This document shows positions 1 to 64,000 of a stretch of 64,000 bases of DNA, one piece after another. Position numbers and translations under genes: made by a program. The stretch's first letter is position 1. Each line of letters starts with the position of its first letter. Source of the stretch: Circinella umbellata (lineage: Eukaryota; Mucoromycota; Mucoromycetes; Mucorales; Lichtheimiaceae); NCBI GenBank assembly GCA_025093555.1, contig JAIWNF010000019.1:620001-684000 (forward strand), read 5' to 3'. Under the pieces are notes generated by a model. That model was not told where the DNA came from, searched no databases, and was given only the letters and a program-made list of their open reading frames with translations.

Positions 1-1034
1 TTTAGAAAACACCATTAATTAATTCAATTTTTATTTTTATTCTTTTAATTTGATATAGATTTAGCTTAATAGTAAACTGAGGACCTGTTTTTCGATCTAT
101 GTGCATTGTATATCAGATATGATATAATAGTAATCGCACCGCCAGTTTGAAAAACACCGAGTATTACTATATAGATTGTACATATAGAATAAATAATATG
201 GTGTATCTATATATCCCAATTAAAGTAGCTTTCTATTGATAGCTTTTCATTATAATATATGCTCTTGTTTCGCTTTCAGGTCATTATACATATTCTCAAC
301 GAGTTGACTCCATTGCTCACTCTTTTTAGAACCAGTGTGGTCGCACTCTACCCAAACTACTGCTGCTATAGTAGCATTAGAGAAGCATCCGTTACACCAA
401 GTACGCCCATTTTGACATTTGAAGTATACAAAGTTATGAAAAACAGTTTTTATGATTACACTTTGTACAAAGGTCCGGATTTTTATCTTGGAACAACGAT
501 TTCCCGTTTTGATATAGATATATACTAATTAACACCTGACTTTCTAATGAGGTAAACAGTTGAAATGAACCGTATGACATCAAATATCAACTGCCGAACG
601 TATTAATAATGATAATAATCATGCTAACCCAACTGAACCCCAAATCTTAAATTTCTTGGTATTCTTGGCTGTAAAACAAAATCTGGCGGTGTATTACTTT
701 CTGTCAAGACAATTAATTACATAACAAAAATAATGATACCTAATGTTAGCTCAAGTCTTTTGCTATAGCAACCAACTTCTAATCGTGCTGAAATATCTAA
801 TGCCCCTTACCTGAATCATTAACCTTCGATTTCACATATAACTATTTTTTTTGGGGGTGATTAAATTATTTCTTAAAACCCAAATTACATTCAAGAATGT
901 TGATGTTTGTGCAACCATTTCATTTGGCCATGTGAAAAAGTTAAAACAGCTCCCCCTTTTCTTTGTTGTCACCCTCCAAGTTTATTTTCTCTCCCCATTC
1001 CTTTCTCTCATTGTAATTAACGTGTCATGACAAC
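1..1034. other. Intergenic region upstream of the lipase gene
   Basis: AT-rich sequence with no recognisable gene. An open frame on the plus strand at 259-528 (89 codons) follows a pyrimidine-rich stretch ending in AG, so it could be the last exon of a gene entering from the left, but its translation matches nothing I recognise. The stretch 950-1020 is C/T-rich, typical of promoters of intron-rich fungal genes, and probably serves the lipase gene starting at 1035. Confidence 0.5.
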
Positions 1035-3400
1035 ATGACTTATTCAGGCACATCACTTTATTTTGCCGCTGCTAGTCTCATTTCTTGCATACCTGCTATA
1101 GCTGGTCTTATAGCACGATGGTATACATACAAATGGACTAGCATTCTTCTTTATTTTTGTTCTGTTGTATTTCTTTTTCTAGCTGTCGTCTTTTATGTCA
1201 GTTACAAACTTATTCAACAAGGATCACCATTTCTCTTAAGTGGCCTTGATAAATTGAATCGTATTTTGTCACCCCTCGTCTCCAAGTTGGCCAACTCAAA
1301 AATTGTGGGACCTGTTATTGCCGTTATAGTCCGAGCAAATTTTTTTGCTTGGTTTATGATTTTATTGTTAAGTGACCAAGTTATTCGAACAATGATTACT
1401 CGTATGATAGGTCATCATGCTACTCAACGTAGTTACTGTAAGTTATTAAACGGGTTTTAGATTCAGAAAATAAAAAGAGTATCATGAAGATGAATAAACC
1501 TTTCTATTTTTGGATTTTTAATACTGATTTGAGATAAAATTTATTAGCCATTGTCAATGCAGTTGATCCAAAATTCCCACTATTCGATAAATTATTGGAT
1601 GAAAATGCTGAAAGGGAAGAGAAGGAAGCCAAGAAATCGTATCAAAAACGCCAATCTCGCCCTGAGTATTCTCAGGCAATAGCATATACACTTGCTGTAG
1701 CAAGTAAGTTGGCATACGAAGAAGTTGGTTTGATTAAGCATGAACTTGAAAAGGATGGATTTGATGTAAAAAGGACATTTTTACCATTAGCATTTAAGGT
1801 ACTCTTTTTTTGAGCTATATTTAAATAGTATGTTATTTTTGAATACAAAAGGATGGCTATTTGGGTGATATTAAGTTGTTTATTCTCTCTTTTTAGAATG
1901 TATGCGCATATATTATTGAAAAGGACGACAATATTTTCTTAGTTTTCCGAGGGTAATTATTATAGTAAAAATGGGACACGGACTTATGAAATTTTCAGAT
2001 GAAATTTTTACTATATACATATATACTTATATACTCATTCAACAAACGCATATAGAACTAACCCAATGAATATCCAAAACTTTGTTACGGATTTCAACAT
2101 TGAAATGGCCGACATTCGTTCATCTTCTGGTGTCTCGATGGGAAAAGTGCATAAAGGTTTTTGGGATGCTATGGGTAATCCTAATCGAACAGCCCCTCAT
2201 GGTGGACAGCCGCCACAACGAAACGCTACTTTGCAAATCGAATTGAGTGCTGCATCTTTGCAACGAACAGTGATATCGACAGTGCAAGCCGCCATCGATA
2301 TTGGTAAATTTACAGTAAACGAATTAATTAGTCATGTATCGGACCCAATAGATAATAGTTGGATTGGATATGATCGGGACGTTAGACATCATAGTTTATA
2401 TGCACAAGCGGAAGAGTGGATTATGGCATTGATTGACAAACAAAATAATGTTCAACCAGTAGATGATGAAGCTGTCGAATTGAATGATTATCCATCGACA
2501 CGTAATCAGCCACCACGAAGAAAACGATTTTTTATTGCGGGGCATTCGCTTGGAGGAGCTTTAGCTACAGGTGATAAATACATAAAATGGAAAAGGATGG
2601 TACTGGATTGAGTATATTAGTTGCTTACTTTAATTAACACAATGATGGGGTTTTTCATGTATTAGTTTTCCTGGCAAAGATGTTGCAGTCTGAAAGTCCT
2701 CTTTTGAATCATTTCTCTGGACTTTATACCTATGGCCAACCAAAAGTTGGCGATGCCGAATTCACTCGAGCTTTTTACCCAGAATTTACTTCCAAAATTT
2801 TTCATCATGCTTACAACAATGGTTAGTATTATACAATCTATTTATTTCTCATAATAACTATAGACGTATATTAATACTCTTAATTTTTTTTTTTCAATTT
2901 AGATCTTGTGGCTCGTGTTCCTCCCTTTTTCGGCTATCAGTAAATATTAAAAATAGAAAAAAAATACGAGAAAAAGACAGTGTGCTTAAAAAAACCCTTA
3001 ACTAACGAAACATAATAGCACATCACCAGGAACTTTGGTATTTATTGACTCTGCCTATTCCGTAACTCTCTATCCACCAAATCCACGTACAAATGAGCCT
3101 GTCCCCGTTCGTCCAATATCTTATCTTCATTTATCTGGTTTATTAAATACTAATGTAATCCGACGACTTTCTCAAGAATCATGGTTACGTGTTACTTTTC
3201 GTCTGTTATTCCCATTCTTCCTCAACGATCATTTCCCATCAGAATATGTAAATGGTTTACGTCAAGGCACTTTAACTTGGATGATCGTTGGTGAAGAAGG
3301 TCTGCAAGGTGGCAATTCAAAGGGTGATGAAGAAAGTGCTGTGGGTATGTCAGCCACATCCGTATCTTCTATGACAAAAGCAACAAGACGGAATTTTTAG
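1035..3400 (+). CDS. Class 3 (alpha/beta-hydrolase) lipase, membrane-anchored, 7 exons
   Basis: Predicted lipase hydrolysing ester bonds of glycerolipids, probably at an internal membrane. Exons by eye: 1035-1437, 1548-1798, 1897-1952, 2056-2570, 2666-2821, 2903-2939, 3019-3400, summing to 1,800 nt (599 aa). The nucleophile serine lies in GHSLGGALA at the end of exon 4, and the downstream YTYGQPKVGD block is the family landmark carrying the Asp region. The catalytic His fits GYH, whose codon is split by the last intron (CA|C). The N-terminal ~135 residues hold two or three hydrophobic segments (about 5-30, 35-60 and 100-120), so the enzyme is tethered rather than secreted. A long polar insert (about residues 250-400) separates the N-terminal part of the fold from the nucleophile elbow. 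Family assignment is firm; substrate is unknown. DAG-lipase-like enzymes share this membrane-plus-lipase layout. Confidence 0.88.
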
Positions 3401-6059
3401 ATAAATATAAAATATACTACACATTATTATTCATTCACATCATTTTTTTTTCATTAATTTCATCATCACTAAACCGATCCGTTTTATCTTATTTATTATA
3501 AACATTACTTTTGTTACCACGGATATTGTGGGTCAGTTACTGGGTAATGTTATTTATCGTTCACTGGAATATTTCAGTAAAACGCTTTACAATAAATTTT
3601 GCAACACAGAATTATTGTTATGTTCAAGCTCGTCGAACTTTCAGGAAATGTTAACTAATATCAGCAAGCATTGTTTAAGCAGCGGTTGTTTCCGATAAAT
3701 GACTTATTTTGTGTCTGTAAACGTTTCTAATATAATAGAGTATGTTGCATCTTTGTCTTTGTATATCATAGACTTTTCAATCAGTTCTGTCGATATTTTG
3801 ATGGTGCATAAATATCCTTCACTTTTGACTGATATATTCAGTGTTAATCCATAGATGCCAAATAGCAGCAAATGGGCCTAAGCGTTGTTACTTATTGCCA
3901 AAGCACACGATTTGAATGATCATAATCATTTTGCGTGACCATCGGTGTAGTTCTGTAAACCAAATGCTTTTTATAACTTCAGATATGATATGTAAAAAAT
4001 ACATAGCCATCAGAATACTCTAAACCATTTATAAAGTAAGCAGCAAGTTATGTATTTTCTTGAATCAGATACGTAGATCCAAAATAAACAGAAAATATCA
4101 ACGTTTCAAAATTCCAGCAAACGACAGTTGATAATATGCATTCATATGGCTGTTAATAGTAAGAACTTTTGATTTATACGTACAAACGCTTACGACCGTT
4201 AGCCTAATAATCAAACGTGAGAATGTTTTTTAACATTTATGCCAAATGAATAATCACTAACCGAGGTTTTCAACAATGTATCATTAAAATTTCTTGAAGA
4301 TGTTTTTAAATAATTCAAGTCTCACGCTGTCAGAATATTCCACTTAAGTTATCGTTTATTTTCTTCCGTATAATTAAAATTGAAATAGGCTGTTTCTTTT
4401 TGACTTGGATATACAAGAAAACAGCAGTGTTTTCTCAAATGATAAATATGGATATTCAATAAGATTTTTACAGAAACTATTGTAAACTCTAAAGTTTTCT
4501 TCCATTATATAGTTCGTTTTGAAGCTTGTTCCATTCTATGTATATGTTGATCAGATGAGTATCACACACTTTGTAAGTTGCTTTTGTAATAGTTAGTAAA
4601 ATGTTATCGCTAGAGAATCAGTCACTGATGGAAACACTGTCATTGTCATTTTCAATAAAATTCTATACGTAATGATTTTATTGTTTACTGTTCTTAAATC
4701 ATCAAAAGATATATATCTTCCTCTACTTCAATTATTTATATTACGGTATTGTACGGTATGTATACTGTATATAGAAGATGAAAAGTGTTTGATTAGACTC
4801 ATAAATCTCAGTTCTCACTAACCCACGTCAAATGGAGACCACCAACCCTAGTCAAGCTGGCATATTTTATTGGTTTCCCTGCCCTCCTGAACTAGACTAG
4901 TTGATATATCAGTTTATAAAGTTTTCTTTTCTTCTCATGACCCCTTAGTATAAGCATTCGAGTAAACTTTTCTTTTCTCTCTTGCAATTATTTTTGTCTG
5001 CATTTTACACACACCAATATCTCATCCCCCCATGTACCATATTTGGTTTCTCGGTCTTATCCATTTCCATTTGACATTTTCCCTGTTCCAACACAAGATT
5101 TTATAATCTTCTATTCTTTTCTGAACTGTTTCAGACAACTATGGCAAACCTGACTCACCTTTACAGAAGACGTTAAATAAAAAGGAATAATTTATCATAA
5201 TTTATTAAATAAAAATGTAAAAAGTAACAAATCATCTGTTTATTATTTTAGAATATGTACAGAATCGAGGAAATGATATATAGTTAAATCTCTTTTTTGG
5301 ACACTCACTTATTGTACATCTCCGACTTTTGCATTACTTTCGAGCCAAATATCACCTGTGCAAAAGATGGTTTTTCTGTACAGGGTGAGAATATAGGAAA
5401 AGTTATCAAGAATGAGAAATATAGAAAGAGAATAAGAGTGATGATATGAAAAGAAAAAAAATTGCTAGCATTTAATCCAAGGAATTGTCAGAAGTTATCT
5501 GTGAGAGTGTTTCTGGCAACTTCCTCGTGATTTTTTCGCAGACTATCCCACGCAAATCAATACTCTTCTCCCCTGATTCGATAGCATCCATTGACATGTC
5601 TTGACAATAGCCAATGTGCGAATTTCTAATTTTTCTATTGTCTCATATGTTTGCTTCGGGCCCCACTATCAAAATCAAGTTTCAGAAAGGTATGTTACAT
5701 ACAGTGAGTTTCATGTTATAATTGTACAGATAATGTTTATAGTTACCTTAACAGCCCAAAGCATTTTTGTAATGTTACAAATATAAAAGCATTCTTTTAT
5801 ATCTGTCGGAATCTTTATTTTCGCCATTCTTTCTAATACGAAAACATTGGGTTTTGGCATTGATAAAGTCCAAATATGAACAGTATCACCTGCATTATAT
5901 ATAAAGATTATAGAATGCCTAATTTAATTATCTTTTTTCGCTTGGTTTATCCTACTACTTACCTCATGCATGCGCAGCAAACTCGCATAGGAGTGCATAG
6001 CAATATTCATGATAAATTGTCACCGATGAATATGCTTTGGAGTTTGCACTTTACAGCAT
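3401..6059. other. Gene-free stretch
   Basis: About 2.6 kb with no convincing coding frame on either strand. Open frames at 5601-5786 and 5876-6256 have no codon or motif support. Around 4915-5035 there is a TATA-like TTATAAAG followed by a C/T-rich tract, which looks like a fungal core promoter, but no open frame of useful length follows it. Confidence 0.5.
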
Positions 6060-7740
6060 CTACCAAATGTTTTGTGACACTTCTTTCAAAAAAGTTGTGG
6101 AACTCGGTGGGAGCCCAAAAACCTCAGGGAGGGGTGGGAGGGGGTACTGTAATAATGCAAATGTCACTTTTATATGATCGTACCCCCATCTTGGAGTGTC
6201 ATAATTATTGTATGGCCCTGAGGTTTTCAACACTAGCTTCCATATCACCAATATAACACAAGCCGCCTGCATGTTACCAAGCATTTAGTCTTTTGAATGC
6301 CTCGAGATTTATCTCCCCAGGAATAAATTTCCCATCCGCAGCATCATCTAAAGAATCCATGATTATTGCAATAAGTAGCCAAATCAACCGAGAGCTGCAT
6401 GTTGTCTCACAACGATCAATCTCATATTTCTTCTGTTTAAAGATTCCATTGGTACTAGTCACAATACCATAACAATAAACAGTTAATATTTTATTTGTGT
6501 CATACTACATCAAGAAATACTCAAAGACAACAAGAAGAGACTTACAATTGAGTAAATATTTTTTTTTTACAAAGGAGCTAAGTTCTTGAGGAATTGTGGC
6601 TCGATATTTTATACTCTAATTCTACGCGCTCTGAAGTTGGTTTATCACTTGGCAGATGAAGAAAAACATGGGCAGCTCTCATAAATGTACTTCGGAAAGT
6701 TAACCATTTGAACCATTCAGATGACGTGTTTTAGAGAGACGAACCAAATTCCAAAGATCCACCGGATAGAACACGATCCGCCTTTTTTGTATGCCCTTCG
6801 GGAAGCATCTACGTATACGTACTGTTTTTTACTTCTTTAAAATTAGTCTCTTTTCTCCTCCTTTTGTTTGTTTGCCTTTTTCTTCTCTCTATTCTTCTCT
6901 CTTTCTTACTCTTCTTCAATCATCATACTCAGTTTCTACATTACATTTCGCTAATACTAATATTACTTTTTCCCTACTAAGAAGTTTTCAGTTATCCCTC
7001 ACTACTATTTTGTGTTTATTTCTTACCATGGTTATAATGTACCACAAGGGAGCGACCACATACCCATAGACGCCGGTCAAGCAAGTCTTCCGTTTAATAA
7101 ACAAAAAAAAGTTAATTCTAATTCATCGATTGACTCCTAATAAGCGATCAATAAATGTAAGTGTTTATACATAATAAAATATATTTAAGAGTAATGACCA
7201 ACCTTTTCAACAGCAACCAGCTTTTAAAACACCTCCTTGTATTCTTGAAGTATAAAGACTTGGATATTGTTGAACCCAAGCTCTCATACATACTTTGGGG
7301 TACTTCTGGTATGGCTTGGCCATCATAGCCATATTGTAGAACATGATATTTATCAAGGCTACCATTATTGTACAATTGTTAGTATACATCTCTGTGTTAT
7401 TTGAAAAACAAGCATCATTTCATACTTACTCATATTGGTGACAACGCGGATTTTTGTCCATAAGATCGACCCAATCGTCCCAAAAAGCATCGTCATGGTT
7501 GATAATATTATCGTATAAATCATCATCGCTCAATAAAGATTTATTCCCACCAATAACAACGGCATCAACGTCTTCCTATATATTTGGCCAAGGTGAAAGT
7601 TGAGTTTCTAATAATATTAGCCTTAGATATACGTATACATGTATCATCCTAATACCTGCTGTGTCAATTCTTCTTCATAATTCACTTTGCTTCGTTTGTT
7701 CATAACACCATCAACTGAGTTATCGAGTGAAGATCTTTTA
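6060..7740 (-). pseudogene. Decayed member of a Mucorales-type multicopy family (remnant 1)
   Basis: Reading right to left, exon-like pieces succeed each other with plausible splice signals: a basic NKRSK-containing piece (about 7680-7735), an acidic piece with WDDWVDLMD (about 7430-7575), a piece around 7207-7389, and a core at about 6140-6462 with GKFIPGEI and LVLKTSGPYNN. The core aligns in pattern with gene A (43811-46229), which has GKLLFYPGE and LLLETSNAHGG at the same spacing, and the basic plus acidic order parallels exons 3-4 of gene A. The piece before the core is interrupted by a ~494-bp insertion (6615-7124), and no continuous gene can be built, so I call it a pseudogene. Function of the family is unknown to me. 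Confidence 0.6.
6615..7124. mobile_element. ~494-bp insertion with 8-bp target-site duplication
   Basis: Compared with the related copy at 10663-10990, which is uninterrupted, the sequence 6623-7116 is extra. It is bounded by the direct repeat TCTAATTC at 6615-6622 and 7117-7124, where the empty copy has one related site. No terminal inverted repeats are visible; the right end is A-rich. The interior carries a long pyrimidine tract (6840-6920) and a 92-codon open frame without recognisable similarity. An 8-bp duplication would fit a hAT- or MULE-derived non-autonomous element, but the class is not established. Confidence 0.6.
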
Positions 7741-7827
7741 TTTCCTGCAACGAAGGTATTTTTTAAGATATCCACATTTTCTTTTCCAGAGACACTCAGT
7801 AGCTCTAAGCTACCTTATGCTTTGCAA

Positions 7828-8908
7828 AACAGCTTTCAAAACCACAACTTTCGGCAACAAATGTAGCAAAAACCTTAATGGATTGGAACGGGGATTCCTT
7901 AGTCATTTTAACTTGTTCTACTGCCGATCACCAAGTATTTCTTCTATCATAATACGCTGCAGTGTATTCAAAATATGTATTACTAAATTAACACTTTATG
8001 AAATAAGCGCTTTGAATAACCCATCAAAATACTTTCCTTGTTTTTTTTTTCCTTGAGCAAAACCCTTTTCTTGGTAAAAATCACAAGTTAAACGACGACG
8101 CTACCAGCTGTAGTGATCCTTGCCCGCGGTTGCAAGGTACAAACTGTCACTTAGGGCCCACTAAGAGATCAGCCCAATGACACTCGAACACGAGTACCAC
8201 GTTGAACATTACGCTTATCGGTTGGATACCCATCTAACCACGATCCAGTAAATGCATTGAAGCAAAGAAAAGAGCTTCCCACTTTCCTTGACCACGAACA
8301 CTAAGGATTGATCAAGAAAAACAGTTTTCAAAGCCATAACCTTCGGCAACAAATGTAGCAAAAACCTTAATGGATTGGAAAGGGGATTCCTTAGTCATTT
8401 TAACTTGTTCTACTGCCGATCACCGAGTATTTCTTCTATCATAATACGCTGTAGTGTATTCAAAATATGTATTACTAAATTAACACTTTATGAAATAAGC
8501 GCTTTGAATAACCCATCAAAATACTTTCCTTGTTTTTTTTTTTCCTTGAGCAAAACCCTTTTCTTGGTAAAAATCACAAGTTAAACGACGACGCTACCAG
8601 CTGTAGTGATCCTTGCCCGCGGTTGCAAGGTACAAACTGTCACTTAGGACCCACTAAGAGATCAGCCCAATGACACTCGAACACGAGTACCACGTTGAAC
8701 ATTACGCTTATCGGTTGGATACCCATCTAACCACGATCCAGTAAATGCATTGAAGCAAAGAAAACAGCTTCCCACTTTCCTTGACCACGAACACTAAGGA
8801 TTGATCAAGAAAAACAGTTTTCAAAGCCATAACCTTCGGCAACAAATGTAGCAAAAACCTTAATGGATTGGAAAGGGGATTCCTTAGTCATTTTAACTTG
8901 TTCTACTG
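7828..8908. repeat. Tandem repeat, 492-493 bp unit, 2.2 copies
   Basis: Copies begin near 7828, 8320 and 8813. Anchor TCGGCAACAA occurs at 7851, 8343 and 8836 (spacing 492 and 493). Copies 1 and 2 are nearly identical, and copy 3 stops after about 96 bp at 8908. The minus strand of the unit has short coding-like stretches in different frames (such as FNAFTGSWLDGYPTDK), separated by stops, so the unit may derive from a decayed gene. Confidence 0.85.
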
Positions 8909-10314
8909 TCGTTTAATAATATTGTGTATTATAATGATCTCTAATAAATTCAAAATAAGAATAATACTTCAGTAAACCGTTGTAATTTTACCGCAACAAA
9001 AGAATACTATTAAAAATAGGGATGGATAATATACCTACTTTAATCAGGAAAAGCTCATTTAAGCTGCTTGGAAGAAGAAAGCCCTCTAATTCAATCACTC
9101 ATAATAAAAATGTGTTTTCTTTGACAAAAGTAATCACATGTCCAAAAAGCAAATATACCTTTCCTTGTTTAACAAGAAGCGTAAAGAGAATCGTTGGATC
9201 AAGAAACTAATTTTATTAGTTATACCAATGAATTAATAAAATAGATCAATTTTAACTTGTCTGATCAAATTGAGCATGTATGTTTTAAAATACCTCTTTT
9301 CACGGCTTCAAATTTAAAATTGAACTGGATTAAATTTGCTGTTAATTAGTGCCTCCATGGCTATAGGCCACATTGTTCAACATCTTTTTTAGCAGGGGAC
9401 TAAAGAGAGTGGGTAGTGTAACAATGTGAGGAGATAAAAACGGAGTCTTAGTAAATAACTCCTCAGCTTTTTTATTTATGCAACCAAATAGATAAAAACA
9501 CATCAAGCATACTATTTCATCATAAATGCTGAATATTTGTATGTTTATTCTGCTTATTATCATATAAAAAAACTAAGCTATTTGTTTGTTCTTTTAGAAG
9601 AAAAGCTTTAGTATAATTAAATAATAGGTAACATACACCATAAATATGTGGTCTAAACAACGAAACTATAATACTATTTAAGACTAAAAAGTGTATATTT
9701 ACAACCATTATCATAATATCACAAATTATACAAACTTTTTAATAGCATCTTTTAAAATTAACTCTGAGATTAGTAGGTTTTCGAAGACCAAAACCAGTAA
9801 CCATCCAGAATAAGTTTTACACCTTTGAAATAGCATACGTTTTGCTTATCAGCCGTTACAATTGTAACTCCCTTTTTTCTTTTTTTTATGTTTTCAGCTT
9901 TTTCTTATGAATTGAATTTTTAAGTAAAGACAATTCATATTCTTATCACCACTATAATTATAATTATAATAATAGGTAATGTCCAATCAGTAAACAAGAC
10001 AATATATGTTCAAATAAACAAGTAATTGTACAGTATTGTAGTTTGATAAAATAATAATAATAATATTAATGGACTTACTTAACACGAAAGGGAATACACG
10101 TTGTTCATTTAGTACTGAAATGAATACCAATACAGATTCTAACGGCATCAATAACATTTCAGGTGCAAAATATTCAGATCTAAAAAGATCATATTCTTCC
10201 CAAACTAATGGATTACAATGCGAATCCATCATACCCACTGTGATACGAGTATTCTTTGAAAGAATAAATTAAGGATATTCTGGGGTCCTCTGTTACATCA
10301 CGAGCGATAATGTT
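8909..10314. other. Gene-free stretch between repeats
   Basis: AT-rich sequence with short open frames on both strands (9022-9210 plus; 9342-9563, 9520-9714 and 9987-10238 minus). None shows a motif or splice pattern worth naming. I see no RNA gene or terminal repeat here. Confidence 0.4.
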
Positions 10315-11010
10315 TTAAGCAATGAAATTACAACGAAGTATTTCTGTATTAATATCATTATGGCGCCATCTTGAAGTATTATAATTATTGTACGGACCCG
10401 AGGTTTTCAACACTAGAACTTCCATATCACCAATATAACACAAGCCGTCTGCATTGTACCAAGCACCTAGTCTTTTGAATGCCTCGAGCTTTATCTCCCC
10501 AGGAATAAATTTCCCATCCGCAGCATCATCTAAAGAATCCATGATTATTGCAATAAGTAGCCAAATCAACCGAGAGCTGCATGTTGTCTCACAACGATCA
10601 ATCTCATATTTCTTCTGTTTAAAGATTCCATTGGTACTAGTCACAATACCATAACAATAAACAGTTAATATTTTATTTGTGTCATACTACATCAAGAAAT
10701 ACTCAAAGACAACAAGAAGAGACTTACAATCGAATAAATATTTTTTTTTACAAAGGAACCAAGTTCCTGAGGAATGGTGACTCTTGATATTTCATATTTT
10801 AATTCATCAATTGACCTCTAATACGTAATTGATAAATGGCTGTAAGTAAATATACCTAAAAAAAGCTATTTAAACAAAACGAAGGAATAATAACCGACCT
10901 TTACAGCAGAACCAACTTTTTAAACACTTCTTTGTATTCTTGAAGTAGTTCTGTCAAACCCAAGCTCTCATACATACTCTGGGGTACTTCTCGTTTGGCT
11001 TTAACATCAT
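10315..11010 (-). pseudogene. Decayed member of the multicopy family (remnant 2)
   Basis: The stretch 10440-10740 is almost identical to 6270-6560 and encodes the same core: SRLIWLLIAIIMDSLDD, GKFIPGEI, then LVLKTSGPYNN. It continues as a 109-codon frame that ends early. A second block at about 10900-10990 encodes EVPQSMYESLG and matches 7200-7330 of remnant 1. The order is conserved, but the intervening ~500-bp insertion of remnant 1 is absent, so this copy shows the pre-insertion state. No start or complete gene is visible. Confidence 0.6.
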
Positions 11011-12868
11011 GAATATCCACATTGGGAGAACATGTTCATCAATGCTGTGCAATTATTGTATAATTTTTAGTGTACATCGTTGTGTGTTAATTGAAAAAAA
11101 TGACACCAAGCCATACTTATTAAAATTCTTATATTGCCCCTATTTTAACTTAATCATTCTACCCCGCTCCAGGTTAAGATCAATGGTAAAGAGGGTTGAT
11201 TATATAAACGAAAAGGTCTTGTATTTTTTTTATGAATTTATTTTTCATTAACATGAAGAAGAAAGAGTATAATATGAGTGGGAAAGAATTACATATTATC
11301 CACCACTGGCTTTGAAAATAGGGGGGTGGCTAGCCAACACAGGATAATATTCCCACAATTGACCTGATTCTATTGAGCACCGTTTAAAGCTTCTTGTGGT
11401 ATTCTTTGCTGTACTTTGCCGTAACAGTAATATTTATATATAGCGCTTGTTTTTGTTTAGTAGTATAAGAGTAGGCTTTTTTTTAGAAAAAATAACGCCG
11501 TAAATTTATGAATAATATACTTTTAATAAATTAAGAGCATCCTAGTATTGAAGCTTTTGGTCTTTATCAGTCGAGCAAATTTATTATGCTAGATGAACAA
11601 TTCCCAAATCATGCTATTGTAAATCGGAGCAAAATAATAGATGGAAAACTTCTAATTCCGAAGTGACCAAAAAAAAAAAGCTTGTATGCGATCTGGATAA
11701 ATTGTTTTCCTTTCAATACTGTAATGGTATTTATTAAAGAATAGACAAAGTACAGGTATCGGTATCGGTTGGAACAAAGAAAATGGTTCTTTTATTATTA
11801 CTACCTGAAATAAAACTGCATATGTAAACTATCGCAAGAGTACGTAATACTGCAAAATAGATAAAACAGTAAACTACAGCTGTATTTTATGGTAAGTAAT
11901 CTAAGATAGAATTCGGGTATTGTGCGGATATTAACCGGTGTTGACTACTACCGCAAAAAAAAAGTACTCCATTTGCAGTACTTTAAAATTAATGGTACGC
12001 GTTCACTTGATTATTACTCCCAAACGAGTGCCAGAGATGAACTCAGCACGCACAAAGTTCTTTTTTTTTTCCCAGTGATTGTATCATGCAAGAACATATA
12101 TTCTAATACGTACTATTTGTTCCATATATTTTTGCGATGGTTTTATGCTATTAAAAGATTGTATACAGAAATAAATACATGATATTGAAAACCAAAAGCC
12201 GAGTAATAAGCATCTAATTTTCCTTCATCAGCTAAATGGAAATTCGTGTCACGTCAAGTTGAAAAGCAAGGCATGCCATAATCATTTAGTGGAAATCCTG
12301 TACTTATGTATACGTAGCTAGAAAAGGAATTCAGTACTATGACTTAGTGGGTTACTTAGTGGTTTATAAAATTGATGGGCTAGACACGGTCTTTTGAGCG
12401 TAAAAGAAAAAAGAGACTACACGTGTTATGATAATAAATTGCCGTCAACAAGAATCAAGTTAGTGTGCTCTAATTTTTTTAAGCGCGTTCTAGTTTCTAT
12501 GGTTAGACAAGAAGGAGTGTTATATATGTCATTTGTGTCTGTGTGTGAAACAACTCAGCCCTTAATGCATGCTCATTTTTTGTTAAAAATAGGGGGTGGA
12601 GTTTACAAGCGTCTTATTATTGCTTTTTTTATATATTTTATTGGGCTCGGCCAATCCTCCGTGGTGGTAATTATGTAGGCTTGGCATATAAGGTTGTTTA
12701 CCCATTAATACGTCTTTTAGTTTTCCCGAGCACAATATTCCCGATTTGGATAATTTATAAAAGGTACAAACATCATTTTGGTTTTGTTTTTCTTTTCTTC
12801 CACAGACTTTCCTGTACTCTTTCCTTTTTTTTTTTTACTTGAGCAGAGTATACACCAAAACAACAAAC
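11011..12868. other. Gene-free stretch and aminotransferase promoter
   Basis: No coding region is supported. Two G-rich strings (near 11322 and 12592) are similar to each other and unexplained. The end of the stretch has a TATA-like TTATAAAAG at about 12756 and a C/T-rich tract at 12780-12835, consistent with the promoter of the aminotransferase gene starting at 12869. Confidence 0.45.
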
Positions 12869-15455
12869 ATGGCTCAACAACCAAAGCTTCACTTTTATGA
12901 TATTGCCCAAAAGGTGGTGCAAAAGATCCGCAGGTAAAAGAGCATAAACAATAATGAAAATAAAATAGTGTAACATTAGCGTTGCTATCTTTTTTTTTTT
13001 CTTTTTTGCTACCATTTAAGTAGTATATATTAATAAAATATGTTGTTTATAGTGAAGCAGAATCAAATGCCCATCAAATGTTGCGTAGTTATCCTGGCAA
13101 CACTAGTAAGCTCGAACAAACCAAGACCTATGGTATTGATCATCCTGGCTCGACCGGTGTCATTTACGTGATGGACCGTGCCATGCAAAATGGTTTCACT
13201 TATGGCGATCCTGATTGGGGTAAACTAAATTAACCTGTTTTATTTATATAATTAACAAATTATACATTACATTTTATCGTTTTTTTTTCTTTATTAACGT
13301 GCATCACCTTCAATGATATACTCTTAATAGCTAACTTTGGTCAAGGTGCACCTGAAGGTAATAATGATAGATGTATCAGATGATGACCTTCTTATTAACT
13401 CTTTCTTCAAAGAGCTATAATTTAAAAAAATAGAATATTCTTTATCCCTATTTTGATACTTACATTATATAAAAAAAATGTACTTTTGTAATTAGTTGGC
13501 CATATTGATGGTTGTGCTGATAAGCCTACATCAATCGAACTTACCGAAGCTTCGTATGAATATGCTCCTACAGCAGGTATCAAGGAGCTTCGTTCTGCAG
13601 TAGCAGATCTTTACAATGAACTTTACCGTTCGGACAAGGATTTAAAGTATACATTTGAAAACGTAAGTTGTTTAACAATACTCTCAACACATGCATAAAA
13701 AGTCGTAAAAAAAAGAAAGAAAAGAAAAAGACTAAAAATTATTATTAGGTATGTATTGTACCAGGTGGTCGTGCTGGTTTGACGCGTGTTGCTGCTGCTA
13801 TTGGTGATATCAATGTTGGTTATTTCCTTCCCGAGGTTTGTGATTTTTCTTTTAAAGTAAAATAGATAGAATTTTTGTTTGTTGGAAAGAAAACAGTCGG
13901 AAATTAAAGAGCTTTTTTTTAGTATACTGCGTATGAACAAATGTTGTCCGTTTTTAAACGTTTTGTACCTATTCCAAACACTTTGGATGCTGAAACACAT
14001 TATCATATTGACCCAAAAACTATTCGGAAAGAAATTACGAACCGGGGTTTGGGTCTTATTGTAGCTTCTAATCCTAGAAATCCCACTGGTCAGGTTATTG
14101 AAGGAGAAGAACTCAAAGAATTGGTCAGCATCTCTCGCGAACGTCACTCGACGCTTGTTATGGACGGTTTGTACATACAATATACAATTTGTAATAGCAT
14201 GACCCTTTTACTTCTCAACTGACAATATAACGTGCTATGTAGAATTCTATTCCGCATATATTTATTCTCATGATGAATCAGAAAATGGTCGAACTGTTAG
14301 TATTGCTGAATATGTCGATGGTAATAAGAAAAAAAAATTAAACTTTTCCTTAACTCATTTTTTTATAATTACAATGATGCTATTGGTTTATATAACTGTT
14401 ACTAATGTTTTATACCCGTGATCCCTATGAATTCATTTTCTATGTAACAATAAAAATGATAATAATAGATGTCAACAAGGATCCCATTATCATTATCGAT
14501 GGTTTAACAAAGAATTTCCGAGTATGTAATATTGCCCATCGCGGATAAAAAGCAATGTACCACATGTAATTTATTCATATACTTACCATTAATTTTTATA
14601 ATTGTAAATAGCTTCCTGGTTGGCGTATCTGTTGGATTGTGGGTCCCAAGGATGTCATTTCTTCAATGCAAAGTTGTGGTTCCTTCCTTGAAGGTGGTGC
14701 CAATCACCCACTTCAAGTTGCTGCTATTCCAATGCTTAATCCCGATGTTTATCGCAATGAAGCAAAGTATCTTCAAGAACACTTCAGAGCCAAGCGTGAC
14801 TTTGTACTTCAACGTTTGGAAGAAATTGGTCTCAAGGTCAAGGTTCCTCCAGTTGCTACATTCTATATTTGGTTGGATCTCAGAGCCAACCCAGAACCCA
14901 TTGATATTGGTCTTACCTTCTTTGAAGAATGCTTAAAGGAAAAAGTGTAAGTTGAATACATATATCAAAAGTGGTTGATATATATACGTTGAAAAAGATG
15001 TATACTCATTTTTCTTTTTATAAATTTATGTAAATTATAGTATTGTTGTTCCCGGTATCTTCTTTGATATCAACGTAAGTTATTATTCTACAAGAGTCGA
15101 AACCAACTCACAAGTTTAACATTTTTTTAAACTAATAATCCATTTCCATTCAATATATATAGCCTGCTCAACGTCGTGAACTTTTTGAGTCACCGTGTCA
15201 TCATTTTGTCCGACTTAGCTTTGGTCCTCCTATGGAAGAATTAGCTAAGGGTCTCGATGCCATTGAACGGGGTATGTATTATTATTATTGCTTATATTAT
15301 ATATATTTACAAAAGAAGGCGGTGGGAGAGTACAAGGAAAGCAAGTAATGATAGCAACAAAATGGGGAAAAAATTAATACTAATATTATCTTTTGTTGTT
15401 ATTATTGTTGTATTATACAAATAATATAGTGATTCGTAAATTCAAGACCGAGTAA
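12869..15455 (+). CDS. PLP-dependent class I/II aminotransferase, 12 exons
   Basis: Fold-type I aminotransferase that moves an amino group between an amino acid and a 2-oxo acid. Exons by eye: 12869-12933, 13053-13219, 13331-13357, 13496-13662, 13749-13835, 13923-14166, 14243-14320, 14469-14521, 14612-14946, 15041-15074, 15163-15271, 15430-15455; total 1,392 nt, 463 aa. Hallmarks in order are GGRAGLTR (cofactor phosphate region), ASNPRNPTGQ, EFYSAYIY (Asp/Tyr cofactor contact region), the Schiff-base lysine in GLTKNFRLPGWR, and the substrate-carboxylate arginine in HFVRLSFG. Exon 3 is only 27 nt. No targeting peptide is evident, so a cytosolic enzyme is likely. It ends 70 bp from the convergent MED29-like gene. 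The substrate cannot be read from the sequence; related fungal enzymes are annotated only as class I/II aminotransferases. Confidence 0.9.
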
Positions 15456-15524
15456 AGATAACGCATATATGTATATATAGTACGATAAATTCCTCCCCCA
15501 TTTCTTTACCTTTTCGTCTCTTTT

Positions 15525-16443
15525 TTAAAATAGTAAATCATCTTTTCCATTACCCTGACTATCTTTTAGAGACTCTACATCGACTCCATGTACAATTACA
15601 TTTCGTAATCTTTCTAATCTTTCTCTTTGAATTTGTAATAATTCATCCATATCATCTTCATCCATGGGTTCTATTGTGGATGAGGATTGTTGACCACCAT
15701 TATCCATATCATCCATATCATCCAAAGTTAGATCAACATTTTGTGTTACAGAAAGATCAGTTCCCATATCTTCAGTAGCCATGTGTTGTTGTTCTTGTTG
15801 ATTTTGCTGTTGCTGTTGCTGTTGCTGTTGAGCTTGGTCTTGAGTGGCATTTCTTTGTTGCCAATCCAATTGCAGAACGCGCTTTGATTGTTCCTGAAAA
15901 GAAATTTTGAGATATTAGTATAACGATCCCCTTTCTCACTCTCTCTCTCTATTATAATGGCTATTCTCATATGTAAATAAGAAACAGTGCGCCCAGTAAA
16001 GACATATTTATACTTACTAGTGTATAATAAATCTGATCGCATACTGTTTCGAACTCATTACATTTGTCCAGTAATTTTTCGGTTAAAAACGAAGGTGTCG
16101 TATATGATTCCGATTCTAATTTACTATTTTGAAGAAAAACGTCAAATATGAGTTTTCGTCGCGGTGCTAGTTTTCTTTTTCATTTTCCTCGTAAGTTTTC
16201 ATTTTTACCTGTTTTGTGTTGATGCGAAATGATCCAGAATTCTTGCAGAGTGTTCTAAAATTCCCTGTTGAAGAAGAAAAAAAAGGATTCAACATACTTG
16301 TTCAATTAATAAGAGGGCTAATACAAGAATTAATTGAAGGCATTATGTCGTACTCCTGTAAGTAAACTATTTAATGTTGCAAGTTCAGCTTGAAGAGGTC
16401 GTTGAATTTGTTTTTGACCTTGATGACGTATAGGTGGTGGCAT
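15525..16443 (-). CDS. Mediator complex subunit MED29-like protein, 4 exons
   Basis: Probable Mediator tail subunit linking activators to RNA polymerase II. Exons: 16354-16443, 16209-16264, 16018-16123, 15525-15893; 621 nt, 206 aa. The central helix with EFETVCDQIYYTL followed by SKRVLQL resembles the MED29 core (acidic-aromatic, then CDQ, then a leucine-rich helix). A polyglutamine run (nine in a row, encoded by alternating CAA/CAG) follows, then an acidic low-complexity stretch and a C-terminal helix with ERLERLRN. Mediator tail subunits are commonly small, helical and Q-rich, which fits. The start is the ATG at 16443, upstream of which lies a divergent promoter shared with the eS28 gene. 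The alternative is an unrelated nuclear coiled-coil protein; a profile search would decide. Confidence 0.6.
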
Positions 16444-17153
16444 TATTCGTATTATAAAAGTGTATTGGTTTTTGGCAGAAGTTGCTACATATTTTCATGT
16501 TTTGCATTCGTGTTGTACACACTAGCAAGTTCCAAACTCAGAAGTTCACGCAACTTTTTTTTTTATCTTTTTTTACCTGTGAGTTCTGTGATATGCCCCT
16601 CAATGTTGAGTGGAATATTTCTATACTTGATAACGATGTTCTCTTATGCTTAAGAAAATGACTTTATAGAAGGGCACGAAACAATGTTTGACAAAGTGTT
16701 TTGGCAATAGCATTACAATTTCACAATTGCGACCATGGTTTATTACTCAATGAAGTTCTCTTTATTTAAGTAATCAATCTTTACTCTTTTCGATATATAG
16801 CAATGCTACAAAGTATATGATTTTAAGTATTATATCAGATAGAGTACTGGTATTATATTATGATACAAAATAAGTATTGTGTGCTAGTTTAGGCATGATT
16901 TCTTTAATAAGTAGATACTAGAGTAAAATATATTAAATTCCAACATCGTAATAATAGTATACGGTTATTATTTATTGTCAAATATTAAACCTTTAAATCC
17001 AAAGAGTAAATAAAGAGGCGTTGTTACAACTTCTTGGAATACATTTAAAATGGAGTGAAAGAGCTCGGTAAAATGAAACGCCGCTTTGCTGCCATTCAAA
17101 TTATCTCTTCGACCAGTGAAGCCTTAGTTCTTTCTCTCATTTGCGATATCAAA
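16444..17153. promoter_or_regulatory. Divergent promoter between MED29-like and eS28 genes
   Basis: About 710 bp separate the two opposite start codons. The eS28 side contains a pyrimidine-rich stretch immediately upstream of its start (17105-17145), usual for ribosomal protein genes. No known operator motif could be assigned. Open frames in this interval are not supported as genes. Confidence 0.5.
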
Positions 17154-17583
17154 ATGGTAAGGGCATAGATGCAACACGATGGATTAGACAAATAACGATT
17201 AAATAAGGATGAAAGAAAGAGGGGAACGAGTGAACGAAGGATGGATGAATAGATAAAGGATTAGACTGGATGGATGGATTAATTTGTGGATCGATTTATT
17301 TTTTTCTCAAATATATATTATGTATACTAATATTACATTTCAATAATAAATTAAATTCGACAATTTTGTTTTTTTCCAGGACGCTCAAAAGCAGCCCGTT
17401 AAGCTCGCCCGTGTCATTAAAGTTCTTGGCCGTACTGGTTCGCGTGGTGGTGTGACTCAAGTCCGCGTCGAATTCATGGACGATACCGCTCGTAGCATCA
17501 TCCGTAACGTCAAGGGTCCCGTCCGCGAGAACGACATTCTCTGCCTCTTGGAATCCGAACGTGAAGCCCGCCGTCTTCGTTAA
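17154..17583 (+). CDS. RPS28: 40S ribosomal protein eS28, 2 exons
   Basis: Component of the small ribosomal subunit near the mRNA exit channel. The first exon is just the ATG (17154-17156), followed directly by a GTAAGG donor; exon 2 is 17380-17583, giving 68 aa. The sequence contains the invariant [18 protein letters not shown] and [11 protein letters not shown] blocks and ends EREARRLR, the canonical eS28 C-terminus. Length equals the usual 67-69 aa. A split directly after the start codon is a recurring feature of ribosomal protein genes. The coding part is clearly more GC-rich than its surroundings, as expected for a highly expressed gene. Confidence 0.98.
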
Positions 17584-17777
17584 ACAAATACTCACACCTC
17601 CAAAATGGCAACAGCACCAACAAACAACAGCAAATTACAAGATTGTTCTTTCTTTTGTTTGTTCAGCATTAACACAAAAAAAACAATAAAAAGGCGTTCA
17701 ATTATGCTTTTTATTTGATTATTTATTATTTGTGGTCTTTTTTATTATTATTCTTTTAACTTTTTTACATGTTACTA

Positions 17778-20331
17778 TTATTTATGAGGTGCCTGACCTA
17801 ACCATGACCGTAATCGTTTATTTGAACGTTCTTGAGATTCTTGATCTTGGTAGTATGAAGTACGTCGACGTGTACCTGTATCTTCTTGGGGTCTATTATA
17901 AAATTAATTAATAACAAGGATTAATGGGGAGGGTAATTGCATACATATAAAAAGGAAAAGGTGGTCGGTTGTTAGGGAAAAAAAAGAAATTATAATAATG
18001 GAGAGGATTGAATTGAAAGGAAACTTGTAACTTACGGAGGAGATTCATCAGCCATTATTTCTTGTAATTGAAGTTGTCGTTTCATATCTTCAAAAGCCCA
18101 TCGTTCAGCCTAATAACAATAATAGTAATTTTGGGATTAAGTTAGTAAAATTAAGCAAGGGAATTTAAATAATTATACTTTACCGATAACTTGGTACGTT
18201 CATCTGCTAATTTAATAGCAGCTTCTGTTGCTCGTCGTCGTTCTGAAAATGCTTCCTGTTTCAGTTTTTTAAATTGGGATGTTTGTTCAGGTGTGTCCTC
18301 CAAGACCGAACTTTCAGAACTATTCAATTATCATGAATATCAATATACATTAAATCTTTCTCCTTTCTTTTTGTTATATAGCACAGAATTCCTTCTTTAA
18401 CTTACTCAGATAAATCAGCTATCGTTTGTGGATTTATATTATCAAAAAACCCTCCTTGTGCAAATCGCATATAAATGTTTGCTTTTTGCGCGTATTCAAT
18501 TCTACATTGCTCTAATAATATATATAAATATGCGTGTGTTTAGTTGTTCAATAATATGAAGACATCATTTTTTCCCTCATTTTTTGCTTTTTTACCTATT
18601 GCATTAATCAGATCATCGTTACTTCGTTCTAAGGTTTCAATCACTTGATCCTTTTTTATAATATCTTCTTCACTGAATGCTTTCCGTTTTGCTATCTGTC
18701 GATCCCATTCTTCACGTAATCTGACCAGCAGATCATGAACACGTTTAGTAGCCTCATTTCCTGCAATGTCAAATGGTAATCGTAATACTGGAAGATCATC
18801 TCGGACCATCTATTTAAAATATGATTGGAAAAAAAGGTGAGCCAGGAACTGAAAAAAGAATTGAGCTTCCCTTTCTCTTCTCTCTTCCTACATTGTACCT
18901 CAGCTGGAAATGTTTCTTTATAATTATCCACCTGCCGCTTGAGAAGTTCAGCTACAGTACTATATATATCCACCAATATCCTCCTTATACCTTCGTTTTC
19001 TATTTGTGCCCGTTTCTCTCGATCACTACTTTTCTTCAAAAGATCGGTGTACATGGCCCGTTCCTGAAATTACCAAAAAAAATTTAGTTGAAAAAAGTCA
19101 GTAACATAGAATCATAAATGACTATCGATAAAAGTGAAATGGATGCTTATCACCATACTCACATCTGAAACAGCCGGATCTTCAAATGCATCAGTTCCAG
19201 GTAAAGGATCATTAATAGTCATGGAGGCTACATTGGTTTTGTGTCGTTCATTCATCAATTTATATAATCGATCACGCATTTTTGCTTGTTCTTGTTCATG
19301 TTTTCGAGTTTCATGCTATATGATTATAAATCGATAGTATAAATTATGGTTTCCCCTCTAACCAACTCTTAAATAAAAGAAGAGAACTTACTGCATATTG
19401 TGTCTTCATATATTGCATATTATGTTTGGCTTTTGATAATTCTTCATTAAGTAATCGATGTTTTCCGGTTTCTTTGTTTAATGATTTTATAGATGATCTA
19501 TTATGAACATGAGCTTGATTATTCATATTTTATAACTTTATGAATCTAGTCTCTAAAACTTACTCATTCTTTGCTCGAAGTAATGAAGTTTCATTCTTTT
19601 GATCCTCAAGTTCTCGATTTGTTTTTTCCTAAAAGAAAGAGTGAACAAACGCATATATAAGTATATATAAATAATTATAGATTCGAAATAATCCTATCCT
19701 ATTATTAAATTACCAACTGTGTTTGTAATCCATCCCGAGTCCCTTCCAATTTACGTATCCTTTCATTCATTTCTTCAATTGTTTGTGTAAGTCGCTAAAT
19801 ATAAAATTTTGTCGTTATTAAAAAAAAAAATTGTAAAGATCTCGTTCTTTTAAGATCTAACCTTTTTGTCGTTTAATATGACTTCAAAGCAGCTGACAAT
19901 TTTACATGCATCTTGTTCATTATTGTTTTTAAATTGTAGTGGTACAGGGTATCCTTCAGCAGTAAGTATCATGTTGACATAGTTTGCTGCTGAATCGAAA
20001 TTGGTAGATCGACAGAATCTATACACGTTTTATTCGTCAATAGATGAGCATTCGTTTTCTTTTGAAATTGGCAATTGAATCAATATAAGGTGGAGAGTTG
20101 TTTATATTCATAATACGTGTTTATTACTCTTTTTCATTATTTTGTTCGCTGGTGTTGATCGTATTATTATCATTATCGTTGTAATTGTTGTTGCCAAGAT
20201 CAAGATCAGCAGATAAAGGTGGTTCTAACCCTCTTTAAGTTTTCTTTAGTATATATAAATATTATATTTTTCACCTTTTTTTTTATCCCAAATGAATTTT
20301 CTTACCCTAACTCAAAGACAAGCTCATCCAT
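17778..20331 (-). CDS. ADIP/SSX2IP-family (fission yeast Msd1-type) coiled-coil protein, 13 exons
   Basis: Likely microtubule-anchoring or spindle-pole/centrosome protein. Thirteen exons run from ATG 20331 to stop 17778: 20306-20331, 20128-20232, 19862-20018, 19714-19794, 19564-19628, 19392-19497, 19163-19315, 18899-19063, 18596-18809, 18406-18511, 18184-18319, 18036-18109, 17778-17892; 1,503 nt, 500 aa. Residues ~45-95 have the ADIP opening pattern (FCRSTNFDSAANYVN, then GYPVPLQF). A long predicted coiled coil follows, with KHNMQYMKTQYAHETRKHE and MRDRLYKLMNER near the part typical of SSX2IP. Vertebrate SSX2IP/ADIP and S. pombe Msd1 act in microtubule anchoring. The tail is basic and low-complexity. 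Assignment rests on the N-terminal pattern plus the coiled coil. Confidence 0.72.
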
Positions 20332-20534
20332 GTATTATTAAATAAGTAAAGAAACAAGTATTAAATAAATTCGTTAGTAAAAAGAACACAAAATCTTAAA
20401 ATATATCGGAGTCAAAACATTTGCTGGAATCACGCGTCGTGCATTTTGTAACATCAAGCGCATGGAAAATGGAAAGGGTCGAACAACAGATTAATAATAG
20501 GTAAAATACATATGATTATAATCAAACATGATAG

Positions 20535-20567
<33 letters not shown>

Positions 20568-20778
20568 GAAATATGATAATGATGGAATTATGATAGTAAC
20601 GATAATAATATAATGATTGATAAAAATACAAAATACAAATGATGATAAATGAAAGAGGTAAAAGTAGTATGATACGATGATAGTGGTATGCTTTTTATGA
20701 TGTAAAAAAATATTATAATGAGAATGAAATAATGATTGAAAGGAAGGGTATAATAAGAATATACAGGTTCTTTTTTTA

Positions 20779-21015
20779 TTAAGCACCCGTATTAGTTGGA
20801 TCAATGCCTTGAGTATAAGTTGCTCGACCATCCATTGGATCAATAAATTGACCCAAAACATCAGGAACATCACTATTTCTCATCGGATCTTTGGGAAATT
20901 TAGAAGACGCAATAGGTCTATTTTTATTTTGTCCAAGGCGTTTGGTTATTTTCTTTGGTGAAGAGTTGTTAATTTCACTTTTAACTTTCTTGTTGGATCG
21001 TGTGGACGAAAACAT
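20779..21015 (-). CDS. Small hypothetical protein, 78 aa
   Basis: Single-exon frame with a basic N-terminal half (NKKVK, SPKKITKR) and a distinctive polar C-terminal half with DVPDVLGQFIDPMDGRATY. Codon use looks like that of neighbouring genes, and the C-terminal half is not low-complexity, so I think it is translated. The basic start suggests nuclear or nucleic-acid contact. No family is recognised. The region downstream (20454-20770) holds only AT-rich (TAA/ATA)n-like sequence. Confidence 0.5.
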   Translation of the reverse strand: MFSSTRSNKKVKSEINNSSPKKITKRLGQNKNRPIASSKFPKDPMRNSDVPDVLGQFIDPMDGRATYTQGIDPTNTGA

Positions 21016-24000
21016 TATAATTGAATTGAAAAGTATAGCCTTCGTTGTTTTGAGACAAAAAGTGGATATAAAGACTGTAAATAAGTAAAGAAATAAACAA
21101 CTTCTTTAACCTTTCTTCAATTTTATATAAATCCGAATAACTGGAAATTTTCAGATCTAATTACACAAAAACAGTGACTGAAGAGAAGTTTCTTAACTTG
21201 GTCTCTGCTCAGCGAATTCTTTATTTCTGTGATATTTTCCATATACGAAGGTTAAAAAAAAGACACGTGTGCAAATTATCTTACACTGTCAAAAAAGCCT
21301 CTTCTAGCTCTTGTTACATATTGGATATTGGATAATGGATATTGTGTATATGAATTTATTTCACAAGATATCAGTAGTATAAGATTCATGATTTTTATAT
21401 TAAGTAATTGGATCATCTTAACTACGGAAACAAATCACCTTTTTTGTCGCATTAAAACCAGTGACTCATTGGTGTAACAATCTTATTTTTTCAAAAAAGA
21501 ACTTACCTTTTTCATTGAAAGAAGTGACATAACAACATGTTATACATAAGACAAACAGAAAAAGGAAAATCAACTTGCATAAACCAATTATTAATTGTGC
21601 TTTCTTTTTTCAAAAAAGCTACTTCCTTGATCCTCTTTACTTACATTTCTCTACTATTTCCTATAGATAAACGGAACTCTTCTGTTACTCTAAACCATAT
21701 TTGTTATTATTTCTCCTAATGTCTGGATGATTTTTTTTGTGGCTATGTAATTATTAACAAGATAGTTGAGTATATATATTACTTTTCATGGCATCTGCAC
21801 TACTAGGGTAGAAGCAAATATGTCGGGAGAAAGTTACTGGAAGTTTGAAGGGAAAAAAAAGAAAATAGGGCTCTCAGCTTAGTTTTGTTGGAAGTAATTT
21901 GCTACAAAGAAAACTAATGTTTCTTTTTTGTTGTAAAGATGGAAGGCCACCCCACGCAATTGTCCCTCTGATTTTTGATTGAAACAAACGTAGTACACAA
22001 TTTACAATACTTTAAAATATTGTTCAATATTCAATGATGATGTGCAACCAGCTTTTTTTTTCTTTGACATACGTATTACGTATTGTTTATTAAGTAATTA
22101 TTAAGTCTTGCATACGATTAACTCATAGCAGCAAAATTTACCCCGACACTGAGTTAAAAAAAACAGACTATATTACATGTACCTATACTACGTATTAACA
22201 TTATAGATGAATAGTTCTCTTCTTGTTTGTCATTAAGTTCATTAGTAAACAATTTCACAGACACACAGAGACTTATCAATGAGCAAGAAAAAATGGTTAA
22301 CATATCTCGTCACATAATATCTTAGTATGTATGTAATTAGTAACTACATCAATGAAGAAAGAGTAAATTGGTCTCACGTAAATTTATTCAAATAATGGTA
22401 CAGAAAAATGTGAAAAGTCAATTCTAAATACCTATTTCACTAATATAGTTTATATGTCGTCGAGTATAAACATAATAAAGATAGCTTCATGCAAACTGCT
22501 TTTCTCATTACTTATATATTATTATTACTACGTATTATTTATAAATGCATCTGGATATATATATGTATATCTATGACTTCCTAATTCTCATTATTTATAT
22601 ATGTGATGAAACAATAATTCTGAATAATAGAACTTGATGCTGAAATTGATGCATATAAATATATCTGAAAACACACATACACAAAGCTTAAAGACTGAAT
22701 TGCATTTATTCTCCAGGTTATGTCCGTGTTCTTATATGTAATTCTTAAATATGGCTGTTAGTTTCTTCTTTATCGTCACGCAGTTCTTTTACAATACCGC
22801 TACATTTATTGAAATTAGCATCATTAATATTCGTTTACTTTTTTCTCTCAAATTACCAGAATAGAGATTTTCTACTTTTACAAATTTGTTAATGATAACT
22901 TCTGTTTTTTTCTAATAATCCAACAAGAGAATTTATCATGTACTGCATTGGTAAATAACTGCTTCCCGTGTTACGTACATTGTCAAATCCATATAATCCA
23001 ATGGTGAATCCAGATTTAAGCACTACTCAAGTCGTCAAATAAAAAGGTACTTCTGAGAGTTCTAGAGATGCTTGCAATTCAACAAGTTAATCCAATAACT
23101 GTAATGACTTCCCCCTTTGTTACCACACATCACCACATCAACTTGTTAGCACCATTAATAACTTATCATATCAGCATGTATACGTATAAATTTATAGAAA
23201 TAAAATCATTCTTAATTTATACTCACTTCATCCAAAAAAAATTATTAATACATTAATATGTTTTTTATAAAATTATAATGTTACTCTATTTTGTAAGTTG
23301 AACCCATTCCAGATAAAAGCTATTAGGTATTAGAAAAACTACTTTATATCTTAGCATCATTATAATATTATATATAGCAACTTATTTCTCTTATATATAT
23401 AATTAATTATGTTACTATATCATTATCATTCAATTTGTACATATCCGTCCAACTTGACAATATGCGAGTCTTTAACAATTAATTATTTCTCATCAGAGTG
23501 ATTCTATACATCATACAAGAATTTTTATTTTAGCTTTAAATATGCATATATTTTTTTTACTATGCTCACACGAATGGATGTTTTATTTGTCATAACCAGC
23601 ATCAGTTGAAAATTAGGGTTACATTCTGAGTGGCACAAAAAAAAAAACTTGTGTGCGATCCGACAATTGCTTTTTTTTCCCTTGATCGCACCATCGCAAA
23701 TGTCCAACAAGACAATAATGAGTCGAGAGATCTTGAACGAATTATGAAACAAGTCACAAATATTTTTAATTAAACTATATAAACTTATAATAATCAAAAA
23801 CTTTGTTTTTTTGTGCCCTTGCCAAAGTAAAAAAAAAAAAAAGAACAATGGGATGAAGGGGGTCTGTGCTTTTTTCGGAGTTGGCTGTGAAACAGTGTGT
23901 GCTCATAATGCAAAGAAACAGCTTGTTACTATCTTCATTGCCATGGCAACCGTGCTTCTTTACTTTTAAATCATCACTCCCTTCCATTTTTATTCACACA

Positions 24001-26868
24001 AGCTTATACTATACTTAGTAATCCTATCGCCCTGCACTGTACTTGAAATCAACTGACCCAATGAAAAGCTTGAAAAATGAAAAAATTTAAAGCGGTCACG
24101 TAAAAAAAAGGGGTGCACTAAAATCTTGGGTTACTTCTATTACTAAAAATGGAGAAGTACCCAAAAATTATGGCACCCAAAAAAAAGTTATAAAAGACGC
24201 TCATTTTTTCCCTCTTTTTCCCTCTTTTTTTTTTCTTTTCCTTGCTTCGGCCCGGCTTCATGCCCAGGCAATTAGTTGCAATCAGCTTTTTACCTTTAAA
24301 AGTTCAGGGTGAACTACACTCATGAAGTGCTCTCTGGTTAAGGAATGGGCCATTTTGAGTAAAATAGCTTCGGTTATTTTATTTGATTTGGTCACCTCCT
24401 TAATTTGGAAAGTATGTTGAGTGTACGATCCTATGGACATTTTAAAGTAAAATGCTGTTTACACTAGTTGCCTGGGCATGAAGTGCGTTAGGATGATCGG
24501 AGTATCAGCTAGTTACTTAGTTAAACACAATATAATAAATAAATGAATAATAATTTTTTTTTTGCGTATGACGATGAGTTGAATTCTTTTTTAATTTTAA
24601 TTTTTTGCTGGTATAATAATGCGCGTGACATTATAAAAACACGCGTTTGAATTTTTTTTTTTTTGACCATGCACATTCCCTCCATTTTCTTTTCTTTTCA
24701 CGAAATGCCATTTGTTTGAACTAAATATAAAAATATTACAGATCCCCATTATGTGAATTTGTGGTAGAATTTAAATATTTCCAGTTTTTTTATTAAAACT
24801 TCTATATGTTTCAACAAGTCTCAGGCAAAAATAAAATAAAATAATACTTGCAGTTGGTGAGTGTTAGTAAAATGAGTGAATCATTTTTTTTATTGTTTCC
24901 AAGATATTTTTTTTGAAGGTCTTATGATGCACAAATAATCGTACATCATATCAAAGGGTCAATAACGCAATAATCCATAGTAAGTAAGGAACAACATACC
25001 ATTGTAATAAAACGAAAACATTTTTACTTTTATTTTGGATTTACTGATTGAGTAACTATATGTAGATAATACTAGTAGAATATTTTATAGTTATTAATAA
25101 AGAGGGACGGGTGGCATGCAGCGAAGAGGAGAAGAACAAAATTAATATTGTAATAGAATGATAATTATATATGGGATAACTATTTGAAACACGATAACAA
25201 TAATAGCTAGCTGTGAAGTACTGTATGTAAGCATTTATTGTGTTAAAGTGATTAATTATTACAATTATCGGATTATGTAAGAAAGGAGGGAAAAAAAGGT
25301 TCCAGATCAAATGTGATTATAATTTTTTGATTTCTCCTGCTTATAATGCAGAATCGGTTATTTACTTGTCCTCTCTTTAGTTTTCAATTTTTTTTTATTG
25401 TTCAACAAAAAACTATTCAGATAATGCAATACATTAATGCTTTTATCTTGCTATAATATATAGTATGATCCATATTTAAAGTCAACGTACATTAGTTGGT
25501 TGCTGCTTGCTCTATATGGATAAATGACCAGCCCTGCTGGTTTCTCTTAAAAAGGTTTACGTACCTATGTAACTCAAAATTTAGCTTATATTTTACATAT
25601 ATATTGTATAATAAAATAAGCTGATTATTAACTATATAATATAAAATATTCAGAGATATCAATGGATCCCTTTATGACATTGACGTGTTTGCATAAAAAG
25701 TTAATTTAAGAACAGTGATACGCGACTCTGATGTCCTCCATTTTGTATATGATAGCAATGCTTATATTTTAATATCCATTTATTATTTTTCTATAAAGCT
25801 TTTAGTCTTTTAGTCTAGTAATTAAACATTTGGCTAAACATCATTTTTTTATCTAGAAAATAACTTATAAACTTACCATAATAATTCATAGGTAATATTT
25901 CTTCCTGACTATATTTTTCTCATAGCAAAATATTCTTATTTCTTTCATGTAATCCCACCCAAACACAAACACATAGTATATTATTTTTTCTTTAATTTAT
26001 ATCTTCAGTACAAAATATTCTCAAGTATAATTTACATGTTTCACTATTATATATCAGAATATATACCATATTACGTACGTTTTATTTGCTCAATTTCGAT
26101 TGATAATAGCATTGTTATATGAAATTATTAGTGCTGTTAATTCTCAGACTACTTACTATAATGATGGTTGTACTTTTGAATAATTTTCCATTTTTTCGGT
26201 CACCTATTTGAGCTCACAAATGTTTTGACGTAAAACCCAGCATCATCTATACGTTGCTATGCGCACCAATTGAGAATAATATGAATAACTATGGAGATTT
26301 ACAGTATGTCAAGGGACAGCAATATTTTTAAAAAACTAGTATAAAAGTCTTGAGAGAAAAACAAAAATAATTCGAACACCTTATGCTAAAGATTACTTAT
26401 CCACTAACAGAAAATAAAACTAACTTTTTTTTATATATATATGCTTCAATATTTTTTATATCAGATTGATTATAAATTGGATTGAATAAAGAGCAGGGTA
26501 AAATGATTATGAAAGAAAACGAAAAAAAAAAAACAAAGGAAGAGGTATAATATAAAGTGTATATATGATACGGATTTTGTTGTTATAGGTGTAAAAAGGA
26601 AAAAAAAAAAGAAAGAGAATAAATGCTGTTCATTAAAAAACATGATTGTTTGATGAAAGAAAAGGGAAAATATATAAAAGTAGTACATGAAAAAGAAGAA
26701 AACAATGCTTAAAAAGAGAAAGAAAAGAAAAGATAAAAAAAACTAAAAGAAATGAAGATGGGGTTTACTTAAAAAGAATGAAAACAAGAAGGGGAAAAAG
26801 GTGAATAGAATGTTGAAGAATATGAAACGTTACGTAATCAATGAATGAATAATAGTGAGAATTAATAT
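21016..26868. other. 5.85-kb gene-free stretch
   Basis: Very AT-rich, with homopolymers, (TA)n patches and no frame showing a protein motif or credible exon chain on either strand. At 24190-24240 there is a TATA-like TTATAAAAG plus a long C/T tract resembling a promoter, but no open frame follows, so a non-coding transcript is possible. An inverted repeat lies at 24256-24483. The rest holds nothing I can name. Confidence 0.5.
24256..24483. repeat. Inverted repeat, 16-bp perfect arms, 228 bp apart outer to outer
   Basis: CTTCATGCCCAGGCAA at 24256-24271 is the exact reverse complement of 24468-24483. The arms extend inward by four more bases with one mismatch. They are far more GC-rich than their surroundings. 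No flanking target duplication is seen. It could be a miniature inverted-repeat element or a structured RNA. Confidence 0.6.
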
Positions 26869-28841
26869 TTAAGGAGATGATGTTGTTGAGCAAAAGTCAA
26901 CAAACAAATTCTTGTATGCATCTTCATCATCCGATGGATTTCGATCCGTTGTAATTGTATCAGGGTATTTTTCAAAGTTACCAGTATCACCTGGATGACG
27001 ATATTTTGGTATAATAGGTGCCTATTAAAACAAATGATTATTAGGTCTCCACATGTTACTATGAATCATATTAATTCTTGATCTCTTATTTTCATATGAA
27101 ATTATTCCTTACCCGAACTGTTTTATCCAAAAGACCAATCCAGTCGACGCCTCTAAACCATTTATGCCGTTTGATATCCTCTGGACCACCCTATAATAAC
27201 GTGAATGTTTAGAGTGGGTTATTTAGCATGTGATTCTTTGTAGTTTATTGAATTTTCTGCGTGTATATGAATATATATTAAAAAAAACTCCTGACCTTAA
27301 CATTTCCTAGTCGTTTTGTTCGATCTCCTACAAGTAGACGTTTCAAAAGATCTTTGGCTAAGGCGTCGAAATGACTTGGGAATTGTACACGACCAGCCAG
27401 AATCTTTTCATAAATGCCAAATGAATTATCATCAAAAAATGGTGGATAACTATTATAGCGTTAGTTTAGTAAAAGAGAAAAAAAAAAACAAGCAAACAAA
27501 TAAAAAGTAAAGAAAGGAGGTAACTCATATACAAATAGTAATTTACTTACCCAGCCAACATTTCGAATATTAAAATACCCAACGCCCACCAATCAACAGC
27601 TTTTCCGTGTCCTTTACTTTGAATAATCTCAGGGGCAAGATATTCTGGAGTGCCACATAAAGTCCATGTTCGATCGTTGATTTGCTTTGCAAAGCCAAAA
27701 TCTGTCAATACGATATGACCATTATGATCCAACAATAAGTTTTCTGGTTTCAGATCACGATAAACGATATTTTTGGAATGTAAATATTCAATCGCGAGTA
27801 CTATTTCTGATGCATAAAATCGTGTCATGTCATTTGTAAATCGTCCTGCTCGTCTCAAATGGGAAAACAATTCACCACCGACAACATATTCTAATAACAT
27901 GTACAAGTTGGTGTTATCTTGAAATGCACAGAAACTATATAATAGCAATAATATTTGTTGGTTAATAAATAAAAACATTTAATGACATAAAGTAATAAAT
28001 ACTCACAGATCGACAACGAATGGGAATCGAACCGATGCCAAGATTTGTTTCTCCCACAATAAATGTTCAACCTGTAAAATAATAATAATAATTTAGTTGC
28101 AAATTCAATATTACAATGAGAAATATTTTTTATAATATTTTATATTTTACCTGTTTAAGTCTTACGACTTCGGATTTTTTTAGAACTTTCATTGCATAGT
28201 ATTTATTGGTTGTTCGAAACCTTGTTAAGTACACTCGTCCAAAAGTACCTGTACCTATATGTTTATAATGGGTATGTATATGAGTTGTCAGATGTCTTTT
28301 TTATTTTAACCCAACAAAGGTTATTTCTCTTTTCCTTTTTATCCACAAAAAAATCCCCCAACTCTTTTTTTTTATTCTTTATGCAAAATAAATATAATAA
28401 TAATCTATTTTTACCTAAAGTATCTAATAACTCAAAGTCTTTTAATCCAAAAGAAGGATTGACGACATATACTGGTGAACGTGTATGATAATATTGTAAT
28501 CGTTTAGCTTGTTGTTGTTGATATAGTGATGGCTGCGCAGAAACAGCAGAAGGAGGAGGCGTATTTAATGGATGATTGGCTGGCAACGCCCTTTTATTAT
28601 TGGTACTTGTTCCTGTACCAGTTGTTGCTGGACTATTATTATTTGATGATCGTAATGATTGTTGTTGGTATGTACGTAGATTGGACAAATAAACGGTGTG
28701 ATTGTTTCCAATTAAGAGAGATGCGTTATTTGAATTACCATCAAGCATGGTAGTAGTTAAAGTGTTGGTTGTTGTCGTTGTCGTTATATCTTTACTATTG
28801 TTATTATTAAGTTGTTTTTTTCTGGCAAAGGAGGGATCCAT
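26869..28841 (-). CDS. pkaC: cAMP-dependent protein kinase (PKA) catalytic subunit, 7 exons
   Basis: AGC-family Ser/Thr kinase, the effector of cAMP signalling that in fungi controls growth form and nutrient response. Exons: 28415-28841, 28151-28254, 28007-28071, 27551-27934, 27296-27449, 27113-27190, 26869-27021; 1,365 nt, 454 aa. After a ~130-residue Asn/Ser/Gln-rich N-terminal extension come the glycine loop (GTGTFGRVY), the VAIK-type lysine (YYAMKVLKK), catalytic [17 protein letters not shown], activation-loop threonine in [14 protein letters not shown], and [15 protein letters not shown]. The C-tail has [16 protein letters not shown] and the hydrophobic NLFVDF motif, typical of PKA-C rather than Akt or PKC. 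The N-terminal extension, common in fungal PKA-C, is the only divergent part. Confidence 0.95.
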
Positions 28842-30360
28842 TTACCAGATGCTTTTTAAAAAAAATAGGAGAAGGCGAAGATGGCACTCTTGAAAAAAAA
28901 AAAGTGAGAAAAGAAAAAAAGAAAAGAGTTGGGAGGCGCAACAGGCCACCACAGGTTTTTTTTTTCTTTTTTTTTTTTTTTGATATATGGGGGGTGGAAG
29001 AGCGGGTGAGTGTGAGTTATGTGTGGAGGTGCTTTACAAATCTGGTAACTCATCATTCATACGCCTATAAAAGTCATATTATAAAAGAAAAATACTCTTC
29101 TCCATGTGGTGTTCAAAGTACGATTTATCCCGAAAAGAACTCATAACCAGTTCAGAAATGTTGATCTTTTCACTCATAATATTAATAGTGAGCCCATAAA
29201 ATAGTTTATTGTTCTATCTTTAGGTTCTCGTGAAATGCATAATAATTTGTTTAGATCGCATAAACACCGCAACACTACCCGTCAACAACGAAGGAAAATA
29301 AGAAAAGATAGAAAAATAAGACACTTATTCATTTTTGGGGGAGAAAGAATGTACTTGGGAAAGGGGATAAAAAAAAACATACAATAATAAATAAAAAAGG
29401 GGGGCATTGACCACCTGCAGCATCATCATAACACTCACACTTTCAAAGAAAAAAACCGGGTCGGCTCTTCTTGTTCCGAACTCATAAAAGATATAATGTC
29501 GTACCATGTGCATCATCATTATTTTTCTCTTCCAGCTCACCTCTGGAATTTATACTTTACGTAGTTATAACCCCATTTGGTATCTTAAAGCGTGTTTTTC
29601 ATTTTCTTTCCTTCTTTTGGTTTGCTGTCAAATAAAAAACTAATAATATACAATACACGTATGATGTAATGAACAATATTCATGAAAAGTAGCTATGTAT
29701 GATGAATAGAGCTCATTAAAGAAGCACTTTTCTTTGTGAGATAAAAACTATCTTTTTGTCATCATCATAAATATTAAACTGACTTTCCCACAATGATAAA
29801 CCATGATATCTGCATATCCTTGTGAATATCTCATCATAAATAATCTTATTATATATATTACGTAATATGTGTGATTACCCAACGAGTTAAAATCAAAATA
29901 AAGTAGGTGTCATGACAACCATCCATGGTAACCAGTATCAAGAAGTCGATTCGTTTTTTTTTGTTAATTAGACCTCAGAGTTTATACATAAATCCTGTGG
30001 TTCAATTGAGTCAATATGATACTTCTTGGGTCCGCATAGCACAAAGTTCTTCGAAGCACTTTTTTCAGTCAACAATACATCAATTGATATCCTCACAATA
30101 ACTTTTCTGTGTCTTCCGTTACTATCATAAGAAAAATTCTTATCCGCTTTTTTACATCCATCATTGATAAATATTTCATTCATCATATGCTTCTTGTGAC
30201 CATCGTCAAGTGTATTGTATATATGTATAAATTTATACGCAAATAGGGAATGCAGTGATAATAGTAAATAGTGATACAAAGTCAATAAAAAAAAACAGAT
30301 GCAAATGTGAAAAGGAAAGGAAAAAATAAAGAATGATGCTGATGTGGGTAATAAATGAAT
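28842..30360. other. PKA promoter and intergenic region
   Basis: The first 150 bp upstream of the PKA start contain runs of A and T up to 13 nt and a G-rich patch. A minus-strand frame at 29968-30285 (with DKNFSYDSNGRHRK and VLCGPKKYHID) has protein-like composition over its last ~60 codons and could be a leftover exon of a decayed gene, but I cannot link it to anything. Otherwise nothing supported. Confidence 0.4.
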
Positions 30361-31044
30361 CTAAACTCTTGCTTTCTTTCGTGCTTCCCGCTTTCGAAGA
30401 CGTTGTAAACGCTTTGCTGACATCTATTATATATATGATTGTCAGTCAACAAACGAATCCCATTTCTCTCAACTTTTTCTATTTTTTTAAAAAATGATAG
30501 AAGAAACAAACAACAAACCTTTGCAGCCAAAGCTTCCATGCGTTCTTTTTCTTCTTGAATCTTTTTCCGTTCCAATGTAATTTCTCGCTTTCTCTGTAAT
30601 TTTTTTCAAATATATAAAATAAATTAGAACATGTATACAAAAAAAAACTATCCTCTTTTCTCTCTTCAAAATTGATAATAACATACATCCTTTACAGCTT
30701 GTTTTTCGTCCTTCAATTGTTTTTCAAGAGCTTTAACTTGGTTCATTTTTGTTCGCTCTTCTGATCGCTTTGCCCATGAATTTCGAAGTGTTTTAGATTT
30801 TTGTGTTCGACCTGTTGCTGTCTTTTGAAGTTTCCATGTTTTTCCTGTATATATATATATATATAAATGATTATTATTATTTTTTCCATTGATCAACAAA
30901 ATCTCCCATAGTGCCCTTCGTTTTCCAACAAAATAGAAGAAAAAATATGAACGTACCAGATACTCGTCGATTGATTCTTTCAACTTCACCACCAACAGCG
31001 ATTTTAGGTTCTACTTTAGCAGTACTAGGTAATGAATGTTCCAT
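30361..31044 (-). CDS. CGR1: rRNA-processing protein CGR1, 4 exons
   Basis: Small nucleolar protein needed for 60S pre-rRNA processing in yeasts. Exons: 30957-31044, 30687-30844, 30519-30593, 30361-30423; 384 nt, 127 aa, matching the ~110-130 aa of the family. Diagnostic blocks are GKTWKLQKTATGRTQKSK (corresponding to the family's GK-W-K opening), a Lys/Glu-rich helix with KALEKQLKDEKQAVKDRK, and the conserved end MEALAAKMSAKRLQRLRKRE. Highly charged throughout. It is head-to-head with ADA3, the start codons being 255 bp apart. Confidence 0.92.
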
Positions 31045-31299
31045 TTTTTCTTACTGTATTATTAATGTTAATTATGTATGAGAAATAAAGAAGAAAAATT
31101 CCCCCAAAAAAACCTTGTGGCTTCTATAAACCTCGATGCATCATTTTTGTTTCGTATCCCGATATTAGTCTCAATCTCTCTCTGTGTGTGCTTTTTCGCT
31201 GGTTCCTGAAAGCCTTATTATAATACAACCTTTGTAGTTTTCTATAGCTTCCTTTATATATATATACATATATATTATTTTCTTTCAAATGACCCAATT
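31045..31299. promoter_or_regulatory. Shared divergent promoter of CGR1 and ADA3
   Basis: Both start codons face away from this 255-bp interval, which must hold both core promoters. It contains a (TA)n-rich patch at 31253-31275 near the ADA3 start and a C/T-rich tract in the middle. No specific factor site is assigned. Confidence 0.6.
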
Positions 31300-33764
31300 A
31301 TGAGCAGCACAGAACGAAGATATAGACCACCAACTCACGTGTCAATGACATTACCACAATATCAAAAGTTCATCAATCCTCCCAATCTGACTTCTTCACC
31401 GTTACGAGATATTCCAGAACCTCATGATCTCTTCAATATTAAAGAAGACTTGGAGAATATGGTAAACGAACCTGAAACCCGTGCTCAACGCCTGCAACGA
31501 GATCTCGCTCATTTACTAGAAAATGTGAAAGTTCATGAGAAAGGTAAAAATAAACATTTTCTTTTTTTAACAGTAGCTTAATACAAATGTATATTATTAT
31601 GGAAAAAAAAAAGCTATATAATAATAAGCTTCATTTCAATACCATATAGAACAACCGCCAAAACGTGCTATGACAGGAGGTAAAAATATGAATGTTGTCA
31701 TGGAAAGAATGCGAAAACAAGAACGAGCATTAGCAGGTAAAATATACAATATTCAGCTTCTAAAAAAAAAAGAGAGAGAAAACAATAAATTACTGTTATT
31801 GAAGCATGAAAATCCCTTTTCTTTAGATGAAGCACAAGAAAATGGCTTTAGACAAAATGCATCGAGACTTTCTAAAAGTCAGTTAGAACGTCATGCGTAA
31901 TACATCTTGATTTTTTATATATATACTACTATACTGACTATGCGAGTGTTAGATCAATAAATAACTTAAACTAATGATAATATGTATAGAGCATTGGAAG
32001 CATTAAGGAAACGACGGAGACGAGATGATACAGACGATGAGCAAGGTAAACATAAAAAAAAAGAACAAATAATGATTATCGAGGAAAGCCACTATAAACA
32101 CTTATTGAATCAATTAATTATATTTAGCTCCTAGTGATTTTAAGCCTAAAAGCAGTTCTCCATCAGTCGATGTAAATGCCAAATTATCTAATTATCAACA
32201 GGTACCGCACTTTATATATATTGTCTATATATCCTGAGTAAATAACAGAATTACTTATAATATAATGGAACAAAAGGAAATTCGAAAGAAAAAGAGCTCT
32301 GGTGACACTATACAAAATGGAAAGAGGCGGCAACATTATCATAATAATAATCAACATACCAATGATCATCACCACCACCATACCAAAAAACAAAAGAATG
32401 GAACGACAGTAGATGATGATTTGGATCTTGTTCGAGTCAAGCCTAATAACCAGGTTCCTATTGTCAATTTTTGGACCGCAATGGAACCGTATTTTCGACC
32501 TATAACTGAAGACGATAGAAAATATCTTATGGAAAAAGTACATATCATGATAGGTTCTTTTGAGTTGCATATAAACATTTTACTAAACCCTTTATATGTA
32601 TTTATAGAGCACTCCAATACAAGAAAATAGTGCTACACTACTCCAAATACCTCCATTAGGTCAGTTTTATCTTGATAAATGGGAAGAAGAGGAACAGATA
32701 ATGCTTGTTGAAGATACTTCGTTATCCACATTATCCTCGCCACCCCTATCTTCTTCTTCTTCTTCAACTCGCCGATCCCGATACCCAAGTACTTCTTCCA
32801 GCGGCACTATTCCAGCAATTGCTACGGCAACAACAATGGAAGAAATCAATGCTAATAACAATACTGTAACAACGTCAAAATCATCATTACATGATACGGC
32901 TGGAAATACGTTGCTAGGACGACTAATGAGCAGTTTAATTTTGGAACCTATGGATATTGATACTTATTCAGAAGATGAAGAAGATGATTATGATTCTCAA
33001 ACAGATCAATCAAATACAGACGATGACGAAGAAATAGACGACAAAGTTATCACAGAAGTGGAATGTGTGAATACGGATCTACCAATGCACAAGGATGATG
33101 ATGAAATAGTTGGGATGGAAGAAAGGCTTAGGCGTGAACTACAATATGTGGGGTTATTAAGTGAGGGTGGGCTAGGTGACGATGATGATGATGAGGAAGT
33201 ATGTATATATAGATGACTTTGTATTTTTTTTTTTTTGCGTCTGTTCTTTTATTTTTTATCCAAAGATCTCATGTATTTTTATTTATAGACTGATTGGCAT
33301 GCTCGAGAAGATGATGAGATATCAGCACAATTACGGAGGCTAGGGAAAGAACTTCAAGAGCAAACCAAGGTGAATGAATTTCGAAAAGAACGGCTGTTGC
33401 AAGTTGTGGATACCCAATTACAATATGATCAATACCGTCAAGTACTTGATGTATTAGATGTACAAGTTGAACAAAGCTACTTAAAACGTTTTGTAAGTTT
33501 TCTTTTTCTATTAAGATGACATGGAGGTACAGAAATAATAAGAAGACTTAGTTCAATAACACTCACATATCTTTATTCCAGCGGGTACAAAAAGCGAAAA
33601 AACGCAAATCTGGATCCTCATCTAAAACAGCATTATCTGAACATACATTGGCAGCCATGGAAAAACGGAACATGTGTATTAATGAACTTGGTGCTATTTT
33701 TAAAGAAAAGAATTGTGTTTTACCTACAAAGTCCATTTACGATGAAGATGTATTAACTGTGTAA
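31300..33764 (+). CDS. ADA3: SAGA/ADA histone acetyltransferase complex subunit ADA3 (NGG1), 9 exons
   Basis: Adaptor subunit that with ADA2 and GCN5 forms the HAT module of SAGA. Exons: 31300-31543, 31650-31736, 31827-31896, 31990-32045, 32128-32201, 32277-32537, 32608-33198, 33289-33492, 33582-33764; 1,770 nt, 589 aa. The C-terminal ~130 residues carry the Ada3 domain signature: DDEISAQLRRLGKELQEQ, then NEFRKERLLQ, then a long helix ending VEQSYLKRF followed by a basic KAKKRK segment. The middle is disordered, with His/Asn- and Ser-rich runs and an acidic block. The N-terminal PPLPQYQKF-like region is also typical of fungal ADA3. The acceptor at 32276 is the least certain junction, chosen because the nearer upstream AG leads to an immediate stop. 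Confidence 0.88.
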
Positions 33765-34745
33765 ATAATAGTAATAATAATAATAAAATGTATTCTTCTT
33801 TTTCCTTGTTTGTTGTAGGTTGAATTCTCATTATTATCGATAATATAACAATTGTTTGTTACTAGTTACATTATATCCAATATTTTATGGATAGAATAAT
33901 AATATTGAATAAAGCCAAAAGACGCGCTTTCTCGACATCAATGTACTTTTCAGCTTTTATCTTGCGCACCCCATGGCTAAGTGCGAATAATTTTATTATA
34001 TTTTTTTACGTACAGTTGTGTAAAGTGAAGCACAAAAGCTAAACTCGTAGGATTTATATATTTATTACACATAAACGGCAATAGGTTTATGTTTATTTTT
34101 TATTATGTAACCTTTGTCTACACCTTTGAATATAAAGAAAAAAATTGAATTCACGATAATGTATACAAATCAACAACAGAAAATTTAGCCATAAAAAGAC
34201 ATTTTCTCCAAAATGGTAAAATATGTACCTACAATAATTAGGTCTGATGATCATCCATTATGATTTGCCACCATTGACATTGTTCCACAAAAGTGCCGTA
34301 CAATATAAATCACCTTATATTATTTTCAATGCGCCTTATGTTTCTTTCTCTTCTATATTGGTGAATTCTTATAGATGCTTGTATGCCATTCAGCCTAATT
34401 TATCGAATTTAACTCTCTTCAAGTAAGAGTATCAATTTTTCTTTTACTTTAATTTGTTTAAACCCATTGAATATGTAAAAGTACCTTTCTCAGCTGCGGT
34501 TATTTACGTACTTGTCTGTTTATTTAAATATATGGTGTACCACATGATGAGGCTAAGCAGTTCTCCTAACTCAAATTTCCCATTACGTATCATTATACAG
34601 TTTATTTATCGTATGAGCAGTGACTCTCCCGTATGAGTCAACAATTTGAAGCGCCGGAAGTGATTAAAAGCGGTATAAATATGTTCGCTTTTTATATAAA
34701 AGAGGCTATTTGGGTACATTTTTTCTTTATAACATAAATAATAAG
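33765..34745. promoter_or_regulatory. Intergenic region with TATA boxes before the FAD monooxygenase
   Basis: No gene is supported in this ~980 bp. TATA-like elements occur at 34674-34680 (TATAAAT) and 34693-34700 (TATATAAA). Their position favours the downstream ATG at 34746 over the in-frame ATG at 34710, which would lie too close to the presumed transcription start. Confidence 0.5.
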
Positions 34746-36151
34746 ATGACATCTGACAAAAAAGAGAACGTTATTATTATTGGAGCCGGTTTAGCGGGTC
34801 TTGCCCTCGCAAATGTGTTAAAGCATCAAGGTGTCTCGTACAAGATATTTGAGCGCGATGCCTCACCTGAAGATCGAACTCAAGGATGGTCTCTCAGTAT
34901 GCATTTCTGTCTTTTAACTCTAAAAACACTGATGGACCCTGCAAAGTATGCCACTTTGGGTGATAATTCGGCTGTTGATCCAGAAAATCCGCGCAAAGGT
35001 GATTTTTGTCTAGCCAATGGTAACACGGGTGAATCTCTTGTTACAGTCGGCTCTGATACCTATGACAGCAACGTCGATGTATTTCGTGTCAACCGTAAAC
35101 GATTTCGCTCTTGGCTGATGGAAGGAATTGATATTGTTTGGAATAAACGTATTGATCATTATACTATAAATAATGATGGTAATGGTGTACAAGTAACATT
35201 CACAGATGGTACTGTAGAGGACGGCAGCGTTATCGTTGGTGCGGATGGTGTTAATTCACAAGTATGTCGTCAATTGATTGGTGAGGACGAATTTAACAAG
35301 ACTACTGTACCCAACCCTTTGCAGACTCTTGCAGCTAGTTACTGGATCGGCTCTGAACTACGTCAGCAAATCAAAGAAAACTATTCATCTGCACATATAT
35401 TGGCCCCTTCAAGTATCAGCGAAGATGCCGACCATTCAACATGTCTTTTTGTATCATTGGTAGATGTGGATAAGTCGAAAGAAAAACCATATGAAATGCT
35501 ATGGAGTGTCTCATGCTTGGATAAGGAAGAACCCCATCACGAGACGAATCAGGAGCGCCTTGATCAGGCCAAGAATTGGTTGAAAAAGTCAGGTTGTTCG
35601 GGGTTGTTGAGTCGGCTTGTTACCGAAACTCCAGATGATACAGAAGTGGTAACGTTAAAAATTAGAGAACGCTCCCCTCATTCAATATTGGATACTTTCC
35701 ATGGTCCTGTTGTGCTCATAGGTGATGCGTTACACTCAATGACACAATTTCGTGGAGAAGGTAAATAATTATATACACATGTGTAAAAGTTTAATTCTGA
35801 GAAAGCAAATAGTTTATAAAAAAAGAAAGATCAATATACTTTAACATTTGACAATAATGCTATGTAGGAGGGAATCATGCAATTCTAGATGCATGCTTGT
35901 TGGGTAAAGAGTTAGCAAGTATACATAAACAAGAAAAAGGACTCAAAGAAGCTATAGATACGTATTACAGTGAAGCCCTTCCACGAGGTCGAAAGGCGGT
36001 TGCTGAGTCACATGAAGCACTAAATATTGTTCATGGAACTCGTGCCCAAGTTTCTGCTATGATCAATGGTATAGCTAAATCTATTGGAAAGCTCATTGAA
36101 AAAATGTCTCAAGAGGATTCTTCTTTAGCTGTAGAAACTAGCAAGAAATAA
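34746..36151 (+). CDS. FAD-dependent monooxygenase, 2 exons
   Basis: Group A flavoprotein hydroxylase using NAD(P)H and O2 on a small organic substrate. Exons 34746-35760 and 35868-36151; 1,299 nt, 432 aa. The N-terminal Rossmann motif is VIIIGAGLAGLALANVL followed by FERD; the DG motif is VGADGVNSQV; the second FAD motif is PVVLIGDALHSMTQFRGEGG, interrupted by the intron within its last glycines. A shortened middle domain and helical C-terminus without a membrane segment suggest a soluble enzyme. Such enzymes can serve catabolism of aromatic compounds or secondary metabolism; the neighbours do not form a cluster, so the substrate is open. Confidence 0.85.
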
Positions 36152-36931
36152 ATTGAATTGAATTTCAATCTAACAACCTACGTAGTATTATAATACGCAA
36201 TAGCAATATCAAATAAATAGTCAACAACAGAATACTGTATTTTTAATACCAATTCATCGAATACACTAATTATAAAAATGTACAATAAAAATAACCATAG
36301 GTGGTAGTGACCATAGAAAGTCCTCTCATTGTACCATTTAAAACTTGGAGCGGTCAGATTGAAATTGTTCATTCATTTGTACGTTCTTTTTTATTATTCT
36401 TTTGTTATGTTTTTTATCGTGAGCTTTGATAGCATACATATATAAAAGCCAACTATGGTAGTAACGAGCCGCCAAACCGCAGCTCCAGAGGGGTTGACGG
36501 GAAGCGAAGCGGAGGGGTTCAACCCACGAAGATGCGAAGATGAAGAAGGCGCGTAATAGTAATAGTTGAAGTTCATACGTAGCTTGTTTTTCTTACACTT
36601 CAATCCGCTGGCTTTTTTTTTTTTTTTTTTTGCTTTGTTCATGTCTGACTATATGGCACTTTTGAGAAAAAAAATATACTGATAGCTCTTGTTTGTTCTC
36701 GTAATTCCCAAAGCAATAGTTAGTAGTTTAAATGTGATGGCCAATAATATAAATGAGATTTTTTATAAATAGTATAAAATAGTATAATTATGTACATTCT
36801 TTATGCTACAACTATATGATAATAATGATATAATACTAAAAATGATATAATATAATTTGCTGTTGTGTAGAGTGGATGAATAGTATACATGTATGTAAGA
36901 AGGGATACAAAAATGAGTGAAATAAAAATCA
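36152..36931. other. Convergent intergenic region with a GC-rich island
   Basis: Between two convergent genes. A ~95-bp GC-rich patch (36466-36562) stands out from the AT-rich surroundings and contains the inverted repeat GGGTTGA (36491-36497) / TCAACCC (36519-36525) flanking a purine-rich loop. A run of about 18 T lies at 36613-36632. The rest is featureless; several minus-strand open frames here are not supported. Confidence 0.5.
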
Positions 36932-39682
36932 TTAAAGCTGATTATAATGCGATAGTCTATGTTTGCGCTTATAGGTCGATAATAAGACCCTTAAAGTTAA
37001 GACACAACAAATAACAATAAACAAAAGTTCCCAAAAGAAATCAGCGAGTACACGTGTCAACTTTGTTGTAGCTAAAGGATCACCCGATTCCCAAAATGAT
37101 AATTCAAAAACATTAGATCCTCCTCCTCCTCCTTCTTGTTGTCTTTGGTGAACATTATTATAATTGTTGTTATCATTGTTGCGAGGTATCAATTCGATAT
37201 AGTCTATACTTGGACCATATGCATTAGGATCATCAAATATAATCTCATTATTTTCATCCTTGTCAAGAACAATTCCAATTGAATAATCACTTGCTACTGT
37301 TGGGTTTCGTTTGGATTTGAGATGTACCCAAAAAGGTTCGCCATGATTCACACGAATCCGTAAATTCCATCGACGTGTGAAAAAGTCACCGCACGTGCTC
37401 CAGCTGAAACAGTCAAGATACTGAATACGCATTATGTACTCTCCTGGTCCCAATGATGCAGTAATGTTACGATAAATCAATGTCCCTGTTTGTGGTCGAT
37501 TCACATTACCAATTGCCATCACATACGCACCTCCTGAACATAATTCACATCCTTTCCTTCGAGCCAATCCTTGTACTAGATTATTCAATCCTTCAGCTTC
37601 ATATCGAATTGCCCTTAATGACACTGATGCATCGGCAGTATTTTGCTCAATCGTAATGGATGTTGAAGATTCATTTTTTAGAGCCACTGGTACTGTCAAG
37701 TTACGTGCCTGATACCCATTCATAATTTTATACATCGCACACGCATGTGGTCTGAGCGTTTGTGTAATAGTGCTTGAATTGATTAAATTAACCTCGTGTT
37801 GGGTCCATAATTCGCGCGCATATCCACCTTTGTAGCCCAACTCTGAATAAACATCCACGGTTACATTTTGTCCATGTGATTTGTAATTGACAAGTACAAC
37901 AATCATACTATTGTTCGACAAGGGTCCAGCCCATACATCTCGGTCATCTTTAATATGAATTATACGAAGAGCTGGTTTCCCTAATGGATCTTGCTATATT
38001 TCCTTGTCAGTATGGCCTTTATTTTCTCTCTCTTTCTTTGTTTCTCAGTCACATACATCTACATAAAATATTATTGCCAGGTTACTTACATTCACAGCAA
38101 TCACTTGACTATTCGTTACAATATCGAACAGCTCTTGACTCACGTTAGTTAGACTATTCCCCAATATTAAAGGTGCTTTCATTGCCGACCAAAGTGAGAA
38201 ATGTGTTATTGATTCATCATAAGAAAGTTCACCATTCCCAATCTAATATACCCCAAAGTTCGTATATTTAGTAATCAATATATATATATATATATATATA
38301 TTATTCCCTCTCGCGAATTCATTACCTCCAACATATCTGTCGCGTTATAAAATCACAAATATATACATGTATATATTATAAAAAAAAATTAGTATAATTC
38401 TTGTGTTACAATCAATGCAAAAAAGAGAAAATGTACTAAAAAAAGTTCTAGTGTTACCTGGATCGGCCCAATGACCTGGTCCGCCTAAATGTGCCACTTG
38501 TGAATGAACTTGGAGAATATCAACTACAGACTGCCAACCATTATATATATCATCGTGTGTACGAAAGCTATGGCCAACATCCGGGGCCCACTCCCATGTA
38601 TTTTCTACACCCCAAGTGCAAACTGAAAAAAAAATATCACGGCGGGTATGTAACAAGGCGTTCTGCATACGCTGAAACCTCAATGGGGCAGGAACGCCTT
38701 CGTCATAGTTACAGTTATCATACTAAAATAAGAAACGCGTAGAAACTTTTTTTTAGTATAAGCGGTTTATTTAGTCTCATTCTTGGCATAGAGAAAAAAA
38801 ATAGAAACTTTACTTTAAGATAATCAACTCCCCACTCTCCATAACTAATTGCATCATTTTCTTCATATTCAAGAGAAGCCATTCTTCCTATAAATAAAAA
38901 ATATTTTATTAATAATAATTTTATAATTAGTATTTTAGTGTGATTTGATTAATAAAGATAGTGACAATTACACTGTTGTACTCCATACATCCAAGTCCCT
39001 CTTATCCAACTTCATAAGGTCATATAACAAAGTGATTGATGAAGTTTTTTTTTTTACCTGCACATGTTTTACGACCGGCGCTGCTGTAAATACCGAATTT
39101 CAGTCCTACGAAGAGTATGTGTATATAAGCATGACAACAATAGCGGACAACAACGTCTTTTTATATGTATGTTACCTTTGCTATGAATATAGTCAGCCAC
39201 TGGTTTGATTCCAAAAGGGAATGCAAAAGGATCAACCACGATTGTACCATTGTCAGATCGATTGTTCGATTGCCAACAATCGTCGAGATTGAGATATTCA
39301 TAACCAGCTGCCAAATAGCCTGTATAATATACGTACACCAAACACACACCCTTAACATAAGTAACCTTGGCATAGTACCCCTTCCTTTCCTCTCCTTCCT
39401 TATGCCCCCTTCTTACCTTCAGAAACCATAGTATCAGCAGTTTGTTTGATAAGGTTATGATCGATAACGCATCCATATTTGTTCCATGTATTCCTTCAAT
39501 GATAACAATGATTAAACTTTGTGTTTCAGGATAGAGAATAACTATTTTACATATAAATATATAACTTACCAACCCATAGGAGGAGTTTTGGCAAAGGATG
39601 GTAATACAGGTTCAGCTTTGGTTATGCATACTACTGATACCTGTATTAATATTATTAATATTATATTATTATTAAAAAACAT
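36932..39682 (-). CDS. GH27 alpha-galactosidase with CBM35-like domain and C-terminal membrane anchor, 9 exons
   Basis: Retaining glycoside hydrolase releasing terminal alpha-galactose. Exons: 39570-39682, 39417-39493, 39176-39320, 39058-39105, 38814-38887, 38458-38722, 38326-38336, 38100-38242, 36932-37993; 1,938 nt, 645 aa. A signal peptide (hydrophobic residues ~5-20) precedes TPPMGWNTWNKYGC. LNLDDCWQ, the nucleophile region YLKYDNC and the acid/base block HWADPDMLEIG follow in order. The last is assembled across an 11-nt micro-exon. After the catalytic barrel and beta-sandwich comes a stretch with YEAEGLNNLVQG and CSGGAYVMAIG, resembling CBM35-type carbohydrate-binding modules, then a Gly-rich linker and a single membrane segment (about ELLFIVICCVLTLRVLL) with a short basic tail. 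This suggests a type I surface protein rather than a secreted enzyme. Confidence 0.9.
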
Positions 39683-40048
39683 AGTATAAAATTTAGTGAT
39701 AAAAGGAAAAAAGAGAGAAAGAGATGAAAAAATTTAACCGTGTTCTTTATTCTAAAAAGAGAAATATTTAAAGTTTTTTTTTGTTGCTTGGATTGTTGTA
39801 TTACATCTATTTACGCTTTGACATTTTTACTCTCTTTTTTAATTTGTAATATAAAAGCTTGACACACATACGTCGTCACTTTCTTTTTTAAAAAAAATAA
39901 TAAAGAAAAGCCTCCTTAATTCTGTTACTTTTTACTTTTTTTTTTGGAGAATAAAAAATGAAGCCCTTTCTTTCTTTTCGCTCTCCCCTTCTTCTTCTAT
40001 TTTTTTTTATTTTTTTTTATTACTCCTCCAATCCAACACGGATAAATT
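39683..40048. promoter_or_regulatory. Divergent promoter between alpha-galactosidase and gene D
   Basis: 366 bp with long T and C/T tracts (39930-40025) oriented towards gene D and TAATA-rich sequence on the alpha-galactosidase side. No specific regulatory motif is recognised. Confidence 0.5.
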
Positions 40049-40960
40049 ATGTCCTTTTTCGGCTGGATATTCCGGAGCCGCCGCCGACGTCCCGTATCAT
40101 GGCGTTTACGGTCATCAAATGATAATAAAAATCACCACCACCACCCCAATCATCATAGTAATCAGCAGCAACAAGAACAAAAGGCCCAAAAAAGAAATTC
40201 AGATATAATTATTATCGACAACGACCATACTCCTCCTCTTCCTCCTACCACCGAACCTGTTGCTGGGAATGATAGTTATAGTAGCACCAAAAATAACGAA
40301 AATCTGATCCATGCTGATACTAACAACAACGAGACAGTTAACAATTATAATAATGAGAACCTTCTTTTTCAGTGTATACAAACTGCCCTATTGACAACAC
40401 CTCCATTACCAGTACCTCCGCCCAGTCGTCGTCGTGGGTCTCGTCAACCTCGTCCTCAATCCACTATTATCAAAAACACTACATCTACTCTTGACCCAGT
40501 CCCTACAAAACGTTGGTCAACTGGTATGCTTTTTGTTGATTTTGAAGATTTTGAAAAATTTTACTATAGTATAAAAAAAGAAAAACAATTACTACAAACA
40601 TCTTCTATACGTCAATCACACTCCCCTTCTTTGTTACCTACGATTATTGTTACCAGTAACACTACCCCCGATAAACTTTATGCTGATCTGTTTAATAATC
40701 ATGATGACAATAATAATAATAATAGTAGTAGAGGAACAACAACAATGGATCGAGAATCATCACCACAACTACCAGTAGCACCAAGAAACACAAGTGCTGC
40801 ACAAGGACGTAGATCAAATCGAGTACAAAATATCCCTCCTACTTGTGGCTACCATTTTTTAAATTCTATCCCTGAAATAGTCGAAAATAATAGCAGCATC
40901 GCCACTGCTAGTCAAAGAACACCTTCTACAACTCCCTTTCCTCTCCTTAACTTGACATGA
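40049..40960 (+). CDS. Hypothetical low-complexity protein (gene D), 303 aa
   Basis: Single-exon frame. The N-terminus has an aromatic start followed by an Arg cluster (FRSRRRRP), then His-, Gln- and Asn-rich runs, a Pro-rich segment, and one ordered-looking island with RWSTGMLFVDFEDFEKFYYS. Everything else appears disordered. No family recognised. The stretch 40099-40830 has a near-identical inverted copy at 58188-58924, where it has lost its first ~17 codons and its own promoter and is fused to a copy of gene A. Differences are a handful of substitutions and a longer His run in the copy; the frame is kept in both, which argues that D is a real protein. Confidence 0.6.
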   Translation: MSFFGWIFRSRRRRPVSWRLRSSNDNKNHHHHPNHHSNQQQQEQKAQKRNSDIIIIDNDHTPPLPPTTEPVAGNDSYSSTKNNENLIHADTNNNETVNNYNNENLLFQCIQTALLTTPPLPVPPPSRRRGSRQPRPQSTIIKNTTSTLDPVPTKRWSTGMLFVDFEDFEKFYYSIKKEKQLLQTSSIRQSHSPSLLPTIIVTSNTTPDKLYADLFNNHDDNNNNNSSRGTTTMDRESSPQLPVAPRNTSAAQGRRSNRVQNIPPTCGYHFLNSIPEIVENNSSIATASQRTPSTTPFPLLNLT

Positions 40961-42538
40961 TTTCCATTTCTTTTTTTTCTTACATTGTACAGAAATAGTA
41001 GAAAAAATACACATACATGTTGAACGCGTATTTTTTTGTAAAATGTAAATAATCATCACATCATTTATATAATATTTTCAATATTTTAACTTCAATACAA
41101 ACCGAAAAAAAACAAATGATGCCCCATACATAGGTAAAACAAAACTTCATTTAACAATTTTATACTACGAAAAGTACATGATTGTCAATATGATCGCGGT
41201 GTCAGTTTTTCTTTTCTATATATAGCATAATATGTAAGACAAACATAATTTTCACCCCTCTCTCCTTCTATAGATTCGCTTCAACCCCCTTAAATTTTAT
41301 AGTATTCTCATATTTTATACTATTATAACTGACTTTCCCTGTTATACTTGTAGACCAATCAACGAGCAAGAAAACGAATTAAGTTATGTCTAGTAAAGAT
41401 GGAGAATCATATTGTGACAAAAAATTGTGACAACAAATTTACAAGTGTTTAGTGTAATAAATTAAAATACGAATTTTAAAGAATCAATGTTGATTTAGTG
41501 ATCATGATTATTATCATATTTGTCTTCTGTATGCTAAGAAACAGGAGGCATATATATCTGACTACTTGGATACCGATATAGAATCCAAAGATATGTACCA
41601 TCATTTTTAAGGGATAAACATACCTGTTTTTGAATAGAATTTTGTATAATTTTCTTGTAATCGGTTATGATTTTGGGCTTATGGGCCAATATGTTATGTA
41701 GCTCAGTAAGTTCAGGTGAAAGTAACCGGTACGTAAACATTAAACATCAGATACGTACATAATATAAAAAAAGTGTCAATATCTTGCTTATTAGCAACAA
41801 TTGAATGTATTACCAAATAGTGATGTAAAGTGAATTTATATATTGTACGTACACATAAAATTCATTATATTTCTTAACTTGCACCACTCCTATATATCAA
41901 GTTCCTATTTAATACCCTCCAGAATACTAAATGCTTCAAAGTAATATAAAAGAATATGGAAAAAAGCAGTTATTTCATTATCTTGATCCAAATCTTCAAA
42001 ATCCTCAAGCATTTCTTTTCATCAGGTTAGTAGTAGTATCCAAATTTGACAAAGGAGTGGTTTTTAAAACAGTTGCTGTAACGATAGTGACATGACAAAA
42101 AAATATTAATCAAAAGAAAACAAAACAGCAGAGGGCGTGTAACACAAAATATTTCCATTATCAAAATAGACGTTTCTTGGCATGAATTAGTTAATAATGG
42201 AATATAACTAAGCTTGGTTATTGTTTGAAGTATTATACATGTCAGTGACAAAACTGTGGGTTGTTACACAGCAACAGTGAGGTCCCCATAAATAACAGTA
42301 GTGAAGGTTTTTTTTTCTTTGGGCCCGTGATCATCACTGACATTGTTTATACACAACTTTGACGGATTTCGACGAATCCTGCATACAATTATCCTTTCTA
42401 TTTCCTATCCGCAAACAAAACTAAAGGGAAAAAGCTCAATCGAAAGTGTTTTTTTTTTCAGTATTAATAACTGTAATGTGGGATAACGATCTCGCCAAGG
42501 AAACTAAAATTAGAAGTATCACTATGCGTTGAAAATGA
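40961..42538. other. Intergenic region downstream of gene D
   Basis: Mostly AT-rich filler. A 68-codon minus frame at 41534-41740 has protein-like composition but no relatives I recognise. A short plus frame at 41931-42024 ends at a plausible GT donor and could be an orphan exon. Neither is strong enough to call as a gene. Confidence 0.35.
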
Positions 42539-43300
42539 TTAGTAATGGTCACTTTTCGTTCTTGATCGAATGTACAACAATAAAAAGTAAAGGTATTGGA
42601 AGCCGTGTGTATCTGAAGGTCGTTGAAAAAGTCTTGCTGCTGCTTCAATACGTCGTTGTTTCTTTTCCTGTGAGATTGGTTGTTTCGTATGTTGTGTGGG
42701 GAGAGGGTGCGCCCATCTACTGTTGGTACTGTTCTGTGTTGTTGGTGCAATGTTGGTTCTGAGTGTTGGGAATTCGTTATTGTTGTAATCCTGATCGTGT
42801 TGTGATTGTTGGTCTTTCAATTGTTGTTTGAGCTGACGATTCGTTTTTTCCAGTTCTGCAATACGATCGTGTGCTATTGTAAGCTCCTCTCGCAGTTGGT
42901 TTAGCTCTTCAAACTGTGTTGCATGTTGCTTTAATTGTTTTCGCTGACTTTGTAGTTCGTCTAGGATATATTTCATTTGTTGAGGTTGTGAGTCAAATAA
43001 GCTAACCTCATCAAATAGATCCATTGATGAAGTGTTGTCTTGATCTGGCACTTCGGATTGAGTTTTTATCACTTGTTGTATGGTGATTGCATTGAAAATT
43101 GCACGGCACTTTGAACATCTGAACTGGGGTTGAGCTGGATTTTGTTTATCGTTTGTGCCATGTAATCTCACCGAACCAGTTTGATTATATTTGGTTTTTG
43201 TTCCTGGACATACTAGTGTTTTCCTGATTTTTTCAAAGTCTTGGTAAAGTATATCTATTGCTGCTTCATCCAGCAACTCAGTAGATTTACCCCTCGTCAT
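42539..43300 (-). CDS. LINE-type ORF1-like zinc-knuckle protein, probably a transposon fragment
   Basis: 253-codon frame. Residues ~30-70 contain a Cys/His cluster (CPGTKTKYNQ, LHGTND, then RCSKCRAIF), followed by a Gln/Leu-rich coiled coil (~110-170) and a conserved-looking RRIEAAARLFQ with SDTHGFQYLY. This order (zinc knuckle, coiled coil, then DTHGF-type block) is what I recall for ORF1 proteins of non-LTR retrotransposons in Mucorales. The frame breaks down right after that block, and no reverse transcriptase follows, so it seems to be a 5' fragment of an element or a domesticated copy. Confidence 0.45.
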   Translation of the reverse strand: MTRGKSTELLDEAAIDILYQDFEKIRKTLVCPGTKTKYNQTGSVRLHGTNDKQNPAQPQFRCSKCRAIFNAITIQQVIKTQSEVPDQDNTSSMDLFDEVSLFDSQPQQMKYILDELQSQRKQLKQHATQFEELNQLREELTIAHDRIAELEKTNRQLKQQLKDQQSQHDQDYNNNEFPTLRTNIAPTTQNSTNSRWAHPLPTQHTKQPISQEKKQRRIEAAARLFQRPSDTHGFQYLYFLLLYIRSRTKSDHY

Positions 43301-43810
43301 TTAGCTTTACGCCTTACGATGGGTGTGCTGGTTTAGAAGAAGTGAAGAGTGTAATGTATTATATATATGTGATGTGGTTGGTAGTTTTTGAGATAAATAA
43401 GAGGGTTTTATGTTTTTGAATAAGGTGGTGTTGTTTATTCTACTTTTTACTATTTTAGGAAAAAGTGATGAATAGCCGAAAGAGGCATAATTTCTGCTAG
43501 GTGCAAATATTTAGAAAAAAAAAACAGTGTATAAACGAGTTCATCCAAATTACATAGACGGCTCATTTTAGTAGCTCTTTTTGATTTTATCATGATTCAT
43601 TGAGTAACAATAAAATGGTACAAATAAGAAACAAAAGAAAAAAAAAGCTGTACAAAGTTATAATAATGTATATAAATACAATCATTCAATGTGGAGTGTT
43701 TTTATGATTATTAGTTGATGTGGAAATTATTTATTATCTTTTTTTAATATCTTCCCCTTCGTCTCTCTGTAGTTGCTGATATATATATACAAATGGTGAA
43801 TATAGGTTGG
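43301..43810. other. Short intergenic region
   Basis: About 500 bp of AT-rich sequence between the ORF1-like gene and the end of gene A. No gene or repeat recognised; the TATATATA string at 43779 is the only feature. Confidence 0.4.
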
Positions 43811-44064
43811 TCACTTTTGGCTAAATGAATTTGGATGGTTTGGGACTTTGTTGATGTGAAATCGTTCTGTCAATCGGATTGGTATCGGTTCTACAATGAT
43901 TTCCAGATTTTCTGACGTTGATAAGGTACCATACAAGTCATTTTTCTTCTTGTTTTCATGATCGGTTATTAAAGATTCAATAGAACTAATGGTGTTCTCT
44001 AAACGAAGCTGTAAATAATGTAACCTTGTCAGCAACCATAACAGAGCGAAAAAAAATTAAAAAA

Positions 44065-44106
<42 letters not shown>

Positions 44107-46229
44107 GATCAAATATTTACCTTCAATACCCAGAAAAAGTGAATGAAATAGGTAATATCAGAAGGAAGATCGTTATAATCATAAGGCATTTTGGCTGTAT
44201 CTTCACGACAAACAACATAAATATGCTTCGATACATATTGTACACTCCATAATCTGACGTCCTCTTCTTCAAAATCACAAGAACAAAATGTCAATAATCA
44301 TTATCGAGTGAGACATTTATAGACAATAATTAGATGGTAAAAAAAAACTTACTCGAAGCATGAAGAAAATATACTTTGATTCGTTTGAACAGTTTTATAT
44401 CACCATATTTGAACTGATTTGCGATCGACTTTAACATTGCCACACCGCCATATAAAGCCTTGTAAAAGTCAAATGCCTTTTTCGATTCAGTACAACCACC
44501 ATGTGCATTGGAAGTCTCAAGAAGTAATACTTCTAACTTTAATGCACCTCTCATTCGTACGATGGCGTCACCACGATAAATTACAGTATCATCTCCCAAA
44601 ACCATGTTCATAGCGTTCAAACGTTCTTCCCCCGGATAGAACAGCAATTTGCCCTTAGTAACAGCTTGGCATGCGAAACGTATGGCGGGATAGAGACAAG
44701 CGGAATTGAGCATGCTTTCGGAATGCTTGAGATTACTTTCACTGTCATAAATGTCTCGGAAACTATAAGAAGAAGAAAAAGAAGGAAAAAGAATAATGAG
44801 CATTTTGATCAAAATAATAATAATAATATAAGGAATACCTAAATGGATACCATACATACATTGACAAAGTCATATCGGCAATAAAGTTTCTTTTTTTTGG
44901 ATCAGTGGCAGGAACGGGATATCGTGCACAATCAACCATGTTACTTTTTTCCTATATACATTATAAAGTAATAATAAAAGTGGTATGAATAAATAGGTCC
45001 ATTGTAATGTGATAATATTCCCCACTTGTTTCAAAAAACTTACTGCACCAAAGACTGTCGTGAAATACTCCTCTACTTCAGCAAATGTCACACTACGATC
45101 CATTGAAAAATCATTGCCACTATTCATGTGATTCACGACCAAGGTATACACGGCTGCATCAATAGCATTTTCTTCAGTTTGATGCAGCTTGTCACCACAA
45201 ACAATCACACCATGCTTGTGAGGACTAATATACATAGTATGATACGTGTGAGTCGAATAATACTAATCATCATCCTAAATAATAAGCCATCGAGTATAAC
45301 AATTATTACCTGAATTGATTAATTTCGAGATCCATTTCTGCAGACATTAGAATATCCCTACAACTGTCCCAAAACGTCCATTCCACTTCTTGCTCCATAG
45401 TTGAATTGATAGAAGAAACACTACCATCACTATGTTCATCATCTTGATCATCCTTATCATCATCATCATTTTCAGGATGTGCCTAGAAATAAAATGAAAG
45501 AGAGACAAAGGGTAAGTTGTTTTGCAACATACATAACTTTTTTGTTTTGTTTTAGTATCCAAAAAATAACATACATTTTCATCTGTTGTTGTCTTTTGTT
45601 TCTTGTTGGTTGGATCCATTTGTCCATCATGATGTCGTTTCATATTGTTAGGAGCATTGCTATAACAAAATTCGAAGGAAAAAAAATGAATCAAAACACT
45701 ACTTTTCCTTATCATTTAACACCAAACCTTATTCTTTCTATTATTTACCTGAATTCATTGTTTTTAAAAGTTACTTTTGTATCATTTGAGCCAATTGTGG
45801 TGACAGTATAAATCGGTGCATTAAAAGCAACGCCTGGCATTTGTGCATCCTTTTTGTTGTCTATTGAATTTTGAATATCTCGTAAGGAAGCATTCTATCG
45901 TTGCGGTTTTCAATTTAGTTAATATAAATGTGCTTTTGAAATAATAATAATGATAAAAGTAGAAGTAAGCATACATTGATTTCATAAAACATTGTTCCTA
46001 AGTATATTTGAACAGGGTGCGAAAGTTGTTTCATCGATTTGAGCCACTGTATATCGTTTTTGTAATTTGATATTACTGTTTTCAATAGGGTATCGCCTAA
46101 AAGATCAACATAATAAGAGTAATATTCTGTGAACACCCATTCTTTTACAGGTCGATCGTTAAAAAAGTTTCGTCGCTTTAATATATGCACTCCAAAATCA
46201 AATTTATCTTCCTTGAAGTCAGGTTCCAT
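43811..46229 (-). CDS. Multicopy-family protein of unknown function (gene A), 9 exons, 561 aa
   Basis: Exons: 45975-46229, 45749-45894, 45575-45659, 45310-45482, 45044-45224, 44860-44951, 44353-44762, 44121-44266, 43811-44008; 1,686 nt. After an N-terminal domain (exon 1) comes a nuclear-localisation-like basic stretch (KRHHDGQMDPTNKKQK), an acidic region with DDDDKDDQDDE, and the family core in exon 7: KGKLLFYPGEERLNAMN, GDAIVRMRGALKLEVLLLE, TSNAHGG, then FYKALYGGVAMLKSIA, and exon 8 with RLWSVQYV. I recall this core in many Mucorales proteins of unknown role. Two decayed relatives lie at 6.1-7.7 and 10.3-11.0 kb. The part from 44452 upstream through the promoter is duplicated at 58924-60842 without visible differences. 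Confidence 0.75.
44068..44103. repeat. (TAA)n microsatellite inside an intron of gene A
   Basis: About 12 uninterrupted TAA/ATA units in the last intron of gene A, immediately 3' of exon 8 on the plus-strand left side. Confidence 0.8.
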
Positions 46230-46370
46230 TATAATAAAATAAGAAAAATGTTGGGTGAATGAGTAGTAGTGAAAAAAAGGACGTTTTTTTTTAGAGAGAG
46301 GTTATTATGCAAGCTACACACAAAAGCGGGATGAGAAAAAAGAACAAGCACCGATAAAAGAGTGTAATGT
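44452..46370. repeat. Segmental duplication, 1,919 bp, direct copy at 58924-60842
   Basis: Every position compared matches its partner at a constant offset of 14,472 bp, including introns and the promoter, with no indel. The block begins in exon 7 of gene A and ends 141 bp upstream of its start codon. The complete identity contrasts with the ~98-99% identity of the two adjoining duplicated blocks. Confidence 0.9.
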
Positions 46371-46379
46371 CAATTTTTG

Positions 46380-46490
46380 AGGTCGGTGGCTCAATTCCGT
46401 TCAAACAGCTCAATTTGGAAATTATGGCTCATTTTCAAAATTATGGCTCATTTATTTTTTGCATGGCCAAATTTAACTTCCAACGCTGTA
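46380..46490 (+). mobile_element. Solitary Tc1/mariner right terminus (remnant)
   Basis: Ends in GGCCAAATTTAACTTCCAAC followed by GCTGTA, nearly identical to the right end of the transposase-carrying element at 49320-49348 and in the same orientation. Both are preceded by repeated GGCTCATTTTC / GGCTCAATTT strings. Read from the other strand it begins TA-CAGC..., a Tc1/mariner-type terminus with TA target. Confidence 0.55.
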
Positions 46491-46509
46491 ATTGGTTGCT
46501 GAGCAGGAA

Positions 46510-47736
46510 AGCAGCCATGGGAAGGAATTTTTTTTTTTTCAGGCTAGCCAGGCTCTAATGTTTTTTTTTTTTTCTTTGTGGCAAAAACGTGCATCGTCCA
46601 ATGCAGCTAGACCGATAAAAAGGCGACAAACGACTTTAGGGTTCTGAAGGACTTGAAAGGATCTCCTACTTGTCGGCTGTACTCAACTTTGATTACGCTT
46701 TACAGCTATCCTTGCTGCGAAAAATTCCTAAGTTAGGTGGTAGTGGCATTCTTGATGTTACTGTTGCTTAATTTTCGGTAGCGGTCGAGTTGTGAGATGC
46801 CAATGAAAGATATCCAGTTAGACCGATAAAAAGGCGACAAACGACTTTAGGGTTCTGAAGGACTTGAAAGGATCTCCTACTTGTCGACTGTACTCAACTT
46901 TGATTACGCTTTACAGCTATCCTTGCTGCGAAAAATTCCTAAGTTAGGTGGTAGTGGCATTCTTGATGTTACTGTTGCCTAATTTTCGGTAGCGGTCGAG
47001 TTGAAATTGCTTTCATTTTATTTTGCCTTTTATGTTAAGTAAACAATATGAAAGGGAAGTTATATTTATCAAATGATGTTTTTATTATTTTTATTATTAT
47101 TATCCGTCACTAATAGGATTGTAAAGATTCTTGTTTTTAGATCGACAAACTATAGAACAAAGTCCATGGAGATGGAAGGCTGATGAATATAAACAAACTA
47201 CTACTTCTTGTTACAAGTGTTTTGTTTGGGTACAATAAATAGAGTGGATATTATTTTTTTTATGTTGATGCATGTGTGTGTTTGTGTTTTTGGCAGAGGG
47301 ATTGTCATTATAATGATCGGCGTCATCAAAGTTGATATCATTGCTTAGCAATAAATGGGTTGCCAGAAGCAAAAAAGTTAAATTGGTATATTTTTTTGGT
47401 TGGATTGGTTTTTCTCTTTGATCCCGTATGAGCTAGAAAGAACAAGCATTGCTTGGCAAGAAAGAAACAACTTTGCACACTATGTTATTCTTTGCCGAAC
47501 TTTGTGCAAGTGTATATTATAGCAACGCTACACTAAGTATTCCACGTTTTGTATTATTTGTTTAATGTATAATCATTACAAGCCATGCAAATATATGCCA
47601 ACTGGCAACAATAATAAGCATTGTCAAGGCCAAATAAAAAGAACTTTTGTTATAATCCTTCTTGACTACAGTAACAAAAACTCTTTTTTTTTTTGTATCT
47701 GTCACTAGTGTAGTTGGCAGTATTAGAGTACTTCAC
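46510..47736. repeat. Block B: 1.2-kb segment with an inverted copy at 60841-61845
   Basis: Lies between the terminus remnant and the transposase gene. The reverse complement of nearly all of it occurs at 60841-61845, with a few substitutions and one fewer copy of an internal ~187-bp repeat. No gene is recognised in it. In this locus its right end sits 83 bp before the transposase start; in the other locus that same end abuts the promoter of the gene A copy. Confidence 0.8.
46610..47003. repeat. Direct repeat within block B, period ~211 bp
   Basis: Two ~187-bp near-identical copies (about 46610-46797 and 46821-47003) beginning GACCGATAAAAAGGCGACAA and ending AGCGGTCGAGTTG, separated by ~24 bp. 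The inverted counterpart at 61565-61760 has a single copy, so the duplication arose in this locus or was lost in the other. Confidence 0.85.
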
Positions 47737-47818
47737 GAATCTATATATGTGTAGTGGATTTATTTTAAGAAAGGCACTTTTTTTTGTTATCACTACTTAT
47801 CTTATATTCATTATCACT

Positions 47819-49093
47819 ATGGCAGATAATATTACTACTGATGCTAATAATACCGCTCCTGAAGAGAGAATAGTACTTTTCCAAAACTATATGGACTGGG
47901 AGGGTGCTGCAGGGATCAACTACAGACAGAAAATGGACGAGGAAAAAAAAAAGAAAGAAAAGGCGCTCAAAGGACCCACAAATAGTAATGATACATCTTC
48001 ACGTCAGCCTCGTGGGTCATACAATACAAAGAATGATATTAAAGTCGCAAAAATGATCAATTTATTACAAGAGTTTGAAGGGATGTCCATTAGTGTTGCT
48101 GCACGCAAAGTTACTTTGCCTTATTCAACTGCTAAACGGCGTGTTAATCAATGGAACGAAGCACATAACAATGGTGAAGATATATTTCCAGGATCATCTA
48201 AAAAGACTGGTGCTAAATCAAAGCTTACTGATGAGCATACAGTTTTTATCTTTGAAAAAATTCATGAACAACCAACAATCAGTTGTAATGATGTTACCAA
48301 TTTACTTTGTCAGCATTTCAAAGGTTTGGATATTACTAGTCGTGCTGTTAATGAGCATATGCGCAAGAAATGTCATCTTACTTACAAGCGCACAGTTCGT
48401 CAACTTGCTGCTCGTGATGATGATGCAAATGTATTACAACGGTATGAATCTGTATCAGCATGGATAGCACTTGGAATCAACTTCTTTTCCGAATGTATTT
48501 TCATTGACGAGGCTGGGTTCAATAGAAATATGCATCGATCTCAAGGTTGGTCTGACGTTGGATCACCATGCAAAATTACTACGGAAACAAAAGGACCAAA
48601 CATCAGTGTATTAGGAGCTATTACTGCGCATGGTGTCATCACATTGTCAAGACGAGAGGCTTGTGCACCAACAAACAAAAAAAGAAAAGCTAATGATCCA
48701 GCATCTAAAAAAGGGACAACTAGTAGTGATTTTATGGAATTTGTTGAACAAGTACTTACCAATATTGAAGCCCATGATCTCCCATATCGATATCTTGTTC
48801 TGGATAATGCTGCTATTCACAAAACAATTGATGTTAAGAATTGGGTTACTGAACGTGGTTTTGAGATTATTTACCTCCCTCCATACTCACCTTTTTTGAA
48901 CCCTATTGAGGAATTTTGGTCAAAACTTAAAGATGTGGTTAACAAAGATCCTGCTTCAGTAAGACTTAATACTAAATTAAGTGATCGCATTAAAAGGGCA
49001 TCAGAATACATTTTCCGTGAAGATTGTCAAGCTTGGATCAAACATTCATTAACCTTTTGGGACCGCTGTTTGGCAGGTGAAAAAGGATTGTAA
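47819..49093 (+). CDS. Tc1/mariner-superfamily (IS630-Tc1) transposase, DD34E
   Basis: DDE transposase that cuts and pastes its element into TA sites. Single exon, 424 aa from the ATG at 47819; an in-frame ATG at 47714 would add a hydrophobic stretch and is less likely. An N-terminal helix-turn-helix region (about residues 65-110, with ISVAARKVTLPYSTAKRRVN) binds DNA. The catalytic residues are D in FIDEAGFNRN, D in LVLDNAAIHKT and E in PFLNPIEEFWSKLK; 34 residues separate the last two. The frame is open and all catalytic residues are present, so this copy could still make protein. A right terminus is visible at 49346, but no matching left terminal inverted repeat is found. Confidence 0.93.
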   Translation: MADNITTDANNTAPEERIVLFQNYMDWEGAAGINYRQKMDEEKKKKEKALKGPTNSNDTSSRQPRGSYNTKNDIKVAKMINLLQEFEGMSISVAARKVTLPYSTAKRRVNQWNEAHNNGEDIFPGSSKKTGAKSKLTDEHTVFIFEKIHEQPTISCNDVTNLLCQHFKGLDITSRAVNEHMRKKCHLTYKRTVRQLAARDDDANVLQRYESVSAWIALGINFFSECIFIDEAGFNRNMHRSQGWSDVGSPCKITTETKGPNISVLGAITAHGVITLSRREACAPTNKKRKANDPASKKGTTSSDFMEFVEQVLTNIEAHDLPYRYLVLDNAAIHKTIDVKNWVTERGFEIIYLPPYSPFLNPIEEFWSKLKDVVNKDPASVRLNTKLSDRIKRASEYIFREDCQAWIKHSLTFWDRCLAGEKGL

Positions 49094-49199
49094 AAGATAC
49101 ATTTATTATATAGTTATTCTTTTTTAAATGCATATAAATATAAAGCACAAAGACTATTACGTTTCATTTTGATTATATCCATTTTATTGCCTGATAGCT

Positions 49200-49348
49200 C
49201 ATATTCATTTGATGTGGCTCAATATCAAAATTAGATGGCTCAATTTCGATAGCTGACTTAATTTTGGCCCATTTTCAAATAGCGGCTCATTTTCAAAATC
49301 ATGGCTCATTTTCATTTTTGGTGGCCAAATTTAACTTCCAACACTGTA
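49200..49348 (+). mobile_element. Right end of the Tc1/mariner element
   Basis: Contains several GGCTCA-type strings and ends in AACTTCCAACACTG followed by TA. On the other strand it reads TA-CAGTGTTGGAAG, the expected form of a Tc1/mariner terminus with its TA target. The same end occurs alone at 46380-46490. Confidence 0.65.
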
Positions 49349-49438
49349 AACACATTCAAATCCATCAAGACTGATGATGTTAATTTTTTTTGTTATCCCT
49401 CTGTCATCGGTGACGGAGGTTTTCTTTAGCTCTGCATT

Positions 49439-49833
49439 ATGTCGAACGTTCATCTTCCATCGCAGCATCGACCTGGAACGGACATTATTTCAATTCAGGA
49501 AAAAATTGTCATGAAACTAATAGTAGAGTGCCGTCTAGGTATGAGTTGTCAACAAAAGTTTTTCATTCAAAAAAAAAAAGAAAAAAAAAAAGAAAAACTA
49601 ACTCATTTATTTAAGGTCCTCAAGCACAGAACAATTATTTGGTCGAACGCACCGAATGGATTAATGGTACAAGATCGGATGCAGGGGCTACGGTTGCGAC
49701 CAACGACCATGTCATTCAGGATGTTTTGGGTCTCTGTCAAGAAACAAAAAGTCGTTCTAAACGATTACAACAGCATGATGATAAAGAGGGTGCCATGATC
49801 AAGCGCAAGACATCCCATATTCATAATACGTAA
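49439..49833 (+). CDS. Small hypothetical protein, 2 exons, 105 aa
   Basis: Exons 49439-49538 and 49616-49833 with a GTATGA donor and a TTTAAG acceptor join in frame (318 nt). The product reads IISIQEKIVMKLIVECRLGP, then VERTEWINGTRSDAG and a polar helical end with VLGLCQETKSRSKRL. Composition is that of a folded small helical protein. It sits between two unrelated transposons, so it is probably a host gene. Not recognised. Confidence 0.5.
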
Positions 49834-49872
49834 TAATAATCTTTCCACCAATCCAGATGAATCAACTCTCCC

Positions 49873-49917
49873 ACCCATCATACCCATCATACCCATCATA
49901 CCCATCATACCCATCAT
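49873..49917. repeat. 9-bp minisatellite, 5 copies
   Basis: Five exact tandem copies of ACCCATCAT just downstream of the small two-exon gene. Confidence 0.9.
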
Positions 49918-50153
49918 ATAGGATAATTTTAAGCTCACACTATCCGGAGAATATAAAAAGTATAAATATGTTAAAATGGCATTGTAAAAGTAACTTTTTC
50001 AAATCTCCATTTTTATTATTAAACTATATCATCGAGTCTCAAAGGATTTACTTTGTTCTTATTATTTTATTTCATTGTTGTCACTGTGCCCAATTCCATC
50101 CTTGAAAAATTAATTTTCATCATCGGATGTTTAAATATTTTCAAGAGCCAATC

Positions 50154-50206
50154 GGCAGGTACTAAAAGTCGTGCCATCCTGCTGTCGTGCCATCCCCCCA
50201 TGACTG
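50154..50206 (+). repeat. MULE-1 left terminal inverted repeat
   Basis: Pairs with 55095-55147 on the opposite strand; shared core AAAAGTCGTGCCATCCTG. Preceded directly by the 9-bp target duplication. Confidence 0.9.
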
Positions 50207-50297
50207 TGTTTTTTTTTATTCCGCTGTCTTCGTCGTGCCATTAAGCGTGCCTTACTATCCTGTCTCCCAACTACACGTTTCTATTAATTTCTAAAAA

Positions 50298-53200
50298 ATG
50301 ACAACAAAAATTGTAACTTATTTCAAAACACAATTCCCTAATGGCGATGTTACTGAAACATGTAATGATGTTGTATTTGATGAAGAACATGATCGGTATT
50401 GTAAATTTAATCTTGATATTGGATGGGCTATGAAAGGTGGTCATAGCAATCGTAGAGCGGACAAGAATGGTGATCGCATCCGCAAGTATGACCGTGTTTG
50501 CTGTGGCTACTTTACTTGTGAAAATGAAAATTGTAAAGTATACAATCTGCCAAGGCGCCCCCCAACTAGAAAGAACGCGGTCTGTAAAGAACTTAATGAA
50601 GGCTGTAAATCTTGTAGTGGAACACTCGCTCATAAACCTTGTCCAGCAAGAGTTGTATATATCTTTTCTAAGAAAGGGTGTACAATGACTCATATTAATA
50701 TGCATTCGCATGGCCAATATAGTCGAAAACATTTATCTATGGAACAGAATAATGCAATGGATAATTATGTGGAAAAGAATCCGACTTTGCGACCAAAAGG
50801 AGCTACTGTTGGTATTGATTCGAGAACAGGAACCATCATTTCATCCACTCGAGAAATCGATCCAATTCCTGGTAATCGTGAGAGAACTAGATATGAGACA
50901 AGAAAAGCCAAGGAACGCATGAATATAACCTCTTTAGATGATGATCCAGTCAAGCCATTCCTGAAAATTAACAACGCATACCCTGGATATCTAACTGCTG
51001 CTAGTGTATTACCAGATTTGGTCTTGATTTCTTTCCGGGGACCATCAATGCCTAGCTGTGCTAGAATTAGTATGTTTCCAATTGCTACAGATGTCACATA
51101 TAAAGCAGTTGGTGGTTATTATCTTTGCTCTTCTCTTATTTACTCTGTTGAATCTCGAAGACACGTTGTGATATTTCAGGCGATTCTTGATAAATTAACA
51201 GAAGCATCATATCAGCATTATTTTACAACACTCTTTTCTGTTTACAAAATGGACTTTAACGACGATAATAAGCAACTCGGATTTATTCAAGACTTTAGTC
51301 TCAGTCAGTTGAATGGTTTTTTGAAAGCTTTTCGGATTTATTCAGGAAGAGAAGAGCACGAAGGTCTTAGATATCTCAAGGGTTGCTATATGCACTGGAT
51401 GCAAAGTGTTCAGCGCATCAGTAGCAATCATGATGTTGTCTTACCAGAAAACCGACAACGTTTTTTAAATTTGACCTATACCATTCGCGTGACACGTAGC
51501 GATGCTTCTTTAAATCAATGCGTAACTATCATGATTAACGAATTTCCAGGATCAAGACGCTGGATTAGATGGTGGTTACAACCAAAAATTCGTAGTATGA
51601 TTTTCAATTCTCAATCATTGATGAAGCCAGCACTACGATCCCACTCTATTAGGACGGAAATGCATGTGAGAACTACCATAGTATTCTTTACCGCAATATG
51701 CCTAAAAAGCTGCCTTTAATACCTGCACTCAATTGTTTACTAAAGTTTGCTGCCAATGATGAAGAAGATATTAGACAGTTTTATGAACACGGTATACTCC
51801 CTACATACAATCGTACTCGGCGTATACAGCCAAATAGTCGTCTTGGGTCTACATACTATCAAGCAAGTGATAGTAGACCCCCAGATCATAATGCTGTTCT
51901 TTTTGCTGAGGAAAGTGAAGATGAAAGAGAAAATGATGAACCGCAACATATTCAACAATTAGAACTTCCAGTCGCTCGTCTCATGGTGCCTAATAATGAT
52001 GATATGGAGAATGTATGTGACAATGAGATAGGCATGGCTCATATTGTTGAAAATGACTGCCTTACTTTGCAAGCTGATGATCCAATTGTTGTGAATATAT
52101 TGGATTCACTTGATGATAATGAACTTGAGGAAATTCCGTCCGAACTCATGTCAATTTTCAATGGGAATAATCAATATAATTTTCATAATGATGTTCTCGA
52201 GGAATGCTCGGTACAACAACAAGATGATAATAGTAGTAAATTATCAGAACGTGGTGCAATTTTTAGTGGTGAAGATCAAGGTAGCATCTATAATAAAGTT
52301 GAAGAGGAATTGCGACCACATCAAGATAACGAGAATGATCATATAGTTGAAGGACGTGATAATAGTATGAATATCGATAATAATAATAATAACGCACATA
52401 GTCCACAATCAATAGTTGAACAGTTACCACCATCACCGGCAGATAGCATTGATTTTGTTATTAATCGAGTAAATAGACTAATCCGAGAAGCAGACGAGCT
52501 CCTCCCTCCACGTGACGGCGATAATCAGGAATCTACATTTGTTTTTCCTCTTGCAAGAGACATTTATGATTTGCGTTTAAATCCTTGGAATAGTAATTCA
52601 TGTTACATTGATGCAGCTGTCGAACTACTATGGCATTCCGTCATTCCAGTGATTAATATTTACAACCCAACATCTTTTAAAATCGAAACAGAACACGAAC
52701 CTGGAAATCCTCTTGATATATTGATGAAAGAAACCTACAATATGTCTCAAAATTGGACACAACGCTTCGATGGTTCTAATCGAATGCGAAATTATGTATG
52801 GTCCAAATTTTCAGAACAATGGGCATTTCATAAAAATCATACGGCAGATGTAGCTTCATTCCTAAGCATTTTGCTGTCAAATATGTCACAAGACTTTAAC
52901 TCTAACTTCCGAATTGAGACAGAACGTGTACATATGTGCAACAAGGACCCTACTCATTGTCGATTTTTTTCCAAGAAGTTTGATGGTCTGACTGGAGAAG
53001 TTGAGCCAAGAGAAAGCGTACTTTTTTGGTCAGTACGACATATCGATCACTATAACTTGACAAAATCTTCCGAGCGGTTCGTTGATGCATTGGTATCATC
53101 CATTGTAAATCATAAAGTGAGCAAATGCGAGGTTTGTAACAGTCCGTGTACCAAATACGAAAAAAATGCCGTTGTTTCTATTTATTCATGATCCAAGTTC

Positions 53201-53627
53201 AAATCGTTCGCCAAGTAGTAAAGAATATGGCGCACGGATATTATTTCCATATGAATTTCGCCTGATTGATGGTTCAGTCTATCAGTTACATGGTGTTATT
53301 TCGTCGACCAGAAGAGATGGGTTTCATTTTATAACAACAGGATTAATACCAGGTGGCAGGCCTTTTATAGGTGAAATCGACAATATGAGGCAAGAAATAA
53401 ATGTGCTTCATGAACCATTATCCTATAATGATAGTGATGCTGCAAAAACATTTGCAAATATAAAATACCCCGTTATTGCATGCTATCAGAAGGTAATCAG
53501 AAAGCTCGTTGATGCTGACATGACAGGTGTTGTGTTTGATGATATTGAAATGATGGAAGTAGCTGAGGAGGAGCTTGAAGATCATCTACTTAGAAGTGAC
53601 GTATATGTAAAAAATCATAGTATGTAA
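50298..53627 (+). pseudogene. MULE transposase with GCM-like zinc domain and C-terminal ubiquitin-specific-protease-like domain; two frameshifts
   Basis: Three consecutive open frames (50298-51719, 51698-53191, 53166-53627) read as one ~1,110-codon protein if two single-base shifts, near 51660 and in an A7 run at ~53162, are allowed; they cancel in total length. N-terminus: Cys/His cluster (CCGYFTC, KPCPARVVY, THINMHSHG) like WRKY/GCM1-type DNA-binding domains. Middle: MULE DDE core with D in PIATDVTYKAV, D in FIQDFSLSQLN, the GCYMHW block, and the catalytic E in NACENYHS, which lies just after the first shift. An acidic linker follows. C-terminus: NSNSCYIDAAVELLWHS (Cys box), CNKDPTHC and CEVCNSPC (zinc finger), and YQLHGVISS with DGFHF (His box) in the order of USP-type peptidases. 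As the sequence stands no single frame makes the whole protein, hence pseudogene. Confidence 0.75.
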
Positions 53628-55094
53628 AACATAGATATAGTATAATATATTGTTATCCATCTTTTCAGGTTTTACACTCTTCTTTCCCTCTCTCTATTTT
53701 ATTCATTTTTTTATCTTATATTTCTTATCTTTTAGTATCATACATCCTTATTATTATCATTATTATCAGTTTTATCACAATTATTTTCTTAACTTAAATA
53801 AATATCAGAAGTTTTACAATAAATAATACATAATTAAGTTTACCTCTATCCAATAAGATTTATCTTTATTTTCTATTAAAAATGAATAAAGATATTGACA
53901 CTCTTAGCCTATTTACATTTTTTTTATGATATCTATCTCTGAATAAGTCAGGTTCATACTAACTTTCTTATATTTTTTACTTTCGTTGCCTTTTTTAAAT
54001 AAGTATACTGTAGAAATATAAAAAAAATGCTAAGCACCAATCATCAATAGCTGACGTGGTAGATTACTTTAATAATTAAATGTTTATATATAATAGTGCA
54101 AAATATTTGTTAATATTGTTGGCAAATTACTAAAATTTTTTGGGAAACTTTTACACGCAATCATCTTAATGGATAGGTATCAGATATATATGTAGGATAT
54201 CTTACTCAGTTTGGTTTTGGACTATAGTGAGTGCAATTAGATAATAATTTCAAAAGTTCAGTTAGTAGAAAGAAAAATAAAGATAGCTGAAATCATAAGG
54301 AAATAAAAAATATAAAGAGAATTACCAATATTGTAATCAGATATTACGTATCTAATCTATAAAAAGTAAATAAGTACAGAAAAAATAAAATTGTTACGTA
54401 AAACAGAAATGAGTTAAAAGCTGGACAGGAATGATAGGCTATTATATATAAAATATGAAAGTAATCTAATAATTTAAGCAAATGATAGAATTTAGAAGTA
54501 TAAATGATCACGAATTAACTTCATTAATTTATTGAAATTATATGAAGATTAAAATAATCATCGTACATTTCATTATAAATAGAGTATTTAATGCGGAAAG
54601 CTTATTATAAGCTAATATATTTTCATTTCCCAAAGAAAAAGTAATGATAAAAATATAAATACTATTAGTAGTAAAAGAAAGCCATAAAATGATATGTAGG
54701 CTGACTATTAGAAACGAAAAAAGATGAATACAATGTATGTACTTTAAGATAAGCTATTTTCAAATTATATTTAGAACTGTAACAAAGTATAAGTCAACAT
54801 AACATATATTGTGTGTCTTCTCTTCATGGTACCTCCATTAATTAAAAGTATTGCATATTTAGATAAATAGATTTTGAGTAAAGATAGTCATTGTTCGCTC
54901 TCTGGTACATAAGATTAACAACAGGTATATGCATATATAATCTATTATTATTAAATTTTTATATGTCAAAATTATTAAAAAAAAAAAGCACCAGTACACT
55001 TTTATCTTTTTTATGATCCATAATATGGTAGATTTAACACAGAGGATGGCAGGATAGTGAGGCACGACCAAAGACCGCGGAGTCAAATTAAAAG
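53628..55094. other. Non-coding right part of MULE-1
   Basis: About 1.47 kb of AT-rich sequence between the transposase gene and the right terminus. No open frame with a recognisable motif; it may be filler or a lost second gene. Confidence 0.5.
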
Positions 55095-55147
55095 CAGTCA
55101 TGGGGGGATGGCACGACGGCAGGATGGCACGACTTTTGGTTGCTGTC
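55095..55147 (-). repeat. MULE-1 right terminal inverted repeat
   Basis: Reverse complement matches 50154-50206 at 48 of 53 positions. Followed directly by the second copy of the 9-bp target duplication (55148-55156). Confidence 0.9.
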
Positions 55148-55239
55148 GAGCCAATCCACCTCGTCGGGGGGCTGTTCTATTCATCAGGAAAAATTATGTC
55201 ATTAATTCTTTGAAAAATTTCAATTACAGTTTCCGGCCA

Positions 55240-55410
55240 AAGTCGCACCTAAAAAAATCTTTTAAGCCGCACTTAGTAAAAAATAAAAAAAAATCTCTAA
55301 GTCCCACTTGGTAAAAAATAAAAAAAAATCTCTAAGTCCCACTTGATAAAAAATAAAAAAAAATCTTTGTCCCACTTAGTAAAAAAAAAAAAAAATAATC
55401 TCTAAGTTCT
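55240..55410. repeat. Subterminal ~35-bp tandem repeats in MULE-2
   Basis: Four to five units of the form AAGTCCCACTTGGT followed by an A-rich spacer and ATCTCT; two neighbouring units starting at 55264 and 55299 are exactly 35 bp long. Located 40-230 bp from the left terminus. Confidence 0.8.
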
Positions 55411-55465
55411 TTGATGATTTTAAGAGTATTGCTTTAAAAAAAACACTTGATGAATATTATAATAT

Positions 55466-58015
55466 TTATTGGCGGGAAGGACGTGCCTGAGGATTAATTA
55501 TTTTTTCAATTGTAGTATATGTTTCTTTTTGTGAATTAACTATGGATTCTATTTGTTCTGAAGTGAGTTTTGATAAATTTGTTGATAATAAATAGTCTAT
55601 TTTTTTTATTTTTCTCCAATTCAACAAGAAGATCTTGTCGATGTTGCTGTTGTTGTGACAGCTCTGATGCTGCTGCTGTTGTGTATGATGATGATGATGT
55701 TGCTGGTGCTACTAAACCACTACCTGCAAATGATGATGGTGATAACGATGTTGTTGTTGCTGGTGCTGTTGATGATAATGAAGTTGATGATGATGATAAT
55801 GATGATGATACTGAAGTAATGGCAGCTTGTTGACGTGTTATTATATTTAAATTTGTATGAATACCAACAAGGAAAATATGTTTACAAGCTTCTTGGCGCA
55901 ATCGATAATCCATACACGTACATGTGCCAGTGACACTCCCATTTCCCGAATCTTCAAACTTCAATATATAAACAATACGACTAGTAAATGAACGACAAGT
56001 AACCTATTATTGCCGTTATATTATGAGTTATCATAACATATTAAATGCGAAAAAATCAGCAAGATAAAAAAAATTATATACATACATGGTCTTCAAAAAC
56101 ATTAATCATTGAAAGTGCTTTTTGCTCTGGAACTTCATTTGCTAACTTTTTTCGTTTTCGAGTCTCACAGATGCAGTACTCTTCTTGACATTAAATAAAA
56201 CTTGAATGATATGAGAACGATAATCACGCTCGACCAACTGCGACAAAACATAAATGACCCGATCAACACGATGATTTCGAGAATAAGGAAGGTATTTGCT
56301 TTTTAATTTAGAGTGCCAGCTTTCTATCAAATTGTTTGTGTGAAACGTAACTTCCTACGATATGTATATGCATTAATATCGAATACAGAAGAAAAAAAGC
56401 TCGATAGGAATAAGAACAAACATACCTTTCTCCAAGCTTTACACCACAAATGCCTCTTGTCAAACCAATATTCCAACATATATATATAGAGATCAAAATA
56501 CTTGCTTCTCCACTTCATTACAAATTCATACCAAGCAACATAAAAACCAACAAACGTTGTAGAATACATCAATGAATCAAGCGACGTTAGAGCTTCTTTT
56601 CTTAGTATTTTCGATTCTGTTGTTGATGATGATGTTATCTAGAATCGATTTATTAGAATCCAGAGTTTATAAGGGTAATATGTTTAGTATAATGCAATTA
56701 CCTTTGATTTAATATTTTTGATCCAGGCACTTGATATGCCAATGGCATAAAAGAACTTGAACATGATTACCATAGACTTGACGAATACTATTGATTTTAA
56801 CTGGACTACAATCAATCATAATACGATCAGGAATATAATGTACACAATCTCGAAGCCATCGAAGCCAAATTTGTAAATGTTCGCTGTCTTCCTTGTCCGT
56901 GATCATATATGCAAGTGGATAACCTTGACCAGTAACATCATTCTTAGCAACAATAGAAAATAAATATGAATCACTAGTGGGTTTTACAATTGATTTACAA
57001 GTCTTGTGTGTAGAATCCATACAGATTTCTTTTGAATTTAATAACAACTAAAAATATTGATATACATGAATAATTATCCAATGACATAACATGTTTTATC
57101 AACTCAAATAATACAAATAATCATTACTCACCTGTGCTTGTCGTGGTGATATCCATGATCTAACAAATGATGGCTGTGTGATATGTTTCAAAGTATGATA
57201 ACCTTCTTTGTTCAATTGTTCAAGCCATAAACTGATATTTTGCTTATCAATATGATCTTTCTTTGCTAATCTTGACTGTTCATTGGCGATGATGTTGATG
57301 ACATGATGAGGTTTTACAAGTGGAGCATTTGGCAACGGTCCTTCATTATTCTCAACCTTTCATTATATGTTCGTACAAGAATAATTAATTACTCAAATAT
57401 ATAAAACACATATACAATATACACAATGCATACCTTTCTAAGTTGTTCATCTGTAAGTCGCAAATAATCTTGTATTTTATCCCAATCTAAGCCGTTTTCA
57501 ACATGTTTTTTAATCCAGTCGCGAAGTTCAGAGGGAAGTTGTGATCGTACTGCATCAGAAATTTCTGTTGGATCGTGTCGTTGATGTTGCCAATGATATT
57601 TAACTTTGATTTTGCCACTTGTCAAGTATTGAACATGATATTTAGCAAGGCAGTTACATTTTAAAGATTTTTTGACACCAGTTCGTCTTTTTTTGTTGGG
57701 TGGGAGGTCGGTGAATGAAGAAACAGAAGTAGATGATGAGCTAGAAGTTACGTGTCGTGAATGGTCACAATAATAAGTAATACTTTGCTGAACTGTTCTG
57801 GGACGATCGGCTGAACTCAGGCGTGCATCTGAAGTCTTGGAAATGGAGATGTAGGAGTTGTTGGTGATGAAGTTGGCATGTTGCTTTGGGTTTGTTTTAA
57901 CCCATTCTTCAAACTCATTGTCGTTGTTAAATTCTTCTTCTACTATATTTGTTGTATAGTTAGGAGAAACACGAATAAGATACCCAAGATCTTCAGATGC
58001 AGAGGCCGTTGTCAT
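55466..58015 (-). pseudogene. MULE transposase with SWIM zinc finger (MULE-2), multiple exons, frameshifted
   Basis: Reading from ATG 58015: exon 1 (57434-58015) with a Cys/His domain (YYCDHSRH, LKCNCLAKYHV, YHWQHQRHDP) of the FAR1/FLYWCH-like sort; exon 2 (57132-57356); exon 3 from 57047 with catalytic D in ICMDSTHKT, D in IMIDCSPVK and the LLCHWHIK block; further exons with catalytic E in NNLIESWHSKLK; and a SWIM motif CTCMDYRLRQEACKH. Frame breaks occur right after CHWHIK (~56733), before RKRKKLANEV (~56180) and in an A-rich run (~55610), after which a plausible C-terminus ends at 55466. It is therefore a decayed copy. Domain order matches canonical MULE transposases and differs from MULE-1, which has no SWIM motif that I can see. 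Confidence 0.75.
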
Positions 58016-58016
58016 G

Positions 58017-58017
<1 letters not shown>

Positions 58018-58050
<33 letters not shown>
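58018..58050. repeat. (TAA)n microsatellite upstream of the MULE-2 gene
   Basis: About ten uninterrupted TAA units directly upstream of the MULE-2 start codon. Confidence 0.85.
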
Positions 58051-58054
<4 letters not shown>

Positions 58055-58123
58055 TGAAATAAAAAAAAAGTCGCGTCGCGTGGATGTAGGCCCAACGGGG
58101 ACGTGAAAGTAAAAAAAAAATTC

Positions 58124-60701
58124 TCAGATGAGGAGACTGAAAAGAACGGGGAAGTGACGTAATTTTTCCTGATGAATAACGAACTCGTTTTGTACTCGAT
58201 TTGATCTACGTCCTTGTGCAACACTTGTGTTTCTTGGTGCTACTGGTAGTTGTGGTGATGATTCTCGATCCATTGTTGTTGTTGCTCTACTACTATTATT
58301 ATTATTATTGTCATCATGATTATTAAACAGATCAGCATAAAGTTTATCGGGGGTAGTGTTACTGGTAACAATAATCGTAGGTAACAAAGAAGGGGAGTGT
58401 GATTGACGTATAGAAGATGTTTGTAGTAATTGTTTTTCTTTTTTTATACTATAGTAAAAATTTTCAAAATCTTCAAAATCAACAAAAAGCATACCAGTTG
58501 ACCAACGTTTTGTAGGGACTGGGTCAAGAGTAGATGTAGTGTTTTTGATAATAGTGGATTGAGGACGAGGTTGACGAGACCCACGACGACGACTGGGTGG
58601 AGGTACTGGTAATGGAGGTGTTGTCAATAGGGCAGTTTGTATACACTGAAAAAGAAGGTTCTCATTATTATAATTGTTAACTGTCTCGTTGTTGTTAGTA
58701 TCAGCATGGATCAGATTTTCGTTATTTTTGGTGCTACTATAACTATCATTCCCAGCAACAGGTTCGGTAGTAGGAGGAAGAGGAGGAGTATGGTCGTTGT
58801 CGATAATAATTATATCTGAATTTCTTTTTTGGGCCTTTTGTTCTTGTTGCTGCTGATTACTATGATGATTGGGGTGGTGGTGGTGGTGGTGATTTTTATT
58901 ATCATTTGGTGACCGTAAACGCCATAAAGCCTTGTAAAAGTCAAATGCCTTTTTCGATTCAGTACAACCACCATGTGCATTGGAAGTCTCAAGAAGTAAT
59001 ACTTCTAACTTTAATGCACCTCTCATTCGTACGATGGCGTCACCACGATAAATTACAGTATCATCTCCCAAAACCATGTTCATAGCGTTCAAACGTTCTT
59101 CCCCCGGATAGAACAGCAATTTGCCCTTAGTAACAGCTTGGCATGCGAAACGTATGGCGGGATAGAGACAAGCGGAATTGAGCATGCTTTCGGAATGCTT
59201 GAGATTACTTTCACTGTCATAAATGTCTCGGAAACTATAAGAAGAAGAAAAAGAAGGAAAAAGAATAATGAGCATTTTGATCAAAATAATAATAATAATA
59301 TAAGGAATACCTAAATGGATACCATACATACATTGACAAAGTCATATCGGCAATAAAGTTTCTTTTTTTTGGATCAGTGGCAGGAACGGGATATCGTGCA
59401 CAATCAACCATGTTACTTTTTTCCTATATACATTATAAAGTAATAATAAAAGTGGTATGAATAAATAGGTCCATTGTAATGTGATAATATTCCCCACTTG
59501 TTTCAAAAAACTTACTGCACCAAAGACTGTCGTGAAATACTCCTCTACTTCAGCAAATGTCACACTACGATCCATTGAAAAATCATTGCCACTATTCATG
59601 TGATTCACGACCAAGGTATACACGGCTGCATCAATAGCATTTTCTTCAGTTTGATGCAGCTTGTCACCACAAACAATCACACCATGCTTGTGAGGACTAA
59701 TATACATAGTATGATACGTGTGAGTCGAATAATACTAATCATCATCCTAAATAATAAGCCATCGAGTATAACAATTATTACCTGAATTGATTAATTTCGA
59801 GATCCATTTCTGCAGACATTAGAATATCCCTACAACTGTCCCAAAACGTCCATTCCACTTCTTGCTCCATAGTTGAATTGATAGAAGAAACACTACCATC
59901 ACTATGTTCATCATCTTGATCATCCTTATCATCATCATCATTTTCAGGATGTGCCTAGAAATAAAATGAAAGAGAGACAAAGGGTAAGTTGTTTTGCAAC
60001 ATACATAACTTTTTTGTTTTGTTTTAGTATCCAAAAAATAACATACATTTTCATCTGTTGTTGTCTTTTGTTTCTTGTTGGTTGGATCCATTTGTCCATC
60101 ATGATGTCGTTTCATATTGTTAGGAGCATTGCTATAACAAAATTCGAAGGAAAAAAAATGAATCAAAACACTACTTTTCCTTATCATTTAACACCAAACC
60201 TTATTCTTTCTATTATTTACCTGAATTCATTGTTTTTAAAAGTTACTTTTGTATCATTTGAGCCAATTGTGGTGACAGTATAAATCGGTGCATTAAAAGC
60301 AACGCCTGGCATTTGTGCATCCTTTTTGTTGTCTATTGAATTTTGAATATCTCGTAAGGAAGCATTCTATCGTTGCGGTTTTCAATTTAGTTAATATAAA
60401 TGTGCTTTTGAAATAATAATAATGATAAAAGTAGAAGTAAGCATACATTGATTTCATAAAACATTGTTCCTAAGTATATTTGAACAGGGTGCGAAAGTTG
60501 TTTCATCGATTTGAGCCACTGTATATCGTTTTTGTAATTTGATATTACTGTTTTCAATAGGGTATCGCCTAAAAGATCAACATAATAAGAGTAATATTCT
60601 GTGAACACCCATTCTTTTACAGGTCGATCGTTAAAAAAGTTTCGTCGCTTTAATATATGCACTCCAAAATCAAATTTATCTTCCTTGAAGTCAGGTTCCA
60701 T
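58124..60701 (-). CDS. Predicted chimeric gene: gene A exons 1-7 fused in frame to gene D
   Basis: Starts at ATG 60701 with exons identical to gene A (at +14,472 bp): 60447-60701, 60221-60366, 60047-60131, 59782-59954, 59516-59696, 59332-59423. Exon 7 begins at 59234 and, after FDFYKAL, passes at about 58924 directly into gene D sequence (WRLRSPNDNKN) without a stop or shift. It then reads ~240 codons of D and ends at 58124 with ~20 codons from the terminus of MULE-2. Total 2,043 nt, 680 aa. The promoter region of gene A (to 60842) is included, so expression is plausible. The product would keep the A basic and acidic regions and half of its core (GKLLFYPGE, LLLETSNAHGG) but lose exons 8-9. 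Confidence 0.6.
58188..58924 (-). repeat. Inverted copy of gene D segment 40099-40830
   Basis: About 98-99% identical to its source by eye; differences include an expanded His codon run and a few substitutions. Its left end (after GTACAAAA in gene D sense) joins the terminus of MULE-2, and its right end joins the gene A copy at a shared AT(GGCG) sequence. Confidence 0.88.
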
Positions 60702-60840
60702 TATAATAAAATAAGAAAAATGTTGGGTGAATGAGTAGTAGTGAAAAAAAGGACGTTTTTTTTTAGAGAGAGGTTATTATGCAAGCTACACACAAAAGCG
60801 GGATGAGAAAAAAGAACAAGCACCGATAAAAGAGTGTAAT

Positions 60841-61845
60841 GTGAAGTACTCTAATACTGCCAACTACACTAGTGACAGATACAAAAAAAAAAGAGCTTTT
60901 GTTACTGTAGTCAAGAAGGATTATAACAAAAGTTCTTTTTATTTGGCCTTGACAATGCTTATTATTGTTGCCAGTTGGCATATATTTGAATGGCTTGTAA
61001 TAATTATACATTAAACAAATAATACAAAACGTGGAATACTTAGTGTACCGTTGCTATAATATACACTTGCACGAAGTTCGGCAAAGAATAGCATAGTGTG
61101 CAAGGTTGTTTCTTTCTTGCCAAGCAATGCTTGTTCTTTCTAGCTCATACGGGATCAAAGAGAAAAACCAATCCAACCAAAAAAATATACCAATTTAACT
61201 TTTTTGCTTCTGGCAACCCATTTATTGCTAAGCAATGATATCAACTTTGATGACGCCGATCATTATAATGACAATCCCTCTACCAAAAACACAAACACAC
61301 ACATGCATCAACATAAAAATAATAATATCCACTCTATTTATTGTACCCAAACAAAACACTTAACAAGAAGTAGTAGTTTGTTTATATTCATCAGCCTTCC
61401 ATCTCCATGGACTTTGTTCTATAGTTTGTCGATCTAAAAACAAGAATCTTTACAATCCTATTAGTGACGGATAATAATAATAAGAATAATAAAAACATCA
61501 TTTGATAAATATAACTTCCCTTTCATATTGTTTACTTAACATAAAAGGCAAAATAAAATGAAAGCAATTTCAACTCGACCGCTACCGAAAATTAGGCAAC
61601 AGTAACATCAAGAATGCACTACCACCTAACTTAGGAATTTTTCGCAGCAAGGATAACTGTAAAGCGTAATCAAAGTTGAGTACAGCCGACAAGTAGGAGA
61701 TCCTTTCAAGTCCTTCAGAACCCTAAAGTCGTTTGTCGCCTTTTTATCGGTCTAGCTGCATTGGACGATGCACGTTTTTGCCACAAAGAAAAAAAGAAAA
61801 AACGCTTAGCCTGAAAAAAAAAAAATCCGTCCCATGGCTTGGAGC
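60841..61845. repeat. Inverted copy of block B
   Basis: Reverse complement of 46510-47736 with scattered substitutions and a single copy of the internal ~187-bp repeat. Open frames here, such as 61204-61437, have no support as genes. Confidence 0.8.
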
Positions 61846-62425
61846 GTTACTATTGGTAGTGTCTGTAATCAAAATAGACCATCATACTAAATGATGGGCT
61901 CTGCAGTGCTGAATGTTCGAATTGGAACACATGCAGAACATTTTATCGAGTTTATCAACAAGATTATGAATACTCTTGATGACAATAACATGAAAGGACG
62001 TTACTTGGTGATGGAAAACGCGTCCATCCATACAAATCAGTCAATTACTCGTCTTATGGAAAACGCGTCCATCCATACAAATCAGTCAATTACTCGTCTT
62101 ATGGAACAACGTGGTTACAAATGCACTTACCTGGCTCCCTATTCTTCCTTTCTCAATTCAATAGAACAGTTTTGGTCGAAGGTAAAGCTAAGTAAGTATG
62201 GCATTTGGTCAGCATTATTGTTATTAATCTTAGTGTTATTAACATGATAGGTGTTCGAAGATGCAAGTTAAGTGAGAATGATCTATTGATCCCGAGAATA
62301 ACTGAACCTGTTAAACGAGTAGCTGAAGATGACTGTGTTGGATGGATCAAACATGCAAAGTCGTTTTTAATGCTTACCTTGAAAAAAAAAAGTATTGTAA
62401 CAATTCGTAGTACATTTTTTTTTGA
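61846..62425 (+). pseudogene. Fragment of a second Tc1/mariner-type transposase
   Basis: Only the C-terminal part of a DDE transposase remains: HAEHFIEFINKIM, YLVMENASIH, YLAPYSSFLNSIEQFW, then, after a plausible intron at about 62190-62250, WIKHAKSF. It differs clearly from the intact transposase at 47819, so it is another lineage. The second catalytic Asp position reads Glu (VMENASIH where family members have DNA), and the following 15 codons are duplicated in tandem (62011-62055, 62056-62100). The first catalytic Asp and N-terminus are missing. Confidence 0.7.
62011..62100 (+). repeat. 45-bp tandem duplication inside the transposase fragment
   Basis: Two exact 45-bp copies, in frame, repeating MENASIHTNQSITRL. 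Confidence 0.92.
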
Positions 62426-62936
62426 ATAAAATAAACGCTGATATTATATTAAACGTGTAAATATTGATGCAAAAATAAAAACGCAAAGCTAGGAACGCAA
62501 AATCACTAGCATAAATTTGTTCCGTAGGCAACGCAAAATTATTTCTGCTTGGCGCAAACAATTTGGAAAAAACCAGTAATAAAGTATCTTCCTTTAACTT
62601 TTTCTCCCTTCCTTTTCCCTGCTTCCACATACAGGGTTTTAACTTTCTATATCTGTCTCGAACAAAAATGTCCGCCAAGGACGCAGTGTTCACTAGAGAC
62701 GTAAAATAAAAACCAAAAATTTTAATCGTAATAAAGTATCTAGCCCAAACAAAAAAAATCAACAAAGCAGCATGTGTCACCGACATTCCTCTATATCGGT
62801 CCGTGAAATACCGTTGTTTCTTCCGCGAAACAGATGCACTCAAGGGCCTCGACACCGACATTGTCTCCTTTTTTTTTCTATTTTCTTTTTTTAACCACCT
62901 TTTAATTTTTTCTGGTAATATATTTATTAAGTCAAG
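62426..62936. promoter_or_regulatory. Intergenic region and LCB1 promoter
   Basis: About 500 bp with no supported gene. A C/T- and T-rich tract (62865-62910) precedes the LCB1 start codon. The minus-strand open frame 62367-62969 is not supported by motifs. Confidence 0.5.
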
Positions 62937-63963
62937 ATGGACCCAAGTGTACATCTTGATGATGAACATGCCGTGTTTATCAATTCCACGGTGAATTCAG
63001 TTTACGAGCTGATTAATGCTATTCCAGGTTCCCATCTGGTCTTATCCTATGTCAAAAACGCTTACCAAGACGACCCATTCCGTATTATTCTCGAATTATT
63101 CCTTGTTTTTTTCGCCTTAAAATATATGCTCTCTAAAAAGTATAAACCTCAAGATAATGCCGTTAAACTTACTGAAAAGGTAATATATATAAAATATTAT
63201 CTTTTCGTTATCTCTTGTACACAGTCTAATTTGAGGTTGGATTGTTCATTATTTAGGAAATCGATGATCTGGTTGAAGAATGGAAACCCGATCCATTAGT
63301 ACCCCCACTCTCTTCATTCGACAAGTTAAATCTCGAAAAAGCTCCTTTAATTATTGGTGCTCAATCCGTGAAACCTAAAGTTGCTGGTCATGCCAAACCT
63401 CTCATGAACTTGGCTTCGACAAATTATCTTGAATTACAAGCTTCTGAACGTATTCGACAAAAGGCTATTGATACATTGAAGGTTTATGGTGTTGGTTCTT
63501 GTGGACCTCCTGGTTTCTATGGCACTATTGATGTTCATATGGATTTGGAACGTGACATTGCTCAATTTTTGGGTACTGAAGAAGCAATTATTTATGCTCA
63601 AGGTTTTTCAACTATTTCTTCTGTTATCCCAGCTTTCTCCAAGCGAGGTGATTTACTTGTTGTAGATGAAGGTGTTAGCTTTGCTATTCAAAAAGGTGTT
63701 CAAATCTCTCGGTCAAATGTTCGTTACTTTAAGCATAATGATATGCAAGATCTTGAACGTGTTTTGGATGATATTCGTGTTGATGACATGGTGGTAAAGT
63801 ATTTAATTTATTGCGTTGGATTTGAATTTTGGTGTTTGTCAATCATAATAGTATACTGATCAACACATTATTCATATAGCATAAGCGTAAGCTTACAAGA
63901 CGCTTTATTGTAACTGAAGGTTTATCTGCTAACTATGGTGATATCGCTCCGCTTGCTAAATTG
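62937..63963 (+). CDS. LCB1: Serine palmitoyltransferase subunit 1 (LCB1), 5' part, runs off the window
   Basis: Subunit of the ER enzyme that condenses serine with palmitoyl-CoA, the first step of sphingolipid synthesis. Visible exons 62937-63179, 63257-63793 and 63880-63963 (288 codons, in frame); a GTAATT donor at 63964 shows the gene continues. Residues ~40-62 form the N-terminal ER membrane segment ([15 protein letters not shown]). The fold-type I core includes [49 protein letters not shown], and [18 protein letters not shown] at the edge. In the LCB1 family the PLP lysine is absent and catalysis is by LCB2; that part lies outside the window. Exon 1 contains the divergent luminal N-terminus. 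Confidence 0.95.
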
Positions 63964-64000
63964 GTAATTGAAAAAAGGAATATACAAAAAAGTGGATAGG

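What the first reader, a model, noticed from the sequence alone, without database searches (positions are those of the whole stretch)
50154..55147. Complete Mutator-like transposon whose transposase carries a ubiquitin-specific-protease-like C-terminal domain
The element has 53-bp inverted termini and an exact 9-bp target duplication, both typical of MULEs. Its gene joins a GCM/WRKY-like zinc domain, a MULE DDE core and a C-terminal region with a Cys box (NSNSCYIDAAVELL), a CxC/CxxC-type finger and a His box (DGFHF), in the order seen in USP deubiquitinases. MULE fusions with Ulp1-type SUMO proteases are known from plants; I do not recall a described MULE-USP fusion in fungi. A deubiquitinase-like module on a transposase could protect it from turnover or act on host chromatin. 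The domain identity is inferred from short boxes, not from a search.
Basis: partly seen in the sequence, partly recalled or inferred. Interest (0 to 1): 0.82.

Follow-up and report, generated by a model that had tools for sequence, protein, structure and literature searches.

The report
Jumping gene carrying a deubiquitinase-like domain
A fungal "jumping gene" encodes its cutting enzyme fused to a module that looks like enzymes that strip ubiquitin tags off proteins, and many relatives in the same genome carry this module or a different one of similar kind, hinting that removing such tags helps these elements move.

The parts
50145..50153 (.). left 9-bp target site duplication GAGCCAATC
50154..50206 (+). 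left terminal inverted repeat, 53 bp (48/53 match to right; weaker similarity to about 50230)
50298..51719 (+). transposase frame 1 (from first ATG): GCM/WRKY-like zinc region plus most of the DDE core
   Evidence: relatives aligned
50415..50714 (+). GCM/WRKY-like zinc region (Cys and H-x-H residues); Pfam GCM hits are in relatives L072, L057, L046 (and L071 below cut-off), not in the window copy
51090..51092 (+). first presumed catalytic Asp (TDVT), invariant in 7 aligned cores
51291..51293 (+). second presumed catalytic Asp (DFS), invariant in 7 aligned cores
51384..51395 (+). C-x2-H motif of the core (KGC..H)
51653..53191 (+). transposase frame 2: presumed catalytic Glu region (NACE), acidic linker, N-terminal part of the USP-like domain
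51668..51670 (+). presumed catalytic Glu (NACE; NA[VI]ESFH in relatives)
52530..53550 (+). USP (C19)-like domain, split by the second frame break (limits approximate)
52601..52603 (+). presumed catalytic Cys of the Cys box NSNSCYID
53121..53627 (+). frame 3: C-terminal part of the USP-like domain
53325..53327 (+). presumed catalytic His (DGFHF)
53379..53381 (+). presumed third triad residue Asp (IDNM)
55095..55147 (-). right terminal inverted repeat
55148..55156 (.). right 9-bp target site duplication GAGCCAATC

Best explanation
It is a frame-broken copy of an autonomous Mutator-like DNA transposon of a fungus, probably of the Mucorales. The transposase is one multidomain protein: an N-terminal GCM/WRKY-type zinc domain (likely binds the inverted ends), a diverged MULE DDE core (cuts and joins, leaving 9-bp duplications), an acidic linker and a C-terminal USP-fold isopeptidase with a conserved Cys-His-Asp triad. 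Most likely the USP part is active and removes ubiquitin (or a ubiquitin-like tag) from the transposase itself or from proteins gathered at the ends, so that the complex escapes degradation long enough to transpose. Shown by computation: ends, TSD, domain identity, order, recurrence, triad conservation. Inferred: catalytic activity (about 0.75), substrate being ubiquitin rather than SUMO (about 0.65), self- or complex-protection as the benefit (about 0.45).
Against: Window copy broken twice and its frame 2 is under the UCH cut-off. Whole-frame Pfam scans list no UCH for L069, L070, L071, L052, L021, and 13.2 bits (cut-off 23.9) for the C130 locus; none for L032; 2 of 6 members of A1 do not match UCH at E<=1; P0002 is below cut-off and P0003-P0005 have no UCH match. 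Profile search of PDB sequences with A1 found no USP. The USP model has mean pLDDT 64.8. The core fails Pfam MULE and hhalign to a Pfam-positive MULE; its own model is poor (pTM 0.49) with no PDB match at E<=0.001. Of 4 other copies or derivatives with both flanks read, 3 show no TSD (L042, L047/L050, the small element in L072), and the L069/L070 TSD is unclear. 4 of 29 USP-like loci have no MULE core in reach. No activity data.
Confidence: 0.68

Rival explanations
1. The domain is a SUMO (or other Ubl) isopeptidase in the manner of animal USPL1, making these elements a USP-fold counterpart of plant MULEs with Ulp1 SUMO proteases.
For: USPL1-SUMO structures are ranks 2, 3, 4 and 14 of the Foldseek list; the Cys box reads C-Y-I-D where classical USPs have Asn at the last place (recalled; no call). 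MULE-Ulp1 elements are described (PMC2836005, passages).
Against: VIA ranks ubiquitin USPs first and lists no USPL1 among its 50 rows, which excludes nothing; Pfam Peptidase_C98 finds nothing in the genome, but its control also rang nowhere. USPL1 lacks the blocking loops (PMC8983731, parts 1-2 of 7 read); whether these domains lack them was not measured.
Confidence: 0.2
2. The USP part is a catalytically dead scaffold, like the pseudo-hydrolase of PAN2, used for protein binding.
For: PAN2 pseudo-hydrolase is among the fold matches.
Against: Cys, His and Asp are invariant in 6 diverged members and the same boxes are present in the still more diverged C120 locus.
Confidence: 0.1
3. The DUB acts on host chromatin (for example ubiquitinated histones near the element) rather than on the transposase, easing expression or integration.
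For: SAGA Ubp8 structures are among the fold matches, as are many USPs, so this is weak.
Against: No direct evidence either way; fold similarity does not show a substrate.
Confidence: 0.2
4. Passive capture: a host USP fragment was picked up by a MULE by chance and is carried along without function.
For: Gene-fragment capture by MULEs is known in plants (Pack-MULEs; PMC6431247, passages).
Against: Same place downstream of the core in six diverged kinds and on two MULE lineages that hhalign could not align; triad invariant; amino-acid constraint in the one usable pair; present in annotated proteins of Circinella minor and of another genus, Lichtheimia.
Confidence: 0.03

Closest known systems
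MULEs with Ulp1 (C48) domains in plants and animals
   Same: Mutator-superfamily transposon that encodes a cysteine isopeptidase (PMC2836005, passages: hydra, lancelet, Arabidopsis, maize, rice, melon).
   Different: Here the peptidase is USP/C19 (or OTU-like), not Ulp1/C48; the six Ulp1 matches in this genome are not part of these elements as far as seen (C130:539659 lies near one element and was not followed).
Ginger1 transposons with OTU or Ulp1 C-terminal domains
   Same: C-terminal isopeptidase, with two kinds alternating among related elements (PMC2836005, passages).
   Different: Ginger1 has a Gypsy-integrase-like transposase, not a MULE core; no USP is mentioned for it in those passages.
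Trichomonas vaginalis XP_001314237.1 (transposase_11 + Peptidase C19)
   Same: The only C19-transposase association that I saw in print (a remark in PMC2836005, passages).
   Different: Other transposase superfamily, a protist; no element described in that passage.
Helitron/Helentron elements with VTD or OTU deubiquitinase domains
   Same: Transposon-borne DUBs of different classes present besides or instead of one another; the authors suggest protection of proteins needed for transposition (PMC9741609, passages).
   Different: Rolling-circle elements without a DDE transposase; VTD activity was assayed there, whereas nothing was assayed here.

Membership tests
Mutator-like (MULE) transposon superfamily | 9-bp target site duplication | tested here: met
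   Window and C112 copy exact 9 bp; L071 9 or 10 bp; L042, L047/L050 and the small element in L072 show none; L069/L070 unclear
Mutator-like (MULE) transposon superfamily | terminal inverted repeats, often long | tested here: met
   48/53 in the window; arms of 137, 137 and 181 nt in L069, L070, L071
Mutator-like (MULE) transposon superfamily | DDE core with C-x2-H between second D and E | tested here: met
   D265, D332, C363 and H366 invariant in 7 cores; Glu follows in the 5 aligned cores that reach it (NAVES, NAIES, NGVEA) and as NACE in window frame 2. Motif definition recalled
Mutator-like (MULE) transposon superfamily | match to a MULE/Mutator transposase profile or fold | tested here: inconclusive
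   No PF10551 match for this clade; Transposase_mut E 0.0021, 17.5 bits under the cut-off 21, for L049 only; hhalign negative; model too poor. The L026-type loci with USP do match PF10551 (up to 71.9 bits)
Mutator-like (MULE) transposon superfamily | N-terminal WRKY/GCM1-type zinc domain | tested here: met
   Pfam GCM over cut-off 25 in L072 (26.3), L046 (25.1), L057 (28.8), below it in L071 (23.5), none for the window copy; GCM-DNA structure 1odh is the top fold match of the L069 model, E 6e-3
USP / peptidase C19 | UCH profile match | tested here: met
   L010 28.4 bits, P0001 30.3 bits over 23.9; genome search: C13, C146, C169, C158, C167, C133 over the cut-off downstream of cores. Not reached by window frame 2 (18.4 bits), nor in whole-frame scans of L069, L070, L071, L072, L052, L021, L032, P0002-P0005
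USP / peptidase C19 | Cys-His-Asp/Asn triad in order | tested here: met
   invariant C33, H278, D296 in 6 members
USP / peptidase C19 | USP thumb-palm-fingers fold | tested here: met
USP / peptidase C19 | four-Cys zinc site in fingers | tested here: inconclusive
   two Cys invariant (C145, C208); full CxxC pairs only in some members
USP / peptidase C19 | deubiquitinase activity | not testable with these tools
   needs assay
USPL1 / peptidase C98 | C98 profile match | tested here: inconclusive
   no PF15499 match in the genome, but the control also rang nowhere
USPL1 / peptidase C98 | absence of the blocking loops | not tested
   loops not measured on the model
OTU domain (in relatives such as C132) | OTU profile match | tested here: inconclusive
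   phmmer to OTUD5 E 0.0013; Peptidase_C65 E 0.097; PF02338 does not ring at these places

The most novel reading that the evidence does not exclude
In these fungi an isopeptidase is a near-standard third module of MULE transposases, and its fold is interchangeable: USP in some lineages, OTU in others, at the same C-terminal place and never both. That would mean host ubiquitin (or Ubl) tagging is a general barrier to DNA transposition which the elements have overcome repeatedly by recruiting whichever deconjugating enzyme was at hand.
Probability: 0.45. Interest if true: 0.78.

Novelty: new variant of a known kind. Interest (0 to 1): 0.62.

Why it matters
Transposon-borne isopeptidases have been noted now and then (Ulp1, OTU, VTD) but their role is largely guesswork. 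A genome where diverged MULE lineages carry USP-type and OTU-like modules in the same position, with a conserved triad in the USP type, is a natural experiment: it suggests that the activity, not one particular protein, is what is selected. It makes an open question (does ubiquitin-dependent turnover limit transposases?) directly testable, and offers a new group of compact USP-fold enzymes.

Tried and rejected
Separate genes lying next to each other: rejected for L070 (one 908-aa ORF) and L071 (one 856-aa exon). For the L026 type the USP follows the MULE/SWIM part across several stop-bounded stretches with GT-AG-like borders, joined only by inference. For C132 the OTU-like frame begins after a stop and may be a further exon or a separate gene. 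Introns or a programmed frameshift as the cause of the window's frame changes: rejected, because three sister copies align through both sites and differ there by frame-shifting indels. Ulp1 domain: PF02902 does not hit the element. Relatives in viral contigs: 12 pattern matches, none a relative. First protein search with the L070 USP region: 2543 candidates, none at E<=0.01. PDB sequence profile with A1: three matches to SRP receptor beta subunits only, E 0.03 and weaker. MULE core fold: model poor, no match at E<=0.001. dN/dS: 8 of 15 pairs had infinite dS and the others are near saturation, so only L015/L021 is used, as a rough guide. Papers: nine search listings (one search was on USPL1) showed no title or abstract start describing a MULE-USP fusion; two likely sources that I recall, Muszewska 2017 and Babu 2006, are not held, so absence from print is not shown. 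Passages of PMC6446971, PMC12062965, PMC10799480 and PMC7928374 searched for protease or ubiquitin terms gave nothing on this. USPL1 is absent from the 50 VIA rows, which excludes nothing.

Full report
OBSERVATION. The element at 50154-55147 has an exact 9-bp duplication, GAGCCAATC, on both sides, and inverted ends with 48 of 53 matching positions (65 of 77 further in). In the same genome (unnamed, 50.8 Mb, 210 contigs) the window copy has long sister copies at C146, C13 and C143 (96-98% identical where aligned), and shorter internally deleted derivatives that keep the transposase up to about residue 316-318 and the right end, or most of it (C112, C68, C137, C178). Of the 41 matches to the left 200 bases (87 candidates, 40 scored), 28 are further places that match only the terminal 70-110 bp, several with left and right ends about 0.6-0.8 kb apart. 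The C112 derivative has its own exact 9-bp duplication, ATGTATGCC; L042, L047/L050 and the small element in L072 show none.

STATE OF THE WINDOW COPY. The gene runs through three overlapping frames: 50295-51719, 51653-53191, 53121-53627. The three sister copies compared differ from the window by frame-shifting indels at both sites, so the two breaks are private to this copy (decay or assembly error). The sister copies have further indels of their own. A 447-aa annotated protein of Circinella minor, P0004, reads through the region of the first break and ends inside the USP domain.

RECURRENCE. Clustered hits give 29 USP-like loci; 25 lie within 3.5 kb downstream of a MULE core on the same strand, no MULE locus has one upstream or on the opposite strand, and uniform placement would give 0.15. 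The 4 without a core in reach are at C1:1433007, C139, C176 and C22. Counts of repeats by this tool are lower bounds (one search scored 90 of 161 candidates). In a search by the UCH family itself, which also finds host USPs, 6 of 27 grouped loci are downstream of the 66 cores. Two kinds of MULE carry the domain: the window's broad clade (18 of 66 loci) and a canonical Pfam-MULE with a SWIM-like CxC...CxH motif (7 of 76 PF10551 loci). L071 (C190) is a complete element: inverted arms of 181 nt at 94%, TSD GCTTTGTTG (9 bp; 10 bp if the right end is set one base earlier), a first frame with the zinc domain, an inferred 107-bp intron at 2120-2226 with GT and AG borders, and an 856-aa second frame with core and full USP. 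L070 has core and full USP in one 908-aa ORF but lacks the start of the zinc domain; L069 (922 aa) has the zinc domain but stops before the His box. In public proteins: Circinella minor P0002-P0004 and an unnamed ENA protein P0001 (4 hits among 3163 candidates), and Lichtheimia hyalospora P0005 (1 hit among 7642 candidates), 874 aa, with zinc region, core and the Cys half of the USP domain in one predicted protein; Pfam finds nothing in P0005. L015 and L021 USP domains keep 62% protein identity at saturated synonymous sites.

THE OTU-LIKE ALTERNATIVE. C132, a relative with a core 39% identical to the window's, has no USP match; about 35 bases after the stop of its MULE frame begins a 221-aa frame that resembles OTUD5 (E 0.0013; Peptidase_C65 E 0.097; PF02338 silent at these places). 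Searching with it gives 95 clustered loci, 41 of them just downstream of a MULE core: 20 of 66 loci of the window's broad clade and 21 of 76 PF10551 loci (two lists, not merged); one locus of each list has an OTU-like match upstream or on the opposite strand; no MULE locus has both USP and OTU-like. The remaining 28 and 48 loci have neither within reach; several of the 28 are fragments or deletion copies. Whether OTU-like frame and core form one protein was not shown for any of them.

MECHANISM. From established knowledge, the zinc domain should bind the ends and the DDE core cut and join with a 9-bp stagger. The USP part has the residues a working isopeptidase needs. That two unrelated isopeptidase folds appear to occupy the same place argues that the activity is useful to the element. 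A parallel with Helitrons and herpesviruses, where VTD and OTU domains stand in for one another, is drawn in PMC9741609 (passages), whose authors suggest protection of proteins needed for transposition from the proteasome. I favour the same here, as inference; a SUMO-directed enzyme and a chromatin role are live rivals.

NOVELTY. Isopeptidases on transposons are known: Ulp1 on MULEs, Ulp1 or OTU on Ginger1, and a remark on a Trichomonas transposase_11 with C19 (PMC2836005, passages). I saw no description of MULE-USP in nine search listings, in a library that lacks two likely sources. Hence: new variant of a known kind.

Noticed in passing
window 55500-58020, minus strand: A second, different MULE gene beside the element: Pfam MULE 31.2 bits at 56733-57026 and a SWIM-like CxC...CxH motif near 55880-55920; apparently several exons.
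   Followed up: partly
window 55245-55395: Short tandem array of a ~35-bp unit directly right of the element (family D1).
   Followed up: no
G000:C130:547035-547732, C143:300706-301400, C157:54189-54988, C167:779403-780078: Roughly 0.7-0.8-kb MITE-like elements; left ends 89-91% and right ends 82-83% identical to those of the window element; possibly mobilised by this family.
   Followed up: partly
L073:858-1523 (G000:C132): OTU-like frame downstream of a MULE core related to the window's; 95 clustered loci with similar sequence in the genome.
   Followed up: partly
G000:C130:539659-540159: Weak Ulp1 (Peptidase_C48) match, 26.7 bits with 4 stops, about 1.5 kb upstream of a MULE-USP element.
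   Followed up: no
L064 (G000:C167): A MULE-USP copy whose frame changes in the poly-Glu linker between core and USP.
   Followed up: no
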